Shown piece after piece: positions 1 through 64,000 of a stretch of 64,000 nucleotides of DNA; the stretch's first letter is position 1; every line of letters begins with the position of its first letter. A program made the position numbers and the translations under genes. The notes under the pieces were generated by a model. The model saw nothing but the letters and a program-made list of their open reading frames with translations. It searched no databases and was not told the DNA's origin. Source of the DNA: Luteimonas sp. FCS-9 (GTDB lineage Bacteria > Pseudomonadota > Gammaproteobacteria > Xanthomonadales > Xanthomonadaceae). The DNA is taken from contig NZ_LASZ01000001.1 in NCBI RefSeq assembly GCF_001014645.1, forward strand, positions 186,001 through 250,000, written 5' to 3'.

Positions 1-691
1 TGCTGACCACCGCGTGCTTCTCGGCCTGCGGCAGGTTCTGCCGCAGCCAGCCCTTGCACTGCGCCAGCGACAGACCATGCGAGTACACGCGTTCGATGTC
101 GTCGAGCCGGCCGGTGCGCGAGAGCAGGTACTGGTGCACGCGCAGCTCGACCTCGCCGCAGATCCGCAGCGGCGAGGTCAGGAACAGGTCGAGCGTGGAC
201 TGGATCGTCCCCTGACCAGAGTTCTCGACCGGGACGACGCCGAAGTCGGCGTTGCCGGCGGCGACCTCGTCGAACACCTCCTCGATGCTCGCCAGCGGCA
301 GGCCCATCGCCGAATGGCCGAACTGCTTGTGCACGGCCTGTTGCGAGAACGTGCCCTCCGGCCCCAGGTAGCCGATCTTCAGCGGCTCCTGTTGAGCCAG
401 GCACGCCGACATGATCTCGCGGAACAGCCGCACCAGTTCGGTGTCCGACAGTGGGCCGTCGTTGCGGTCGACCACGCGGCGCAGCACCTGGGCCTCGCGC
501 TCGGGGCGGTAGTAGTCGACGGCGGCGGCGAGCTTGCCCTTGGCCTTGCCGACCTGGCGCGCGAACTGCGCGCGCTCGGCGATCAGCGTCTGGATCTGGT
601 GGTCGATGCCGTCGATCTGCGCGCGCACGGCGGCCAGGTCGGGCGGCGTCGCGGGCTTGTCGGCGGTCTTCTTCTTCGGCTTTGCGGCCAT
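1..691 (-). CDS. pheA: Chorismate mutase / prephenate dehydratase (P-protein), 3' part missing
   Basis: Bifunctional enzyme of phenylalanine synthesis, converting chorismate to prephenate and then phenylpyruvate. After a lysine-rich start (MAAKPKKKTADK) comes a chorismate mutase helix with the typical R..IDGID..I..LI.ER pattern and the Y-YRPEREAQVL segment. The prephenate dehydratase domain follows (IGYLGPEGTFSQQAV, then VPVENSGQGTI). The gene runs off the window start, so the end of the dehydratase domain and the ACT regulatory domain are not visible. Start at 691 is preferred because GAGAGG lies 6 nt upstream. An in-frame ATG at 697 would abut that ribosome site. It sits downstream of serC in the same direction, as in other Xanthomonads. 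Confidence 0.95.
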   Translation of the reverse strand, partial: MAAKPKKKTADKPATPPDLAAVRAQIDGIDHQIQTLIAERAQFARQVGKAKGKLAAAVDYYRPEREAQVLRRVVDRNDGPLSDTELVRLFREIMSACLAQQEPLKIGYLGPEGTFSQQAVHKQFGHSAMGLPLASIEEVFDEVAAGNADFGVVPVENSGQGTIQSTLDLFLTSPLRICGEVELRVHQYLLSRTGRLDDIERVYSHGLSLAQCKGWLRQNLPQAEKHAVVS

Positions 692-740
692 CAACATCCT
701 CTCAGAATCTGTGCGTGGTTACGGTCGCGCAGCGCGCCGG

Positions 741-764
741 TGCCGATGCCCGACGGCATCGGCA
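741..764 (-). terminator. Hairpin between serC and pheA
   Basis: A perfect 9-bp stem (GCCGATGCC / GGCATCGGC, loop CGAC), extendable by an A-T pair, lies between the serC stop and the pheA start. No T-run follows on either strand. It could be a weak terminator, an attenuator or an mRNA-processing site inside a serC-pheA transcript. Confidence 0.45.
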
Positions 765-776
765 TGGCATGCCCGC

Positions 777-1877
777 TCACCCGCGCCGCTGCTGGAAATC
801 CTGCATGTAGGCGACGAGCGCGCGGACGCCGTCGACCGGCATCGCGTTGTAGATCGACGCACGCATGCCGCCGAGCACGCGGTGGCCCTTGAGCCCGATC
901 AGCCCGGCCTCGCGCGCACCGGCCAGGAAATCGGCATCGAGCGCCGGATCGACGAGGAAGAACGGCACGTTCATGCGCGAGCGCACGTCCCGCGCGACAT
1001 CGTTGCGGTAGAAGCCGCCCGAGCCGTCGATCGCCGCGTACAGCAGACCGGCCTTCTCGTCGCTGCGCCGGTCGAACTCGGCGGTACCGCCCTGGTCGAG
1101 CATCCAGCGGAACACCTGTCCGGCCAGGTACCAGTTCCATGTGGGCGGGGTGTTGAGCATCGAGTCGTTGGCCAGGTGCGAGGCGTAGTTGAAGATGTCC
1201 GCACGCGGCTGGCCGGCCCGCTCGAGCAGGTCGCGGCGCACGACGACCACCGAGATCCCGACCGGGCCGAGGTTCTTCTGCGCGCCGGCATAGATCAGGC
1301 CGTAGCGCGAGATGTCGATCGGCTCGGACGCGATGCTGGAGCTGAAGTCGGCGAACAACGGCACATCGCCGGTGTCGGGCGCGGGCGCGCCCCAGGCAGG
1401 GCGGTACTCGACGCCGTGGATGGTCTCGTTGGCGGTGATGTGCACGTAGGCCGCGCCGGGGGTGAGGCCCCAGGTCTCGCGCGCCGGGATCGTGCGGAAG
1501 CCGTCGGCCTCGCCGCTGGCGGCGACGTTGACCGTCACCGCCGGGGTGAGCTGGCGCAGCGCCGTGCGCCCCCAGTGGCCGGTGACCACGTAGTCCACGG
1601 TGTCGCCGGGCGCCGCGAAGTTCAGTGCGATCAGTGCCTGCTGGGTCGTCGCGCCGCCCTGCAGGAACAGCACCGCATAATCGTCGGGCACGGCGAGCAG
1701 CGTGCGCAGGTCGGCCTCGGCCTGCGTCGCCACGGCCATGAATTCGGGCCCGCGGTGGCTCATCTCGACGATCGAGGCGCCGGCGTCGCCCCATTCGAGC
1801 ATGTCGGCCTGGGCCTGTTTCAGCACGCTTTCAGGCAGCGCCGCCGGTCCGGGGGCAAAGTTGTAGGCTCGCGCCAT
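777..1877 (-). CDS. serC: Phosphoserine aminotransferase
   Basis: 366-residue PLP enzyme that transaminates 3-phosphohydroxypyruvate in serine synthesis and also serves pyridoxine synthesis. The start [15 protein letters not shown] is the family's hallmark N-terminus and sets the start at 1877; the open frame extends further upstream without homology. Family segments include [16 protein letters not shown] near the active site, and [12 protein letters not shown] carrying the PLP lysine. The C-terminus ([22 protein letters not shown]) is intact. Length is normal. It is transcribed toward pheA and is divergent from msrP. Confidence 0.97.
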
Positions 1878-2008
1878 CGCTCGACTCCGCTTGTTCGCAG
1901 GCCGGCAAGTATGCCGCAGCGCAGCAGCCTTGACGCGCGGCCGATGGTTGCGATGGCAACGTATCCCGCGTTGCCCCATCTGCGGCGCGTATGCGCCAGG
2001 AGCCTGCG

Positions 2009-2974
2009 ATGTCACTGCGCGACGCCCTGCGGATTCCCGAGTCCGAGATCACCGACGAGGCCGTCTACCGCGACCGCCGTCGCCTGCTCGCCCTGCTGGC
2101 CGCGACCCCCGCGCTGGGGTTGGCCGGCTGCGCCGGCGCCGAGCCGCCGCCGCCCAGCACCGCCCGGGTCGCGCCCGCCCAGGCGCGCAGCGGCTTCCGG
2201 ACCGACGAAGCGCTCACCCGCTACGAGGACATCACCTCGTACAACAACTTCTACGAGTTCGGCACCGGCAAGGCCGACCCCTCGCGCGCGGCCAAGACCC
2301 TGCGCACCGCGCCCTGGAGCGTGGAGGTGGCCGGCGAATGCGCCAAACCCGGGCGTATCGCGCTGGAGGACCTGCTGCGCGGCATCGCCAGTGAGGAACG
2401 CATCTATCGCCTGCGCTGCGTGGAGGGCTGGTCGATGGTGATCCCGTGGACCGGCGTGCCGCTGGCCGCGGTGCTGCGCCGGTTCGAGCCCACGGCCAAG
2501 GCCAAGTACGTGGCGTTCACCACGCTCGCCGACCGCGAGCAGATGCCCGGCCTGCGCTTCCGCTCGATCCGCTGGCCGTATCGCGAGGGCCTGCGCATCG
2601 ACGAGGCGATGCACCCGCTCGCGTTCCTGGCCACCGGCCTGTACGGCAAGGCCTTGCCGCAACAGAACGGCGCGCCGCTGCGTTTGGTCGTGCCATGGAA
2701 GTACGGCTTCAAGAGCATCAAGTCGATCGTGCAGATCCGCTTCGTCGAGCGCATGCCCAGCACCGCCTGGAACGACCTGCAGCCCTCGGAGTACGGCTTC
2801 TTCAGCAACGTCAACCCGGCGGTCGACCACCCGCGCTGGAGCCAGAAGACCGAACGCCGGATTGCCGGGACCAACCGGCTGCTCGCCAACCGCATCGAGA
2901 CCCGCCCGTTCAACGGCTACGCCGACCAGGTGGCCGCGCTCTACGCCGGCATGGACCTGCGCAAGTGGTACTGA
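2009..2974 (+). CDS. msrP: Periplasmic methionine sulfoxide reductase, molybdopterin subunit
   Basis: MsrP (YedY) reduces methionine sulfoxide in periplasmic proteins using a molybdopterin cofactor. 321 residues. Start 2009 follows AGGAG with 6-nt spacing. A twin-arginine type signal ([17 protein letters not shown]) covers about residues 24-45. The body has the family's YNNFYEFG segment, the Mo-ligand cysteine in [15 protein letters not shown], and FKSIKSIV near the C-terminal half. It ends in the conserved LRKWY-type tail. The quinol-oxidising partner msrQ overlaps its 3' end, so the pair is co-transcribed. Confidence 0.95.
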
Positions 2975-3630
2975 CCCCTGCGCCGGCTCGCGCGCCGCGG
3001 CGCGCGGCGACGCCGACCGGCATCGTCGCGGGCAAGGCGCTGGTGCACGTGCTGGCGCTGGCGCCTCTGGGCTGGCTGGGCTGGCGCGTATGGGGCGTGC
3101 TCGGCGGCGGCAACATCGACGCGCTCGGCGCCGAACCGGTGGTCGCGATCGAGCACGAACTGGGCACCGGCGCGCTGCGCCTGCTGCTGCTCACGCTGGC
3201 GATCACGCCGCTGCGCCAGGCCACCGGCTGGACCGCGCCACTGCGCTTCCGGCGGATGCTCGGGCTGTACGCGTTCGCCTACGCCAGCCTGCACTTCGCC
3301 GCGTGGCTGGCACTGGACCTGGTGGGCGACCTGTCGCAGGTCGCGACCGAAATCGCGCGGCGACCCTACATCACCGTCGGGTTCCTCGCCTGGCTGCTGC
3401 TGGTGCCGCTGGCCGTGACCTCGACCCGCGGCTGGATGCGACGCCTGGGACGCAACTGGGGCCGGCTGCACCGCCTGGTCTATGCGATCGCGGCGCTGGC
3501 GGTGCTGCACTTCTGGTGGATCGTGAAATCCGACTGGCGCGAGCCCGCGTTGTATGCGGGCCTGCTGACCGTGCTGCTGGGCTGGCGCGTTTGGAAGGCG
3601 GTGGCGAGGCGCCGGGTGGCCGCGCGCTGA
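2965..3630 (+). CDS. msrQ: Heme-binding membrane subunit of MsrPQ
   Basis: MsrQ (YedZ) passes electrons from the quinone pool to MsrP. About 221 residues with five to six hydrophobic helices and the expected histidines ([27 protein letters not shown]). No ATG gives a full-length protein. GTG at 2965 overlaps msrP by 10 bp and keeps the first helix intact. CTG at 2971 is a poorer alternative. The ribosome site is weak, which suggests translational coupling to msrP. Confidence 0.92.
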
Positions 3631-3651
3631 TCGCGACTCCGCTCGCGCCTT

Positions 3652-3888
3652 TCAGCGGCCTGCGAGCAACGCTGCGCGACGCCGGGCGTGTTCGTCCGTG
3701 TCGATCGCGCCTTCGCGATGCAGCCGGTCGAGTTCGACGACCTGGGCGACGAGCCCCACGTCGCGCACGGGCGGCGGCGGCGTACGTCGGCTGCGCCGGA
3801 TCGCCCAAACGATGATGCCGACCACGGTCGCGGGGATCGCGAGCATGCACAACAGGATGATCCAGTGCCAGATGCTGAAGGTGCCCAT
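3652..3888 (-). CDS. Small membrane protein with SHOCT-like C-terminus
   Basis: 78 residues. One N-terminal transmembrane helix (about residues 6-30, WHWIILLCMLAIPATVVGII), then a basic stretch RRSRR and a proline run. The end (LDRLHREGAIDTDEHARRRAALL) fits the SHOCT short C-terminal domain found on many small membrane proteins. Function is unknown. It is convergent with msrQ and lies just downstream of the FHA gene on the same strand, so the two may be co-transcribed. Confidence 0.75.
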   Translation of the reverse strand: MGTFSIWHWIILLCMLAIPATVVGIIVWAIRRSRRTPPPPVRDVGLVAQVVELDRLHREGAIDTDEHARRRAALLAGR

Positions 3889-3922
3889 GCGTTCGCTCCG
3901 TCGAGAATTCGGTCCGGGGGCG

Positions 3923-4729
3923 TCAACCCGCGCCGAACAGCAGCAGCGCGCCCAGCGCGGCGGCGATCAGCAGCGCGGCGAGCAGCAGCCACGGCAGCCG
4001 CAGGCGACCCGGCGACGGCGCGTCGAACCGGTCTGCGCCGTCGTCAGCATCGTCCGCGTGCCCGAGGCCGAACGTGGCCGCGCCCGCGCGCGCAGGCGCC
4101 TCGACGACGAAGCGGTGGTGCGCATCGAACACGATCTGGTCGCCCGGCTGCAGCAGCGCGTCGCGCACGGCCTCGCCGTTGACCACGCTGCCTTCGGGCG
4201 AGCCCAGGTCGACCAGCCGCACCCGCTCGCCGACGCGTTCGAGCCGGGCATGCCGGTCGGCGAAGGCCGGATCGTCGATGCGGATGTCGGCCTCGGCATG
4301 GCGACCGATCACGCGGGCGCGGTCGAGCGTGAAGCAGCGCCCGTGGTAGCGGCCGCCAAGGCCCCGCAGCACCATGCGCGGATCGGGCTCGGCCGGATCG
4401 CCGCGCACCGGCTCGTCCGCCAGCGGCGACGCCGCCGGCTGGCCCGGCACCAGACGCAGCTCGTGCCCGTCGACGAAGATCGCATCGCCCGCGCGCAGCA
4501 TCGCCATGCGCTGGATGCGCCGCCCGTTGACGTGGACGCCGCCGATGTCCTCGCCCACGGTCAGCCAGACGCCGCGGCGGTCCACGCAGAAGCGCACGCA
4601 CGGCGCCGCGTCGTCGTCGACCGGGCCGAGCCCGGCGCCGTCCGCGCGCAGGCCGATGCCGAGCATGCCCACGTCGAGGGGCAGCTCGTCGGTCGGGGAG
4701 CCGGGGAAACGCAGCTTGAGCGCGGTCAT
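3923..4729 (-). CDS. Tail-anchored FHA-domain protein
   Basis: 268 residues from the ATG at 4729 (MTALKLRF). The central FHA domain is clear: VIGRHAEADIRIDD, then DRHARLERVGERVRLVDLGS and VVNGE, the phosphothreonine-binding core with the GR and H motifs. An earlier block (VHVNGRRIQR...LRAGDAIFVDGHELRLVP) looks like a second, degenerate FHA fold. A C-terminal hydrophobic helix (PWLLLAALLIAAALGALLLF) makes it tail-anchored. FHA proteins often serve T6SS signalling, and a T6SS locus starts 4 kb downstream. A direct link is inference. Confidence 0.85.
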   Translation of the reverse strand: MTALKLRFPGSPTDELPLDVGMLGIGLRADGAGLGPVDDDAAPCVRFCVDRRGVWLTVGEDIGGVHVNGRRIQRMAMLRAGDAIFVDGHELRLVPGQPAASPLADEPVRGDPAEPDPRMVLRGLGGRYHGRCFTLDRARVIGRHAEADIRIDDPAFADRHARLERVGERVRLVDLGSPEGSVVNGEAVRDALLQPGDQIVFDAHHRFVVEAPARAGAATFGLGHADDADDGADRFDAPSPGRLRLPWLLLAALLIAAALGALLLFGAG

Positions 4730-4833
4730 GCGGCGGGAATCTAGCACGAGCGACGGCGCCCGCCGCATCCGTCACTTGGTCGATGCGCCGCCGCGCCGCA
4801 GAATGGGCGCCCAATCCAGGCAGAGCGACCGAC

Positions 4834-5106
4834 ATGTCCGGCATCGACATCACCCATTCCCACTCCCTGCCCCCGGCGCAGGCGCGCACCGCGGTCGAGG
4901 ACGTCGCCCGCACGCTGGCCGAGCGCTTCGACATGCAGTACGCCTGGGACGGCGACACGCTGAACTTCAACCGCTCCGGCGTGGACGGCGCGATCGCGCT
5001 GCTGCCCGACAGCCTGCGCGTCACCGCCAAGCTCGGCTTCCTGCTCTCGGCGATGCGCGGGCCGATCGAGGCCGAGATCCGGCGCGAGCTGTCGGAGCGG
5101 TTCTGA
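4834..5106 (+). CDS. Polyhydroxyalkanoic acid system family protein
   Basis: 90 residues from ATG 4834 (MSGIDITHSHSL); an upstream in-frame ATG at 4783 would add an unconserved leader. The pattern ITHSHSL...A...ED.A..LAERFDM.Y.WDGDTL.F.RSGVDG and GFLLSAMRGPIE.EI is that of the PHA_gran_rgn family. These are small proteins associated with polyhydroxyalkanoate granules in many bacteria that lack other pha genes nearby. It stands alone between the divergent FHA gene and tRNA-Val. Confidence 0.85.
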   Translation: MSGIDITHSHSLPPAQARTAVEDVARTLAERFDMQYAWDGDTLNFNRSGVDGAIALLPDSLRVTAKLGFLLSAMRGPIEAEIRRELSERF

Positions 5107-5145
5107 CGCCGTTTCGTGCCCGGGCGACACGTCCGCACGCCGCGC

Positions 5146-5174
5146 TTGTCGACGCGCCGATTCGACCGTAGAAT
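5146..5174 (+). promoter_or_regulatory. Predicted promoter of tRNA-Val
   Basis: TTGTCG (5146-5151) and TAGAAT (5169-5174) are separated by 17 bp, about 90 bp before the mature tRNA 5' end. TAGAAT recurs as a -10-like element in front of several other genes here (near 5464, 8259 and 17617). Confidence 0.65.
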
Positions 5175-5262
5175 GCGCGTCCCGATCGCACCGGCGGCCT
5201 CGCGGCCACGGCGATGCGGACAACGGAACGCCCATGTTCCCGCGTCCGGGCGACAGCGTTTC

Positions 5263-5337
5263 GGGCGGTTAGCTCAGCGGTAGAGCATTGCCTTCACACG
5301 GCAAGGGTCGCAGGTTCGAACCCTGCACCGCCCACCA
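5263..5337 (+). tRNA. tRNA-Val (anticodon CAC)
   Basis: A complete 75-nt cloverleaf with encoded CCA. The acceptor stem GGGCGGT pairs with ACCGCCC. The D arm is GCTC/GAGC. The anticodon stem TTGCC/GGCAA holds loop TTCACAC, giving anticodon CAC for GTG codons. The T arm is GCAGG TTCGAAC CCTGC. Discriminator base is A. It reads GTG, a frequent valine codon in this GC-rich genome. Confidence 0.97.
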
Positions 5338-5350
5338 GCAGCATCGAACG

Positions 5351-5373
5351 AGCCGGCCCAGCGCCGGCTTTTT
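5351..5373 (+). terminator. Rho-independent terminator of tRNA-Val
   Basis: Stem AGCCGGC / GCCGGCT with loop CCAGC, followed by five T residues, 14 nt after the tRNA CCA end. Confidence 0.9.
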
Positions 5374-5483
5374 CGTGTCTGCGGTCCGGAAGCAAGCGCC
5401 CGTCGATCGCAGCGCGACGGCAGCCACCCGCCAGCACGCCGACCGCGCCGCGACGCCCCGCGTAGAATGCCCGTGACGGCGCC

Positions 5484-6119
5484 GTGGGCGCCCTGCGTGG
5501 AGTGGTTGTGCGCCTGATCGATCGTCTGCCCCCGTGGCTGCACGACTGGCTCGACATCGTCGTGCCGGTCGGCCAGATCCTGCTGATCCTGCTCGTGGCG
5601 TGGCTGCTGCGGCTGCTGATGCGCCGGCTGATCGAGCGGGTCGGACATCGCTACACGCTGCCGCCCGAGGCGGTGGTGGGCGCGCGGCGGGTGATGACGT
5701 TCCTGATCTACGCGGCGGCGCTGTTGCTGGCGCTCGAGCGCATGGGCGTGTCGGGCACGGTGCTGTGGACCGCATTCACCGGTTTCGCGGCGGTCGGCGC
5801 GGTGGCGTTCTTCGCGGCCTGGAGCGTGCTGTCGAACATCTTCTGCACGATGCTGATCCTGACCACGCGCCCGTTCCGGCTCTACGACCACGTCGAGCTG
5901 CTGGAGAACGGCGAGAAGCCCGGCCTGCGCGGCCAGGTGGTCGACATCAACGTGGTCTACACGACGCTGCGCGAGACCGACGAGGGTGATGGCGCGGGCA
6001 CGGTACTGCAGGTGCCCAACAGCCTGTTCTTCCAGCGTGCGTTGCGGCGCTGGCGCGGCGGCGCGCTGCCCGAGCCCAAGGGCGCGGGCGCCAAGCGCGG
6101 CGATCCGCTCGACGTGTGA
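5484..6119 (+). CDS. MscS-family mechanosensitive channel-like protein
   Basis: About 211 residues if GTG 5484 is used. GTG 5508 is an alternative with GGAG just upstream and gives 203 residues starting MRLIDRLPPWL. Two to three hydrophobic helices are followed by the pore-lining pattern GFAAVGAVAFFAAWSVLSNIF and the start of a beta domain (PFRLYDHVEL...VVDINVVYTTLR), then VPNSLFFQ as in MscS. It is short for the family and lacks a C-terminal vestibule extension. Likely an osmotic release channel in the inner membrane. Confidence 0.82.
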   Translation: MGALRGVVVRLIDRLPPWLHDWLDIVVPVGQILLILLVAWLLRLLMRRLIERVGHRYTLPPEAVVGARRVMTFLIYAAALLLALERMGVSGTVLWTAFTGFAAVGAVAFFAAWSVLSNIFCTMLILTTRPFRLYDHVELLENGEKPGLRGQVVDINVVYTTLRETDEGDGAGTVLQVPNSLFFQRALRRWRGGALPEPKGAGAKRGDPLDV

Positions 6120-6159
6120 CAACGCGCGGCGGACTTGAACGTTCGCCGCGACCGGACCT

Positions 6160-6507
6160 TCAGTCCACGACCGCCGAGACGACGATTTCGATCTTCCAGT
6201 CGGGATCGGCGAGCCGCGCCTCGACCGTCGCCCGCGCGGGCGCCTGGCCGGGCACGACCCAGCGGTCCCACTCGGCGTTCATGCCATCGAAGTCGGCGAT
6301 GTCGGCCAGGTACACCTGCGCCTGCAGGATGCGGGTCTTGTCGCTGCCGGCCTGCGCGAGCAGCGCATCGATCGCGGCCAGCACCTCGCGGGTCTGGACG
6401 GCGATGTCGGCGCCCGCGGTCTCGGGCACCTGGCCGGCGCAGTAGACGATGCCGTTATGGATGCTGGCTTCTGACATGCGCGGGCCGGCGTCGATGCGCT
6501 CGATCAT
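6160..6507 (-). CDS. RidA/YjgF-family protein
   Basis: 115 residues. Reads as a Rid family member (IHNGIVYCAGQVPE, TREVLAAIDALLAQAGSDKTRILQ, VYLADIADFDGMN, PARATVEARLADPDWKIEI). Canonical RidA hydrolyses reactive enamine/imine intermediates. The arginine in PARATVE, needed for that activity, is present. It lies alone between two convergent or divergent neighbours. Confidence 0.9.
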   Translation of the reverse strand: MIERIDAGPRMSEASIHNGIVYCAGQVPETAGADIAVQTREVLAAIDALLAQAGSDKTRILQAQVYLADIADFDGMNAEWDRWVVPGQAPARATVEARLADPDWKIEIVVSAVVD

Positions 6508-6588
6508 GGGGGTGGTCCTGGACGTGACGGGCGGCCACGGTAGCGAGCGCGCGCAGGGCGCGGCAAGCGCTGCGCCCCTCGGCGTGGG

Positions 6589-6852
6589 TCAACGCAGCTG
6601 GCTGTCCTTACTGCCGCGCCGGTTGTAGCCGGTCGCGGCCCGGTCCTCGTCCTGCTGCGCCTGGCAGTCCACGCACAGGCGCACGCCGGGCACGGCGACG
6701 CGGCGCGCCTCGGGGATCGGGGCATCGCATTCCTCGCATCGGGTCAGCCCCGGGCCGCTGCGCAACTGGCTGCGCGCGCGCTCGATCGCGTCCTTGACGG
6801 TCGCGTCGATCTGGTCCTGCACCGCTCCGTCGCCTGCCCATCCGGTCGCCAT
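6589..6852 (-). CDS. DksA/TraR-type C4 zinc-finger protein
   Basis: 87 residues. A short helical N-terminus precedes the four-cysteine finger CEECDAPIPEARR...CVDCQ. This is the pattern of the small YbiI/TraR-like DksA relatives. Such proteins bind the RNA polymerase secondary channel or are of unknown function. It lacks the long coiled coil of true DksA, so a DksA replacement role is unlikely. Confidence 0.88.
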   Translation of the reverse strand: MATGWAGDGAVQDQIDATVKDAIERARSQLRSGPGLTRCEECDAPIPEARRVAVPGVRLCVDCQAQQDEDRAATGYNRRGSKDSQLR

Positions 6853-6943
6853 GGCCGACTCCTGCCTGTGTCCAACGCCTGGACGAGCCTAGCAATGCGC
6901 GCGTGGCCGCAGGATGAGCGGCGCCGGCCGGCATAATGGCGCG

Positions 6944-8197
6944 ATGTCCGACGCGCCCCGCTCCCCTGCTCTGTCCCGCCTGGCCATCGTCGGCGGCGGC
7001 CCGGCCGGGCTGTTCGCCGCGCAGATCGCCCGCGCTGCGGGCGCGGAGGTCGACCTGTTCGACGCCAAGGGGTCGGTCGGCCGCAAGTTCCTGATCGCGG
7101 GCAAGGGCGGGCTGAACCTGACCCATTCCGAGCCTCGGCCGGCATTCGATGCCCGCTACGGCGCACGCGCGGACGCGGTCGGGCGCTGGCTCGACGGCTT
7201 TGACGCGCAGGCGCTGCGCGACTGGGCCGCGGCCCGCGGCGTGCCGACCTTCGTCGGCAGCTCGGGACGGGTCTTCCCGCAGGATCTCAAGGCCGCGCCG
7301 CTGCTGCGCGGCTGGGTCCGCCAGTTGCGCGAAGACGGCGTGCGGTTCCACGTGCAGCACCGCTGGACGGGCTGGGATGCCGACGGCCACCTGACGTTCG
7401 AGACACCGCACGGGCCGCACGTGCAGGCCGCCGACGCCACGGTGCTGGCGCTGGGCGGCGGCAGCTGGCCCGAACTCGGCTCCGACGGCGCTTGGCAACC
7501 GCTGCTCGCCGCGCGTGGCGTCGACGTCGCGCCGCTGGCGCCGGCCAACTGCGGGTTCGACATCGGCTGGAGCGCGCATCTGGCGCAGCGCCATGCCGGT
7601 GCGCCGCTCAAGCCGGTGGTGCTGCATTGGCGCGACGCCGACGGCGCGCCGCACGCGCTGCAGGGCGAATGCGTGCTGACCGCGACCGGCATCGAGGGCA
7701 GCGCGATCTACGCGATCTCCGGCGCGCTGCGCGATGCGATCGCGCGCGACGGCAGCACGGTGCTCGAACTCGACCTCGCACCGGGGCGCGACGCCGCGCG
7801 CCTGCAACGCGACCTCGCACGCCCCCGCGGACGCCGCAGCGTCGGCGAGCACCTGCGCCGCGCGACCGGCCTGGACGCCGCCAAGACCGCGCTGCTGTTC
7901 GAGCGGCTCGACCGCGCGGCGCTGGACGACCCCGCCCGCGTGGCCGGCGCGATCAAGCGGTTGCCGCTGACGCTGCGCGCGCCACGCCCGCTGGCCGAGG
8001 CCATCAGCAGCGCCGGTGGCGTGCGTTTCGAGGCGCTCGACGACGCGCTGATGCTGCACGCGTCGCCGGGCACGTTCGTCGCCGGCGAGATGATCGACTG
8101 GGAAGCGCCGACCGGCGGCTACCTGCTCACCGCGTGCTTCGCCAGCGGCATGCGCGCCGCGCAGGGCGCGCTGGCGTGGATGCGCCGCGCAGGCTGA
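6944..8197 (+). CDS. NAD(P)/FAD-dependent flavoprotein (TIGR03862/HI0933-like)
   Basis: 417 residues from ATG 6944. The N-terminal dinucleotide-binding motif is VGGGPAGLFAAQIARAAG. FLIAGKGGLNLTHSE is characteristic of the HI0933/BaiN superfamily. The C-terminal FAD contact FVAGEMIDWEAPTGGYLL is intact. Length and the DWEAPTGGY variant match the PP_4765-type subgroup. The substrate is unknown. A CATAAT sequence just before the ATG may serve as a -10 element. Confidence 0.88.
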   Translation: MSDAPRSPALSRLAIVGGGPAGLFAAQIARAAGAEVDLFDAKGSVGRKFLIAGKGGLNLTHSEPRPAFDARYGARADAVGRWLDGFDAQALRDWAAARGVPTFVGSSGRVFPQDLKAAPLLRGWVRQLREDGVRFHVQHRWTGWDADGHLTFETPHGPHVQAADATVLALGGGSWPELGSDGAWQPLLAARGVDVAPLAPANCGFDIGWSAHLAQRHAGAPLKPVVLHWRDADGAPHALQGECVLTATGIEGSAIYAISGALRDAIARDGSTVLELDLAPGRDAARLQRDLARPRGRRSVGEHLRRATGLDAAKTALLFERLDRAALDDPARVAGAIKRLPLTLRAPRPLAEAISSAGGVRFEALDDALMLHASPGTFVAGEMIDWEAPTGGYLLTACFASGMRAAQGALAWMRRAG

Positions 8198-8293
8198 CGG
8201 CGGCGCGGCGCCTGCGACAACCGGCGAGCTCACGCGACGCGGGCCGCGGACGACGCGCTAGAATCGAGCACGCATCCCAACGCGAGTTTTGCC

Positions 8294-9331
8294 ATGCTGG
8301 AACAGGACGACCTGCTGGCCCCGATCTCCGATCACGCCCCGTGCGGCGAGGATCTCTCGTTTTCCCCCGAGTTCGACGCGATCCAGGAGGCGCGCCGGGC
8401 CGACGACCCCACCCTGGCACAGGGCGAATGGGTCACCGAACTGAAGTACGCCGACTGGTCGCGCGTGCTCGCGACGACCGAGACGCTGCTGCGCGAGCGC
8501 ACCAAGGATCTGCGCCTGGCCGCGTGGTATGCCGAGGCGCGTGCGCAGCTGCACGGGTTCCCGGGCCTGGCGGCCGGCTATCGTCTGGTCGCGGGTCTCT
8601 GCGAGCGATTCTGGGACGCGCTGCACCCCGCTGCCTCCGATGGCGACCAGGAGGATCGGATCGGCAATCTGACCTGGCTGCTGGGCAACTCGCAGCAGTG
8701 GCTGCGCGCGTTGCCGATCATCCAGGCGCCGCAGGGCCGTTTCGGCCTGGCCGACGTCGAGTCGGCCCACGCACGGGCAGGCGAGCAGGACCAGGCGGCG
8801 ACGCTCGAGGCGATCGAAGCCGCGCGGCGCGATACGCCGCACGCGTTCTACATGCGGTTGAGCGAGGAACTGCCGGACTGCGCGGCGGCGTTGCGCGAAC
8901 TGCAGCAGGCCGTGGATGCACGCCTCGGTCTGGACGGCCCGAACTTCAGCCGGCTGCGCGACCAGCTCGACACGCTCGAGCGCACAGTGCGTCGCTTTGC
9001 GCGCGATGCCGGGGTCCTGCTCGACGGCGAGCCCGTGGCGACGTCGCAGGCGGTCCCGGACAACCGGCCCGCGGAGGCGCCGTCCACGCCCGGCGTCCCG
9101 GCAGGACCGATCGCCACGCGCCGGCAGGCGATCGCGCAATTGCGCCAGGTCGCCGAGTTCTTTCGCCGCACCGAACCGCACAGCCCGGTCGCGTACCTGG
9201 CCGACAAGGCGGCGCGCTGGGGCGAGATGCCGCTGCACGTCTGGCTCAAGCGCGTGATCAAGGACGACTCGACGCTGGCGCAGGTCGAGGAACTGCTGGA
9301 CGTCGAGCCGCAGGATGGGCTTTCCGGCTAG
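8294..9331 (+). CDS. tssA: Type VI secretion protein TssA
   Basis: 345 residues with an ImpA N-terminal domain (LLAPISDHAPCGEDLSFSPEFDAIQEARR, then WVTELKYADWSRVLATTETLLRERTKDLRLAAWYAEA). A proline-rich linker (about 245-275) precedes a C-terminal helical block with the family motif RRQAIAQLRQVAEFFRRTEPHSPV.YLADKAARWGEMPLHVWL. TssA caps the growing sheath and contacts the baseplate and membrane complex. A TAGAAT -10-like element lies at about 8259. It is convergent with the OmpA-tagF-tssM block. No other sheath or baseplate gene is nearby. Confidence 0.93.
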   Translation: MLEQDDLLAPISDHAPCGEDLSFSPEFDAIQEARRADDPTLAQGEWVTELKYADWSRVLATTETLLRERTKDLRLAAWYAEARAQLHGFPGLAAGYRLVAGLCERFWDALHPAASDGDQEDRIGNLTWLLGNSQQWLRALPIIQAPQGRFGLADVESAHARAGEQDQAATLEAIEAARRDTPHAFYMRLSEELPDCAAALRELQQAVDARLGLDGPNFSRLRDQLDTLERTVRRFARDAGVLLDGEPVATSQAVPDNRPAEAPSTPGVPAGPIATRRQAIAQLRQVAEFFRRTEPHSPVAYLADKAARWGEMPLHVWLKRVIKDDSTLAQVEELLDVEPQDGLSG

Positions 9332-9479
9332 GCGGCCCGCTGCGGTCGGCGCCTGCGCGCATGTCGCGGGACGCATGCTCGCCCGCCGGGAGATCGACGC
9401 ACCCAACGTGGAGGGCAAGCGCCTGGGCCCGCCGTGCGACGCGCCGCGGCCCGGCGTTCCCGCAACATCGGGGACGACA

Positions 9480-9517
9480 TGGACGCGCCGCTTGCCGACG
9501 AAGGCGGCGTGCTCCTA
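9480..9517 (-). repeat. REP-like hairpin at the end of the OmpA gene
   Basis: On the minus strand GTAGGAGC begins at the stop codon of the OmpA gene and is followed by a CGCCGC / GCGGCG stem. The GTAGGAGC head matches the element at 45834-45855. It may act as transcript end for the T6SS minus-strand block. Confidence 0.4.
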
Positions 9518-10297
9518 CAGCAGGCGGAACTGGATCCTGCGGTTGCGGGCACGACCGTCCTCGGTCGCGTTGTCGGCGATCGGTTCGTCCGGCCCCCGCC
9601 CCAGCACGCTGATGCGCTGCGGATCGATCCCGCGTCGGGCCAGGTGCGCGCGGACGGCCTCGGCGCGGGCATGGCTCAGCGCCAGGTTGCTCTCGCGCTG
9701 GCCGACGTCGTCGGTGTGCCCGACCACCTGCACGCGCGCATCGCCCAGTTCCTGCAGCTTCGCCGCCATCTCGTCGAGGATGCCTGCGCCCAGTGGGGTC
9801 AGCGTCGCGCTTCCGCTGCGGAACTCGATGATGCGATCGCCCAGGGTCTGGTCCAGGACGTCCTGCGCGGAGCCCGCGGTGCGCAGGCCGCTGGTGACGG
9901 TGTAGGAGGTGTTGCTCGCCATGCTCAGTTCGCTGAGCACCTGCTGGCGCTGCGCCTCGTTGGGCACGTCGCCGCTGATCCGCACCGACTGGCCATCGAC
10001 CTCCAGCTTGCCGCCGCGCACGCGCTGCAGGCCGGGGGTCAGCATGTTGCCGACGTAGGTGCCCCAGTTGGGCGGCGCGGGGATCGCCTCCACGCGCACC
10101 TTGTCGACGACGCGTTCGGCGCCGTACAGCGTGCGGAGCTTGTCGAGGATCTGCGCCTTGGTCGCCTGGTCGGGCACGATGCCCTCGACGACGACCGGCG
10201 CATCCCCCGCCACCTGGGCCGAAGCGGCGCCGAATGCGCCCCCCAGCACGAACAGCAGTGCCCAGCCCCATCGCTTGCAGCGCATGCGCGTGCCCAT
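9515..10297 (-). CDS. T6SS-associated OmpA-family protein with BON-like region
   Basis: 260 residues from ATG 10297, which follows GGGAG by 7 nt. ATG 10303 overlaps the tagF stop as ATGA and is an alternative. A signal peptide (WGWALLFVLGGAFGAASA) is followed by two BON-like beta-alpha repeats (VVVEGIVPDQATKAQIL; LEVDGQSVRISGDVPNEAQRQQV). A C-terminal OmpA peptidoglycan-binding domain has GHTDDVGQRESNLALSHARA and the NRRIQF signature. It probably anchors the secretion machine to the cell wall, replacing the peptidoglycan-binding tail seen on some TssL proteins. Last gene of the minus-strand block. Confidence 0.88.
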   Translation of the reverse strand: MGTRMRCKRWGWALLFVLGGAFGAASAQVAGDAPVVVEGIVPDQATKAQILDKLRTLYGAERVVDKVRVEAIPAPPNWGTYVGNMLTPGLQRVRGGKLEVDGQSVRISGDVPNEAQRQQVLSELSMASNTSYTVTSGLRTAGSAQDVLDQTLGDRIIEFRSGSATLTPLGAGILDEMAAKLQELGDARVQVVGHTDDVGQRESNLALSHARAEAVRAHLARRGIDPQRISVLGRGPDEPIADNATEDGRARNRRIQFRLL

Positions 10298-10299
10298 GG

Positions 10300-11283
10300 T
10301 CATGCTCCCAGGAAGGTTTCGCGGAACACGCCGCGCGCGGTCTTCAGCGCGAGGTCGGTGCGGTCGAGGTAGCTCGCCAGCCGGTTGAACGCGTAGTCGG
10401 TGGCCAGTTGTTCCTCGACCCAGTCCGCGTCGCGCAGGTGGATCAGGTACTCGCCGGCGACGCGCGCATCGAGTGCGGCGTGGAGGAGCCGGCTGTCGGC
10501 CCCGTCGAAGCCGATCAGCAGGACCGGCAGCGGCGACTCGCGCACGAGCAGCGTGAGCTCGAAATCGCCGCGCGCCAGGAACGCGGCCACGATATCGAGC
10601 CAGAACGTCGCCACCAGTGGCCGGTAGAGCGGATCGCGCGGCAGCGGAAGCTCCAGTCCACGATCGATCGTGACGTTGCCGCCGGCCAGGATCGGCTGCA
10701 GCAGCAGGCCCAGCGCCGGCAGCGCCTGGCGAAGCGAGAGCCCGCCGTGCCCGGCATCCTCGAGCGAGGCCTGCAGCGAGCCGAGGGTCTGCAGTTCGAG
10801 GAAATCCTCGAACGCCCCGGCATGCGCTCCCGGATCGCTCTCGACCTCCAGGCGCAGCTCCGCCAACGCCTGCAGCGGCCCGGCGGCATCGTCCGCCGAC
10901 ACCGCGTCGCGCGCGCAGCGCACCAGGCCGGTCCAGACGCGTGAGAGCGCCATCGGGCTGCGCCCGAGGAAACCGAGCGGGTCGGACACGTCGAACCTGA
11001 CCGCCGACAGGAACGGGAAGCGACGCTCGGAGACATCGCGACTGGGCAGCAGCAGCCCGCCGACGACCGCGCGGCTGCGCGAGCCCAGGAAGGCGTAGCG
11101 CAACTCGCCCGCGCCGTCGTAGAGCCGCTTCCAGTCCGGATCGTGGGACAACGACTCCAGGCTGCTCGCGGCCCAGCGGTCGAGCAGCGCCATCAACTGC
11201 ACGTTGTCCGCGCTGCGCACGAAATCGCCACGCGAGGGCAGCTTGCCGAAATAACTGGCCCGCACCGCAATGCGCTGGCTCAT
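10300..11283 (-). CDS. tagF: Type VI secretion accessory protein TagF
   Basis: 327 residues from ATG 11283, which overlaps the tssM stop (ATGA). The N-terminus is the TagF signature: YFGKLPSRGDFVRS, then LLDRWAASSLESLSHDPDWKRLYDGAGELRYAFLG and GGLLLPSRD..ERRFPFLSAVRFD. TagF acts as a post-translational repressor of T6SS firing in organisms where it has been studied, interacting with Fha. The FHA gene at 3923-4729 is therefore a possible partner, though it is unlinked. Confidence 0.92.
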   Translation of the reverse strand: MSQRIAVRASYFGKLPSRGDFVRSADNVQLMALLDRWAASSLESLSHDPDWKRLYDGAGELRYAFLGSRSRAVVGGLLLPSRDVSERRFPFLSAVRFDVSDPLGFLGRSPMALSRVWTGLVRCARDAVSADDAAGPLQALAELRLEVESDPGAHAGAFEDFLELQTLGSLQASLEDAGHGGLSLRQALPALGLLLQPILAGGNVTIDRGLELPLPRDPLYRPLVATFWLDIVAAFLARGDFELTLLVRESPLPVLLIGFDGADSRLLHAALDARVAGEYLIHLRDADWVEEQLATDYAFNRLASYLDRTDLALKTARGVFRETFLGA

Positions 11284-14200
11284 GCCCCGCCCTCCGCGTC
11301 CGCATCGCCCTCGTCGACCGGCGGTGCGGCCGCCTGGCCGGCCACCAGGGCCGGCAGCTGCAACCCGCGCTGCCAGTCGTTGCCGCCGCCGCTGGCGCCG
11401 GGCCTGCGGATGATCCGCATCATCATCGAGACGGTGATGCCGTCCCGGGTCCACGTCAGGAGGCTGTTGTCGCCTCGGTTCTCGATCTTCGCCTCGCCCA
11501 TCATCCGCGCGAAGCCGTTGCCGCCGGGCATGTTGAAGACCTCCACGGTCCGCCCGTCGCCGGCGACCGCCAGCAACCGCGCACCGGGAACGCTGCCGGG
11601 GTTGGGCCACTGCAGCGTCGTCCAGGTCGGCGGCGTATTGCGGTAGCGCAGCGTCTGCCCGTCGATCTCGATCGTGTACTCGACCGCCCCGATGGCCGGC
11701 GTGGGCTGGATCGCGAAGATCGTCGCCTCCTGCCCGGCCGCGCCACCGGCCTGTCCGCTCACCCAGTCGCCGTAGCCGCTGATCAGCTCGGGCGACAGCG
11801 CGATGCCGTAGCCGGCCCAGCGGCGGGGCTCGAGCAGGTTGCCGCGCTGCAGGACCAGGTTGCCCAAGGCCTCCTTGTTGAAGGCCGCGACCGCGCCCGT
11901 GGCGCCGAAGATCGCGGCGACGTCAGCCGGCGACGCATCGACGTCGGCGTCGGGACGGAACGGGAACTGTTGTCCGATGCCGTCGCGGAACGGTTCGTAG
12001 ACCTGGGCGGCCCACGCACGATTGATCTCGGCCTCGGTCGGCGGCACCAGCGCGGCGAAGGTCTGCGTCAGCGGATACAGCAGCAGAGGCCGCAGCGCGT
12101 CGCGCTGCGCGTCCTCCAGCCCGGTGAGCATCTGCTCCTCGACCAGCGCCAGCGCGCTCTTGAGCTCCGAGCCCTCGTTGCCCAGGGTGTCCTGCATCAG
12201 CCGACGCGCACCCGGACCGGGGTCGCCCTCGGTCCGGATCGCGTTGAGCCGCGTGCGCAACGCGCCCAGCGTCTCGAAATAGCTGTCGATCAGGGCGCTG
12301 CCGCCGTCGCGCGGCGCGACCAGCCGGGCGATGCCCTCGAACGCCTTGCCGACCGGCCCGGTCGGACGCGGCGTCTCGCGGCCGGTCTCCGGGTCGATCT
12401 CGACGGGGATCGAGGTCGGGTTGCGGCGCATGATCACGCGCTGGAACCAGGCGACGAAGCCGCGCCGCACCTCGCCGTGCAGCGCGTGCTCGGCGCGCGG
12501 GTTGTCCCAGACCGTCTGCTCGTTGATCGCCTCGAGCAACGCGCGCAGCGGCGAGTTGCGCGGGTCGCCGATGCTGTTCATGCGCGCCACGGCCTGGTCG
12601 AAGTTCTCGAACCCGGCGACGCTGACGCCCTGCAGGAACTTCATCCACTCCTGCGCGTATTCCTGCTTGTAGAGCGTCTCCATCTGCCGTGCGACATGCT
12701 CCGGGCTTCCCGACAGGCTCAGGTCGCTCTGCTGCGTGGTATCGAGCACCCAGTCAGTCGTGCTGAGCTGCGTGTTGGAGGCTTCGCGGATCGCATCCTG
12801 GACGTAGTCCTCCCAGGCCTTGCGCGAGAAGGCGCCGGAGATCGCGTAGCTGCCGGCGATCGCTTCCTTGTTGCGCTCGTCGCCGATCAGGCTGTTGACG
12901 GTGACGGTGGGGAAGCGCGCGCCGGCGCGTGCCTTGATCATCGCGAACACCCGCTCGATCGCCGGCTGTCCCTTCATGACCCGGTTGAGCGCGCCACGGG
13001 TGTCGTCCACCAGCGACACGCTGACCTGCAGCTGCGGCCAGCCGGGCGCATCGGCGCGCGAGACGTAGAACGTCATCAGCTTCTCGGCGGCGCGCGCCAT
13101 CTCCTCGCGGCTCATCTGCCCGCGATTGGCATCCAGCCAACCGCGCCAGAAGCGCGTGAGCTGGTCGCTCAGGTGCGCCTGTTCGATCTCGCCGCGCCTG
13201 GCGAGCATCAGGTAGGCCTTGAGCGCGTTGTACGCGTCGTTGCTGTCGGTCGGCTCGGCCTCCTGGTAGAGCACCGGCGAGGCGGCGGCGTCATCGCGAC
13301 GGGCGACCGGCTCGCCGAGCGCATCGGCATGCGCGACCACGTCGTGCAGGTAGGCCTCCAGGCGCGCACCCGTCGGTGCCAGCATCACCTGGCGCATGCC
13401 CTCGAAGTACTCGTGCAGCAGCTTGCGCTCGATGTTGTCGCCCTGGTAGAGGCCCAGGCGCGTGGTCACGTCGTTGCGCTGCCGGTGGCGCGCCAGTTGC
13501 TCGAGTCGGTCCTGGATCAGCAGCAGCGCGTCGATCCGAGACTTGAGGTCGACCCGGCCCTCCTGCAGACGCACGGCCTGGGCGAGATCGCGGTTCGCGT
13601 TCTCCACCAGTTGCCGGTTCCCGGTGTAGGACCAGGTCCACAGGCCGAGCATGACCGCCAGCAGCGCAACCGCGCCGAAGAACACCCCGTAGCGCAGGCG
13701 CGTCCGGTTCGGACTGGAGTACTGCTGCACCAGCCCCTTGTCGGCGAACACCACCTTGCGAAACAGGTCGCGCAGGAAGTGCGCGGCATGGCCGGTCGGG
13801 CTGCGCTCGGTTTCCGTGCCCCCCTGCAGCCGGAACTCGCGCCCGATGCGTTCGGACGCGTAGTGCACGGAGTCGCCCTCCTGCAGGGCGCTGGTGAAAT
13901 AGAAGCCGCGGAACACCGGTTTGAACTGGTAGGGATTCTCCTCGAACAGCGTGGCCACGAACGTGCGCAGCGCGGGCTTGATGCCGACGAATTCGAGCGG
14001 CAGCGTCAGCAGGCCCGGATCGATCCCGCGTCCGCGCAGCATCGCCATCTGCGTGAGGCTGACCTCCTTGAGGCCGTCGGCCAGTTCGTCGAAATGGCGG
14101 TCGAACGCGGCCAGTGCGTCGGCCTGCCCCTCGGGCTCGAACGGCAGCGTCGCCCCCCACACGCCCTCGCGTTCGGCCGGGTCGAGATTGCGGAAGAACT

Positions 14201-15005
14201 CGGCGAACCCGGCAATGAGATCGGCCTTGGTGAACACGACGTAGACCGGCGCGAAGACCTCCAGGCGCTCGGTGATCTCCTGCACGCGCTGGCGCAGGTT
14301 CTTCGCCAGCTCGATCGCGAACTCCGGCTTGCTGCCCGACAGCTCGGCGATGCTCGCGGCGATGATCACGCCGTTGATCGGTGCGCGCGACCGGTGCTTC
14401 TTGAGCAGGTCCAGGAATGTCAGCCATTCGAGCCGGTCCTCGACGCTGACCGCATAGCGGCCCGCGGTGTCGAGCACGATGCCTTCGGTGGTGAAGTACC
14501 AGTCGCAATTGCGCGTGCCGCCGACGCCCTGGATGACGTTGGCGCTGTTGTCCTCGAAGGGAAACTGCAGGCCCGAGTTGAGGATCGCCGAGCTCTTGCC
14601 GGCCGCCGGATTGCCGATGATCACGTACCACGGCAGCTCGTAGAGCGCGGCGTTGCCCTTGAGCATGCCGATGCGCGAAGACTTGATCGACTTGACCGCC
14701 GCGAGCATGCGCTCGCGCAGCAGTTCGGTGTCGGCGCGCACGGCCGGACGCGCGTTCTCCACGGCGCGGTCGGCCTCGCCCTCGACCATCGCGTCCAGCC
14801 CGCGCGCGGCCCGGCGGGCGAGCAGCCGCCGGACCAGCCAGACCGCAGCCCAGACCACCAGTGCAACGAGCGCGAGCGCCAGCAGCCACAGGCCGATGTC
14901 GCGCAACCCGTCGCTGCCGAAGTACAGCGCCAGGCCGGTCGCGAGCGCGCCCAGCACGAGGAGGACACGATAGTCGGACAGTGCGTAACGGAGTCTGCTG
15001 AACAT
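11280..15005 (-). CDS. tssM: Type VI secretion membrane-complex protein TssM (IcmF family)
   Basis: 1241 residues from ATG 15005 (MFSRLRYALSDY). Two N-terminal membrane helices (about 12-30 and 38-62) are followed by a cytosolic P-loop domain with Walker A GNPAAGKSS at about 131-139 and GNTPD-type partner GGTRNCDWYFTTEGIVLDTAG. A third helix lies at about 440 (YGVFFGAVALLAVMLGLW). The long periplasmic part holds the ImcF-related and C-terminal DUF regions. Length is normal. It forms the trans-envelope channel with TssJ and TssL, neither of which is in this window. Confidence 0.95.
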   Translation of the reverse strand: MFSRLRYALSDYRVLLVLGALATGLALYFGSDGLRDIGLWLLALALVALVVWAAVWLVRRLLARRAARGLDAMVEGEADRAVENARPAVRADTELLRERMLAAVKSIKSSRIGMLKGNAALYELPWYVIIGNPAAGKSSAILNSGLQFPFEDNSANVIQGVGGTRNCDWYFTTEGIVLDTAGRYAVSVEDRLEWLTFLDLLKKHRSRAPINGVIIAASIAELSGSKPEFAIELAKNLRQRVQEITERLEVFAPVYVVFTKADLIAGFAEFFRNLDPAEREGVWGATLPFEPEGQADALAAFDRHFDELADGLKEVSLTQMAMLRGRGIDPGLLTLPLEFVGIKPALRTFVATLFEENPYQFKPVFRGFYFTSALQEGDSVHYASERIGREFRLQGGTETERSPTGHAAHFLRDLFRKVVFADKGLVQQYSSPNRTRLRYGVFFGAVALLAVMLGLWTWSYTGNRQLVENANRDLAQAVRLQEGRVDLKSRIDALLLIQDRLEQLARHRQRNDVTTRLGLYQGDNIERKLLHEYFEGMRQVMLAPTGARLEAYLHDVVAHADALGEPVARRDDAAASPVLYQEAEPTDSNDAYNALKAYLMLARRGEIEQAHLSDQLTRFWRGWLDANRGQMSREEMARAAEKLMTFYVSRADAPGWPQLQVSVSLVDDTRGALNRVMKGQPAIERVFAMIKARAGARFPTVTVNSLIGDERNKEAIAGSYAISGAFSRKAWEDYVQDAIREASNTQLSTTDWVLDTTQQSDLSLSGSPEHVARQMETLYKQEYAQEWMKFLQGVSVAGFENFDQAVARMNSIGDPRNSPLRALLEAINEQTVWDNPRAEHALHGEVRRGFVAWFQRVIMRRNPTSIPVEIDPETGRETPRPTGPVGKAFEGIARLVAPRDGGSALIDSYFETLGALRTRLNAIRTEGDPGPGARRLMQDTLGNEGSELKSALALVEEQMLTGLEDAQRDALRPLLLYPLTQTFAALVPPTEAEINRAWAAQVYEPFRDGIGQQFPFRPDADVDASPADVAAIFGATGAVAAFNKEALGNLVLQRGNLLEPRRWAGYGIALSPELISGYGDWVSGQAGGAAGQEATIFAIQPTPAIGAVEYTIEIDGQTLRYRNTPPTWTTLQWPNPGSVPGARLLAVAGDGRTVEVFNMPGGNGFARMMGEAKIENRGDNSLLTWTRDGITVSMMMRIIRRPGASGGGNDWQRGLQLPALVAGQAAAPPVDEGDADAEGGA

Positions 15006-15027
15006 CGGGATCTGAGGTTCCAGGAAG

Positions 15028-16446
15028 TCAGGACGACACCGGCGACGCGGGGTCGTCCGGCACGGAAGCGGCCGCGTGGCCGGGGTCGACGACGAAGGCC
15101 CGATGGCGCTCGCCGGCCACCGAGAGCGCCAGCACCGCCGAGTGGGTCGCGGCGGCGGCCCCCGCGGCGGCGGCCAGCAGCGCCAGCGGCATGGCCGCGC
15201 CCAGTTCGCCCGCGACGGCGCCGAGGCCGCGATGGCGGAGCGCGACGTCGAGCTCCGGGCAGGCCTCGGCCACCGCGGCGACCGCATGCAGCGCGCGCGT
15301 CCGGTGCTGATCCGCATCGCTCACAGCCTGCACGACGGCGTCGGGGTCGATCGCGGCCGCAGCGAGCGCGTGTCGGACCAGGTCCGCGGTCTCGCGCGCC
15401 GCGGCGCGAGCCGGCGCGCCGCGCACGGGCTCGCCCCGGCACGGGCCATGCACCGCCACCGCGCCCGCGGCCTCGCCGAGCGCGCCTGGTGGCGGCAGCA
15501 GCACGCCGGCCGCGCCCTCGCCCGGTACGACGCCCTCCGGTCGCTGGCTGCGCAGCAGCCCCGCGGCCGCGTCGAGCCGTGCGATCGCACGCGCGCCGAT
15601 CAACGAGTCACACGCCAGCAGCAGGCGCCATTCGCTCTGGGGCCGCGCCTCGGCCAGCACGGCCTCCACGAACCGCCAGCCGTCGTCGGGCGTCCGCAGC
15701 GCATGGGTGTCGACGCGCAGCCGCCGACCGTCAACGCCGGTTTCGACCGCGCGCGCATGCAGCCAGTCCGCGGCGGCGGCGCGCGGCGCGTCCGGCCAGG
15801 CGGCCGGCAGCAGCAGCGAGATCCGCAGCGCGTCGCCGGCCTCCCCGGGCAGGCGCCGCTGCAATCCGGCGTTGACGACGTAGTCCGCTTCGGCAGGCGC
15901 CGGCATTGCCGTGGTCGCTGCCAGCAGCAGGGCGTCGGCGACCGGCTCGAGCAGGGCGAGTGCGCGCAGGCCCTCCTCCGGCGGCGCGTGGCCGGCATCC
16001 GCCGCATCGAGTGCGTCGGCGATCGCCCCTGTGTCGAGATCACGCACGAATGCGGCGAACACCGGCAACCCGTCGCGGTCGCGCAATGTGGGATGGAGGC
16101 CCGGCGATGGCACCCCGGGCGCCAGGATGGCCTCCACGTCCGCGCCGGGGGGCAGGTGCAGCGCCGCGGCCGCGATGCGCGCGCACTGGACGGGTGCCGC
16201 CGCGGGCGCGTCGCCGTCCGCCGGCGGCACCTCGGGCGTCGCATCCGGCACGCGGTCTCGGCGCGCCCGGCGCCAGCGCACGCCGGCCCAAAGCGCCAGC
16301 AACGCGACCGAAGGCGCGACCAGCAGCCAGCCGAGCAGCAGGCCGCCGCCGGGCGTCACGTCGCGGACGTGCCAGTAGCCGATCGCGCACAGCCAGACCA
16401 GGGCGAACACGCCCAGGACCACCAGCACGATGCGGATCGCCTTCAT
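15028..16446 (-). CDS. Membrane-anchored thiolase/ketosynthase-fold protein in the T6SS cluster
   Basis: 472 residues. Two N-terminal membrane helices (about 4-27 and 33-58) and an arginine-rich linker precede a soluble domain. Its middle resembles the beta-ketoacyl synthase fold: LLACDSLIG, then LRSQRPEGVVPGEGAAGVLL, close to the FxxGEGAGxLVLE region of FabF/FabB. The end (GLGAVAGELGAAMPLALLAAAAGA) resembles the last ketosynthase helices. I see no GxN/HGTGT-type catalytic triad, so it is probably not an active synthase. It lies 22 bp upstream of tssM in the same direction. Function unknown; the fold call is inference. Confidence 0.7.
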   Translation of the reverse strand: MKAIRIVLVVLGVFALVWLCAIGYWHVRDVTPGGGLLLGWLLVAPSVALLALWAGVRWRRARRDRVPDATPEVPPADGDAPAAAPVQCARIAAAALHLPPGADVEAILAPGVPSPGLHPTLRDRDGLPVFAAFVRDLDTGAIADALDAADAGHAPPEEGLRALALLEPVADALLLAATTAMPAPAEADYVVNAGLQRRLPGEAGDALRISLLLPAAWPDAPRAAAADWLHARAVETGVDGRRLRVDTHALRTPDDGWRFVEAVLAEARPQSEWRLLLACDSLIGARAIARLDAAAGLLRSQRPEGVVPGEGAAGVLLPPPGALGEAAGAVAVHGPCRGEPVRGAPARAAARETADLVRHALAAAAIDPDAVVQAVSDADQHRTRALHAVAAVAEACPELDVALRHRGLGAVAGELGAAMPLALLAAAAGAAAATHSAVLALSVAGERHRAFVVDPGHAAASVPDDPASPVSS

Positions 16447-16473
16447 CGCGGACCGGGCGTCTGTTCCGTCTCC

Positions 16474-16608
16474 TCAGACCGTGGCCGGATCGACGCGCCG
16501 CGCCAGGCGGCACGTGCCGCGGCGGTGCGTGCCCGAGCGCGACGACGCCCCACCGGCGTGGCCCTCATGACCGACGACGTTCCCCTGCACGATCAACGCG
16601 TGTGGCAT
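16474..16608 (-). CDS. Possible 44-residue protein, unassigned
   Basis: An ATG at 16608 follows GGGAAGAG by 8 nt, a convincing ribosome site. The predicted start MPHALIVQGNVVGHEGHAGG faintly recalls PAAR proteins, but the rest (SSRSGTHRRGTCRLARRVDP) does not, and no other frame continues the similarity. It lies between the M15 peptidase and thiolase-fold genes on the same strand, so it could be a short real gene, a broken PAAR relic or a leader. Confidence 0.3.
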   Translation of the reverse strand: MPHALIVQGNVVGHEGHAGGASSRSGTHRRGTCRLARRVDPATV

Positions 16609-16702
16609 CGATGTCTCTTCCCTGATGTGACCGGTCCATGGCATCCGCGCGATCCACACGCAGCGCCCCCGCGGCGAAGATAGCAGGGACGGCCGGTGCT
16701 TT

Positions 16703-17569
16703 TCACCCCTGCCGCGCGAGTCGCTCGCGCCGCGCCTGCCGGCAGGCCGCGGCGTTCTCGACGTGGACGTAGTCCTTCAGGCTGCGCCAGTTGCCGCCCC
16801 AGGTCAGCCCGGCCTGCTCGGCGAGTTCGCCGTAGAGGAAATACGCGCGGCGCGTCCATGCGTCCTCCATGTTCCACTGCAGCTTGCCGTCGCGCATCGG
16901 CGCGGCGTCGATCGCCAGTCCGTACTGGTGGCAGCTCTGCCAGGCACCCGCCCGGGTCGCGCGCCCTTCGCGCATCAGTTCCGCCTGCCGCTCGGGACTG
17001 CGGTAGCCCTCGACCAGGACCAGCCGGATGTCGTGCTCGCGGCGCATGACCTCGAAGATCGCGAGCACGCGTTGCTGCAGGTCCGCGTCGATCTGGTCCC
17101 ACTTGCGGTCCGCGCCGACGATTTCCGGCTTCACGCGCCGCACCTCCTCGGTCGCGAACACCTCGGGTGGCGGTGGCGGGGGCGGCGACAGGCGCTCGCC
17201 GCGCATCAACTCGGCGATCAGCGTCCTCGACTCGGCCAGGTCCTCGCCGTGGAAGCTGTCGAAGGTCACGGTCTGCCGACTCAGCAGGATCACCAGCGAC
17301 GGGACGGCGACCAGCGCCAGCGCCAGCCCGAGCGCCGGCGCGCGTCGCATCCACACGCCCGCCGCGTGCCGCCCGCCCCGTCCGACCGCCAGGACGGAGG
17401 CGCCGGCACGCCGCGCGGTTCGTGCGCGCCCTGCAGACAGCGCATCGCGCCATCGGGCCGCACGCGGCGCCAGGCGGCGCCGCAGCCGGTCGCCGGCGTC
17501 GGGAAAACACAGCAGCCAGACGCCGAGACAGACGATCGCGAAGAAAGCCGCCACCCCGAGCACGATCAT
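16703..17569 (-). CDS. M15-family peptidoglycan peptidase, TagX-like
   Basis: 288 residues. Two membrane helices (about 1-22 and 75-95) and a PPPPPPP linker precede a periplasmic zinc peptidase domain. The M15 residues are present: GYRSPERQAELM, HQYGLAIDAAP (HxxGxAxD) and YVHVE near the end. Acinetobacter TagX, an M15 endopeptidase, opens the cell wall for T6SS assembly. Position in this tssM block suggests the same job. It is the first gene of the minus-strand T6SS block. Substrate specificity cannot be read from sequence. Confidence 0.85.
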   Translation of the reverse strand: MIVLGVAAFFAIVCLGVWLLCFPDAGDRLRRRLAPRAARWRDALSAGRARTARRAGASVLAVGRGGRHAAGVWMRRAPALGLALALVAVPSLVILLSRQTVTFDSFHGEDLAESRTLIAELMRGERLSPPPPPPPEVFATEEVRRVKPEIVGADRKWDQIDADLQQRVLAIFEVMRREHDIRLVLVEGYRSPERQAELMREGRATRAGAWQSCHQYGLAIDAAPMRDGKLQWNMEDAWTRRAYFLYGELAEQAGLTWGGNWRSLKDYVHVENAAACRQARRERLARQG

Positions 17570-17594
17570 CGCGCAAGGCCTTCCGGGGCGGCCA

Positions 17595-17622
17595 TTGACC
17601 GAGAGGTGACGCCGGCTAGAAT
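17595..17622 (+). promoter_or_regulatory. Predicted promoter of the 17672 gene
   Basis: TTGACC (17595-17600) and TAGAAT (17617-17622) are spaced by 16 bp. They lie 50 bp before a TTG start with a good ribosome site, which supports that unusual start codon. Confidence 0.6.
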
Positions 17623-17671
17623 GCGGCGAAGGACTGAATGCGGCGCCAGCCGCGCAAGGGCGGGAGCGCAC

Positions 17672-18547
17672 TTGAACACGGAAGTCAGAAAGCGTCCCAG
17701 CCTCGTGGCGGCGGCGGATCGAACGACCGCGTCGCGCGGCCCGACGCCATCACGCGTCCTCGCCGATCTCGAAGCGCCCGGCCGGGCCGCGGCCCGCGCC
17801 GCGCCGCCTCCAGGCACGGGCACGCCCAGGCGTGCATTGCACATCGGGCTGTTCGCCGCGGGCATCGTCCTTGTGCTCCTGGTCCTGGTGTTGCGCCTGC
17901 TGGCACCGGCCGGCGAGGCCGACGATGTCGGCACCCCGATCGCGCCCGCCCCGCCGGTCCCGACGCGCGCGTCCCCGGCCGTGGCGTCGCCCGATGCCGG
18001 CGGCGCGGTGATCGTCGATGATACCGGCGAGGCGGTCGCCGCCAACCCCCTGGCGAGAATCGAAGACGTTCCCGTGGCCTCGGTCGCGCCGCACGCGCCG
18101 ACGGCGACGCCCGCGGCATCGGCGCCGCCGGTCCCCGTCGACACGAACGCGGACCGCACCTCGCCACGACCGGCGCGGCGCGCCGCGTCGACCTCGGGAC
18201 GCCAGGCTCAGGGGACGGAGGATGCCGCGTTGCTGGCCACGCTGATGCGCATCATCGGACAGGACGAGCGCGCGCCCGATCCCGCGTCGCACGAGTCGAT
18301 GGACGCGCTGATCACCGACATCCTCGCCAGCAACCAGCAGGCCGAGCAGGACACCCAGAAGGCGCTGGCCTCGATCGGCGGCGATCGCCCGGCACCACCG
18401 CCGAGCCGGCGCCAGGCGGCCGACACCGCGCGCGCCGACCGCGAACTGCGCGCATGTCCGGCGGCCAACACCCTCGAGGGCCTGCGCTGCCGCGACCAGG
18501 TCTGCAGCCGCCGCGCCGGCCAGCACCCCGCCTGCCCGCGCCGCTGA
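17672..18547 (+). CDS. Unassigned single-pass membrane protein, Pro/Ala-rich
   Basis: 291 residues if TTG 17672 is used. GGGAG lies 5 nt upstream and a promoter 50 bp upstream. No ATG gives a sensible start. One membrane helix (ALHIGLFAAGIVLVLLVLVLRLL, about 52-75) is followed by a long Pro/Ala/Thr-rich periplasmic stretch. A helical segment follows (ALLATLMRIIGQDE, MDALITDILASNQQAEQDTQKAL). A cysteine-rich tail (CPAANTLEGLRCRDQVCSRRAGQHPACPRR) has four cysteines. Not recognised. It is divergent from the M15 peptidase and may be an envelope accessory of the T6SS cluster. Confidence 0.62.
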   Translation: MNTEVRKRPSLVAAADRTTASRGPTPSRVLADLEAPGRAAARAAPPPGTGTPRRALHIGLFAAGIVLVLLVLVLRLLAPAGEADDVGTPIAPAPPVPTRASPAVASPDAGGAVIVDDTGEAVAANPLARIEDVPVASVAPHAPTATPAASAPPVPVDTNADRTSPRPARRAASTSGRQAQGTEDAALLATLMRIIGQDERAPDPASHESMDALITDILASNQQAEQDTQKALASIGGDRPAPPPSRRQAADTARADRELRACPAANTLEGLRCRDQVCSRRAGQHPACPRR

Positions 18548-18554
18548 GCCTCGC

Positions 18555-21470
18555 TCAGTCCACCGTCGCGACGCACGCGGCGGCGGGGCGCCCGTACAGG
18601 AAGCCCTGGCCGTACTGGCAGCCCAGGTCGTCGAGGAGCCGGCGCTGCTGCACGGTCTCAATGCCCTCGGCGATGGTGTCGATGCCCAGCGTCGCGGCCA
18701 GCGCCAGGATCGCGCGCACCAGCGCCAGGCTCTCGGCATGCATCTCGCCGCCCAGGCCGAGCACGAAGCTCTGGTCGATCTTCAGCGCCTGGATCGGGAA
18801 GCGGTGCAGGTACGACAGCGCCGAGAAGCCGGTGCCGAAGTCGTCGAGCAGCGCCAGCACGCCGTGCGCGCGCAGCTCGTTGAGCATGCGCAGCGCACGC
18901 GGCGCGTCGTCGAGCAACGCGACCTCGGTGATCTCGATGCGCAGCCGGCGCGGATCGGCCCCCGCCTCGCCGACGAGCCGCAGCAGCCGGTCGACGAAGT
19001 CGTCGGAGCGGAAGTGCCGCGGCGAGACGTTGATCGACACGTAGCCGGACGCGGCGTCGCCGGCCATGCGCCGGAACACCTGCCGGTACATCAGCCAGTC
19101 GACCTGCTCGATCAGGCCGCTGTCCTCGCCGACGCCGATGAACTCGGCCGGCGACAGCAGGCCGTGCACCTCGTGGCGCCAGCGCAGCAGCGCCTCGTGG
19201 CCCACCACCGCGCCGTCGGCCAGCCGCACGATGGGCTGGAAATGCGGCTCGAAGGCGTCCTGCAGGATCGCCCGGCGCAGGTCGGCCTCCAGGTCGAGCA
19301 GGCGCGTGGCCTCGGCCCGCATGGCCTCGTCGAAGCGCTCGCTGCGGTCGCGGCCGCAGGCCTTGGCCCGGTACATCGCCGCATCGGCGTCGCGCAGCAC
19401 GCCGTCGCCGTCGACGTAGGCCGGATGCGACATCGCGATGCCGATGCTCGCCGAAGGAAACAGCTCGCGGCCGGCCACCCACATCGGCCGGGCCAGCGCC
19501 GCCAGCAGCGCGGCGGCCTTGCGGTCGGCGACTTCGGGATCGTCGACGCCGCCGAGCATGATCGCGAATTCGTCGCCGCCCAGCCGCGCCGCCATGTCGT
19601 CGGGACCGAGCAGCGCGGCGATGCGCTGGGCGATCTCCACGAGCATCGCGTCGCCGGCGGCGTGGCCGACGCTGTCGTTGACGAGCTTGAAGCGGTCGAG
19701 GTCGAGGAACAGCACCGCGAACGGCGTGCGCCCGCCATCGCGCAGCGGCGAGAGCGCCGCATCGAGGCGCTCGCGCAGCTGGACACGGTTGGGCAGGCCG
19801 GTCAGCGGATCGTGGCGCGCCTGGTGCACCAGCCGCTGCTGGGCGCGTACCCGCTCGCCGATCTGCGCCCGCAGTTCGCGATTGGCGCTTTCCAGCTCGC
19901 GGGTGCGCGCCTCGACCCGGAACTCCAGGTCGGTGTGCGCGGCCTTGAGCGCGTCCTGGGCGCGCTTGCGGTCCATCGCGCCGTCGATGTGGTGCGCGAC
20001 GAACGTCAGCAGCGCCTGGTCGCTGGCCGAGAACGTGATCCCGGGGTCGTAGCTCTGCACCGCAATCACGCCGACGGTCCGGCCGTCGCGGCCGAGCGGC
20101 ACGCCCAGCCAGCATTGCGCCTGGGTGCCGTGGCTGCGCAGCTCGCCGGACGATTCCAGCGCCACGATGTCATCGCGCATCGCCAGCAACGGCGCGCCGG
20201 TCGCGATCACGTACTCGGTCAGCCCGTCGGCGCGCGCCCGCGTCCGGCGCACCGCATCGCGCTCGTCGACCGAGTACGGGAACTCGAGCCGGCCGCCGTC
20301 GGCGCTGAGCATCGCGATGTAGAAATTCCGCGCGTACAGCAGCTCGCCGACGATCGCGTGCAGATCGGCATAGAAGCGCTCCAGGCTGCCCGGCGCGGCC
20401 GACAGTTCGCTGATCCGGTACAGCGCCCGCTGCAGCGTGCCGGCGCGTTCGCGCCCGGCGATCTGCGCCTGCAGACCGCGGTTGGCCGCCTGCAGCTGCT
20501 GCGTGCGCGAGGCCACGCGCCGTTCGAGCTCTGCGTGGGCGCGCTTGCGGTCGAGCGCGGTGAGGATGTGCTGGGCGACGAACTCCAGCAGCGCGCGGTC
20601 CTCGTCGCAGTAGCGGTCGGGCCGGTCGTAGCTCTGCACGACGATCGCGCCGCAGACGCGGCCGTCGCGCCGCAGCGGCACGCCGAGCCAGTCCGCGCTG
20701 TCGGGTCCGTGCAGGGCGTCGGTGTTGTCGACGCCGTGCAATGCGCGCAGCGTCGTCGACGGACCGAGCATCGGCCGCCCCTCGCGCAGCAGCACCGTGG
20801 TGAGGCTGTTGGGCATGTGCGCGATGCACAGCTCCTGCTCCGGATCCGCCCGCCACGGGTCGCGCTCGTCGACGAAGTACAGGAAGCGCAGCGTCTCGCG
20901 CAGGTCGTCGTAGAGCACGATGTAGAAATTCTCGGCGGTCGTGAGCCGGCCGACGACCGCGTGGATGCGCGCGAGCACCTCGTCCATGTCCAGCGCCGAG
21001 CTGGCGAGCTCGGCGATCTCGTAGAGCGCCTGCTGCAGCCGCTCGGCGCGCCGCATCGATTCGAGCCGGCGCTCGGTGCGCACGAGGGCGAGCGACATCG
21101 CCGCCCCCTGCAGCGCGACGGGCAGCCAGGCCTCCGCGACGGCGCCGTCGCCGGGCGGTCCATCGACCGCGATGGCGATCCGGCAGTCCTCGTGCAGCAG
21201 GCTCCGCATCTGCCGTCCGGGCGTGGACGCCATCGCCGCATCGGCATCGGCATCGGCATCGGCATCGACGTCGGCGTCGGCGTCGGCGTCGAGCTGGGCA
21301 CAGGCGCGCGCGGCCGCGACGAGCGCCGCCGACGCCCCGTCCAACGCCGCGGTGCCGGCTCCGAGCAGGCGGCACGTCCAGGCCACGGCGACCGTCATGC
21401 CCGCCGGCGCCGTCGCGATGACGGCGCGCAGCGGCGCTTCGGCGTCGTCGGCCGCAACGGCCGCGGACAT
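18555..21470 (-). CDS. GAF-GAF-GGDEF-EAL cyclic-di-GMP enzyme
   Basis: 971 residues from ATG 21470. An Asp-Ala repeat linker at about 60-78 is followed by two GAF domains, each with LGVPL.RDGR..G.I.VQSYD and separated by coiled coils. The GGDEF domain has HDPLTGLPNR, FLDLDRFKLVND and GGDEF (about residue 630). The EAL domain has EALLRW, NVSPRHF, EITE, DDFGTGFS, KIDQSFV and AEGIET, so phosphodiesterase residues are intact. No RxxD inhibitory site precedes GGDEF. It probably makes and/or degrades c-di-GMP in response to signals on the GAF domains. No membrane helix is evident from this start. An upstream ATG at about 21590 is possible. Confidence 0.92.
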   Translation of the reverse strand: MSAAVAADDAEAPLRAVIATAPAGMTVAVAWTCRLLGAGTAALDGASAALVAAARACAQLDADADADVDADADADADAAMASTPGRQMRSLLHEDCRIAIAVDGPPGDGAVAEAWLPVALQGAAMSLALVRTERRLESMRRAERLQQALYEIAELASSALDMDEVLARIHAVVGRLTTAENFYIVLYDDLRETLRFLYFVDERDPWRADPEQELCIAHMPNSLTTVLLREGRPMLGPSTTLRALHGVDNTDALHGPDSADWLGVPLRRDGRVCGAIVVQSYDRPDRYCDEDRALLEFVAQHILTALDRKRAHAELERRVASRTQQLQAANRGLQAQIAGRERAGTLQRALYRISELSAAPGSLERFYADLHAIVGELLYARNFYIAMLSADGGRLEFPYSVDERDAVRRTRARADGLTEYVIATGAPLLAMRDDIVALESSGELRSHGTQAQCWLGVPLGRDGRTVGVIAVQSYDPGITFSASDQALLTFVAHHIDGAMDRKRAQDALKAAHTDLEFRVEARTRELESANRELRAQIGERVRAQQRLVHQARHDPLTGLPNRVQLRERLDAALSPLRDGGRTPFAVLFLDLDRFKLVNDSVGHAAGDAMLVEIAQRIAALLGPDDMAARLGGDEFAIMLGGVDDPEVADRKAAALLAALARPMWVAGRELFPSASIGIAMSHPAYVDGDGVLRDADAAMYRAKACGRDRSERFDEAMRAEATRLLDLEADLRRAILQDAFEPHFQPIVRLADGAVVGHEALLRWRHEVHGLLSPAEFIGVGEDSGLIEQVDWLMYRQVFRRMAGDAASGYVSINVSPRHFRSDDFVDRLLRLVGEAGADPRRLRIEITEVALLDDAPRALRMLNELRAHGVLALLDDFGTGFSALSYLHRFPIQALKIDQSFVLGLGGEMHAESLALVRAILALAATLGIDTIAEGIETVQQRRLLDDLGCQYGQGFLYGRPAAACVATVD
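21241..21292. repeat. Hexanucleotide tandem repeat (Asp-Ala coding)
   Basis: Four TCGGCA units, one TCGACG, then three TCGGCG units in tandem. On the minus strand they encode alternating Asp-Ala (one Asp-Val) in the N-terminal linker of the GGDEF-EAL protein. Unit length is a multiple of three, so copy-number change would alter linker length and not the frame. Confidence 0.9.
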
Positions 21471-21663
21471 GCGATGGCAGGCAGGCACGGTGCTCGACGA
21501 TCTGGGTCCCCGCGGCAGCATAACCAAAAGCGCGACCGTTGCCGCGACGCGACCCCACCCGCCACGCCGGTGCGTTGTCGAACGCATGTCCGCCATCGCA
21601 CTGCCTCGTCGCAACGCCGCCGCGGGCTTCCCGCCCGGCGCCGTGGCACGTACCCTGCGGTCC

Positions 21664-22230
21664 ATGCAAGACGTCGCCAGCCAGCAGGAGCCCCCGGGCG
21701 ACGATGCCCTGATGCTGGCGTGGGCGGACGGCGACGCCACCGCGTTCGAGACCCTCTACCGGCGTCATCGCGACAAGCTCTACCGGTTCCTCGTGCGCCA
21801 GGTGCGCAGCACTGCGCTGGCCGAGGAGATCTTCCAGGACGTCTGGCAACGGGTGATCGCCGCACGCGGCGGCTGGCGCCCGGACGCGCTGTTCACCACC
21901 TGGCTCTACCACATCGCCCACAATCGACTGGCCGACCACTGGCGCGCGGCGCGGCACCGCCCGCCGCCGCCGGAGGACGCCGAGCTGCGGACCGCACGGA
22001 TCGTCGATCCGGACGACCCGGAACGGCAGCTGTCGCAGTTCGAGCAGCGCCGTAGGCTGCAGCTCGCGCTCGACGGTCTGCCCGACGAGCAGCGCGAGGT
22101 GCTGCTGCTGCGGCTCGAACAGGAACTCACGCTCGAGGAGATCGGCCGGATCACCGGCGTTGGCCGCGAGACGGTGAAATCGCGGCTGCGCTACGCGATG
22201 GACAAACTGCGCGCGACGTTGAATCCATGA
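21664..22230 (+). CDS. RNA polymerase sigma factor, ECF type
   Basis: 188 residues from ATG 21664. Region 2 reads FETLYRRHRDKLYRFLVRQV...AEEIFQDVWQRVI, with TTWLYHIAHNRLADHWR after it. Region 4 reads LPDEQREVLLLRLEQELTLEEIGRITGVGRETVKSRLRYAMDKLR, a typical ECF helix-turn-helix. The next gene overlaps by 4 bp and encodes a one-helix membrane protein, the usual position for an anti-sigma factor. The promoters it controls are unknown. Confidence 0.92.
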   Translation: MQDVASQQEPPGDDALMLAWADGDATAFETLYRRHRDKLYRFLVRQVRSTALAEEIFQDVWQRVIAARGGWRPDALFTTWLYHIAHNRLADHWRAARHRPPPPEDAELRTARIVDPDDPERQLSQFEQRRRLQLALDGLPDEQREVLLLRLEQELTLEEIGRITGVGRETVKSRLRYAMDKLRATLNP

Positions 22231-23084
22231 ACACGCCCGACCGCGAACCGCTGACGCCCGAGGAACGCCTGCTCGCCGAACGGCTGGCCGCCGGCGCGCC
22301 GGTGCCGTCGTCAGCCGTCGACACCGCGATCCTGGCGGCGGCGCGCCGCGCGGTGCACGACGACGCCGGCGCCGCACGCACGGTCGCGCCGGCCGCAACG
22401 ACGCACGTCGTGCCACGCAGGCGCCGGCGCTGGCCGGTGGCGCTCGGCGCCGCCGCGTCGGTCGCGGTCGCGGTCGGCATCGCCTGGCAGTTGCGACCCG
22501 CCCCCGAGACCACGCACGCGCCCTGGTCGGAAGCCGAGATGGCGACACGCGCCTCGGCGCCGATGCCGGCCGCCGAGGCGCCCGCCCCGGTGGACCCGCC
22601 GGCACGCGCACGCCGCGTGGACGCGACGGCCGAGCCCGACGCGCCGGCGGCGGCCACGACCGCGGCCGCGCCACCCGACACGACGCGCGCTGCCGTCGAG
22701 GCCGCCCCGACCGACCTGCGGATGCCACCCGAACGCCACGCGCCCGGCTGGGGCGCCGCGCCCGAGTCCGATGCCGGCGCCACCGCCTTCGGCAGCCGCG
22801 TCGCGACCGCCGGTCCCGCGTCCTCACGGGCAGACGAAGCCGCGGAAGCCGATCGCGCGGCCAGTGCGCAGCCGCAGGGCATCGCGCTCATCGAGGACGT
22901 GCCCGACGACGACCAGCCGCCGGCCTCGGCCGACGCGCCCGAGGTCCGTGATGCATGGTTGGCCCGGGTCCGCGAACTGCTCGACGCGGGCGACATCGGC
23001 GCCGCGCGCGCCAGCCTCGCGGAGTTCCACCGCCGCCACCCGGACGCCGATCTGCCGCCCGACCTGCGCGCGCTGCTGGACTGA
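22227..23084 (+). CDS. Membrane protein, probable anti-sigma partner
   Basis: 285 residues, starting at the ATGA overlap with the sigma gene. The short N-terminus (LTPEERLLAERLAAG) is the position of an anti-sigma domain. A basic run RRRRRWP precedes one membrane helix (about 72-88). A long Ala/Pro/Thr-rich low-complexity region follows, then a helical end (AWLARVRELLDAGDIGAARASLAEFHRRHPDADLP) resembling a tetratricopeptide helix pair. No zinc HxxxCxxC motif is seen, so it is not a classical ZAS anti-sigma. Assignment rests mainly on position. Confidence 0.65.
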   Translation: MNTPDREPLTPEERLLAERLAAGAPVPSSAVDTAILAAARRAVHDDAGAARTVAPAATTHVVPRRRRRWPVALGAAASVAVAVGIAWQLRPAPETTHAPWSEAEMATRASAPMPAAEAPAPVDPPARARRVDATAEPDAPAAATTAAAPPDTTRAAVEAAPTDLRMPPERHAPGWGAAPESDAGATAFGSRVATAGPASSRADEAAEADRAASAQPQGIALIEDVPDDDQPPASADAPEVRDAWLARVRELLDAGDIGAARASLAEFHRRHPDADLPPDLRALLD

Positions 23085-23091
23085 GGCCGCG

Positions 23092-23682
23092 ATGCCGCTC
23101 GACACCCTGGCCGCGACCGCCAGCCACGCCCTCGACGTCAAGCACAGCCGGTTCGTCGCCCACGCCGCCCCGATCGGCGCGCCCGAGGACGCGGCCGCAT
23201 TCCTGCAGCAGGTCCACGTCCCCGACGCGACCCACAACTGCTGGGCCTGGCGGCTGGGCGACCAGTACCGCTCCAGCGACGACGGAGAACCGGCCGGCAC
23301 CGCAGGGCGTCCGATCCTGGCGGCGATCGACGGCCAGGGCTTCGACCGCGTGGCGGTCGTCGTCGTGCGCTGGTTCGGCGGCGTCAAGCTCGGGGCGGGC
23401 GGCCTGGTGCGCGCCTACGGCGGCTGCGCGGCCGAGTGCCTGCGCACCGCGCCGCGGGTGCCGCTGGTCGAGACCGCCGTGCTGGCGCTGCACGCGCCGT
23501 TCGACACCCTGGGCTCGGTGCATGCCGCGCTGCCGGCCGCCGCCGCGCACAAGCTCGACGAGCGCTTCGACGCCGAGGGCGCACTGCTGCGCATCGAACT
23601 GCCGCTCGACCGTGTCGCCGACTTGAAAACCCGGCTGCGCGACGCCACCCGCAACCGTGTCCGCATCGACGACAATGCCTGA
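23092..23682 (+). CDS. YigZ/IMPACT-family protein
   Basis: 196 residues from ATG 23092, 7 bp after the previous stop. The IMPACT domain is clear: DVKHSRFVAHAAPI, THNCWAWRLGDQYRSSDDGEPAGTAGRPI and RWFGGVKLGAGGLVRAYGG. A ferredoxin-like C-terminal domain completes it. Bacterial YigZ proteins bind nucleic acids or ribosomes by similarity to eukaryotic IMPACT, but the role is not settled. It overlaps the next gene by one base (TGATG). Confidence 0.9.
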   Translation: MPLDTLAATASHALDVKHSRFVAHAAPIGAPEDAAAFLQQVHVPDATHNCWAWRLGDQYRSSDDGEPAGTAGRPILAAIDGQGFDRVAVVVVRWFGGVKLGAGGLVRAYGGCAAECLRTAPRVPLVETAVLALHAPFDTLGSVHAALPAAAAHKLDERFDAEGALLRIELPLDRVADLKTRLRDATRNRVRIDDNA

Positions 23683-25460
23683 TGGCCTTCCGATCCCAAC
23701 GCGCCACCCCTGAGGCTGGCAAACCGAAGGCGCGCATCGGTGCGCTCAAGACCCTGTGGCCGTTCGTCATGCGCCAGCGCGGGCTGTTCGCCGCGTGGCT
23801 GGTCGCGCTCGCGGCCTCGTCGCTGGCGACCTTGAGCCTGCCGCTGGCGGTGCGCCGCATGATCGACCACGGCTTCACCGGCGGCGACCAGATCGACACC
23901 GCGTTCGCGCTGCTGCTGGTCGTCGCGGTGGCGCTGGCGCTGGCGACCGCGGCGCGATTCTTCTTCGTCTCGCTGCTCGGCGAGCGCGTCGTCGCCGACC
24001 TGCGCAACCGCTTCTACGGGCACCTGCTGGACCTGGACCAGGGGTTCTTCGAGCAGAACCGCAGCGGCGACCTGGTTTCGCGGCTCAGCGCCGACACCGA
24101 GCTGCTGCGCTCGGTCGTGGGCACGACGATGTCGGTCGCGCTGCGCAGCGTGGTGATGGTGCTGGGCAGTCTGACGATGCTGGTCGTCACCAGCCCGCGG
24201 CTGGCGGCGTACACGCTGGTCGGCATCCCGCTGTTCGTGCTGCCGCTAGTGCTGGGCGGGCGCAAGCTGGAGAAGGTTTCGCGGCAGAGCCAGGACCGCA
24301 TCGCCGACGCCAACGCGCTGGCCAACGAGACGCTCGGCGCGATCCGCACGGTGCAGGCGCACGCGCGCGAACCCTACGAGCGCGGCCGCTTCGGCGATGC
24401 CGTGCGCACGTCGGTGGCGACCGCGCGCCGGCGCATCGGGCTGCAGGCGATCATCACCGCGATCGCGATCACGCTGATCTTCGGCGCGGTCACCGTGGTG
24501 CTGTGGTCGGGCGCACACGACGTCGTCGCCGGGCGCATGAGCGCGGGCACGCTCGGGCAGTTCGTGCTCTACGCATTGTTCGGCGCCGGTTCGGTCGGCG
24601 CGCTCGCCGAGGTCTGGAACGACCTGCAGCGCGCTGCCGGCGGCATGGGCCGGATCTCCGAGCTGCTCGACGAGTCGCCGTCGATCCGCGCACCGGCCGC
24701 GCCGGCCGCCGTGGTGCAGCCCGCACGCGGTGCGTTGCGCTTCGACGACGTGACCTTCCACTACCCGACCCGGCCCGACAGCCCCGCGCTCGAGCGGTTC
24801 ACGCTGCACGTCGCGCCCGGCGAGACGGTCGCGCTCGTCGGTCCGTCGGGCGCGGGCAAGAGCACCGTGCTGTCGCTGCTGCTGCGCTTCCACGACCCGG
24901 AGACCGGCGCGCTGTCGATCGACGGGGCCGACCTGCGCACGCTCGACCCGGCCGCGCTGCGCGCGCTGATCGCGCTGGTCCCGCAGCAGCCGACGATCTT
25001 CGCCGCCAGCGCGCGCGAGAACATCCGCTACGGCCGGCTCGAAGCGACCGACGCGGAGGTCGAGGCGGCGGCGCGCGCGGCCGAGGCCCACGCGTTCATC
25101 GCCGAGCTGCCCGAGGGCTACGACGCGCAGCTGGGCGAACGCGGCGCGCGGCTGTCGGGCGGCCAGCAGCAGCGGATCGCGATCGCGCGCGCGCTGCTGC
25201 GCGATGCGCCGATTCTGCTGCTCGACGAGGCGACCTCGGCGCTCGACGCGCAGAGCGAGCACGCGGTGCAGCATGCGCTCGCGCGCCTGATGCAGGGCCG
25301 CACCACGCTGCTCATCGCGCACCGGCTGGCGACGATCCTCAAGGCCGACCGCATCGTCGTGCTCGATCGCGGGCGGATCGTCGCCCAGGGCACGCACGCC
25401 GAGCTGCTGGCCCAGGGCGGCCTCTACGCCGAACTGGCCAGGCTGCAGTTCATCGACTGA
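23682..25460 (+). CDS. ABC exporter, fused membrane and ATPase domains
   Basis: 592 residues from ATG 23682. Six membrane helices (about 20-330) form an ABCB/MsbA-type exporter domain. The ATPase has Walker [10 protein letters not shown], the Q-loop ([21 protein letters not shown]), signature LSGGQQQR and Walker [13 protein letters not shown], then the switch histidine in [10 protein letters not shown]. It works as a homodimer, exporting a lipid or hydrophobic compound. The substrate is not readable. It is translated coupled to the YigZ gene, and its 3' end overlaps the convergent DUF2867 gene by 37 bp. Confidence 0.92.
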
Positions 25461-26899
25461 GGCGGCGCGTCGAACGTGCCGGGCCCCGGGCGCCGCGCGC
25501 CCGCGACCCCGGCCGCGGCGCCTGCGCCCAGCGCGCGAACCGCGTGATCGACCGCCAGCTGCAGCATTGCCGGCGCCACGTAGGTCATGTGCACACGCCG
25601 GATCGCGGCCAGGTACAGGCGCCCGAACCGGTTGCGCGTGCGCACCCGCGTCGCCATTGCGCAGCGCAGGCCACCGCCGGGCAGCGCCTCGACGCGGATG
25701 CAGGTGCGGAACGCGAGGTGCCGGTCGTCGGCGCCGAGCACGACCTCCACGCAATCGCCGTCGGCGGACGTGCGTTCGGCCAGCACCGGGAAACGCCCGG
25801 CGAAGCGGCCCGGTGCCTCGCCGGACAGCAGCGACGAGGCCGGGCAACCGAGCGGCGAGGTCCGCAGCCCGAACGGACGCACGAGCACGTTGCGCAGCGC
25901 CATCAGCCGCGTCACGCCGGACGGCGGATTGGCGACGAAGCCTTCGAGCAGCGCGGCCATCGCCGTGGCCGGCCGCGCACCGGCGCACTCCGCCGCCTCC
26001 AGGCGGATCGCCGCCGCGTCCTCGTGCCCGGCGTCCGGCAACTGCGCCTGCAGCAGCGAACCGGGCGGCGGGACGATCCGGGCGACCCGGCGCCGGCCGG
26101 CGTTCTCGGTCCCGAAACCGCTGCCGCCCCGCGCGGGCAGCCGCCGACGCAGGCGTCCCGCCCACGCCCGCATCCCGGCGCACGCGCGCGCCGCCAGCGA
26201 CGTCGGCGGCACGTGCAGCGACAACGAGGTCGTCGCGATGCGTGCCGGTTCGCGCAACGCCGCGTCGAGCAGTCCCTGTGCCGCCGGCGGCAGCAGTTCG
26301 GTCAACGAGGGAATGTCGGCGGCATTGTCGAGCACGCGCCGGCGCACGTCGGCCGGCAGCGCCCCCGACAGTTCGTCGGGATGGCAGGACAGCGCGAACA
26401 GCGCCGGGTGCGGCAGCACCGGGCTGCGCGAGACGAACTGGTGCCAGGTGCCGCCGCCGAAGCGCACGGTGAACAGGCAGTCGGGCGGAATGTCGACCAG
26501 GTGCAGCGCACGCACGAACGCGGCCGGGTCGGCATCGAGCTGCGCCTGCGACGCGGTCGAGAACCGCAGCTGGGTACCCGCACTGCCCGAGATCGCGGTG
26601 AACACGCGGTTGCCCGCGTGACGGTGGAAGGGATGGCCGCCCGCGCCAACAACGAAGGTGTAGAGCGAGGACCGATCGCCGCGCGCCAGGTCCATCGCGC
26701 CGATCCGCGAGGAGGGCTCGTCGTGCGCATCGACGAAACCGGGATGCCCGCGCTGGCGGCGCCCGGCGTCGGCGATCAGCGGATCGCCCTGGCCGGGCGC
26801 CAGCTGCGCGATCAGCGTGACCTCGACCGGCAGGCCGCCGCCGTGCGACGGCAACCGGACGCCGGGGAACGTATCGGAGACCTCGGTCGTGAGCAGCAT
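25424..26899 (-). CDS. Cupin-like plus DUF2867 two-domain protein
   Basis: 491 residues. The N-terminal third (GAGGHPFHRHAGNRVFTAISG, then DCLFTVRFGGGTWHQF) looks like a cupin with possible metal-binding histidines. The C-terminal half (RFPVLAERT..CVEVVLGADDRHLAFRTCIR, then TRVRTRNRFGRLYLAAIRRVHMTYV) fits the DUF2867 family. Function unknown. The ArsR-type regulator 25 bp upstream is in the same direction, so the two likely form an operon. The stop lies inside the ABC exporter gene on the other strand. Confidence 0.78.
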   Translation of the reverse strand: MLLTTEVSDTFPGVRLPSHGGGLPVEVTLIAQLAPGQGDPLIADAGRRQRGHPGFVDAHDEPSSRIGAMDLARGDRSSLYTFVVGAGGHPFHRHAGNRVFTAISGSAGTQLRFSTASQAQLDADPAAFVRALHLVDIPPDCLFTVRFGGGTWHQFVSRSPVLPHPALFALSCHPDELSGALPADVRRRVLDNAADIPSLTELLPPAAQGLLDAALREPARIATTSLSLHVPPTSLAARACAGMRAWAGRLRRRLPARGGSGFGTENAGRRRVARIVPPPGSLLQAQLPDAGHEDAAAIRLEAAECAGARPATAMAALLEGFVANPPSGVTRLMALRNVLVRPFGLRTSPLGCPASSLLSGEAPGRFAGRFPVLAERTSADGDCVEVVLGADDRHLAFRTCIRVEALPGGGLRCAMATRVRTRNRFGRLYLAAIRRVHMTYVAPAMLQLAVDHAVRALGAGAAAGVAGARRPGPGTFDAPPQSMNCSLASSA

Positions 26900-26924
26900 C
26901 GTCGGCTCCTATGGGAGGGACACG

Positions 26925-27224
26925 TCAGTCCGCGGCCTTGCGGCGTTCGCGCTTGAGCGGGCGCGCGACCGGGCACAGCTCCGACGCCCAGGCGAAGACG
27001 GTGTTGGCCAACCGCTCGGGCACGAGCCGGAAATGCACGAACTGGCCGCGTTTCTCGCGGGCGATCAGCCCGGCCTGCTCGAGGATGCGCAGGTGCCCCG
27101 ACAGCGCCGGCTTGCTGAAGTCGAACCGCTCGGCGATCTCGCCGGCGGTCAGCTCGCCGGCGTGGAGGTAGGCGAGGATCCTGCGGCGCGGTGTCGAGGC
27201 CAGCGCTTCGAAGACACGGTCCAT
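26925..27224 (-). CDS. ArsR/SdpR-type transcriptional regulator
   Basis: 99 residues with a winged helix: VFEALASTPRRRILAYLHAGELTAGEIAERFDFSKPALSGHLRILEQAGLI, and a wing REKRGQFVHFRL. No metal-binding cysteine pair is present in the recognition helix, so it is closer to SdpR/autorepressor types than to ArsR sensu stricto. An AT-rich stretch just upstream could be its operator. The neighbour gene it most likely controls encodes the cupin/DUF2867 protein. Confidence 0.9.
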   Translation of the reverse strand: MDRVFEALASTPRRRILAYLHAGELTAGEIAERFDFSKPALSGHLRILEQAGLIAREKRGQFVHFRLVPERLANTVFAWASELCPVARPLKRERRKAAD

Positions 27225-27235
27225 GGCAATCCAAT

Positions 27236-27262
27236 CAGTTAACGAATTACCTAATTAATTAC
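27236..27262 (-). promoter_or_regulatory. AT-rich promoter/operator of the ArsR gene
   Basis: This is the only AT-rich patch nearby (GTTAACGAATTACC then TAATTAATTA). TAATTAATTA at 27252-27261 is a perfect palindrome 28 bp before the regulator start. It is a good candidate for an autoregulatory operator overlapping the promoter. Confidence 0.5.
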
Positions 27263-27283
27263 GCGACTGGAGGCCGTCGTCAA

Positions 27284-27320
27284 CCCTGGGGCGCGCCCCA
27301 GGGCTGCCCGCCCGCGGGCA
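27284..27320. terminator. Two strong adjacent palindromes
   Basis: CCCTGGGGCG/CGCCCCAGGG forms a perfect 20-bp palindrome at 27284-27303, followed directly by TGCCCGC/GCGGGCA at 27305-27320. They lie between the AidB stop (27380) and the divergent ArsR promoter region. A transcription end for the AidB gene is likely, though there is no T-run. Confidence 0.5.
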
Positions 27321-27379
27321 TTCCGCTGACGTCACGGGCCGGCGGCGCCGCGACCGCTGTCTATTGGGGATCCGTGCCC

Positions 27380-29020
27380 TCAGGCCGGCAGCGCGCGCGC
27401 CAGCGGCGTGTCGAGGTCGACGTCGGACTCGAGCGTGCCGAACGCCAGCGCGTGGGCACCGGCCAGCCGGCTGGCGCAGAACGCGGCGGCGACCGGACTC
27501 CCGGCGCGCAGCAGCACCGCGCCCTGCAGCACCAGCGCCGTCGCCTCGACCAGCCGCCGCGCGCGCGGTTCCGCGTCCTGCGGCGACCGTGCCGCATCCG
27601 CGAGCTGCCGCGCCAGGCGGTCGGCCGCGGCGTCGAATCCCGGGTCACGGCCGCGCGCCGCGTCGATCTGCGCCTGCAGCGCCGGCGCCACGCCCGGCTC
27701 GCGCGAGAGTGCGCGCAGCACGTCCAGGCACTGCACGTTGCCGCTGCCCTCCCAGATCGAATTCAACGGTGCCTGGCGGTACAGCCGCGGCAGCACCGAC
27801 TCCTCGACATAGCCCGCACCGCCGAGGCATTCCTGCGCCTCGTTGACGAACGCCGGCGCGCGCCGGCACAGCCAGTACTTGCCGATGGCGGTCGCCGCGC
27901 GCGCGAACGCGGCCTGCGCCGGGTCGCGGGGCGCGGCATCGACCGCGCCGGCGACGCGCAACGCCAGCGCGACCGCCGCCTCGGCCTCGATCGCCAGGTC
28001 GCCGAGCACGTTGCGCATCAGCGGCTGCCCGAGAAGCGGGCGGCCGAACGCCCGTCGATGGCGGGCGTGGTGCATCGCCTGCGCCAGCGCCATGCGCATC
28101 TGCGCCGCGGCCGCGAGCATGCAGTCGAGCCGGGTCAGCATCACCATCTCGAGAATCGTCGCCACCCCGCGCCCCTCCCCGCCCACGCGCAACGCCCAGG
28201 CGCGGTCGAACTCGATCTCCGAGGACGCGTTGCTCCAGTCGCCGAGCTTGTCCTTGAGCCGCATCAGCCGGAAGCCGTTGAGGTCGCCGTCCGGCAGGCG
28301 CCTGGGCATCAGGAAACAGGTCGGCCCGGCGGCGGCCTGCGCCAGCACGAGGAAGCCGTCCGACATCGGGGCCGAGAGGAACCACTTGTGCCCGCGCAGC
28401 GTGTAGGCGCCGTCGTCGCCGGCCGGCGTCGCACGCGTTGCGTTGCTGCGCACGTCGCTGCCGCCCTGCTTCTCGGTCATGCCCATGCCGAGCGTGACGC
28501 CGGCCTTGTCGTCGACCGGCACGTCGCGGGCGTCGTAGCGCATCGCGGCGACCTTGTCGGCCCAGACGTGCAGCCGCGGCTCGCGGCGCAGCACCGGGAC
28601 GGCGGCGTGGGTCATCGTCAGCGGGCAGCTGGTGCCGGCCTCGGCCTGGTGGTGCAGGTAGCCAAGCGCCGCGCGCGCCACGTGCGCGCCGGGCACCGGC
28701 TGCGCCCACGACAGGCCGGCGACGCCGTGGCCGACAGCCGCGTCCATCAGCCGGTGGTAGGCCGGATGGAACTCGACGCTGTCGATGCGGTGACCGAAGC
28801 GGTCGTGCGTACGCAATCGCGGGCGGTCGCGGTTGGCGTCGAAGCCGGCGGCGTACAGCGCGTCGCCGGCAAGCGCGCCGTAGACGGCCAGCCGCTCGGC
28901 GAACGTATCGCCGCCCTCGCGCGCGACTGCCTCGCGCAGCGCGACGTCGTCGTGCCACAGATCGCGCGGCGCGAACTCCGGCGGCTGGTTGTCGACCTCG
29001 TGCGTGACATCGGCGGGCAT
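27380..29020 (-). CDS. aidB: AidB-type acyl-CoA dehydrogenase-like protein
   Basis: 546 residues from ATG 29020, with GGAG 9 nt upstream. ATG 29035 is an alternative. It aligns with the AidB pattern: FHPAYHRLM, TSCPLTMTHAAVP, GMGMTEKQGGSDVRSN, GHKWFLSAPMSDGFLVLAQ, then RRAFGRPLLGQPLMRNVL and LPRLYRQAPLNSIWEGSGNVQCLDVLRAL. E. coli AidB is a flavoprotein of the adaptive response to alkylation damage with weak isovaleryl-CoA dehydrogenase activity. No ada gene is seen nearby. A flavin monooxygenase gene lies 57 bp upstream in the same direction. Confidence 0.9.
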   Translation of the reverse strand: MPADVTHEVDNQPPEFAPRDLWHDDVALREAVAREGGDTFAERLAVYGALAGDALYAAGFDANRDRPRLRTHDRFGHRIDSVEFHPAYHRLMDAAVGHGVAGLSWAQPVPGAHVARAALGYLHHQAEAGTSCPLTMTHAAVPVLRREPRLHVWADKVAAMRYDARDVPVDDKAGVTLGMGMTEKQGGSDVRSNATRATPAGDDGAYTLRGHKWFLSAPMSDGFLVLAQAAAGPTCFLMPRRLPDGDLNGFRLMRLKDKLGDWSNASSEIEFDRAWALRVGGEGRGVATILEMVMLTRLDCMLAAAAQMRMALAQAMHHARHRRAFGRPLLGQPLMRNVLGDLAIEAEAAVALALRVAGAVDAAPRDPAQAAFARAATAIGKYWLCRRAPAFVNEAQECLGGAGYVEESVLPRLYRQAPLNSIWEGSGNVQCLDVLRALSREPGVAPALQAQIDAARGRDPGFDAAADRLARQLADAARSPQDAEPRARRLVEATALVLQGAVLLRAGSPVAAAFCASRLAGAHALAFGTLESDVDLDTPLARALPA

Positions 29021-29077
29021 GGCGCGCGTCTCCATCGTCGGACCTGCGGCGATTCTCGCGCACGACGCGCGCATCCG

Positions 29078-30373
29078 TCAGGTCGCCGGCGGCGCCTCGG
29101 GCACGGCGCCGTCGAGCGTGGCGTCGGCAGGCGCCTGCAAGGCGTCGACGAACGCGGGCGCCAGCGCGAGCGCACCGAAGGCGCCACGCTGCGTGCCGCT
29201 GAGCACGCGCAGCATGTGCCCGCGCCCGCCGGGCAGGCGCCCCAGCGGCAGGAACGCCAGGTCGCGCGCGCGGGCGACGAGGTCGCGGTCGGACTGGAAC
29301 ACCGGCGTGAGCCAGCGGCTCCAGAACTGGTAGACGCCGACGTGCCGCGTGCGCAGCCGCTGGTAGGCGGACAGCGCCTCGGCGGGCGCGTGGGTGCGCA
29401 GCGCGTCGCGCAGCGCCTCGGCATCGAGCAGCGCCATGTTCACGCCCTGCCCCAGTTGCGGGCTCATCGCGTGGGCAGCGTCCCCGAGCAGCACCCAGCG
29501 ACCGCGATGCCAGCGTCGCAGCGCGACGTCGCGATAGCTCGCGCGTGCCAGTTGAGCATGCGTGGTGGTGGCGTCGAGCAGGGCCGCGGCCTCGGGCCAG
29601 ATCGCAGCGACCTCTTCGCGCCAGCGTTCGATCGCGGTGGCCTGCCAGTCCGCGAACCCGGACACCGGCAGGCTCCAGAAGAAGCTCAACCGCGGCTCGG
29701 CATCGCCCGGCCGGCCGCCGACCGGCAGCATGCCGACCATCCGGCGCGCGGCGACGTAGCGCTGGCGCAGTTCGCTGGCGAACGGCCAGTTGCGCGCGGA
29801 CAGCAGGCACCACAGCGCGCCCCACGGGTAGACGCGGTCGTGGCGCACGCCGCCGATCCGGGCGCGCAGCCGCGACGCCGCGCCGTCGGCGACGACGACC
29901 AGATCGAATGGCCCGTGGCGCTGTCCGGCGGCGTCGACGAGCCAGCGGTCGTCGGCGTCGTCGGGCCCCGCGACCGCGACGCCGGGATGCAGTGCAGCGC
30001 GATCGTCGCGGGCGCGGTCGAGCAGTTCGAACAGCGCGCCGCGCTGCATGCCTAGGCCGAACAGGCGCGGGTCGAGCCCGGCGTAGCGCATGTCCATCAC
30101 CGCGCGCCCGCACGGCGTCTCGCCGAACAGGCGATCCACGCGCGCGCCGTGGTGCAGCACCTGGGGCAACAGGCCCATGCGCCACAGGACCTGCAGGCCG
30201 CTGGGTTGCAGCAGGAAGCCGGCACCGACCGGGCCCGGTGCCGCTGCGCGTTCGAAGACCTCGACCCGGTGGCCGTCGTGTGCGAGCAGCACGGCCGAGG
30301 CCTGCCCGGCAGTGCCGTAGCCGACGATGGCGATGCGCAGCGGTCGGCGCGGGGACACGGGCATCACGGTCAT
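29078..30373 (-). CDS. FAD-dependent aromatic-type monooxygenase
   Basis: 431 residues from ATG 30373 (ATG 30364 also possible). The FAD motifs are present: IAIVGYGTAGQASAVLLAHDGH (note GYGTAG with one G replaced), the DG motif VVVADGAASRLR, and the GD motif WVLLGDAAHAMSPQLGQGVNMALLDA. This is the UbiH/PHBH class A hydroxylase group. The substrate is unknown. It is followed by the AidB-like gene in the same orientation, so both may belong to one transcript. Confidence 0.85.
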   Translation of the reverse strand: MTVMPVSPRRPLRIAIVGYGTAGQASAVLLAHDGHRVEVFERAAAPGPVGAGFLLQPSGLQVLWRMGLLPQVLHHGARVDRLFGETPCGRAVMDMRYAGLDPRLFGLGMQRGALFELLDRARDDRAALHPGVAVAGPDDADDRWLVDAAGQRHGPFDLVVVADGAASRLRARIGGVRHDRVYPWGALWCLLSARNWPFASELRQRYVAARRMVGMLPVGGRPGDAEPRLSFFWSLPVSGFADWQATAIERWREEVAAIWPEAAALLDATTTHAQLARASYRDVALRRWHRGRWVLLGDAAHAMSPQLGQGVNMALLDAEALRDALRTHAPAEALSAYQRLRTRHVGVYQFWSRWLTPVFQSDRDLVARARDLAFLPLGRLPGGRGHMLRVLSGTQRGAFGALALAPAFVDALQAPADATLDGAVPEAPPAT

Positions 30374-30500
30374 GACACGAGTGGGGCGATCACAGCGCGA
30401 CAGCATACGACTGATGGGCTCAGAACCCATGCCAAGACGTGCCCGGCTCGCACATGAGCGCACGCGAAGGGTTATTTCTCAAGGATGGGCTGAGGACTAC

Positions 30501-30540
30501 TTCGGATGGGCAACGGCCGGCAGGCCATGGCCCATCCGAA
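30501..30540. repeat. Long inverted repeat upstream of the monooxygenase
   Basis: TTCGGATGGGC (30501-30511) pairs perfectly with GCCCATCCGAA (30530-30540). A second small stem GGCC/GGCC sits inside the loop. The loop core CGGCCGGCAGGCC recurs exactly at 52538-52550. Another GGATGGGC lies 20 bp to the left. The rest of 30374-30586 shows no gene. Confidence 0.7.
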
Positions 30541-30578
30541 GAGATAGCGCTCTCTCTCATCCATCTGAAAAGAGCGCC

Positions 30579-30616
30579 AAAAAACAAAGGGCCGCCCCGC
30601 GAACGGGACGGCCCTT
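30579..30616 (-). terminator. Rho-independent terminator of the RND efflux operon
   Basis: On the minus strand AAGGGCCG-TCCCG pairs with CGGGG-CGGCCCTT through a TTCG loop, with one mismatch. It is followed by TTTGTTTTTT. It lies 20 bp after the permease stop. Confidence 0.9.
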
Positions 30617-30636
30617 GGGTCATGCCACCGCCTGCG

Positions 30637-33600
30637 TCAGTGCGCCTGCGGTGTCTCGTTGCGCGCCTGATGCGCGGCGATCGCCTTCGGATCCTGCTCG
30701 TCCATCTTGTCGCCCAGCACGCGCCGGACGATCACGAAGAACACCGGGATCAGCAGCAGGCCCAGGAACGTCGCGAACAGCATGCCGCCGATCACGCCGG
30801 TGCCCAGCGCGTGACGCGCGTTGGAGCCGGCGCCGCTCGACAGCGCCATCGGCGTGACGCCGAGGATGAACGCGAACGAGGTCATCAGGATCGGCCGCAG
30901 GCGCAGCCGCGCGGCCTCGATCGTCGCCTCGCGCAACGTCTTGCCCTCCGCGCGTTGCTGGACCGCGAACTCCACGATCAGGATCGCGTTCTTCGCCGCC
31001 AGGCCGATGACCGTGATCATGCCGATCTGGAAGAACAGGTCGTTCGACAGGCCCGGGCGCAGCATCGTGAACACCACCGCGCCCAGGATGCCCAGCGGCA
31101 CCACCAGCAGCACCGCGACCGGGATCGACCAGCTCTCGTAGAGCGCCGCCAGACACAGGAACACCACGACCACCGACAGCACCAGCAGCAGCGTCTGGGT
31201 ATTGCCGGCGATGATCTCCTGGTAGGACATGCCCGCCCAGTCGAAGCCGAAGCCCGGCGGCAGCTCGTCGGTGACGATGCCTTCCATCGCCGCCATCGCC
31301 TCGCCGGTGCTGCGCCCCGGCGCCTGCGCGCCGACGATGTTGACCGCCGAGTAGCCGTTGTAGCGGCTCAGCGACGGCGACGCGGTGCCCCACTCGGCCG
31401 ACACCACGTTGCTCAGCGGCACCATCGCCGGCTGGCCGTTGGCGGCCGTGCCCGGCGCCGGGGTGTAGAAGCGGTCGAACGACTCCGGGCCCGTGCGGTA
31501 CGGCGCGTCGGCGCGGATGTTCACCCGCTTGATGCGCCCTTCGGAGAAGTAGTCGTTGACGTACACCGGCGCGAGCATCAGCTGGATCGCGTTGTAGACG
31601 TCCTGCACCGACAGCCCCATCGCCTGCGCCTGCACGCGGTCGACGTGCAGCCCCAGCTGCGGGGCGGCCTCGAGCGTGTTCGGGCGCACGCCCACGACCG
31701 TGTCGGACTTGCCCGCGGCGCTGGCCAGCAGCATGTTGCGGGCCTCGGTCAGCGCCGCCTGGCCCTGGCCGGTGCGGTCCTGCAGGTACATGTCGAAGCC
31801 GCCGAACTGGCCCAGGCCCTGGATCGTCGGCAGGTTGACGACGAAGATCTGCGCCTCGGGCACCGCACCGTAGAGCATGCCGTTGGCGTGGTCGACGAAC
31901 TCGTTGATGCTGACGTCGCGCTCGTCCCAGTGATCAAGTTCGACGAACGCCATGCCGACGTTCTCGCCCATGCCCACGAAGCTGAAGCCCGAGACCTGCA
32001 GGATGTTCTTGAAGCCGGGCACGCCGCCCGTCCGCTCGCCCGTCTCCGGGTTCTCCTGCCCGCGGAAGGTCTGGTAGACGCGGTCCATCACCGCCTGCGT
32101 GCGCTGCAGGCTGGCGCCGGGCGGCAGCTGCACGATGACCATCGCGTAGCCCTGGTCCTCCTCGGGCACGAAGCTGGTCGGCAGCCGCGCGTACAGCAGG
32201 CCGCAGACCAGCGCCAGCAGCACGAACAGCACCATCCAGCGCGGCGAGTGCCGCACCACGCTGGTGATGTGGCCGACGTAGGTGTCGTTGACGCGGTCGT
32301 AGTACTTGTTGAAGACGCGGAAGACCACGTTCTCGCGCTTGTTGCCGTGCGGCTCGTGCTGCTTGAGGAACGTCGCGCACAGCGCCGGGGTGAAGCCCAG
32401 CGCGAGGAACGCCGAGAAGCCCATCGACACGGCGATCGTGATCGCGAACTGCTTGTAGATCTCGCCCGACGCGCCACCCTGCAGCGCGCTGGGGATGAAC
32501 ACCGCGGCGAGCACGACGGTGATCGCGACGACCGCGCCGGTGATCTGGCTCATCGCCTTGATCGTGGCCTCGCGCGGCGGCAGGTGCTCCTCGGCCATGA
32601 TGCGCTCGACGTTCTCGATCACCACGATCGCGTCGTCGACCACGATGCCGATCGACAGCACCATCGCGAACAGCGTCAGCTGGTTGACCGTGAAGCCCAG
32701 CGCGCTCAGGCCCAGGAACGTGCCCAGCAGCGCGACCGGGATCACGAGCGTGGGGATGATCGTCGCGCGCAGGTTCTGCAGGAACAGCAGCATCACCAGG
32801 AACACCAGGATCACCGCCTCGATCAGCGTCTTGACCACTTCCTTGATCGAGATCGTCACGAACGTGGTGCTGTCGAACGGCTTGAACCACTCGACGCCGG
32901 GCGGGAACGTCGCCGACAGCTCGTCGAGCCGCGCGGTCACCGCCTCGGCCACGCCCAGCGCGTTGGCGCCGGGCTGGAGCATGATCGCGACCGCGCCGGT
33001 CGGCTGGCCGTTGTACTTGGTGTCGAAGCCGTAGCTCGACGGGCCGAAGGCGACCCGCGCCACATCGCCCAGGCGCACCACCGCGCCATTGGCGTCGGTG
33101 CGCAGGATGATGTCGCGGAACTGATCGGGCGTGCTGAAGCGGCCTTCGCCCGACACCGTCGCGCTGAAACCCACGCCCTCGGGCGCGGGATCGGAGCCGA
33201 TCGAACCGGCCGCGAACTGCACGTTCTGCCCGCGGACCGCGGCCAGCACCTCGGTCGCCGACAGGCCATAGCCCTGCAGCTTGTCGGGGTTGAGCCAGAT
33301 GTTCATCGCATACTCGGCACCGAAGTGCTGGGTATTGCCGACGCCGGGCACACGCGCGAGCTGCTCGAGCACGCGGGCTGCGATCAGGTCGTTGATCGCG
33401 TTGCGGTCCATCGACGGATCGCTCGACCGCAGGCCCACCACCATCAGGAAGCCGGTGTTCTCCTTGGCGACGACCACGCCCTGCTGGACCACCTCGCTGG
33501 GCAGTCGCGGCGTGGCCAGGGAGACCTTGTTCTGGACCTGCACCTGGGCGATGTCGCTGTCGGTGCCGGTCTCGAAGGTCAGCGTGACGCTGGCCCGGCC

Positions 33601-33855
33601 GTTGGCACTGGACGTGGAACTGAAGTACAGCAGGTTGTCGATGCCGGTGAGCTGCTGCTCGATGACCTGGGTCACCGCCTGCTCGGTCGTCTGCGCATCG
33701 GCGCCGGGATAGGTCGCCGAGATGGTCACCTGCGGCGGCGCCACCGACGGGTACGACTCGACGCCCATGTTCAGCAGCGCGATCAGGCCGGAAAGCGAGA
33801 TCAGGATCGAGACGACCCAGGCGAAGACCGGGTGGTTGATGAAGAACTTGGGCAT
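30637..33855 (-). CDS. RND multidrug efflux permease, AcrB/MexB type
   Basis: 1072-residue inner-membrane proton antiporter. It has the HAE1-family start (MPKFFINHPVFAWVVSILI), two large periplasmic loops, 12 hydrophobic helices and the proton-relay motif GIVVDDAIVVIENVER with the paired aspartates. GFTPALCATFL and a C-terminal IGLAAKNAILIVEFA are also typical. It starts 4 bp after the fusion-protein gene. No outer-membrane channel gene accompanies the pair, so a TolC-type protein encoded elsewhere must be used. Substrates cannot be predicted from sequence. Confidence 0.96.
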   Translation of the reverse strand: MPKFFINHPVFAWVVSILISLSGLIALLNMGVESYPSVAPPQVTISATYPGADAQTTEQAVTQVIEQQLTGIDNLLYFSSTSSANGRASVTLTFETGTDSDIAQVQVQNKVSLATPRLPSEVVQQGVVVAKENTGFLMVVGLRSSDPSMDRNAINDLIAARVLEQLARVPGVGNTQHFGAEYAMNIWLNPDKLQGYGLSATEVLAAVRGQNVQFAAGSIGSDPAPEGVGFSATVSGEGRFSTPDQFRDIILRTDANGAVVRLGDVARVAFGPSSYGFDTKYNGQPTGAVAIMLQPGANALGVAEAVTARLDELSATFPPGVEWFKPFDSTTFVTISIKEVVKTLIEAVILVFLVMLLFLQNLRATIIPTLVIPVALLGTFLGLSALGFTVNQLTLFAMVLSIGIVVDDAIVVIENVERIMAEEHLPPREATIKAMSQITGAVVAITVVLAAVFIPSALQGGASGEIYKQFAITIAVSMGFSAFLALGFTPALCATFLKQHEPHGNKRENVVFRVFNKYYDRVNDTYVGHITSVVRHSPRWMVLFVLLALVCGLLYARLPTSFVPEEDQGYAMVIVQLPPGASLQRTQAVMDRVYQTFRGQENPETGERTGGVPGFKNILQVSGFSFVGMGENVGMAFVELDHWDERDVSINEFVDHANGMLYGAVPEAQIFVVNLPTIQGLGQFGGFDMYLQDRTGQGQAALTEARNMLLASAAGKSDTVVGVRPNTLEAAPQLGLHVDRVQAQAMGLSVQDVYNAIQLMLAPVYVNDYFSEGRIKRVNIRADAPYRTGPESFDRFYTPAPGTAANGQPAMVPLSNVVSAEWGTASPSLSRYNGYSAVNIVGAQAPGRSTGEAMAAMEGIVTDELPPGFGFDWAGMSYQEIIAGNTQTLLLVLSVVVVFLCLAALYESWSIPVAVLLVVPLGILGAVVFTMLRPGLSNDLFFQIGMITVIGLAAKNAILIVEFAVQQRAEGKTLREATIEAARLRLRPILMTSFAFILGVTPMALSSGAGSNARHALGTGVIGGMLFATFLGLLLIPVFFVIVRRVLGDKMDEQDPKAIAAHQARNETPQAH

Positions 33856-33859
33856 GGGA

Positions 33860-35080
33860 TCAGTCCTGGTCGGCGGCGTCCGCGGCCGGCGCGTCGGCGG
33901 CCGGCGGCGCGGCCGGTTGCGCGGCGGGCGCCTGGGCCTGCGCCCCGGCGGGCTGCGCGGCGGCGTTGGCCGGTGCGGCCGCGGCGGCCTCGACCGGCTT
34001 CGGGCTCACCGGCGTGCCCACCTGGGCGCGCTGCAGGCCCGAGACGATGACGCGGTCGCCCGCGGCCAGGCCCGAATCGACGATCCAGTTGCCGCCGTCG
34101 GCGCGCACGAGGTTGATGTCCTTGCGCACGACCTGGTCGTCGGGGCCGGCGACGAGCACGAACGCGCTGGTCGCGTCGCGCTGCACCGCGGTCTGCGGCA
34201 CCACGTAGATGCCGTCCTGGCGGCCCATGTCCGCGACCAGCGTCACGTACGTGCCCGGCAGCAGGCGGCGATCGGGGTTGGGCACGGTCGCACGCAGCGC
34301 GATCGCGCCGGTGGCCGGGTCGACGACGTCGGCCGAGAAGTCGAGGCTGCCGGTGTGCTCGTACACCGTGCCGTCCTGCAGCCGCACCTGCACCGAGGCC
34401 TGCTCGCTGCGGTCGACCTGCTTGGCGCGCAGCGCCTCCATGTCCGACACGCTCATCGAGAAGTTCACGTACAGCGGGTCGATCTGGTCGACGGTCGTCA
34501 GCAGCGTCACGTCGCCCTGCCCGACCAGCGCGCCCTCGGTGACCTGCTGCTTGCCGGCGCGGCCGGAGATCGGTGCGCGCACGGTGGCGTAGCCGAGGTT
34601 GATCTGTGCGGTGCGCACCGAGGCCCGGGCGGCCTCCAGCGCGGCCTGCGCGCTGCGCTCGTTGGCCAGCGCGTTGTCGAGGTCGGACTTGGAGATGAAG
34701 TCGGTCGGTGCCAGCTGGCGCGCGCGGTCGGCGGCGGTCTTGGCGTTGGTGTACTGCGCCTGCGCCTGCGCCTGCGCGGCCTGTGCATTGCCCAGCGCCG
34801 CCTGCAGCTGCGCCGGGTCGATCACGAACAGCACGTCGCCTTCCTTCACGTCGCTGCCTTCGGTGTAGACGCGGCGTTCCAGCACGCCGGGCACCCTGGC
34901 GCGGACGTCGGCGCTGCGGAACGGCGCGAGCCGGCCGACGAGATCCTGGCGCAGCGGCTGCGCGCCGGGCTGGACGGTCAGCACGCCCACTTCGGGCGGC
35001 GGCGGAGCGGCCTGCTCCTGTTGGTTGCCGCAGGCGGAAAGCGCCGCGGCGAGCACGGCAATGGACAGGATTCGGCGCAT
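33860..35080 (-). CDS. RND efflux periplasmic adaptor, AcrA type
   Basis: 406 residues from ATG 35080. A lipoprotein signal (MRRILSIAVLAAALSACG) is followed by the membrane-fusion-protein fold: GRLAPFRSADVRARVPGVLERR, a coiled-coil hairpin (about 100-170) and the second lipoyl half (LGYATVRAPISGRAGKQQVTEGALVGQGD). The tail is very Ala/Pro/Gln-rich (about 355-406), longer than in AcrA. It is first gene of the two-gene efflux operon, and a TetR-type palindrome lies 35 bp upstream. Confidence 0.94.
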   Translation of the reverse strand: MRRILSIAVLAAALSACGNQQEQAAPPPPEVGVLTVQPGAQPLRQDLVGRLAPFRSADVRARVPGVLERRVYTEGSDVKEGDVLFVIDPAQLQAALGNAQAAQAQAQAQYTNAKTAADRARQLAPTDFISKSDLDNALANERSAQAALEAARASVRTAQINLGYATVRAPISGRAGKQQVTEGALVGQGDVTLLTTVDQIDPLYVNFSMSVSDMEALRAKQVDRSEQASVQVRLQDGTVYEHTGSLDFSADVVDPATGAIALRATVPNPDRRLLPGTYVTLVADMGRQDGIYVVPQTAVQRDATSAFVLVAGPDDQVVRKDINLVRADGGNWIVDSGLAAGDRVIVSGLQRAQVGTPVSPKPVEAAAAAPANAAAQPAGAQAQAPAAQPAAPPAADAPAADAADQD

Positions 35081-35114
35081 GGGAAGCCCTGGGGGAGGAG
35101 TCGGACGGGATTTA

Positions 35115-35132
35115 CTATACCGGCCAGTATAG
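35115..35132. promoter_or_regulatory. TetR-type operator upstream of the efflux operon
   Basis: CTATAC-CGGCCA-GTATAG is an inverted repeat with a GGCC centre, typical of TetR/AcrR-family operators. On the minus strand TATACT and TATAGT within it could serve as -10 elements, so repressor binding would block transcription. No tetR gene is adjacent: the divergent position holds only a 43-codon unrecognised ORF (35157-35288). Confidence 0.7.
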
Positions 35133-35284
35133 CTAATTCGGAAGCGGTGACGCACCATGCAGGAAGTCATTGCGCTGCGGCGAGGCGCGGCCCGCCCCGG
35201 ACCAACGTCCAGCGACGGACTGCGCGCGGTGGCGGCCCCCGGCTCGCGGGTGCCTGCGCCGCCTAGGCGATCCTCCGACGTTGC

Positions 35285-35998
35285 CTAGGCGCCCGGGCGC
35301 GGAAGCGCGTCGATCCAGGCCGGGTCGAGCGCGAGCGCGGCGGCGTCCGGGCCGCCGCCATCGCCGCCATCGCCGACGAACGGCAGCACGCCCAGGCACG
35401 GCGCCGGCAGCGCCGCCTCGAGCAGGCCGATGTAGTCCTCGACGCGCGAGAAGCCAGGATCGATGCGATTGCCGACCCAGCCGGCCAGGCGGCAGCCGTC
35501 GGCCGCGATCGCGCGCGCGGTGAGCCGCGCGTGGCTCAGGCAGCCGAGCCGGAGTCCGACCACGAGCACGACCGCGCCGCCCAGCCGCCGCGCCAGGTCC
35601 GCGTGTTCCAGGCCGTCGGCCAGCGGTGCGTCCCAGCCGCCGGCGCCCTCGACCAGCACCACGTCGGCGGCCGACGCCAGCCGCGCATGCGCTGCGTGCA
35701 GCGCCGCGACGTCGACGACCACGCCGGCAGCGCGCGCGGCCAGCGTCGGCGCCGTCGCCTCGGGCAGCGCGACCGGGTTGACGTCGGCGTAGTCCGGACG
35801 GGGCCGGCTGGCGGCCTGCAGCGCCAGCGCGTCGGTGTTGCGCCAGCCGCCGTCCTGCCAGTCGCAGCCGCTGGCGACCGGCTTCATGCCGATCGCGCGC
35901 CGGCCGTCCGCGCGCAGCGCATGCAGCAGCGCCACGCTGGCGTGAGTCTTGCCGATGCCGGTGTCGGTGCCGGTGACCAGGAACGTCCGCGCGCTCAT
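35285..35998 (-). CDS. bioD: Dethiobiotin synthetase
   Basis: 237 residues from ATG 35998. The P-loop TGTDTGIGKTHAS starts the protein, as in all BioD proteins. KPVASG (substrate contact) and VEGAGGWDAPL are both conserved. It converts 7,8-diaminopelargonate plus CO2 and ATP to dethiobiotin. It stands alone here; no other bio gene is in the window. GCCTAGGC palindromes at 35271 and 35283 follow its stop and may end the transcript. Confidence 0.95.
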   Translation of the reverse strand: MSARTFLVTGTDTGIGKTHASVALLHALRADGRRAIGMKPVASGCDWQDGGWRNTDALALQAASRPRPDYADVNPVALPEATAPTLAARAAGVVVDVAALHAAHARLASAADVVLVEGAGGWDAPLADGLEHADLARRLGGAVVLVVGLRLGCLSHARLTARAIAADGCRLAGWVGNRIDPGFSRVEDYIGLLEAALPAPCLGVLPFVGDGGDGGGPDAAALALDPAWIDALPRPGA

Positions 35999-36070
35999 GC
36001 CGGCGCGCCCTTCGGGCCCCTCGGACCGACGCGGCCGGGCGGGCGCGACCCCGCTGCTACACTGCGCGAC

Positions 36071-36553
36071 ATGTTCACCTCCACACCTCTGAGCGGCAGC
36101 AAGGCCGACCAGTATGCCGCGCTCGCGGCGCAGGCTCGCGCCCTGCTCGACGGCGAGTCCGACCCGATCGCCAACGCCGCGAACCTCTCGGCGCTGGTCT
36201 ACCACGCGCTGCCCGACCTCAACTGGGTCGGCTTCTATCTCTACGACGGCACTGAGCTGGTCGTCGGTCCGTTCCAGGGCCTGCCGGCCTGCGTGCGCAT
36301 CCCGCTCGACAAGGGCGTGTGCGGGGCCGCCGCGCGCACCCGCCGGACTCAGCGCATCGACGACGTGCACGCGTTCCCGGGCCACATCGCCTGCGATGCC
36401 GCGTCGCGCTCGGAACTCGTCGTGCCGCTGGCCGACGGCGACCGCCTGATCGGCGTCTTCGACCTCGACAGCCCGCTGCCGGCACGCTTCGACGCCGACG
36501 ACCAGGCCGGACTGGAGACGCTGGCGCAGCTCTACGTCGAGCACGCACGGTGA
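36071..36553 (+). CDS. Free methionine-(R)-sulfoxide reductase (GAF type)
   Basis: 160 residues from ATG 36071. A single GAF domain of the fRMsr/YebR group: NLSALVYHALPDLNWVGFYLYDG, GPFQGLPACVRIPLDKGVCGAAA and HIACDAASRSELVVPL. The three cysteines of the catalytic relay are present. It reduces free methionine-R-sulfoxide using thioredoxin. Together with msrPQ at the window start it widens the sulfoxide repair set. The next gene overlaps by 4 bp (GTGA). Confidence 0.94.
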   Translation: MFTSTPLSGSKADQYAALAAQARALLDGESDPIANAANLSALVYHALPDLNWVGFYLYDGTELVVGPFQGLPACVRIPLDKGVCGAAARTRRTQRIDDVHAFPGHIACDAASRSELVVPLADGDRLIGVFDLDSPLPARFDADDQAGLETLAQLYVEHAR

Positions 36554-36909
36554 CGACGCCGCGGCTGCGCAACATCGGCCCCCGCTCCGCCGCCTGGCTG
36601 CGCCAGGTGGGGTTGCGCACGCGCGAGGACCTCGCGGCAGCCGGCGCGGTCGAGGCCTTCGTGCGCGTGCGCCGGGCCGGGTTCCGGCCCAGCCTCAACC
36701 TGCTCTACTCGATCGAGGGCGCGCTGCTCGACTGCCACTGGCAGGACGTGCCCGAGGCGCGGCGCCTGCAATTGACCGAGGCCGCCGAGGCGGCGACCGC
36801 GCAGTTGCCCGACCCGCGCGCGCGGACCGCAGCCGGCCCGGTCACGACGACCGTGCACGCCGCCGCGGGGACCGGCGACGCCGCCACGCCCGACGATTCC
36901 GGGCGCTGA
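36550..36909 (+). CDS. TfoX C-terminal-domain protein
   Basis: 119 residues from GTG 36550, overlapping the previous stop as GTGA. The TfoX_C helix-hairpin-helix pattern is clear: LRNIGPRSAAWLRQVGLRTREDLAAAGAVEAFVRVRRAG, then LNLLYSIEGALLDCHW. It lacks the N-terminal TfoX/Sxy domain, so it is not a full competence regulator. A low-complexity tail ends the protein. Coupling to the fRMsr gene suggests co-expression. Confidence 0.88.
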   Translation: MTTPRLRNIGPRSAAWLRQVGLRTREDLAAAGAVEAFVRVRRAGFRPSLNLLYSIEGALLDCHWQDVPEARRLQLTEAAEAATAQLPDPRARTAAGPVTTTVHAAAGTGDAATPDDSGR

Positions 36910-36969
36910 GCGCGCCTGTCGCGCCGCGGCGACGAGCGCCGTCCGTGCCGGACGCTGGCGTACAATCGC

Positions 36970-37170
36970 GCCTGCTTCGCGGTGACCCGGCCTGCCCGGG
37001 TTGAAACGGGAAGCCGGTGACGGGCGCCGCGATGCGGGCCCCATTCCGGCACTGCCCCCGCAACGGTAAGCGTGTCCAAGCGTCGCCTCTCGCCACTGTG
37101 CCGTGCACGGGAAGGCGCGGCGCCGGGCCGGAAGGCCCACGCGCGAGTCCGGAGACCGGCCACGGAGTTC
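36970..37170 (+). ncRNA. Cobalamin (adenosylcobalamin/B12) riboswitch
   Basis: Conserved blocks appear in the right order: GGTTGAAACGGGAAGCCGGTG at about 36999, CTGCCCCCGCAACGGTAAG at about 37052, and the B12 box GCGAGTCCGGAGACCGGCC at 37143-37161. A TACAAT -10 element lies at 36961. A hairpin GCGATGC/GCATCGC (37180-37198) right after the aptamer may be the regulatory switch, and btuB starts at 37314. High cobalamin should lower btuB expression. Boundaries are approximate. Confidence 0.95.
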
Positions 37171-37313
37171 CACCTGATTGCGATGCGGCGGGCATCGCGG
37201 CGACGTTCCGGGCGCGTCCGCGCCTGGACGACGGCCCGTGCGTGCCCGCTCCCGCGATCCTCGCCCGCCAGACCGTCGCCGCGCGCCCGATGCGCGCGCG
37301 CAAGGAGACCGCA

Positions 37314-39179
37314 ATGCCGTTCCGCACCCTGACCGTGGCGATCGCCACCGCCCTCGTCGCGCCATCCGCGCTCGCCGCGCCCGCGCCCGGCGAGCTCGAC
37401 GCCGTGCTCGTCACCGCCGACCGCGTCGAGACGAAGCTCGCCGACACGCTCGTGCCGGCGCAGGTCATCGACCGCGCCCAGATCGAGCGCAGCCAGGCGC
37501 GCGACCTGCCCGAACTGCTGCGCGGCCGCGCCGGCATCCAGATCGCCAACCAGGGCGGGCCGGGCAAGCTGACCTCGATCTTCATGCGCGGCAGCGAGTC
37601 GGACCACGTGCTGGTGCTGGTCGACGGCGTGCGCATCGGCTCGGCGACCGCGGGGCTGGCGGCGATCCAGGACCTGCCGGTCGACCAGATCGAGCGCGTG
37701 GAGATCGTCCGCGGCCCGCGCTCGGGCCTGTACGGCTCGGACGCGATCGGCGGCGTGATCCAGATCTTCACCCGCCGGCACGAGGGCGCGATCGTCCCGC
37801 ACGCGCGCATCGGCGCCGGCAGCCATGGCCTGCGCGAAGCCAGCGCCGGCATCGGCGGACGCCGCGGCCGCGGCTGGTTCGGGGTCGACGCGGCGTTCCA
37901 GCGCACCGACGGCATCGACGCCTGCCGGGGCTCGGAGGCGCTGTTCCAGGGCTGCTACGTCGACGAACCCGACCGCGACGGCTACCGCAACCGCTCGCTG
38001 AACCTGCGCGCCGGCGTCGAGCTGGCCGAGGGCCTGACACTGGAGGGCCACGCGCTGCGCGCCGATGCGTTCACCCAGTACGACGGCAGCGCGTTCGGCG
38101 GCAACGAGGCCGACGTCGTGCAGCAGGTCGCCGGCGGCACGCTGGTGTACGCGCCGTCGGACGCGGTCGCGCTGACCGTGCGGGTCGGCCGCAACGACGA
38201 CCGGGCGACGAACCATTTCCGCGACGCCGGCACCGGCGTGCGCACCGACGTCAGCCGCTTCGACACCCGCCGCGACACCGCCTCGGTGCAGGCCGACTTC
38301 GGCCTCGCGCCGGCGCAGCGCCTGTCGATGGGCCTGGATTGGATGTCCGACGAGATCGACAGCACGACCGGCTACGCGGCGACCTCGCGCGGCAACCTCG
38401 CGGTGTTCTCCGCCTACGCGGCCCGCTTCGGCGCGCACCTCGTCGAGGCCGGCGTGCGCCACGACGACAACGAACAGTTCGGCGGCCACACCACCGGCAG
38501 CCTGGGCTGGGGCCTGGATCTGGCCCACGGCCTGCGACTCAACGCGAGCGCGGCGACCAGCTTCAAGGCGCCGACGTTCAACGACCTGTACTACCCGTTC
38601 GGCAGCGGCAACCCCGACCTCGACCCCGAGCGCGCGAAGACCGCCAACCTGGGACTGGCGCAGGCCGGCGGGGCGTGGCGCTGGTCGTTCGACGTCTTCG
38701 AAAGCCGCGTCGACGACCTGATCGTGCTCGACAGCGCCTGGGTGCCGGCCAACATCCAGCAGGCGCGCATCCGCGGTGCCGAGCTGACGTTCGCGACGAC
38801 GCTGGCCGGCTGGGACCTGTCCACCGAGCTGAGCCACGTCGACCCGCGCGACCGCAGCGGCGGCGCCAACGACGGCCGCATGCTCGCCCGCCGCGCGCGC
38901 AACAGCGGGCGGCTCGACGTCGACCGCAGCTTCGGCGCCGTGCGCGTCGGCACCACGCTGCGCGCGGCCGGCGGCCGCTTCGACGACGCGGCGAACACGA
39001 CCCGGCTCGCCGGGCACGGCACGGTGGACCTGCGCGCGGCGTGGACGTTCGCGGCCGACTGGACGCTCGAGGCGCGGGCCACCAACCTGCTCGACAAGGA
39101 CTACGAGACGGCCGCGTGGTATCGCCAGCCCGGCCGCGAGTACGGCCTGGCCCTGCGCTGGCAGCCGACGGCCCGCTGA
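37314..39179 (+). CDS. btuB: TonB-dependent cobalamin receptor
   Basis: 621 residues from ATG 37314, with AAGGAG 6 nt upstream. A signal peptide (about 1-22) is followed by a TonB box (DAVLVTADRVETK), a plug domain with LRGRAGIQIANQGGPGKLTSIFMRGSESDHVLVLVDGVRI, and a 22-strand barrel ending YGLALRWQ. LLDKDYETA.Y.QPGREY is typical of BtuB. Control by the upstream riboswitch confirms vitamin B12 transport. No cobalamin synthesis or salvage gene is adjacent. The tail after the last strand (QPTAR) lacks the usual terminal aromatic. Confidence 0.95.
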   Translation: MPFRTLTVAIATALVAPSALAAPAPGELDAVLVTADRVETKLADTLVPAQVIDRAQIERSQARDLPELLRGRAGIQIANQGGPGKLTSIFMRGSESDHVLVLVDGVRIGSATAGLAAIQDLPVDQIERVEIVRGPRSGLYGSDAIGGVIQIFTRRHEGAIVPHARIGAGSHGLREASAGIGGRRGRGWFGVDAAFQRTDGIDACRGSEALFQGCYVDEPDRDGYRNRSLNLRAGVELAEGLTLEGHALRADAFTQYDGSAFGGNEADVVQQVAGGTLVYAPSDAVALTVRVGRNDDRATNHFRDAGTGVRTDVSRFDTRRDTASVQADFGLAPAQRLSMGLDWMSDEIDSTTGYAATSRGNLAVFSAYAARFGAHLVEAGVRHDDNEQFGGHTTGSLGWGLDLAHGLRLNASAATSFKAPTFNDLYYPFGSGNPDLDPERAKTANLGLAQAGGAWRWSFDVFESRVDDLIVLDSAWVPANIQQARIRGAELTFATTLAGWDLSTELSHVDPRDRSGGANDGRMLARRARNSGRLDVDRSFGAVRVGTTLRAAGGRFDDAANTTRLAGHGTVDLRAAWTFAADWTLEARATNLLDKDYETAAWYRQPGREYGLALRWQPTAR

Positions 39180-39318
39180 GCCGCGGCACGCCGGGCGCCC
39201 TGCGTGCCTGTCCCGGCCCGCGCGCCGGCGGGCGACCGGACCCGCGCGCCTGGCCGATCGCCGCGGCGTCGACCACACTGGGCCCGGCTGCAAGCCGTCA
39301 TCGCGGGAGGGACTGGGC

Positions 39319-39948
39319 ATGCGGGTGTTCGTCATCGGTGCATCGGGGGGCGTGGGCGCCCGGGTCGTCGCCCAGGCGGTGGCGCGGGGACATCGCGTCA
39401 CCGCGCAGAGCCGCACTGCGGGCCGGATCCGCGCCGTGCCGGGCGTCGACGTCGCCGCCGGCCGGCCCGACGACGCGCGGTTCCTGGCCGCGCGGATGCG
39501 CGGGCACGAGGCCGTGGTGATGAGCCTGGGCGTCGACCGGCGGGGCCCGACGACGCTGTTCTCCGATGCCACGCGCGCGACGATCGCCGCGATGCGGGAG
39601 ACCGGCGTGCGGCGTCTGGTCGCGATCACCGGCGTCGGCGCGGGCGACACGCGCGGACACGGCGGCTGGTTCTACAACCGCATCGTGTTTCCGTTCGTCA
39701 CCCGCCATCGGTATGCCGACAAGGACCGGCAGGAAGCGCTGATCGAACGGGCCGACCTCGACTGGACGCTCGTGCGGCCCGCGCCGTTCGCCGCACGTCC
39801 CGGACGCGGGGCATGGCAGGCGGTGCTGGAGGTGCCCCACGACCTGCAGCTCAGGGCCGTGACCCGGGACGAGGTCGCCGCGTTCGTCGTCGAATGCCTG
39901 GAGACCGGCGGCTTCCTGCGGTGCAGACCGTTCATCGGCCGAAGCTGA
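39319..39948 (+). CDS. NAD(P)-binding atypical SDR (NmrA/YwnB-like)
   Basis: 209 residues. The Rossmann start is MRVFVIGASGGVGARVVAQAVARGH. Later VRRLVAITGVGAGDTRGHGG and LDWTLVRPAPF match NAD(P)H-binding reductases related to flavin reductase and TrkA-like folds. The YxxxK pair of classical SDR enzymes is replaced by YADKDRQEAL. Substrate unknown. It is preceded by a short gene-free stretch with a GGCACGC/GCGTGCC hairpin (39185-39208) after btuB. Confidence 0.85.
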   Translation: MRVFVIGASGGVGARVVAQAVARGHRVTAQSRTAGRIRAVPGVDVAAGRPDDARFLAARMRGHEAVVMSLGVDRRGPTTLFSDATRATIAAMRETGVRRLVAITGVGAGDTRGHGGWFYNRIVFPFVTRHRYADKDRQEALIERADLDWTLVRPAPFAARPGRGAWQAVLEVPHDLQLRAVTRDEVAAFVVECLETGGFLRCRPFIGRS

Positions 39949-40035
39949 CCGATCCCTGCGCGCCTGGCGGCGCACGACGCCGGACGCGGCGGTTCTGCCG
40001 GCGGCCGTCCGTACATCCACGCGATGCTCCGCGCC

Positions 40036-40053
40036 AATTGGTCACACCAATAT
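40036..40053. promoter_or_regulatory. LldR operator 1
   Basis: ATTGGT-CAC-ACCAAT (40037-40051) is a perfect inverted repeat that matches the LldR/PdhR consensus of GntR-FCD regulators. It lies upstream of the predicted lldP promoter. Confidence 0.85.
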
Positions 40054-40074
40054 GCGCCTAGTACTTTGGTCTCG

Positions 40075-40104
40075 TTGACCATCGCCTGGCTCAAGGGGTT
40101 AAAT
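40075..40104 (+). promoter_or_regulatory. Predicted lldP promoter
   Basis: TTGACC (40075-40080) and TTAAAT (40099-40104) are spaced by 18 bp, between the two LldR operators. A third inverted repeat, TGGTC-TCGTT-GACCA (40067-40081), overlaps the -35 element. Confidence 0.6.
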
Positions 40105-40132
40105 CGCCGCGCTCCGGTCAATCATTCCAGAC

Positions 40133-40147
40133 AATGGTATGACCAAT
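40133..40147. promoter_or_regulatory. LldR operator 2
   Basis: AATGGT-ATG-ACCAAT is a near-perfect inverted repeat of the same type, 96 bp downstream of operator 1 and about 30-45 bp after the -10 element. Paired operators flanking a promoter are also seen at E. coli lldPRD, where LldR acts on both. Confidence 0.82.
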
Positions 40148-40194
40148 TTCCGAAGATCCGCCGGATGCGGGTCTGCCCCTCACCGGGAGTGCGC

Positions 40195-41883
40195 ATGCAA
40201 CAGGCCTGGCCGCAGATCTACGATCCTGCCGGCAATCTGTGGATCTCCAGTGCGATCGCACTGATCCCGATCGCCTTCTTCTTCTTCGCGTTGGTCGTCG
40301 CGCGGCTCAAGGGCTGGCTGGCCGGCACGCTGACTGTCGCGCTGGCGCTCGGCGTCGCGCTGCTGTTCTACCGCATGCCGGTCGACCGGGCGTTCGCGTC
40401 GGCGGCCTACGGCTTCATGTACGGCCTGTGGCCGATCGCGTGGATCATCATCGGCGCGGTGTTCGTCTACAAGGTCTCGGTCAAGACCGGCCAGTTCGAC
40501 ATCATCCGCGCCTCGATCCTGTCGGTGACCCCGGACCAGCGACTGCAGATGCTGCTGGTCGGCTTCGCGTTCGGCGCGTTCCTCGAGGGCGCGGCCGGCT
40601 TCGGCGCGCCGGTGGCGATCACCGCGGCGCTGCTGGTCGGGCTGGGCTTCAAGCCGCTGTACGCGGCCGGCCTGTGCCTGATCGCCAACACCGCCCCGGT
40701 CGCGTTCGGCGCGATGGGCATCCCGATCATCGTCGCCGGCCAGGTCACCGGGCTGGAGGCGTTCGAGATCGGCCAGATGGCGGGCCGTCAGCTCCCGTTC
40801 CTGACGATCGTCGTGCTGTTCTGGGTCATGGCGATCATGGACGGCTGGCGCGGCGTCCGCGAGACCTGGCCGGCGGTGCTGGTGGGCGGCGGTTCGTTCG
40901 CGATCGTGCAGTTCCTGACCTCGAACTACATCGGCCCCGAACTGCCGGACATCACCTCGGCGATCGCCTCGCTGGTGTGCCTGACGCTGTTCCTGCGCGT
41001 CTGGCAGCCGCGCCGCATCTTCCGCTTCGCACCCGACGCCGCGGACGCCGCACCGGCGGTCCCCGCCGGCACGGCAGCGGCGGTGCCGACGGATGCCGCG
41101 CGGCACTCGCCCGGCGCGATCGTCAAGGCCTGGTCGCCGTTCATCGTGCTGACCGCGATGGTGTCGATCTGGAGCGTCAAGCCGTTCAAGGCGCTGTTCG
41201 CGCCCGGCGGCGCGCTGGAGAGCTGGGTGCTCGCGGTGCCGGTGCCGTTCCTGCACCGGCTGGTCGACAAGACCCCGCCGATCGCCCCCGAGCCCCTGCC
41301 CTTTGACGCGATCTACCGCTTCGACTGGTTCTCGGCCACCGGCACGGCGATCCTGTTCGCGGCGCTGGTGTCGATCGTACTGCTGCGCATGCGCCCGGCG
41401 CAGGCGCTGTCGACGTTCGGCGAGACGCTGCGCGAACTGCGCACGCCGATCTACTCGATCGGCATGGTGCTGGCGTTCGCGTTCGTCGCCAACTATTCGG
41501 GGTTGTCGGCGACGCTGGCGCTCGCGCTGGCCCACACCGGCGACGCCTTCACGTTCTTCTCGCCGTTCCTGGGCTGGCTGGGCGTGTTCCTGACCGGCTC
41601 GGACACCTCGGCCAACGCGCTGTTCGCCGCGCTGCAGGCCAATACCGCGCAGCAGATCGGCGTGCCCGAGGTGCTGCTGGTCGCGGCCAACACCACCGGC
41701 GGAGTGACCGGCAAGATGATCTCGCCGCAGTCGATCGCGATCGCCTGCGCCGCGGTCGGCCTGGCCGGGCGCGAGTCGGACCTGTTCCGCTTCACCGTCA
41801 AGCACAGCCTGATCTTCGCGGCGATGGTCGGCCTCATCACCACGCTGCAGGCGCACGTGCTGACATGGATGATTCCCGGATGA
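40195..41883 (+). CDS. lldP: L-lactate permease
   Basis: 562 residues from ATG 40195, with GGGAG 5 nt upstream. A polytopic LctP-family transporter (about 12-14 helices) with the signature [24 protein letters not shown]. The end has [17 protein letters not shown] and [18 protein letters not shown]. It imports lactate or glycolate with protons. First gene of the lactate operon; the lldR start overlaps its stop by 4 bp. Confidence 0.95.
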
Positions 41884-42683
41884 GCGCGCCCTCCCCGGCC
41901 ACCCGTCCCGAAACCATCGGCGCACGCCGTCCGCGCCTGTCCGACCAGGTCGCCGAGCGCGTGCTGGCGCTGATCGACGAGCGCGGCCTGCGCGCCGGCG
42001 ACCGGCTGCCGGCCGAGCGCGCGCTCGCGCTCGAGCTGGGCGTGTCGCGTACCGTGCTGCGCGAGGCGATCGCGCAGCTGGCCAGCCAGGGCGTGCTGCA
42101 TGCGCGCCAGGGCGGCGGCACCTACCTGTGCGCGCGCGACGCCGCGGCGCCGCGGGTGGTCGAGCCGCTGCAGCCGTTCGTCAGCGTGTTCCGCAGCGAT
42201 CCGGAGTACCGCTACGACGTGCTCGAGATCCGGCACGGGCTGGAAGGCATGGCCGCGTGGCATGCCGCGCTGCGCGCCACCGACGACGACCGCGCCCGCA
42301 TCGCCGGCGCGTTCGACGCGATGATGGCCGTGCACGGCCACGACGATCCGGCCGGCGAGGCGCGCGCCGACGCCGCGTTCCACCTGTCGATCGCCGAGGC
42401 CTCGCACAATCTGGTGCTGCTGCAGGTCATGCGCGGCTTGTTCGACCTGCTGCAGACCAACATCTCGCAGAGCCGCGAGAAGCTCTACCTGTCGCCGCGC
42501 ACGTTCGAGCCGCTGTCGGTGCAGCACCGGGAAATGCGCGACGCCGTGCTGTCGGGCGATCCCGAGCGGGCCCGCGCCGCCGCCCACGCCCACCTGGAGT
42601 TCGTGCACACCTCGCTGCGCGAGCTCGACGAGAACGAGGCGCGCCGCACCCGCGCCTCGCGCCTGCCGCCGTCGCACAGCTGA
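41880..42683 (+). CDS. lldR: Lactate-responsive GntR/FCD regulator
   Basis: 267 residues. The N-terminal GntR winged helix reads [54 protein letters not shown]. The FCD ligand domain follows ([16 protein letters not shown]...[18 protein letters not shown]). The two operators upstream of lldP match this regulator's class. It is expected to repress the operon without L-lactate and to release or activate it with lactate. It overlaps lldP and precedes lldD by 11 bp. Confidence 0.94.
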
Positions 42684-42694
42684 AAGCCCCCGCC

Positions 42695-43837
42695 ATGATC
42701 ATCTCCGCCTCGACCGACTACCGCGCCGCCGCCCGGCGGCGGCTGCCGCCGTTCCTGTTCCACTACATCGACGGCGGCGCCTACGCCGAGCAGACCCTGC
42801 GCCGCAACGTCGCCGACCTGGAGGGCATCGCGCTGCGCCAGCGCGTGCTGCGCGACATGGCCGAGCTGGACCTGTCGACCGAGCTGTTCGGCGAGCGGCT
42901 GGCCTTCCCCGCAGCGCTGGCGCCGGTGGGGCTGACCGGCATGTACGCGCGCCGCGGCGAGGTGCAGGCCGCCCGCGCGGCGGCCGCGCGCGGCATCCCG
43001 TTCACGCTCTCGACGGTCTCGGTGTGCGCGATCGAGGAGGTCGCGCCGGCGATCGACCGGCCGATGTGGTTCCAGCTGTACGTGCTGCGCGACCGCGGCT
43101 TCATGCGCGCCGCGCTCGAACGCGCGCGGGCGGCCGGCTGCACCACGCTGGTGTTCACCGTCGACATGCCCACGCCCGGCGCGCGCTACCGCGACGCGCA
43201 CTCGGGCATGAGCGGTCCCAACGCGGCGCTGCGGCGCCTGTGGCAGGCCGCCACGCATCCGGGCTGGGCCTGGGACGTCGGCCTGCACGGGCGGCCGCAC
43301 GACCTGGGCAACATTTCCGCCTACCGCGGCGCGCCGACCGGGCTGGCCGACTACATCGGCTGGCTGGGCGCGAACTTCGACCCGTCGATCTCGTGGAAGG
43401 ACCTGGAGTGGATTCGGGCGTTCTGGACCGGGCCGATGGTCATCAAGGGCATCCTCGACCCGGACGACGCCCGCGACGCGGTGCGCTTCGGCGCCGACGG
43501 CATCGTGGTCTCCAACCACGGCGGGCGCCAGCTCGACGGCGTGCTGTCGACCGCGCACGCGCTGCCGGCGATCGCCGACGCGGTGGGCGGGTCGCTCAAG
43601 ATCCTCGCCGACTCGGGCGTGCGCAACGGCCTGGACATCGTGCGGATGCTGGCGCTGGGCGCCGACGCGGTGCTGCTCGGCCGTGCGTTCGTCTACGCCC
43701 TGGCCGCGGCCGGCCAGTCGGGGGTCGAGCACCTGCTCGACCTGCTGCAGAAGGAGATGCGCGTGGCGATGACGCTGACCGGCTCGCGCACGATCGCTGC
43801 GATCGGCCGCGACGCGCTGGTCGCGCCGCCGCGATGA
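42695..43837 (+). CDS. lldD: L-lactate dehydrogenase (quinone), FMN-dependent
   Basis: 380 residues from ATG 42695. Flavin oxidase family barrel: [41 protein letters not shown], the active-site region [11 protein letters not shown] with the catalytic His and Arg, and a final FMN loop ([24 protein letters not shown]). It oxidises L-lactate to pyruvate and feeds the quinone pool. Third gene of the operon. Confidence 0.95.
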
Positions 43838-43847
43838 GGACGTTGCG

Positions 43848-45563
43848 ATGACCACCCGCACGCACGCCCCCGCCCTGCTCGACCGACTGCGTGGCATCGT
43901 CGGCCGCAGCCACGTGCTCAGCGGCGAGCGCGCGACGCGCCGCTACCGCAAGGGCTACCGGTTCGGCGACGGCCCGGTGCTCGCGGTCGCCCGCCCCGGC
44001 AGCCTGGTCGAGCTGTGGCGCGTGCTGCAGGCCGTCGTCGACGCCGGAGCGATCGTGATCATGCAGGCCGCCAACACCGGCCTGACCGGCGGCTCGACGC
44101 CCGACGGCGACGGCTACGACCGCGGCATCGTGCTGGTCAGCACCCGGCGGCTCGCGGGCATCCAGCTGCTGGACGGCGGCCGCCAGGTGGTCTGCCTGCC
44201 CGGCGCGACGCTCGACCGGCTGGAGAAGGCGCTCGCGCCGCTCGACCGCGAGCCGCATTCGGTGATCGGCTCGTCGTGCATCGGCGCCTCGGTGCTCGGC
44301 GGCGTGTGCAACAACTCCGGCGGCGCACTGGTGCGCCGCGGGCCGGCCTACACCGAGCTGGCGCTGTACGCGCAGCGCGGCGCCGACGGCGCGCTGCGGC
44401 TGGTGAACCACCTGGGCATCGACCTGGGCGAGGATCCCGAGACGGTGCTCGCGCGGCTGGAGGCCGGCGACTACGGCCCCGCGGACGTCGACCCCGCGCC
44501 CGACCGCGCGGCCTCGGACCGGCGCTACGCGCAGGACGTGCGCGACGTCGACGCGCCGACGCCGGCGCGCTACAACGCAGATCCCTCGCGACTGCACGAG
44601 GCCTCCGGGTCCGCGGGCCGGCTGGCGGTGTTCGCGGTGCGGCTCGACACCTTCCCGCGCGAGCCGGCAACGGTGCTCTATGTCGGCAGCAACGATCCCG
44701 ACGATCTCACCGCGATCCGCCGCTATCTGCTGACCGGCCTGGACGAATTGCCGATCGCCGGCGAGTACGTCCACCGCGACGCGTTCGACATCGGCGCGCG
44801 GTACGGCAAGGACGTGTTCCTGCTGATCGACCGCTTCGGCACCGACAAGGTCCCGGCGGCGTTCGCGTGCAAGAGCCGGGTCGACGGCCTGCTCGAGCGC
44901 GTCGGCCTGCGCGGCGCCAGCGACCGGGCGCTGCAGGCGCTGGTGTCGCTGCTGCCCGATCACCTGCCGCGCCGGCTGCGCGACTTCCGCGACCGCTACG
45001 CCCACCACCTGCTGCTCAAGGTCGGTACGGCGCAGGCCGCGGCGACCGAGGGGTTCCTGGACCGCCATTTCGCCCCACGCACGTCGGGCAGCTGGTTCCG
45101 CTGCACCGCCGACGAGGGCCGCAAGGCATTCCTGCATCGCTTCGCGATCGCCAGCGCGGCGGTCCGCTACCGCGAGGCGCACCGACGCGAGGTCGCCGAC
45201 ATCGTCGCGCTCGACATCGCGCTGCGCCGCGACGATCGCGACTGGGTCGAGACGCTGCCGCCGGACATCGACTCGGCACTCGCCGGCCGGCTGTACTACG
45301 GGCACTTCCTGTGCCACGTGTTCCACCAGGACTACATCGTCAAGGCCGGCCACGACCCACTGGCGATCGAGCATGCGATGTGGGCCCTGCTCGACGCGCG
45401 CGGCGCCGAATACCCGGCCGAGCACAACGTCGGCCACCTCTATCCCGCCAAGCCGACGCTCGCCGCGTTCTACCGCACGCTCGACCCGACCAACAGCTTC
45501 AACCCCGGCATCGGCCACACCCCCAAGGGCGCGCACTGGACCGACTGCGACTGCCCGCATTGA
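43848..45563 (+). CDS. dld: Quinone-dependent D-lactate dehydrogenase
   Basis: 571 residues, starting 10 bp after lldD. The FAD-binding PCMH-type domain includes PGSLVELWRVLQAVVDAGAIVIMQAANTGLTGGSTPDGDGYDRG. The C-terminal membrane-binding domain is of the Dld/E. coli type (HRDAFDIGARYGKDVFLLIDRFG; YPAEHNVGHLYPAK). The last residues DCDCPH are typical of the family. It oxidises D-lactate to pyruvate. The operon thus handles both lactate enantiomers with one permease. Confidence 0.94.
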   Translation: MTTRTHAPALLDRLRGIVGRSHVLSGERATRRYRKGYRFGDGPVLAVARPGSLVELWRVLQAVVDAGAIVIMQAANTGLTGGSTPDGDGYDRGIVLVSTRRLAGIQLLDGGRQVVCLPGATLDRLEKALAPLDREPHSVIGSSCIGASVLGGVCNNSGGALVRRGPAYTELALYAQRGADGALRLVNHLGIDLGEDPETVLARLEAGDYGPADVDPAPDRAASDRRYAQDVRDVDAPTPARYNADPSRLHEASGSAGRLAVFAVRLDTFPREPATVLYVGSNDPDDLTAIRRYLLTGLDELPIAGEYVHRDAFDIGARYGKDVFLLIDRFGTDKVPAAFACKSRVDGLLERVGLRGASDRALQALVSLLPDHLPRRLRDFRDRYAHHLLLKVGTAQAAATEGFLDRHFAPRTSGSWFRCTADEGRKAFLHRFAIASAAVRYREAHRREVADIVALDIALRRDDRDWVETLPPDIDSALAGRLYYGHFLCHVFHQDYIVKAGHDPLAIEHAMWALLDARGAEYPAEHNVGHLYPAKPTLAAFYRTLDPTNSFNPGIGHTPKGAHWTDCDCPH

Positions 45564-45680
45564 CCGCGCGTCGCACCCACACAGTGCACCCCGCTTGCCG
45601 GCCGGCCATCGCACCAAGTCCAGCGCCTGTCGACCGCAATCGAATATTCGCCTTCCGGTCCGCCATCGCATTCGTATCCA

Positions 45681-45749
45681 ACGCCTGTCGGGTGCCGTGA
45701 CCACCAAGCGGATATCGGGCCGCGACTGGGCGCGGTACCCGGCAGGCGC
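45681..45749. repeat. 69-bp inverted-repeat element, copy 1
   Basis: 5' arm ACGCCTGTCGGGT (two mismatches to the consensus) and 3' arm ACCCGGCAGGCGC bound a 43-bp core. The core contains GATATC and the small stem CCGCG/CGCGG. Confidence 0.85.
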
Positions 45750-45833
45750 CCACGATCGTCCCCCGGCCCCTGGGGCTGGTCAGCACAATCTGTGGGCACG
45801 CGCCCGCGCGCGACAGGTGTTCGAGCAATCGCC

Positions 45834-45855
45834 TCGCGCGCAAGCGCGCTCCTAC
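45834..45855 (-). repeat. GTAG-type REP element
   Basis: On the minus strand GTAGGAGCGCGCTTGCGCGC, then GA: a GTAG head and a GCGCGC-TT-GCGCGC stem. This is the palindromic REP form known from Stenotrophomonas and relatives. It lies inside the insert that lengthens the first repeat interval. Confidence 0.8.
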
Positions 45856-45951
45856 AGGCCATTGGCCTCGATCGCAGCATCCGATAACGAGATCGCGGCG
45901 CGTCAGCTTCTTCGTATCCCGCTTTCCGGCCCGTCATCGCACCCGCGTCCA

Positions 45952-46020
45952 GCGCCTGTCGAGTGCCGGGACCACCAAGCGGATATCGGGCCGCGACTGG
46001 GCGCGGTACCCGGCAGGCGC
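45952..46020. repeat. 69-bp inverted-repeat element, copy 2
   Basis: Arms GCGCCTGTCGAGT and ACCCGGCAGGCGC, with the same 43-bp core apart from a GTGA to GGGA change near its left end. Confidence 0.88.
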
Positions 46021-46130
46021 CCACGTCGCACCCTCAGCCTCGCTCGCGGCGCTCGACATCGAGACTGCGTCATCGCACCCAGCAGTGCCCTCGTATCCCG
46101 CTTTCCCGCCCGCCGTCGCAACCGTGTCCA

Positions 46131-46199
46131 GCGCCTGCCGGGTGCCGTGACCACCAAGCGGATATCGGGCCGCGACTGGGCGCGGTACCCGACAGGCGC
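46131..46199. repeat. 69-bp inverted-repeat element, copy 3
   Basis: Arms GCGCCTGCCGGGT and ACCCGACAGGCGC, with one mismatch in the right arm. The core is unchanged. Confidence 0.9.
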
Positions 46200-46308
46200 C
46201 ACGACGCACCATCAGCCTCGCTCGCGGCGCTCGACATCGAGACTGCGTCATCGCACCCAGCAGTGTCCTCGTACCCCGGTTTCCCGCCCGCCGTCGCAAC
46301 CGTGTCCA

Positions 46309-46377
46309 GCGCCTGCCGGGTGCCGTGACCACCAAGCGGATATCGGGCCGCGACTGGGCGCGGTACCCGGCAGGCGC
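46309..46377. repeat. 69-bp inverted-repeat element, copy 4
   Basis: Arms GCGCCTGCCGGGT and ACCCGGCAGGCGC are perfect 13-bp inverted repeats. This is the best copy and serves as the consensus. Confidence 0.92.
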
Positions 46378-46486
46378 CCACGATGCACCATCAGCCTCGC
46401 TCGCGGTGCTCGACATCGAGACTGCGTCATCGCACCCAGCAGTGTCCCCGTATCCCGCTTTCCGGCCCGCCATCGCACCACGTCCA

Positions 46487-46510
46487 GCGCCTGCCGAGTG
46501 CCGCGACCAC
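46487..46510. repeat. Truncated fifth copy of the 69-bp element
   Basis: The left arm GCGCCTGCCGAGT and ten bases of core are present, then the sequence changes into the cspA terminator. The right arm is missing. Confidence 0.8.
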
Positions 46511-46535
46511 AAAAAAGCCCCGCTTGCGCGGGGCT
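46511..46535 (-). terminator. Rho-independent terminator of cspA
   Basis: On the minus strand AGCCCCGC-GCAA-GCGGGGCT is followed by six T residues, 23 bp after the cspA stop. Confidence 0.95.
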
Positions 46536-46557
46536 TCGCGTTGCTGCGTGCGCGCGG

Positions 46558-46764
46558 TCAGGCGACCGGTGCGACGCCCGAGGCCTGCGCCCCCTTCGGT
46601 CCCTGCGTCACCTCGTAGCTCACGCGCTGCCCCTCCTGCAGCGACCGGAAGCCCGTCGAGTTGATCGCCGAGAAGTGCACGAACACATCCGCACTCCCGT
46701 CCTCGGGCGCAATGAACCCGAATCCCTTCGCATCGTTGAACCACTTCACTGTGCCGTATTGCAT
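46558..46764 (-). CDS. cspA: Cold-shock-domain protein
   Basis: 68 residues. The cold-shock fold is intact, with RNP1 KGFGFIAPE and RNP2 VFVHFSAI. It binds single-stranded nucleic acid and unwinds mRNA. It ends [16 protein letters not shown] as usual. Its own promoter lies just upstream and its terminator just downstream, so it is monocistronic. Bacteria carry several csp paralogues; which one this is cannot be decided here. Confidence 0.96.
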
Positions 46765-46826
46765 GAACGTCTGACCTCGTCTGGATACGTGATGCCGGCG
46801 GCCTGCAAGGGACGACCGACGGGCCG

Positions 46827-46856
46827 AGTATGCAAAGCATTCAGCCCGCGTTGCAA
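46827..46856 (-). promoter_or_regulatory. Predicted cspA promoter
   Basis: On the minus strand TTGCAA (46856-46851) and CATACT (46832-46827) are spaced by 18 bp. They predict a leader of about 57 nt before the ATG. The -35 abuts the stop of the upstream phosphorylase gene. Confidence 0.6.
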
Positions 46857-47612
46857 TCACTCCGCGAGCAGCGCGCGCACCAGTTGGGGAATGCCGGCCG
46901 ATGCCGCGGCCACGTTGGCCAGCACGTCCTCGAACGTGATGACCTCGTCGACCTGCGGGCCGGCACCGGCCGCCCAGTTCGCGACGATCGCCAGGCACGC
47001 GTAGTCGAGACCGAGTTCGCGCGCCAGTCCCGCCTCGGGCATGCCGGTCATGCCGACCAGGTCGCAGCCGTCGCGGCGCATGCGCGCGATCTCGGCCCGG
47101 GTCTCCAGCCGCGGCCCCTGCGTGGCGCCGTAGCAGCCGCCATCGACCAGCGCCACGCCCGCGCGCCCGGCCGCCGCGACGATCGCCCGCCGCAGCGAAG
47201 GCGTGTACGGGTTGCCGAAATCGACGTGCAGCACCTCGCTGCCCTCCTCCTCGCAGTACGTCGACACCCGGCCCCAGGTGTAGTCGATCAGCTGGTCCGG
47301 GCATGCGAGCACGCGCGGGCCGAAATGCTCGGTGATGCCGCCGACGGTGTTGAGCGCGAGCACGCGCGCGGCGCCGAGCGCCTGCAGCGCCGCGAGGTTG
47401 GCGCGGTAGTTGACCCGGTGCGGCGGCACCGAGTGGCCCTCGCCGTGGCGCGCGAGGAACGCCACGCGGCGACCGTCCAGCGTGCCGACCCGCACCGGCC
47501 CGGACAGCCCGCCGTAGCGCGTCACCGGCTGGTGCGTCTCGACATCCTGCAGCTCGGCCAGCGCGTACAGCCCGGTACCGCCGATCACGGCCAGGTCGAT
47601 GGATGCGGTCAT
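46857..47612 (-). CDS. S-methyl-5'-thioinosine/thioadenosine phosphorylase
   Basis: 251 residues of the PNP/MTAP family: [47 protein letters not shown], and [39 protein letters not shown]. In Pseudomonas the orthologue cleaves methylthioinosine to hypoxanthine and methylthioribose-1-phosphate. The neighbouring hpt, which consumes hypoxanthine, favours that specificity over plain MTA phosphorylase. Sequence alone does not settle it. Confidence 0.9.
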
Positions 47613-47779
47613 CGGGGTCTCTCGTCGGGCGCCGGGCGACGCGGGACCGCGATGATAGCGCCTGGCCCGGTCCTTCCAGGAGCGAGCGCGCACGCATGCA
47701 GGCGACAGTGGTGCGCGAGGCCGACGTACCGCGACGGGGCCCGATGGCGCGACGGCCCTGCGGACCGCCGCGCCGGCGA

Positions 47780-48340
47780 TCACTCGGCCAGCGCGTAGAT
47801 CCCCGGCAGGTTGCGCCCCTGCTCGTGGAAGTCCATGCCGTAGCCGAACACATAGCGGTCGGGCACTTCGACGCCGACGTAGTCGGCCTCCACGCCCTCG
47901 ACGCAGCGGTCGTGCACCTTGACCGCGAGCACCGCGACCCGGACCTCGCTCGCGCCCTGGTTCTCGCACCAGTGCCGCACGGCCTTGAGCGTATGGCCCT
48001 CGTCGAGAATGTCGTCGACCAGCAGCACGCGCCGGCCCTGCAGCGGCGTCGCCGGGCGATGCAGCCAGGCCAGGCCCGAGCCGGTGGTCGCGCCGCGGTA
48101 GCGGGTCGCGTGCAGGTAGTCGAACTGCAGGTCGACGTCGCGCTCGCCGAGCGCGAACGCCAGCTGCGCGGCGAACGGCATGCCGCCGTGCATCACCGTG
48201 ACGAACAGCGGCGGCACCTCGTCGTCGCCGTAGGCGTCGGCGATGCCGTCGGCCATCGTCTCGATCGCCTCGTCGAGCGCGTCGCGGTCGAACAGCAGAT
48301 CCGCGCTGTCGAGCACGTCGTCGAGCCGGGGGATGTTCAT
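47780..48340 (-). CDS. hpt: Hypoxanthine-guanine phosphoribosyltransferase
   Basis: 186 residues. The PRPP motif is [17 protein letters not shown], and [15 protein letters not shown] is the pyrophosphate loop. The C-terminal part [18 protein letters not shown] carries the purine-binding residues. It converts hypoxanthine or guanine to IMP or GMP. The ATG overlaps the nagZ stop (ATGA), so the two are translated together. The phosphorylase gene lies 167 bp downstream. Confidence 0.92.
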
Positions 48341-49317
48341 GCGATGTCTCCGTTGCGCGGGGCGGCCGCGGCGAGCGCGCCGTCCCAGCCGAGGGGGCCG
48401 CGACCGATCAGGCCGGTCAGCGCCATGGTGTTGAGGGCGCGGCCTTCGACGGCGGCGAGCGATTCGGCGACGAGTTCGGGGTGGCAGACCAGCACCACGT
48501 CGCAGCCGGCATCGAGGTGCGCATCGACGCGTGCCTTGACGCCGCCGGCCGAGAACGCGGCGGCCATGCCGATGTCGTCGGAGAACACGACCCCACGGAA
48601 GCCGAGCTCGCCGCGCAGGATGGTCCCGATCCAGTGCGGCGAATAGCCGGCCGGCTCGGGCGCGACCTGCGGGTAGATCACGTGCGCGAGCATCACCGCA
48701 TCGGCGCCGGCGTCGATGCCGGCGACGAACGGCACCAGGTCGTGCGCGCGGATGTCCTCGAGACTGCGACGGTCGACCGCCTGGTCGAAATGCGTGTCCT
48801 CGCGGACCGAGCCGTGGCCCGGAAAATGCTTGAGCGTGGCCGCCATGCCGGCCTCGTGCATGCCCTCGACGTAGGCGCGGGTGAGCGCGGCGACCACGTG
48901 CGGGTCCTCCGAGAACGCCCGGTCGCCGATCGCGAGGTTGCCGTGGCCGACGTCGACCACCGGCGCGAAGCTCAGGTCGACGCCGCTGCCGCGCACTTCC
49001 CCGGCCATGCGTCGCGCGTGCGCGCGCGCCTCGGAGAGCGCCGCGTCGGGATCGGCCAGGTACTGCGCGCCGAAGCCGGCCAGCGCCGGCAAGGCCGTGT
49101 AGCCCTCCACGAAGCGCTGCACGCGGCCGCCTTCCTGGTCGACGCAGACCAGCTGCGGACGCGGCGCGGCCTCGCGGATCGCGGCCGCGAGCTCGGCGAC
49201 CTGCGCGCGCGAGGCGACGTTGCGCTTGAACAGGATCACGCCGGCGCAGGCATCGTGCTGCAGCCAGTCGCGCTCCTGCGCGGTGAGTTCGGTGCCGGCC
49301 ACGCCGATCACGAGCAT
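48337..49317 (-). CDS. nagZ: Beta-N-acetylhexosaminidase (cell-wall recycling)
   Basis: 326 residues from ATG 49317 (GGAG 9 nt upstream); ATG 49332 is an alternative. Glycoside hydrolase family 3: LVCVDQEGGRVQRF, the catalytic loop KHFPGHGSVREDTHFD with the histidine-aspartate pair, and GFRGVVFSDDIGM carrying the nucleophile Asp. NagZ removes GlcNAc from anhydro-muropeptides in the cytoplasm and so supplies signals for AmpC induction where ampR exists. Confidence 0.95.
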   Translation of the reverse strand: MLVIGVAGTELTAQERDWLQHDACAGVILFKRNVASRAQVAELAAAIREAAPRPQLVCVDQEGGRVQRFVEGYTALPALAGFGAQYLADPDAALSEARAHARRMAGEVRGSGVDLSFAPVVDVGHGNLAIGDRAFSEDPHVVAALTRAYVEGMHEAGMAATLKHFPGHGSVREDTHFDQAVDRRSLEDIRAHDLVPFVAGIDAGADAVMLAHVIYPQVAPEPAGYSPHWIGTILRGELGFRGVVFSDDIGMAAAFSAGGVKARVDAHLDAGCDVVLVCHPELVAESLAAVEGRALNTMALTGLIGRGPLGWDGALAAAAPRNGDIA

Positions 49318-49405
49318 TGCGGACGTCTCCATCGAGCGCGCCGGTCGGCGCGGACGCGCATTGTCGCAGATGCACGCGCGGCGCCGGCGGCAGACGCCGC
49401 CGCGT

Positions 49406-50089
49406 TCAGGCGCAGCCGTCCGGACCGCAGACCGCACCGGGCGCGGCGGGCGGGACGGCGGCGTCGAGCGCCCGGCGCAACGTCGCGGCGAGGACCTCGG
49501 GCGGCTGCGCACCCTGCACCGCCAGCCGCCCGTCGACGACGAACGTCGGCACCGCGCGGATGCCCATCGCTTGGGCCTGCGCGATCCGCGCCTGCACCTC
49601 CGCCTCGCCCTCGTCGCCGGCCAGCAGCCCGCGCACGCGCGCCGCGTCCAGCCCGCCGGCGGTGCCCACCTCGACCAGCACCTCGACATCGGCCAGGTTG
49701 CGCCCCTGCGCGAAGTGCGCGTGGAACAGCGCCTCGCCGACCGCGTCGGGGTCGCCTTCCTGCGCGGCGAGCGCCAGCAGCCGGTGCGCCGGCAGCGTGG
49801 TCACGCGGACCTGGCCACGGTCGAAGTCGAATGGCAGGCCCTCGGCGCGTGCGGTGGCCTGCATCTGCGCGAGCAGTTGCGCGGTGCGCTCGGCGCCGTC
49901 GAACTTGCGCGCATACGCCTCGCGCAGCGGCACCGGGGTGTCGTCGGCGTCGGGATCGAGCAGATAGGGATGCCAGTGGATGTCGATCGCCGGGGCGTCG
50001 TCGCCCAACAGCGCGATGGCGCGCTGCAGCCGGCGCTTGCCGATCCAGCACCACGGGCAGACGACGTCGGACCAGATGTCGATTCTCAT
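49406..50089 (-). CDS. DsbA-family (FrnE-like) oxidoreductase
   Basis: 227 residues, no signal peptide, so cytoplasmic. The thioredoxin-fold start MRIDIWSDVVCPWCWIGKRRL has the CPWC active site. The insert helical domain and VPTFVVDGRLAVQGAQPPE (with the cis-Pro) match the FrnE/HCCA isomerase-like DsbA group. A CGPDGC tail provides two more cysteines, as in some FrnE proteins. Role: disulfide exchange, possibly in stress. Partner unknown. Confidence 0.9.
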   Translation of the reverse strand: MRIDIWSDVVCPWCWIGKRRLQRAIALLGDDAPAIDIHWHPYLLDPDADDTPVPLREAYARKFDGAERTAQLLAQMQATARAEGLPFDFDRGQVRVTTLPAHRLLALAAQEGDPDAVGEALFHAHFAQGRNLADVEVLVEVGTAGGLDAARVRGLLAGDEGEAEVQARIAQAQAMGIRAVPTFVVDGRLAVQGAQPPEVLAATLRRALDAAVPPAAPGAVCGPDGCA

Positions 50090-50127
50090 GCCCGCATCAT
50101 GCGCCGCGCACCGGCGTCGCGCTCGCC

Positions 50128-50631
50128 TCAGGCGCGTTCCGCAGCGTCCCAGCGCGAGAACGGATGCGTCGCCAGCGCGAGGTTGTAGTAGCGCTTGCGA
50201 TCGGTGACCTCCTCGCCGAGCCAGTCGGGCCGCCCGAAGGCCTCGTCGGGCGCGCCCAACTCGATCTCGGCCACGACCAGCCCGGCGTTGTCGCCGAGGA
50301 ACTCGTCGACCTCCCACAGGTGGCCGTCGTGCCGCACCAGGTGCCGGCGCTTCTCGACCCGTCCGCCGACGCACAGCCCCAGCAGCGCGTGCGCGTCGTC
50401 GACCGGGAGCGGCAGTTCGAACTCCTGCCGGGTGTGGCCGAGCGCGCGCGACTTGATGTTCACGAACGCCGCCTCGCCTTCGATGCGCACCCGCACCGAC
50501 GCCTTCTGCGCACCGCTGTCGAGCGCGGCCATGTCGTTGAGATAGGCCTGCGCCATCGGCACCACCGCGTGCGCCGCCGCGCGCCACGCGTCCGAGGTCA
50601 CCAGGAACTTGCGTTCGATCTCCAAGGCCAT
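50128..50631 (-). CDS. CYTH-domain protein
   Basis: 167 residues. Starts MALEIERKFLV, the ExExK signature of the CYTH triphosphate tunnel metalloenzymes. Alternating basic and acidic residues follow (VRVRIEGEAAFVNIKSR, EFELPLP, WEVDEFLG, LVVAEIELG). Bacterial members include inorganic triphosphatases. It lies 4 bp from rlmD in the same direction, so the two are co-transcribed. Confidence 0.92.
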   Translation of the reverse strand: MALEIERKFLVTSDAWRAAAHAVVPMAQAYLNDMAALDSGAQKASVRVRIEGEAAFVNIKSRALGHTRQEFELPLPVDDAHALLGLCVGGRVEKRRHLVRHDGHLWEVDEFLGDNAGLVVAEIELGAPDEAFGRPDWLGEEVTDRKRYYNLALATHPFSRWDAAERA

Positions 50632-50635
50632 GGCG

Positions 50636-51973
50636 CTATGTCCTCTCGAACACCGCGATCGACTCGACGTGCGCGGTCTGCGGGAACATGTCCATCACGC
50701 CGGCGTCGGCGAGCTTCCAGCCGCGCTCGTTGACCAGATAGCCGGCGTCGCGCGCCAGCGACGCGGGGTGGCAGCTGACGTAGACGATGCGGCCGAAGCG
50801 CTCGAGCGGCAACTGGCGCAGCACGTCGATCGCGCCCGAGCGCGGCGGGTCGAGCAGCAGCTTGTCGAAGCCCTGGCGCATCCAGGGCGCGCCGCGCTGG
50901 TCCTGGGTCAGGTCGGCGGCGTGGAACTGGACGTTCTCCAGCCCGTTGTGCGCGGCATTCTCCCGCGCGCGCGCGACCAATCCGGCTTCGCCCTCGACGC
51001 CGACAACCTCGCGCACGCGACGCGCCAGCGGCAGCGTGAAGTTGCCAAGGCCGCAGAACAGGTCGAGCACACGGTCGTCTGGCTGGACATCCAGCAGGTC
51101 GAGCGTGCGCGCGATCATCGTGCCGTTGAGGCCGGCATTGACCTGGATGAAGTCGAGCGGACGGAACTTCAGTTCCACGTCCCAGGCCTCGAGCCGGAAC
51201 GACAGCGCGGGCGCCTGCGGCCACAGCGGGTGCACGCTGTCGTTGCCGCCCGGCTGCAGGAAGATCGCCATCCGCTGCTGCTGGCCGAAGGCGGTCAGCG
51301 CGGCGAGATCGCGCTCGCCCAACGGCTGCAGGTGGCGGAACACCAGCGCCACGCCGTCGAACTCGGCCGTCGGGTCGCCGGCGATGAACTCGATCTGCGG
51401 GATGTCGGCACGGGCGTCGAGCCCGTCGACCAGCGCGCACAGCGCCGGGATCGCCGCGCCGATCGGCGGGATCACCGTGTGGCATTCGTGCAGGTCGGCG
51501 ACGAAGCGCGGATCGCGCTCGCGGAACCCCACCAGCGTCTTGTCCTTCTTCTCCACGCGCCGCACCGAGAAGCGCCCCTTGCGGCGGTAGCCCCAGGCGC
51601 GGTCGACCAGCGGCGCCATCCAGCGCTGCGGCGTGACGTGGCCGATGCGCTCGAAGTTTTCGCGCAACACGCGCTGCTTGGCCTCGATCTGCTGCTCGGC
51701 ATCGAGATGCTGCAGCACGCAGCCGCCACAGACGCCGAAATGGGCGCAGCGCGGCGCGATCCGGTGCTCCGAAGCGCGCAGCACCTCGAGCGTCACCGCC
51801 TCGTCGAAGCTGCGCGAGCGCGCGGTGCGCTGGGCGACGACCTGCTCGCCCGGCAGCGCGCCGGCGACGAACACGGCCTTGCCGTCGGGCAGCCGCGCGA
51901 CGCCGCGGCCATCGTGGGTCAAGTCGAGGATGTCGACTTGGAAAGGGGTCTGGTCGAGGCGTTTGCGGGCCAC
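50636..51973 (-). CDS. rlmD: 23S rRNA (uracil1939-C5)-methyltransferase
   Basis: 445 residues from GTG 51973 (VARKRLDQTPFQVD). ATG 52057 would add 28 unconserved residues. A TRAM domain comes first, then an iron-sulfur cluster site CAHFGVCGGCVLQHL. The methyltransferase domain has DLFCGLGNFTLPLA, LDPPRSGA and the catalytic cysteine in YVSCHPASLARD. It methylates U1939 of 23S rRNA. Confidence 0.93.
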   Translation of the reverse strand: MARKRLDQTPFQVDILDLTHDGRGVARLPDGKAVFVAGALPGEQVVAQRTARSRSFDEAVTLEVLRASEHRIAPRCAHFGVCGGCVLQHLDAEQQIEAKQRVLRENFERIGHVTPQRWMAPLVDRAWGYRRKGRFSVRRVEKKDKTLVGFRERDPRFVADLHECHTVIPPIGAAIPALCALVDGLDARADIPQIEFIAGDPTAEFDGVALVFRHLQPLGERDLAALTAFGQQQRMAIFLQPGGNDSVHPLWPQAPALSFRLEAWDVELKFRPLDFIQVNAGLNGTMIARTLDLLDVQPDDRVLDLFCGLGNFTLPLARRVREVVGVEGEAGLVARARENAAHNGLENVQFHAADLTQDQRGAPWMRQGFDKLLLDPPRSGAIDVLRQLPLERFGRIVYVSCHPASLARDAGYLVNERGWKLADAGVMDMFPQTAHVESIAVFERT

Positions 51974-52594
51974 GTGGCGAAGGCTGCGGGCGGAAAGGCC
52001 GCGTATTGTCGCAGAAGCCGGCACGTTGTCGGACCGGGCCTGCGCGACGGGTATCACATACGCCGACGCAGATCGTCCATCAGGTGCCGAAGTCCACTAC
52101 TTCTGATTCTTCACCACGTTCCGAAGGGAATCTTGCTCACGCTCACTCCATTAAGGCGTTCTTCTCCGGAGCGCGCATCGCGCCGGCCGGGGACTGCTCC
52201 CCGGCTCGGTCAGCCCGCTCCGCGGTCCGGCCCGGCGAAGCACGCCGGGCGTTCGTGTGGGCTGCGCGGCATGCCGCGCGAGCAGCCCGCACTCACCCAT
52301 GGCTGACTCGCCGCCGCAGGCCATCCCTGGCCTGCTATCGCAATCCCCGACCAGCACGACGCACTGAGGCCGAGAAGCACGCGACTTCTTCAGCCAGACG
52401 ACTTTCTGCGTCTACCCGAAGTCGGACTGCAACCGTCCATGGCAGCGGACTGGCGGCCGGTGGCCGCGTCGAGCGCGCCATGGATGGCGCGCGCCCGAGT
52501 CAGGACAGGATGTCCTGACCGAGGGGAGAGCGGCTTCCGGCCGGCAGGCCGCTACCCTTCCGAAGTGAAACCCATTCCCGCACTCGGGACGATC
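51974..52594. other. Gene-free region with eight hairpins in a row
   Basis: No gene is seen. Eight inverted repeats follow each other: 52186-52205 (GCCGGGGA/TCCCCGGC), 52230-52250 (GCCCGGCG/CGCCGGGC), 52259-52288 (GGGCTGC/GCAGCCC around GCGCGGCATGCCGCGC), 52316-52335 (GCAGGCCA/TGGCCTGC), 52453-52467 (GCGGCC/GGCCGC), 52473-52492 (GCGCGCCATGGATGGCGCGC), 52499-52519 (GTCAGGACA/TGTCCTGAC) and 52529-52553 (AGCGGC/GCCGCT). The stems differ in sequence. The last contains CGGCCGGCAGGCC, also found at 30514-30526. The region lies between rlmD and the DUF1318 gene. Confidence 0.85.
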
Positions 52595-53188
52595 CTACTT
52601 CTGCGTCCAGCTCCCGCCCTGCTGGTACCACCAACCGGCGCGTGCGCTCTGGATCCACTGGCGCGCGAACACGTCGCGGATCTGCGCCTCCCACTCGGGA
52701 TGTCCGTTGGCGACGGCGATCTCGCGGTACACCGCCTGGCGATCGCGGTTGTCGTCGGCGACCGCGGTGTTGACCGCGACCCGGTCCTTGATCGGCAACT
52801 GCGAGGCGTCGCGGACCACGACCAGCCCGTTGCTGCCGAAGCCGAGCGCGCCGGAGTCGAAGTGCGGCCGCAGCGTGCCGTTGAAGCGCTGCTCCATGCG
52901 CGACTGGATCGCCTGGATCGCGGGGGTGCGGATCGTGACGTCCGGGGTCTGCGCGTGCGCGGCGCCGATGCCCAGGAGCATCCACGGGTCGAAGCGCGGG
53001 CTGCGCTGGGCCATGCCGCCGCCCGGCGTCGTCGACGGCGGCTGCGCGGCCGGCGCATCGCCGATCACGTTCTCGACGAATTCGCGCGCCGCTTCCTTGG
53101 CCTCGGCCGCGGGGAAATAGACGTTGATCGTCACGCATGCCGTGAGTGCGAGCGCGGCCACGGCCGGCAGTCCCATCCAACGCGCCAT
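52595..53188 (-). CDS. DUF1318 lipoprotein, YnbE- plus YdbL-like
   Basis: 197 residues from ATG 53188. A lipoprotein signal (LPAVAALALTACVT) is followed by a TINVYF strand and an AEAKEAAREFVENVIGD helix, similar in position to YnbE-like small lipoproteins. A Pro/Gly linker leads to the DUF1318/YdbL domain (IQSRMEQRFNGTLRPHFDSGALGFG.NGLVVVRDASQLPIKDR, then DNRDRQAVYREIA). Final WYQQGGSW matches YdbL's G.W tail. It lies 35 bp after the YdbH-like gene in the same direction. Confidence 0.8.
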   Translation of the reverse strand: MARWMGLPAVAALALTACVTINVYFPAAEAKEAAREFVENVIGDAPAAQPPSTTPGGGMAQRSPRFDPWMLLGIGAAHAQTPDVTIRTPAIQAIQSRMEQRFNGTLRPHFDSGALGFGSNGLVVVRDASQLPIKDRVAVNTAVADDNRDRQAVYREIAVANGHPEWEAQIRDVFARQWIQSARAGWWYQQGGSWTQK

Positions 53189-53223
53189 CGGGTGTTCTCC
53201 TGTGTCGATACGGGGCGCGGCGC

Positions 53224-55266
53224 TCAGTCGATGACCGGGGCCACGTCGCCGCCTGCGGCGGCGGCCAGGCGCTCGACCAGCGTCGGCCAGTCCACGTCGC
53301 GGTTGAAGCCGACGACGTCCAGCCGCGGCAGGCCCGCGCCGTCGACGATAGTAAAGGTGTTGCCTGCTGAACGCAGGCCGCCCATCCGGCACACCTGGTT
53401 GCGCAGCCGGCACGAGATGCCGATGCCGCGGTAGCCGAAGTCGTCGAACAGCGCGATCGCCCGTCCCTGCAGGCTGGTGACGAACGATGCGTCGCCGACG
53501 CTGGAGATGTCCTGCACCGCACGCTGGCTGATGCGCTGGCGCACGCCGGGGGTGCGCAGGGTGTGCAGTTCGGCGTCGAACGCGGTCGCCGTCCAGTCGA
53601 TCAGGCGCAGGCCGTCGATGCGCCCGTGCAGCCGGCCCTCGATGCTGCCGAAGCCGAACACGCCGGTCAGCGCATGCAGGTCGAGCGCCTCGATCGCCAG
53701 GTCGCTGCTGACCGTCGGCGCGACGCCGAACGGCCGTTCGATCGCCAGCGACGACACGTCGACGCGACCGCCGAAGAGCTGCATCGACAGGCCGCCGTCG
53801 AAGTCGATCCGGTTGTCGGCGTAGCGCACCGTCGGGATGTGGCCGCTCAGCCGGCCCTCGAACGCGGGCCAGTCCAGCGCCGCGGCCAGCCGGCCGATGT
53901 CCAGTTCGTCGAGCCGCAACGCGGTGCGCATGCGCAGGCCCCCGCCCTGCCCGTCGCCGTCGTCGCCGGGCAACTGCAGCGCCAGCGCCTCGAAGCCGAT
54001 CTCGCCGCCGAGGAACGACAGCGCGACCGGCTCGCGCAGCCGCATCCGCCCACGGGCGCTCTCCAGGCTCCAGGCCGCAGCGTCGAACGGCATGCCGTAC
54101 AGCGCCCCGCCCCGCCAGGCGAACGCGCTGCGCACCGGCGCCTGCGCCGAATAGCGGATCGCGCCGTCGAGCCGGTCGAAGCGGAACCGCGCCTCGGCGT
54201 CGCCGACGTCCAGCCCGCGCAACCGCAGGTCCGCCTCTCGCAGTGCGCCGCCGGACAGCGCCAGCGATGCCTCGACGCCGCCGTGCAGCGTCAGGCCCGA
54301 CAGCCCTGCCGGGCCGAGCCAGCCCGACAGGTAGCGCGATGGCAGCGGTGCGGCATCCCGGCTGGCCGCCACGAGCGACAGCGTCCGCAGGCCGCCCTCG
54401 GGCGACAGCGCCGCGGTTCCGTCCAGCCGCAGCGCCGCGCCGTCGTGCCAGGCCAGCCGCGGCAGCGCCCAGTCTCCGGCGGCGTTGCGCGCGAGGTCGA
54501 GGCCGAGCGCGATCGGGGTGTCGGGCAATGCGAGATACGCCGGACCGAACAGCAGCCCGCCGCCACGCAGCGCACCGTCCAGCCGGAGGGCCGGACCCGC
54601 GTCGGGCAACCGCAGGTCGACCCGCAGGTCGGCGCCCACGCCTTCGGTCGCGATGGCCCCGTCCTCGGTGTCGAGCGCGAGATCGCGCACCGCGAGCGTG
54701 CCGGCGATGCGGACCGGGGCATCCGCCGGCGCGTCGATCCACAGCGCGCCGTCGAGCCGGCCGTCGCGCAACTGCGCCGCCGCCCAGGCCTCGCGCACCA
54801 GTGCCTGCGCCCAGGCCACCGGCACGCTGCGCAGGTCGATCGCCGTGCGGTCGGGCGCGGCGCCGCGCCGGGCCAGCTGCAGCGCGCCGTCCCCGTCCGC
54901 GAGGCGCGCATCGAGGTCCTGCCCGTCGAGCTCCAGCGACAGCCGCAATGCGGCGCCGGTGGCGTCGCGGACCGGGCCGTCGCAGCGCCACCGCACGCTG
55001 GCGCCTTCCGGCCGGATCCGCGTCAGCGGGCACCGCCAGTCGACGTCGCGCAGCCGCCAGCCCAGTGCACCGGCGTCGACGAGGCCGGCCCGCAGCCGCA
55101 GCCGGCCCTGCGGCGCGTCCTCGGGCCAGTCGAGCGTCAGCCGGACGCGCTCGAGTGTCGCCACAGGAGTCGCGACCCGCGCGATCCGCGCCTCGGCAGT
55201 GCGCGCCTGCGCCGCCGGCACGCAGGCCAGCAACAGCGGTAGGATCGACAGCAGGCGGCGGACCAT
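53224..55266 (-). CDS. YdbH-like AsmA-superfamily protein
   Basis: 680 residues with an N-terminal hydrophobic signal (MVRRLLSILPLLLACVPAAQA) and a long series of beta strands. The C-terminal third carries the conserved YdbH region (GLSMQLFGGRVDVSSLAIE, LDLHALTGVFGFGSIEGRLHGRIDGLRLIDW, RISQRAVQDISSVGDASF, FGYRGIGISCRLRNQVCRMGG). In E. coli YdbH (879 residues) works with YnbE as a bridge for phospholipid flow to the outer membrane. This one is shorter. Role by analogy. Confidence 0.85.
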   Translation of the reverse strand: MVRRLLSILPLLLACVPAAQARTAEARIARVATPVATLERVRLTLDWPEDAPQGRLRLRAGLVDAGALGWRLRDVDWRCPLTRIRPEGASVRWRCDGPVRDATGAALRLSLELDGQDLDARLADGDGALQLARRGAAPDRTAIDLRSVPVAWAQALVREAWAAAQLRDGRLDGALWIDAPADAPVRIAGTLAVRDLALDTEDGAIATEGVGADLRVDLRLPDAGPALRLDGALRGGGLLFGPAYLALPDTPIALGLDLARNAAGDWALPRLAWHDGAALRLDGTAALSPEGGLRTLSLVAASRDAAPLPSRYLSGWLGPAGLSGLTLHGGVEASLALSGGALREADLRLRGLDVGDAEARFRFDRLDGAIRYSAQAPVRSAFAWRGGALYGMPFDAAAWSLESARGRMRLREPVALSFLGGEIGFEALALQLPGDDGDGQGGGLRMRTALRLDELDIGRLAAALDWPAFEGRLSGHIPTVRYADNRIDFDGGLSMQLFGGRVDVSSLAIERPFGVAPTVSSDLAIEALDLHALTGVFGFGSIEGRLHGRIDGLRLIDWTATAFDAELHTLRTPGVRQRISQRAVQDISSVGDASFVTSLQGRAIALFDDFGYRGIGISCRLRNQVCRMGGLRSAGNTFTIVDGAGLPRLDVVGFNRDVDWPTLVERLAAAAGGDVAPVID

Positions 55267-55300
55267 CGCCGCAGGATACCTTCATCGCATGGAGCGACCG

Positions 55301-56029
55301 ATGCCCAGATTGCTGCTGGTCGAGGACGACCCCACGAGCCGCAGTTTCCTGCTCGACGCGGCCGCCGCGCTGCCGGCCGAGGTCGACGTCGCCGGGACGG
55401 TCGCCGACGCGCCCGCGCTGGCGGCCGCCGATGCGCACGACGCCTGGCTGATCGACGCCAACCTGCCCGACGGCAGCGGCATCGAGCTGCTGGCCCGATT
55501 GCGCGCCCTGGGGCTGGGCACGCCGGCGCTGGCGCATACCGCCGCGCGCGAGCGCGAATCGCTCGACGCCCTGCGCGCGGCCGGCTTCGCGATCGCGCTG
55601 AGCAAGCCGCTGTCGGCCGCCGACTGGCGTGCCGCGATCCGCGGCCTGGTCGAGACCCGCCCAGCCGCTACGCCCCCGCCCCCGCCCCCGGCCGACGCGG
55701 GCATGGAGATGGCGGCACCGGGACGCGCGCCGGTCTGGAATGCGCGCGCCGCGCTGGCCGCGGTCGGCGGCAACGCCGCCAACGCCGATGCGCTGCGCGG
55801 CCTGTTCCTGGGCGAACTGCCGCAGGCGCGCGACGGCATCGTGCTGGCCGCGCGCCGCGGCGATGCGGCGGCCATGCGTGGCCTGCTGCACAAGCTGCGG
55901 GCCGGCTGCGGCTTCGTCGGCGCCGACCGGCTGTGCGCGGCCGCGGCCGGGCTGCACGCGTCCCCCGACTCGGACGCGGCGCTGCACCGGTTCCTCGCCG
56001 CGATCGACGCGACCCTCGCGGCCGCGTAG
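55301..56029 (+). CDS. Response regulator with C-terminal Hpt domain
   Basis: 242 residues from ATG 55301, with GGAG 6 nt upstream (ATG 55289 also possible). The receiver domain has LLLVEDD, the phospho-acceptor in WLIDANLPDGSG, and the lysine in ALSKPL. A PPPPPP linker precedes an Hpt domain with the histidine in LLHKLRAGCGFVGADRL. No DNA-binding or enzymatic output domain is present, so it acts as a phosphorelay intermediate. A partner kinase is not in the window. Confidence 0.9.
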   Translation: MPRLLLVEDDPTSRSFLLDAAAALPAEVDVAGTVADAPALAAADAHDAWLIDANLPDGSGIELLARLRALGLGTPALAHTAARERESLDALRAAGFAIALSKPLSAADWRAAIRGLVETRPAATPPPPPPADAGMEMAAPGRAPVWNARAALAAVGGNAANADALRGLFLGELPQARDGIVLAARRGDAAAMRGLLHKLRAGCGFVGADRLCAAAAGLHASPDSDAALHRFLAAIDATLAAA

Positions 56030-56041
56030 CCGGCAGCTGCG

Positions 56042-56773
56042 TCAGCGCGTTCCGCCGCGCTGCGCGAGCTCGGCCGCCAGTTCCCAGGACTTGAGGCCGC
56101 GCGGCCCCAGGTGATGCGCCAGCACGCCGCGCAGCGCGCGCCGCAGGCTGGCGAGGTCCTCGGTCTCGGGCGCCGCCGCGTCGGCCGCCAGCGCGAGCAG
56201 CGCGCGCCCGGTCGCCGCCGCGCTGCGCGAGGCTGCGGCGCCGTCCAGGTGCAGCCGGCGCGGGCCGTGCTCGGGATCGAGCAGGTAGCGCGCCGCGGGA
56301 TCGATCGGCTGGCCGTCGCCGTCGGTATCGAGCGGCAGGCCGACGCCCAGCGCATCGAGCAGTGCCCGCTCGAACCGGCGCAGGCTCCAGGCCAGGCCGC
56401 CGGGCACGCGCAGGCGCGCCCGCACCGCCGCGTACGCATCGTGGAGCTCGGGCAGCGGGTCCTGCCGCGGCGCCAGCCGCAGCACCAGCTCGTTGAGGTA
56501 GAAGCCGGCGAGGATCGCGTCGCCGGTCAGCCGCGGCGCGGCGTCGAGCGCCTCGGCGCCGCGCAACTGCGCCAGCTCGCCGCGCAGCTGGGCCTCCAGG
56601 CGGACGTGCTGCAGCGGTTGCAGCGCGGCACGCAGCACGTGCTTCTTCGGCCCCTGCACGCCGCGCGCGATCAGGCCGAGCCGTCCGTGCTCGCGGCTCA
56701 GCACCTCGACCAGCAGGCTCGTCTCGCGCCACGGGCGGGCATGCAGGACGAATGCGGAGTCGATCAGGCGCAT
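56042..56773 (-). CDS. recO: DNA repair protein RecO
   Basis: 243 residues. OB-fold N-terminus [38 protein letters not shown], then the helical RecO_C domain with the [24 protein letters not shown] motif. No zinc-finger cysteines are present, as in most gammaproteobacterial RecO. It loads RecA with RecR at gaps. It follows era as in many Proteobacteria. Confidence 0.95.
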
Positions 56774-56868
56774 GCGACCGACGCGGGGGGATGCGTGCGT
56801 GGAGGACGCGGCGTCCGGAGCGCTCGAACCGTCACGGGAGACCGCCCTTTCGCATCACCGATCACGCA

Positions 56869-57777
56869 CTACGAATCGCTGTACCCGAACGCCTTCAGCG
56901 CCGCCTCGTCGTCGGACCAGCCCTCGCGCACGCGCACCCAGGTCTCCAGGAACACCTTGGCGTCGAACAGCCGCTCCATCTGAAGCCGCGCCTTGGTGCT
57001 GATCTCCTTGAGCCGGGTACCGGCCTTGCCGATGACGATCGCCTTCTGGCCCTCGCGCTCGACCCAGATCACCGCGCCGATGCGCAGCATCGCGCCGTCG
57101 ACGGTGAAGCTCTCGATCTCGACGGTCGTCGCGTACGGCAGTTCGGCGCCGAGCTGGCGCATCAACTGCTCGCGCACCAGTTCGCCGGCCAGAAAGCGCT
57201 GGCTCTTGTCGGTGATCTCGTCCTCGCCGTACAGCGCCGGCTGCTCGGGCAGCAGCGGCAGCACCGTCGACACCAGTTGCTGCAGGCCGTTGCGCTTGAG
57301 CGCCGACAGCGGCACCACGCCGGCGAATTCGCGGCCCTCGGCGACCTGCTGCAGATAGGGCAGCAGCGCGGTCTTGTCCTTCATCCGGTCGATCTGGTTG
57401 ACCACCAGTACCACCGGCACGCCGGCACCACGCAGCGCGTCGAACGCCAGCGCGTCCTCCTCGTCCCAGCGTCCGGCGACCACGACCAGCAGCGCCGCGT
57501 CCACGCCCTCGAGCGCCCCCCGGGCCGCGCGGTTCATGACCCGGTTCATCGCGCGCTTCTGCTCGCGGTGGATGCCGGGGGTGTCGACCAGCAGCAGCTG
57601 CCCCTCGGGCAGCGTCGCGATGCCCAGCAGGCGGTGCCGGGTGGTCTGCGGCCGGTTGGAGACGATGCTGACCTTGGCGCCGACGAGGGCGTTGACCAGC
57701 GTGGACTTGCCGACGTTGGGCCGGCCGATGACGGCGACGAAGCCGGCGCGATGGGGCGCGGAATGGGGATCTGTCAT
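56869..57777 (-). CDS. era: GTPase Era
   Basis: 302 residues. G1 [10 protein letters not shown]3 DTPGIHRE, G4 NQID (NKxD in most homologues), then a KH domain with [17 protein letters not shown] near the C-terminus. Era binds 16S rRNA during 30S maturation. It sits 63 bp downstream of rnc in the same direction, the conserved rnc-era-recO order. Confidence 0.97.
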
Positions 57778-57839
57778 CCCGGCATTCTACGGAAAACCCG
57801 CTGCGGCCGGCGGCCGGCGCCGCCCTGCCGCCGGCGCGT

Positions 57840-58523
57840 TCAGGCGCCGCGTTCGATCAGCGCGACGACGCCGTCGGCCGCCTGCTGCTCGGCCGCGCGA
57901 CGCGAGCTGCCCTGGCCCTCGGCCGCGATGCCGGCATCGGCGAGCACGCAGCGCACGACGAACGTGCGGGCGTGCTCCTCGCCGGTCTCGGCCAGCAGTT
58001 CGTAGACCGGCAGGGCTCGCTGCCGGGCCTGCAGCCATTCCTGCAGCCGGGTCTTGGCGTCCTTGGCGATCCGCCCGCTGGCCAGCGCCGCGAGCGCGCG
58101 CTCGAACAGCGGCAGCACCACCGCACGGCAGGTCTCCAGGCCGGCATCGAGGTAGACGGCCGCGATCACCGCCTCGAGCGCGTCGGACAAAATCGAATCG
58201 CGGCGGTGGCCGCCGGACTTCATCTCGCCCGGGCCGAGCACCAGCCGCGCGCCGAGGTCGAGTTCGCGCGCGACCGCGGCCAGCGACGACTCGCGCACCA
58301 GCTCGGCGCGCGCGCGCGTGAGCGTGCCTTCGTCCGCGCCGGGACAGCGCGCGAACAGCGCCTCGGCGACCAGCGCGCCGAGCACCGCGTCGCCGAGGAA
58401 CTCCAGCCGCTCGTTGTGCGGCGCGCCCGCGCTGCGGTGGGTCAGCGCCTGCGCCAGCAACCCCGGGTCACGGAACGCATACCCCGCGAACCGGCCCTGC
58501 TGGCGGTCAACCGCGCCCGCCAT
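57840..58523 (-). CDS. rnc: Ribonuclease III
   Basis: 227 residues from ATG 58523. The catalytic signature [13 protein letters not shown] and the [15 protein letters not shown] helix are intact. The C-terminal dsRNA-binding domain ends [16 protein letters not shown]. The start overlaps the DUF4845 stop by 17 bp, so translation is coupled. It processes rRNA and other double-stranded RNA. Confidence 0.96.
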
Positions 58524-58887
58524 CGCCCACGAACGCCTGGCTGGCCTCGAACCGGCCGACGACATCGAGGTTGCCGATCATCGGCCGGCGCACCTCGTAG
58601 CGCACGTCCATGCGCAGGCCCTCGGGCACCCGGGTGATCTTCACGTGCTCGGGCTTGACGTTCTCCGCGTAGCTGATCTGCAGCCGGCGGAAGAACAGCT
58701 CGCGGATCCGCGCGGTGTCGGCGGTCGCGATGCCCGGCTCGGCGGCCAGGCCCTTGAGCGCCGAGCGGACGCTGTAGTACTCCGAATACATCGGGAACAG
58801 CTTCATCCCGACGTAGGCGAAGAAGCCGACGACCGCCAGGACGACGACGAAGCCCAGCAGGGTGATGCCGCGTTGCGTGCGTTTCAT
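58507..58887 (-). CDS. DUF4845 membrane protein
   Basis: 126 residues with one N-terminal membrane helix ([24 protein letters not shown]) preceded by a basic QRG start like a type IV pilin-type leader. The rest, with [16 protein letters not shown] and RISYAENV-like pieces, is the DUF4845 family, which always lies between lepB and rnc in Xanthomonads and other gammaproteobacteria. Function unknown. Confidence 0.92.
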
Positions 58888-58914
58888 GATGCCCCCTTCC
58901 GTCCCGCCTTCCGG

Positions 58915-59709
58915 TCAGCGGATGCCGCTGCCGATCCGGCCCCAGTCGACCCAGCCCGGCGCCTGCGAATCGACGTTCATCCAGATCAGGAACGCCTTGC
59001 CGCGCAGCTGGGTCTCGGGCAGCGTACCCCAGAAGCGGCCGTCGTCGCTGCGGTCGCGGTTGTCGCCCATGACGAAGTAGTGGCCCTGCGGCACCTGGTA
59101 GGTGCCCTCGCCCATGTGGAACGGCGCGGCCTCGTCGATGTGCAGGATCTGGTGGCTGCGGTCGGGCATGGTTTCCTCGTAGAGCGAGGCGCCGGTCATC
59201 TCCGCGCCCTGCCCCACGCCCTCGTAGCGGCCCAGGCGTTCGTAGCCGAACGGCGTGCCGTTGACGAAGACCTGGTTGTCGCGGAACTCCACGGTGTCGC
59301 CCGGCAGTCCGATCACGCGCTTGATCCAGTCCTGGTCGGGATGCTGCGGCGGCCGGAACACCACCACGTCGCCGCGCGCCGGCTCGCCGATCTCGATCAC
59401 CTTCTTGTTGGTGATCGGCAGGCGGATGCCGTAGCTGAACTTGTTGACCAGGATGAAGTCGCCGATCAGCAGCGTCGGCATCATCGAGCTCGACGGGATG
59501 CGGAACGGCTCGGCGACGAAGCTGCGCAGGATCAGCACGACGAACAGCACCGGGAAGAAGGCCTTGGAGTAGTCCACCAGGACCGGCTCCTTCGCCTCGA
59601 TCAACCCGCCCCTGCGCGCGCGCGCCTTCGCCAGCACCAGCCGGTCGAGCAGCCAGATGACGCCGGTCAGCAGCGTCAGGACAACCAATGCGGTCTCAAA
59701 CCATTTCAT
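58915..59709 (-). CDS. lepB: Signal peptidase I
   Basis: 264 residues. Two N-terminal membrane helices, catalytic Ser at about 75 (IPSSSMMPTL) and catalytic Lys at about 130 (WIKRVIGLPGD). The box E region (GHYFVMGDNRDRSDDGRFWG) is intact. It removes signal peptides in the periplasm. It lies directly after lepA, with 93 bp of repeat-rich DNA between. Confidence 0.96.
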   Translation of the reverse strand: MKWFETALVVLTLLTGVIWLLDRLVLAKARARRGGLIEAKEPVLVDYSKAFFPVLFVVLILRSFVAEPFRIPSSSMMPTLLIGDFILVNKFSYGIRLPITNKKVIEIGEPARGDVVVFRPPQHPDQDWIKRVIGLPGDTVEFRDNQVFVNGTPFGYERLGRYEGVGQGAEMTGASLYEETMPDRSHQILHIDEAAPFHMGEGTYQVPQGHYFVMGDNRDRSDDGRFWGTLPETQLRGKAFLIWMNVDSQAPGWVDWGRIGSGIR

Positions 59710-59712
59710 GAG

Positions 59713-59804
59713 GGCTCCTTTGGAGCCGGGATTGGGAATTGGGGATTGGGGATACGGACAGGCGGGTCACCCCGGCTCTTCCGAATCCCGAATCCCGCAT
59801 CCCT
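59713..59804. repeat. Hairpin and GGGATT heptamer repeats between lepB and lepA
   Basis: A GGCTCC-TTT-GGAGCC stem (59713-59727) and GGGATT/GGGAATT-type heptamers (59728-59752) are followed by inverted copies GAATCCC-GAATCCC-GCATCCC (59782-59802). The two halves can fold on each other. Similar degenerate heptamers occur near 63330. Such GGGATTC repeats are common in Xanthomonad intergenic DNA. Confidence 0.75.
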
Positions 59805-61611
59805 ACTCCCGGCTGGTACTCAGCACCGCGAGGAAGGCTTCCTGCGGGATCTCGACGCGGCCGACCTGCTTCATGCGCTTCTTGCCTTCCTTCTGCTTCT
59901 CGAGCAGCTTCTTCTTGCGCGAGATGTCGCCGCCGTAGCACTTGGCCAGCACGTTCTTGCGCATCGCCTTGACGGTGGTGCGCGCGATGATCTGCGAGCC
60001 GACCGCGGCCTGGATCGCGACATCGAACATCTGCCGCGGGATCAGGTCCTTCATCTTCTCGGTCAGCTCGCGACCGCGCCGGTCGGCGTGCTGGCGATGG
60101 ACGATCAGCGACAGCGCATCGACCTTGTCGCCGTTGATCAGCGTGTCCACGCGCACGAACGGGCCGGCCTGGAACCGCAGGAAGTGGTAGTCGAGCGAGG
60201 CGTAGCCGCGGCTGACCGACTTGAGCTTGTCGAAGAAGTCGAGCACGACCTCGGCCATCGGCAGCTCGTAGCTGATCTGCACCTGGCTGCCCATGTAGGT
60301 GATGCCGATCTGGCTGCCGCGCTTCTCCTCGCACAGCGTGATGACGTTGCCGACGTAGTCGGGCGGGGTTAGCACGTTGGCGCGGATGATCGGCTCGCGG
60401 ATCTCCTCGATCTGGTTGACCGGCGGCAGTTTGGCCGGGTTGTCGAGGCTGAGGATCTCACCGTCGGTGCGCAGCACCTCGTAGACCACGGTCGGCGCGG
60501 TACTGATCAGATCGAGGTTGTATTCGCGCTCCAGCCGCTCCTGCACGATCTCCATGTGCAGCATGCCCAGGAAGCCGCAACGGAAGCCGAAGCCCATCGC
60601 CTCCGAGCTCTCGGGTTCGAAGCGCAGTGCGGCGTCGTTGAGGCGCAGCTTCTCGAGCGCCTCGCGCAGCGCCGGGTAGTCCTCGGCGTCGATCGGGAAC
60701 AGGCCCGCGAACACGCGCGGCTGCATCTCCTGGAAACCGGGCAGCGGACTGGGCGCCGGGTCGCCGGCCAGCGTGAGCGTGTCGCCGACCGGCGCGCCGT
60801 GCACGTCCTTGATCGAGGCGGTGATCCAGCCCACTTCGCCGGCACGCAACTGCGGCAACGGCTTGCGCTTGGGCGTGAACACGCCGACGTTGTCGACCTG
60901 GTGGCTGCGCCCGGTCGACATCACCAGCAGCTTGGCGCCGGGCTTGATCTCGCCCTGCATCACGCGCACCAGCGACACCACGCCCAGGTAGTTGTCGAAC
61001 CACGAGTCGATGATCAGCGCCTGCAGCTTGTCGGTGTCGCGCGGCTTGGGCGGCGGGATCCGGTGCACGATCGCCTCGAGCACCTCGTCGACGTTCAGGC
61101 CGGTCTTGGCGCTGACCGCGACCGCGTCCTCGGCGTCGATGCCGATGACCGCCTCGATCTCGTTCTTCGCGCGGTCGATGTCGGCCGTCGGCAGGTCGAT
61201 CTTGTTGAGCACCGGCACCACCTCGAGCCCCTGCTCGACCGCGGTGTAGCAGTTGGCGACCGATTGCGCCTCCACGCCCTGCGCCGCGTCGACCACCAGC
61301 AGCGCGCCCTCGCAGGCGGCCAGCGAGCGGCTGACCTCGTAGCTGAAGTCGACGTGGCCGGGCGTGTCGATGAAGTTCAGATGGTAGGTCTGGCCGTCGC
61401 GCGCGGTGTACGGCAGCGAGACCGACTGCGCCTTGATCGTGATGCCGCGTTCGCGCTCGATCGGGTTCGAGTCGAGCACCTGCGCCTCCATCTCGCGCGC
61501 CTGGAGGCCGCCGCAGAGCTGGATGATGCGGTCGGCCAGCGTCGACTTGCCATGGTCGACGTGGGCGATGATGGAGAAGTTGCGGATGTTCCGCATGGGA
61601 TCGTGGGTCAT
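59803..61611 (-). CDS. lepA: Elongation factor 4 (LepA)
   Basis: 602 residues; ATG 61596 ([19 protein letters not shown]) is equally possible and gives 597. GTPase motifs [16 protein letters not shown] and NKIDLPT are intact, with the LepA-specific C-terminal domain ([48 protein letters not shown]). It back-translocates stalled ribosomes and affects biogenesis. Its stop codon touches the first heptamer repeat. Confidence 0.96.
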
Positions 61612-61783
61612 GTGCGGCGGCCGGGCCGTCGTCGGGATAACGGGCGATTATCGCATGGCGGCCACCGCCGCGGCGGCGGCGCCGCGCGATCCGCCGGCGC
61701 GGGGAAACCGGGCACCCGGACGCGCGGAGGCCCGCGGCGATCGCCGCGGGCCTCCGACAGGACCGACCGGTCCGCAAGCGCCG

Positions 61784-63325
61784 TCAGGGCGCGTCGGGCA
61801 CCGACACCGCGCGGTACTGGGTCGCGCCGCCGCGGCCGCGCACCAGCAGCATCACCGTGTCGCCCGGCTTGACGTCGCGCAGCGCGCGGTCGAGCGCGGC
61901 CGCGCTGCCGACCGGTGTGCGGCCCACGCGCAGGATCACGTCGCCGGCCGCAATGCCGGCGGTCGCGGCGGCGCCGCGGCCGGCGCTCGCGACCAGCACG
62001 CCCTCCTCGCCCGAGAGCCCGTACTGCCGGCGCTGCGCCGCATCCAGGTCGCGGCCGGCCAGACCGAGCGGATTGCCCTGGGTGGACGGCGCGGCCCCGC
62101 GGTCGGGGGCGCCGCGCGCGGCGCCGGCCGAGGCCTGGCCGTCGAGCTGGATCAGCGTCACGTCGAAGTTGCGGCTGCGGCCATCGCGGAACACCTCCAG
62201 CTTGACCCGCGTGCCCGGCGCCTTGCTGCCGACCAGCGGCGGCAGGTCGCTGAAGGTGTTGACCGGTGCGCCGTCGACGGCGCGGATCACGTCGCCCGGC
62301 TCGATGCCGGCCTTCTCGGCCGGGCTGTCCGGCGCGACCACGCTCACCAGCGCGCCGCGCGCGTCGGGCAGCTTGAAGCCGGCGACCTCGTCGGCGCTGA
62401 CCGGCCCGATCTGCACGCCGAGCTGGCCACGCTGCACGCTGCCGGTCTTCTTGATCTGGTCGGCGACGTTCGACGCCACGTCGATCGGGATCGCGAAGCT
62501 CACGCCCATGTAGCCGCCGGAGTTGCTGAAGATCTGCGAGTTGATGCCGATGACCTCGCCGGCGACGTTGAGCAGCGGACCGCCCGAGTTGCCGCGGTTG
62601 ATCGGCACGTCGGTCTGGATGAACGGGACGTACTGCTGGTTGGCATAGGGATTGGAGCGCTGCACGGCGCTGACGATGCCGGCCGTCACCGACTGCTCGA
62701 AGCCGAACGGCGAGCCGATCGCGACCGCCCACTGGCCGGGCTTGACCGCCGCGGCGTTACCCATGCGCAGCATCGGCAGGCCGCTGGCGTCGATCTTGAG
62801 CACGGCGACGTCGGATTCGGGATCACTGCCGACGACCTGGGCCTGGAACTCGCGCCGGTCCGACAGCCGCACCTTGACCTCGTCCGCGCCCTCGATGACG
62901 TGGTGGTTGGTCAGCAGGTAGCCGTCGGACGAGATCAGGAAGCCGGTGCCCATCGACGCGCGCGGCATGCCCTGCCCCGGACCGCCCGGTCCGCCGGGAA
63001 ACTCGAAGCCCGGGCCGAAGAAGCGGCGGAAGATCTCCGGGATCTGCGCGTCGTCGGGCATCTGCTGGCCGCGCGTCTGGCGCGTGCCGGCGGTCGACTC
63101 GATGCTGACCACGGCCGGGCCGACCCGCTCGACCAGCCGGGTGAAGTCCGGCAGTCCGCTGACCAGCGGCGCCTGCGGCGTCGAGGACACGGTGTTGGCG
63201 GCATCGGCGGCCGACGGCGTCGCGTTCGACTGCGCGGTCGCGTTGGGCAGTACGAGCGCGGTGGTCGCCGCCGACAGCACGGCGACCAGGGACACGGCGA
63301 GCAGGGATTTCTTCATCGAGGTCAT
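61784..63325 (-). CDS. DegP/MucD-type periplasmic serine protease
   Basis: 513 residues from ATG 63325 (ATG 63316 also possible). A signal peptide (about 1-32) is followed by a trypsin-like domain with His (NHHVIEG, about 142), Asp (SDVAVLKID, about 172) and Ser (RGNSGGPL, about 247). A FFGPGFEFPGGPGGPG loop precedes it and two PDZ domains follow. It degrades and refolds envelope proteins. The upstream gene is anti-sigma-E-like, the conserved rpoE-rseA-mucD arrangement. Confidence 0.94.
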   Translation of the reverse strand: MTSMKKSLLAVSLVAVLSAATTALVLPNATAQSNATPSAADAANTVSSTPQAPLVSGLPDFTRLVERVGPAVVSIESTAGTRQTRGQQMPDDAQIPEIFRRFFGPGFEFPGGPGGPGQGMPRASMGTGFLISSDGYLLTNHHVIEGADEVKVRLSDRREFQAQVVGSDPESDVAVLKIDASGLPMLRMGNAAAVKPGQWAVAIGSPFGFEQSVTAGIVSAVQRSNPYANQQYVPFIQTDVPINRGNSGGPLLNVAGEVIGINSQIFSNSGGYMGVSFAIPIDVASNVADQIKKTGSVQRGQLGVQIGPVSADEVAGFKLPDARGALVSVVAPDSPAEKAGIEPGDVIRAVDGAPVNTFSDLPPLVGSKAPGTRVKLEVFRDGRSRNFDVTLIQLDGQASAGAARGAPDRGAAPSTQGNPLGLAGRDLDAAQRRQYGLSGEEGVLVASAGRGAAATAGIAAGDVILRVGRTPVGSAAALDRALRDVKPGDTVMLLVRGRGGATQYRAVSVPDAP

Positions 63326-63357
63326 GGGGAATCCGGGATTCGAAACGGGAAGGATCG

Positions 63358-63378
63358 GTCGCCGCGCGGGGCGGCGAC
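63358..63378. other. Hairpin between the anti-sigma gene and degP
   Basis: GTCGCCGC (63358-63365) pairs with GCGGCGAC (63371-63378), loop GCGGG. No T-run follows. It may tune readthrough or be an RNA-processing site between the two genes. Confidence 0.6.
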
Positions 63379-63405
63379 GTGCCGGGGATGGCGCGGCGCG
63401 GGCGG

Positions 63406-64000
63406 TCAGGGCTGCGCGGGCGCGTCGCCGGGGGCCTGGCGCACGGCGCGGGGCTCGACCGGGAAGCTCGGCAGCACGTCGCTGGCCGGCGCCTCGCTGC
63501 GCGCCCAGGACGGCGCGTCGAAGCCGCCGCCGTAGCGCACCGAGAAACGCGCATCCGGCGCGAGGGCGCCGGCCTTCGGCCATGGCCGCGCGACCGAGGG
63601 CGCGGCCGGCAGCCCGGCGTCCGACGCGGCGGCCGCGAACGCGGCCTCGACCTGCGCCGTGGCGGTCGCCGGTTGCGCCGGCGCCTCGGCGACCGGCGTC
63701 GCCGCCGCCACCTGCACCGGTGCCGGATCGCGCGCGCGCCGTACCGCAGGGGTCCGCGCGTCGCGTCCGGCCTGGCTGCGCCTGGGCACCTCGGCGATCG
63801 CGATCGCCGCCATGCCCGCCGCCGCGGCTGCCTGCGCCGGTGCGGCCGGCTCGTGCGTCGCGAACGCCGAGGCGTCGGCCGCGGCATCGGTGGCCAGCGG
63901 CTCGCCGCTCAGCGCCACCGCGGGCAGCGGCGCCACGATCTTCTCGCCCGCGCCCGGCACGCCGCCGGGCCGGCCGACGAACAGCGCGGCGAGCGCGACC
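63406..64000 (-). CDS. RseA-like anti-sigma-E factor, 5' part missing
   Basis: The 3' part of a gene that runs off the window end. A hydrophobic segment (VALAALFVG) at the edge is probably the membrane helix. Beyond it lies a long Ala/Pro-rich periplasmic stretch and a conserved end (PDARFSVRYGGGFDAPSWARSEAP). Position upstream of a DegP/MucD protease, in the same direction, is where Xanthomonads carry rseA. The sigma-binding N-terminal domain is outside the window, so the call rests on context. Confidence 0.7.
   Translation of the reverse strand, partial: VALAALFVGRPGGVPGAGEKIVAPLPAVALSGEPLATDAAADASAFATHEPAAPAQAAAAAGMAAIAIAEVPRRSQAGRDARTPAVRRARDPAPVQVAAATPVAEAPAQPATATAQVEAAFAAAASDAGLPAAPSVARPWPKAGALAPDARFSVRYGGGFDAPSWARSEAPASDVLPSFPVEPRAVRQAPGDAPAQP

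Follow-up and report, generated by a model that had tools for sequence, protein, structure and literature searches.

Short hairpin repeats are common in bacterial genomes, and to our knowledge REPs are the kind among them that has a known partner enzyme. Some REPs have been reported to be bound by nucleoid or topoisomerase-type proteins, and GGAG is a tag of REP type. Other hairpins of relevance are the Rickettsia palindromic elements (RPE), palindromic repeats able to sit in frame in protein genes, and the attC sites of integrons, imperfect hairpins that are used as single-stranded DNA, occur in arrays and carry GTT...AAC type boxes.

According to excerpts of two papers, REP, BIME and REPIN sequences, together with the REP-associated tyrosine transposase (RAYT), and among them the group 2 REPs of E. 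coli, are dispersed hairpins with mismatched stem bases and, in REPs, strand-specific recognition; they form dimers in head-to-head arrangement whose two units are often different, and lie beyond gene ends and between convergent or unidirectional genes (PMC3733652, PMC8266576). The excerpted text also reports that E. coli TnpA-REP needs GTAG and an AA/GC bulge (PMC8266576). The CGTC-tagged REPs (Di Nocera et al. 2013) have, as excerpted, stems of 8-9 bp, loops of 4-5 nt and a CGTC tag, which is often TGTC, and they form head-to-head dimers without a linked transposase gene (PMC3733652). The BRE of Bordetella and other bacteria are described, in the excerpt of the paper on them, as GC-rich elements of 75-91 bp that are mostly intergenic, with some in genes and in an sRNA region, and that form variable-number tandem copies with few or no bases between them (PMC3110155).

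The locus described here is an array of hairpins at 45590-46510 of a 64,000-nucleotide stretch of the Luteimonas sp. FCS-9 genome, hereafter called the window. It is flanked by a plus-strand gene at 43848-45563, which we take from its reading to encode a DLD-like FAD oxidase, and by a minus-strand gene ending at 46558, presumably cold-shock-protein-like. The initial annotation had reported a 178-179-bp array with four full copies and one truncated copy, conserved spacers and one interval enlarged by a REP insert, and all of this proved real. The same starts and spacing were recovered: four full repeat copies begin at 45678, 45949, 46128 and 46306 (spacing 271, 179 and 178 bp), and TRF run on the window placed a period of 178 with 3.4 copies and a score of 1023 at the top of its 24 rows. 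All hairpins lie on the plus strand, at 45681-45749 (copy 1, with 22-bp arms at 45681-45702 and 45728-45749 and the core at 45703-45727), 45952-46020 (copy 2, core 45974-45998), 46131-46199 (copy 3, core 46153-46177) and 46309-46377 (copy 4, core 46331-46355), the last having the lowest folding energy of the four. The truncated fifth copy (46484-46510, plus strand) begins 178 bp after copy 4, holds the 5' arm only and runs into a terminator-like hairpin beyond the csp-like gene. The 104-nt spacer between copies 2 and 3 (46024-46127) is 94% identical to that between copies 3 and 4 (46203-46305). The enlarged first interval (196 nt, 45753-45948, giving the 271-bp period) contains an ordinary GTAG-type REP of the GTAGGAGCGCGC family on the minus strand at 45832-45858, as read from the sequence; REPs of this kind also lie around the one Y1_Tnp match that the genome yielded (L095). 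A leader with a CGCTTTCCG box precedes the foot, for example at 45920-45948 before copy 2, and a further remnant, absent from the initial annotation and recognised from repeat family D4 and by reading the sequence, holds this leader and the first bases of the hairpin foot at 45590-45633 on the plus strand.

The window hairpin consists of 22-bp arms, an internal loop ACCAA/GACT, an inner stem GCGG/CCGC and the loop ATATCGGG. It had initially been described as a 69-bp element with 13-bp terminal inverted repeats; the hairpin element stands, and the 13 bp are only the outer part of the arms, since that reading stops before G·T wobbles and an A·G mismatch. Across the family the stem length has its mode at 22 bp (71 of 143 distinct hairpins) and the apex is near-constant, with the ACCAA/GACT internal loop, a 4-bp inner stem and an 8-nt loop near RTNNCGNG. 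Besides that of the window, loops such as GTATCGGG, ATATCGTG, GTAACGTG, ATAACGGG, ATAACGAG, GTCACGTG and GTAACGAG are close to this consensus, and a few depart from it, e.g. TTATCGAG. In many genera the inner stem pairs badly (61.3% of cells in 31 hairpins): in most of these hairpins two of its four pairs do not count as paired under the standard rule, the stem reading GCGA...GAGC with possible G·A pairs.

The REP, BIME and REPIN properties listed above recur in this family, strand-specific recognition presumably among them, as does the presence of many extragenic copies in one genome (53 in Luteimonas sp. FCS-9), with copies in uvrA as an exception; inverted units at short distance, as in BIMEs and REPINs, are found in other genomes, whereas the arrays of Luteimonas sp. 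FCS-9 are direct. Unlike REPs, which measure 20-40 bp in all in the excerpts at hand, the hairpin has arms of about 22 bp and lacks a conserved GTAG tag; its 8-nt loop and internal loop are common to distant proteobacteria on a stem that is free but covarying, it has no linked RAYT, and it can lie in frame in a gene. The CGTC-tagged REPs resemble it in the dimers and the missing transposase gene and differ in stem and loop, given the mode of 22 bp and the 8 nt here, although TGTC does stand at many Luteimonas feet. With BRE, as excerpted, the hairpin shares size, GC-richness, mostly intergenic position with some copies in genes, and tandem copies in variable number; a difference is the near absence of bases between tandem BREs. 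It resembles RPE in being a palindromic repeat that can lie in frame, and its in-frame copies were seen only in uvrA. With attC it has imperfect hairpins and arrays in common; no GTT...AAC type boxes were seen by eye at the hairpin foot and no gene cassettes lie between the copies.

The array is one of several in its genome. A blastn search of Luteimonas sp. FCS-9 hit dozens of further places, and a profile run over the fetched stretches gave 53 full copies, a number that exceeds chance, in 12 arrays of two to four copies and as 20 singles. These copies are mostly intergenic by a home-made gene caller, and mixed orientation is absent from all 12 arrays. Their periods are 116, 147, 162-171, 178-179, 187, 190-209 and 435 bp, so that, the 271-bp interval of the window apart, 11 arrays fall within 116-209 bp and the twelfth has 435. 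Spacers are 41-134 nt long, except for two of 196 and 360 nt. Within the six arrays that have more than one spacer, the spacers are 70-98% alike, the exception being the REP-bearing interval of the window (45-47%), and between arrays they are mostly unlike; one spacer is shared by the window and a second locus (L071), at 73-77% against 62-69% for the best of 20 shuffles. By eye, most copies, singles included, are preceded by a roughly 30-nt leader carrying a CGCTTTCCG-like box right before the foot, which is missing in a few (e.g. L057 and L065). The stable unit is the hairpin with its apical module, mostly together with the leader of about 30 nt. The proposals first made for the locus (a MITE-like element, a binding-site array or a structured RNA array) hold in that it is a dispersed, structure-conserved, non-coding element; the 178-bp array itself is one of 12 local arrays of differing period. 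Leader plus hairpin would be what was dispersed, and the arrays probably grew by unequal exchange between neighbouring copies.

Outside this genome, blastn found the element in 9 of 61 genomes (its own included), all of one genus. A degenerate-core scan of genome contigs returned 36 stretches, many of them from Luteimonas, with two other Lysobacteraceae records and single records elsewhere. Different yet paired stems (15-20 of 20 positions) occur in a Halieaceae MAG, Zeimonas arvi, two Burkholderiaceae MAGs and a proteobacterial MAG; core matches in Seonamhaeicola and Pleomorphomonas were rejected as lacking a stem (6/20 and 8/20 paired). With the covariance model R1, all of whose tallies are lower bounds, matches were obtained in 21 of 198 genomes of the own family (9 of 54 genera, own included; 29 candidates scored per genome) and in 12 of 74 genomes of the Zeimonas family, which also holds one Burkholderiaceae MAG (78 candidates scored per genome). 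Wider samples, searched at reduced sensitivity with 18, 19 and 14 candidates scored per genome, gave matches in at least 1 of 321 genomes (the own genome only), at least 7 of 299 and at least 2 of 399; the last sample is the order of Zeimonas, and this low count, obtained at that reduced sensitivity, speaks against identity with BRE. Many of these other genomes carry only one to a few copies each. Among viral contigs, 12 stretches had the degenerate core and none a paired stem, and blastn of plasmids and phages with one copy as query gave no match. Literature searches in openly licensed PMC papers returned none that was recognised as being on this hairpin repeat.

The organisation of the hairpins elsewhere differs from that of the direct arrays. 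Groups in other genomes comprise 37 '- +' pairs, one '+ -' pair, one '++' pair, 54 singles, some of which may have a partner beyond the fetched stretch or below the filter, and three groups of three or four hairpins; where two hairpins adjoin in these genomes, the arrangement is, as judged from sequence, head-to-head. The sole '+ -' pair belongs to the Halieaceae MAG (L115, about 230-500), whose hairpin lies inside a longer inverted repeat, GGTTCTTCGCACAAT... In Luteimonas aestuarii, BLCC-B24 and L. suaedae the pairs have members of two stem types. One genome (G786), which has 27 hairpin matches, contains a larger element with outer hairpins 466-472 bp apart in 7 deduplicated pairs (about 490 bp from start to start) and two inner hairpins without the ACCAA/GACT loop, yet with RTNNCGNG loops. 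Both inner hairpins are present at 9 of its 10 fetched loci and one at the tenth, and both outer hairpins at 8 of the 10. Inner-type hairpins number 21 in 34.6 kb of this genome, a count that takes in one chance-like match and a portion of another element; 20 local shuffles gave 0.55 on average, and the loci of Luteimonas sp. FCS-9 hold 4 in 136.7 kb. Among the scorable pairs, 16 lie between convergent genes, 12 between tandem genes and 2 between divergent genes, after 18 groups were dropped for a missing or overlapping gene and with genes called by a home-made program that uses codon-position G+C. Pairs are placed mostly beyond the 3' ends of the predicted genes.

Compensatory changes in the arms, proposed as a check in the initial annotation, are strongly evident. 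In 31 distinct hairpins (26 loci of other genomes; set A2, fitted to the model and so leaning toward structure), all 14 pairs of the outer stem have two-sided changes and 99.1% of cells are paired. Covariation over the whole structure is 0.820 against 0.178 in shuffled alignments, with none of 500 shuffles reaching 0.820, and at most 0.106 when slid. A hand-picked set (A1; 22 of 44 diverse hairpins, chosen after filtering for 10 or more paired positions out of 14) gave two-sided changes at 16 of 18 pairs and a covariation of 0.805 against 0.208. Paired stems could also be kept without selection, for template switching at quasi-palindromes, a known mutation process, would copy changes from arm to arm and keep the stems of inert repeats perfect. 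The same process should also erase the ACCAA/GACT internal loop and the apical loop, which are the most conserved parts, and it leaves unexplained the head-to-head geometry and the one-strand G·T excess described below, which makes it a highly improbable account.

This excess concerns the strand that folds. On folding as RNA, also suggested at the outset for both strands, both of them fold and the plus strand does so better: four plus-strand copies have energies of -44.8 to -56.1 kcal/mol (z -3.5 to -6.3) and three minus-strand copies -38.9 to -48.6 kcal/mol (z -1.6 to -3.8), with -56.1 vs -48.6 kcal/mol for the two strands of copy 4. Cells with G·T exceed those with A·C by 46 to 6 in 52 stem clusters, which include related Luteimonas stems and are not fully independent, and by 162 to 19 in 143 distinct hairpins; the filter counts Watson-Crick pairs only and so treats both kinds alike. 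Since a G·T cell becomes A·C when read from the opposite strand, the ACCAA...GACT strand is the one kept able to fold. The counts point to one defined folding strand, which fits RNA as well as single-stranded DNA and does not fit a symmetric duplex site.

Were a nucleoid or topoisomerase-type protein to bind the element as double-stranded DNA or as a cruciform, the long stems and the preference for convergent gaps would fit, but this reading is improbable: with both strands present, G·T should equal A·C, and the apex is kept as a loop and not as a duplex palindrome. The main rival is a structured RNA family, in which the ACCAA...GACT strand would be transcribed, as a small RNA or an mRNA 3' end, the apex would bind a protein or RNA, and a head-to-head pair would be two RNAs fired outward from a shared middle. 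The G·T excess, the strand energies of copy 4, an apex that resembles a binding site, the position of most scored pairs beyond gene ends and, by eye among the matches listed, a GCTTTTC/GCTTTCC box upstream of the foot in several genera all speak for it. That box is, by eye, unlike a sigma-70 promoter. Rfam 15 yielded three sub-threshold rows at E<=1 for window positions 45000-47400, none on a full copy, and no gathering-score family on the hairpins of 8 other loci, the only family there being a cobalamin riboswitch beside one pair. A first impression of sense-strand bias came from convergent gaps, where either orientation counts as sense, and was dropped; in tandem gaps sense and antisense hairpins number 9 and 4 in Luteimonas sp. 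FCS-9 (by eye) and 11 and 8, counted on singles, in other genomes, so that a preference is unclear, and one of three hairpins in a Zeimonas uvrA gene is antisense to it. Taken with these points, an RNA family is unlikely, though the most serious competitor. Orientation relative to replication, a bias in which could have favoured a route through single-stranded DNA, stands at 16 vs 8 and is not significant (p = 0.15).

A more direct relation to REPs would be that the hairpins are the REPs of a RAYT, with an unusual foot. Their head-to-head dimers, extragenic position and one-strand hairpin with mismatches below a short top stem are those of E. coli REPs, as excerpted (PMC8266576). Of 73 cluster representatives, 19 have GGAG in the 12-nt stretch about the foot as against 4 in an upstream control stretch, and this enrichment, a partial likeness to REP tags, slightly strengthens the RAYT explanation. 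On the other hand, GTAG was found in that 12-nt stretch in none of the 73 (control 1), and 54 of the 73 have neither tag, GTAG at the foot being seen in one copy of G786 (L327). The tetranucleotide in front of the 22-bp stem is variable, and its most frequent form, TCCA (44 of 178 distinct hairpins), is that of the own copies. In none of 23 Y1_Tnp loci does the hairpin lie in the flanks, viewed over about 1.5 kb to either side: one is from the own genome, whose RAYT-type gene is flanked by ordinary REPs, 19 are from 17 genomes, and three are from 14 genomes, these last showing two loose core matches with only 8/16 and 3/16 stem pairs. A Y1_Tnp match is also absent from 18 of 31 further genomes with the hairpin, among them G786. 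This makes the RAYT explanation the least probable of those weighed here. Nor was any clear recurrent neighbour gene seen in the 25 largest groups of alike open frames; these groups consist of orthologous loci, of four loci from the single genome G032 and of one edge frame shared by L230, L233 and L239. By its sequence, the hairpin would not be classed as a REP with respect to conserved tag and linked enzyme.

The reading preferred here, to which a probability of about one half is given, is that the array arose when one member of a dispersed hairpin family was amplified locally in tandem, the family being REP/BIME-like, probably mobile, and read on one strand by a putative strand-specific factor. 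It is called REP/BIME-like because its hairpin is strand-specific and carries irregular bases beneath a short top stem, and because its pairs are head-to-head and mostly beyond gene ends; the mobility, the reading factor and the choice of DNA over RNA are presumed. Under this scheme the ACCAA...GACT strand would fold while single-stranded, during replication or repair or in a mobile intermediate, and a putative strand-specific protein would read the apical module and use the paired stem as a handle. Such reading may let the element be copied and keep its fold from decaying. A one-hairpin derivative, made of the leader of about 30 nt and the hairpin, would have spread in this Luteimonas lineage, and close copies would then have given rise, by unequal exchange, to direct arrays, each with its own period.

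A broader and more tentative version, held at less than even odds, proposes that a protein unrelated to RAYT reads the apical module (the RTNNCGNG octaloop and the ACCAA/GACT internal loop) on one strand in single-stranded form and requires a stem that is paired but otherwise free, and that this shaped the intergenic pairs, the four-hairpin elements and the in-frame uvrA copies of distant proteobacteria. With its sharply delimited candidate module for recognition, a strand that can be measured, the constant geometry of its pairs and its occurrence in genomes in which no REP enzyme was found, the family opens to experiment the old question of how such hairpins are copied and guarded without a RAYT. 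Should a partner protein turn up, it might represent a novel type of reader of single-stranded hairpins.

Comparison of orthologous places bears on the mobility of the hairpin and on its maintenance. Among orthologous gaps for which the two flanks aligned, 1 of 14 in Luteimonas RC10 and 0 of 13 in BLCC-B24 hold the hairpin, and since its presence differs between close relatives, gains or losses are recent. Insertion boundaries and target duplications were unreadable in the aligned gaps viewed (13 and that of the window), which are too diverged, and because most of the compared gaps differ throughout, loss is as possible as insertion. Luteimonas RC10 has, in three gaps (L242, L258 and L271), another palindrome, CCGGGGTCAGAGTGCAATT...AATTGCACTCTGACCCCGG, where Luteimonas sp. 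FCS-9 has the hairpin.

The initial annotation had taken occurrence of the unit inside a conserved annotated protein gene elsewhere as speaking against its reading, and such occurrence was found in part. In Zeimonas (G062; L331, 640-6999) three hairpins lie in frame within one open frame of at least 2,120 codons, the first part of which has UvrA domains by Pfam and which is read as a double UvrA, with two UvrA proteins joined in a single chain. Across one hairpin the protein sequence is RFESLPDTRLVE, and across the other two it is QASIGERL. In a relative (G851; L320, minus strand) two hairpins occupy corresponding positions, and a UvrA-like segment runs through each of them, the uvrA-like gene being spread over three frames. 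Between the two genomes the stems of these shared sites differ at 6 of 20 and 2 of 20 pairs and every change is compensated (6/6 and 2/2), so that the uvrA copies are no argument against a structured element. Compensation of the stem at individual orthologous sites is not what inert mobile repeats usually show, and it speaks against the mobile-repeat reading in that each copy could have a host function. Seven other orthologous comparisons gave 0-2 two-sided changes and up to 3 one-sided changes, with 1 and 2 broken pairs in two of them and 4 in the comparison at a guaC gap, which joins non-matching members.

The guaC gap lies between guaC-like and carboxymuconolactone decarboxylase-like genes in two Burkholderiaceae MAGs (L134 and L135). 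What had been taken there for a flip of the hairpin is really a pair in one MAG and a single hairpin in the other; the pair has two different cores, and the two flanks of the single hairpin match different members of the pair. The cobalamin riboswitch mentioned above adjoins a head-to-head hairpin pair in G149 (L230, 1746-1960, minus strand). Additionally, hairpins lie in the xerC-hslV or hslV-hslU gap in two genera, with the genes named by eye, and in the dnaK-dnaJ gap in Zeimonas (L188, L191, L224, L225, L236, L117).
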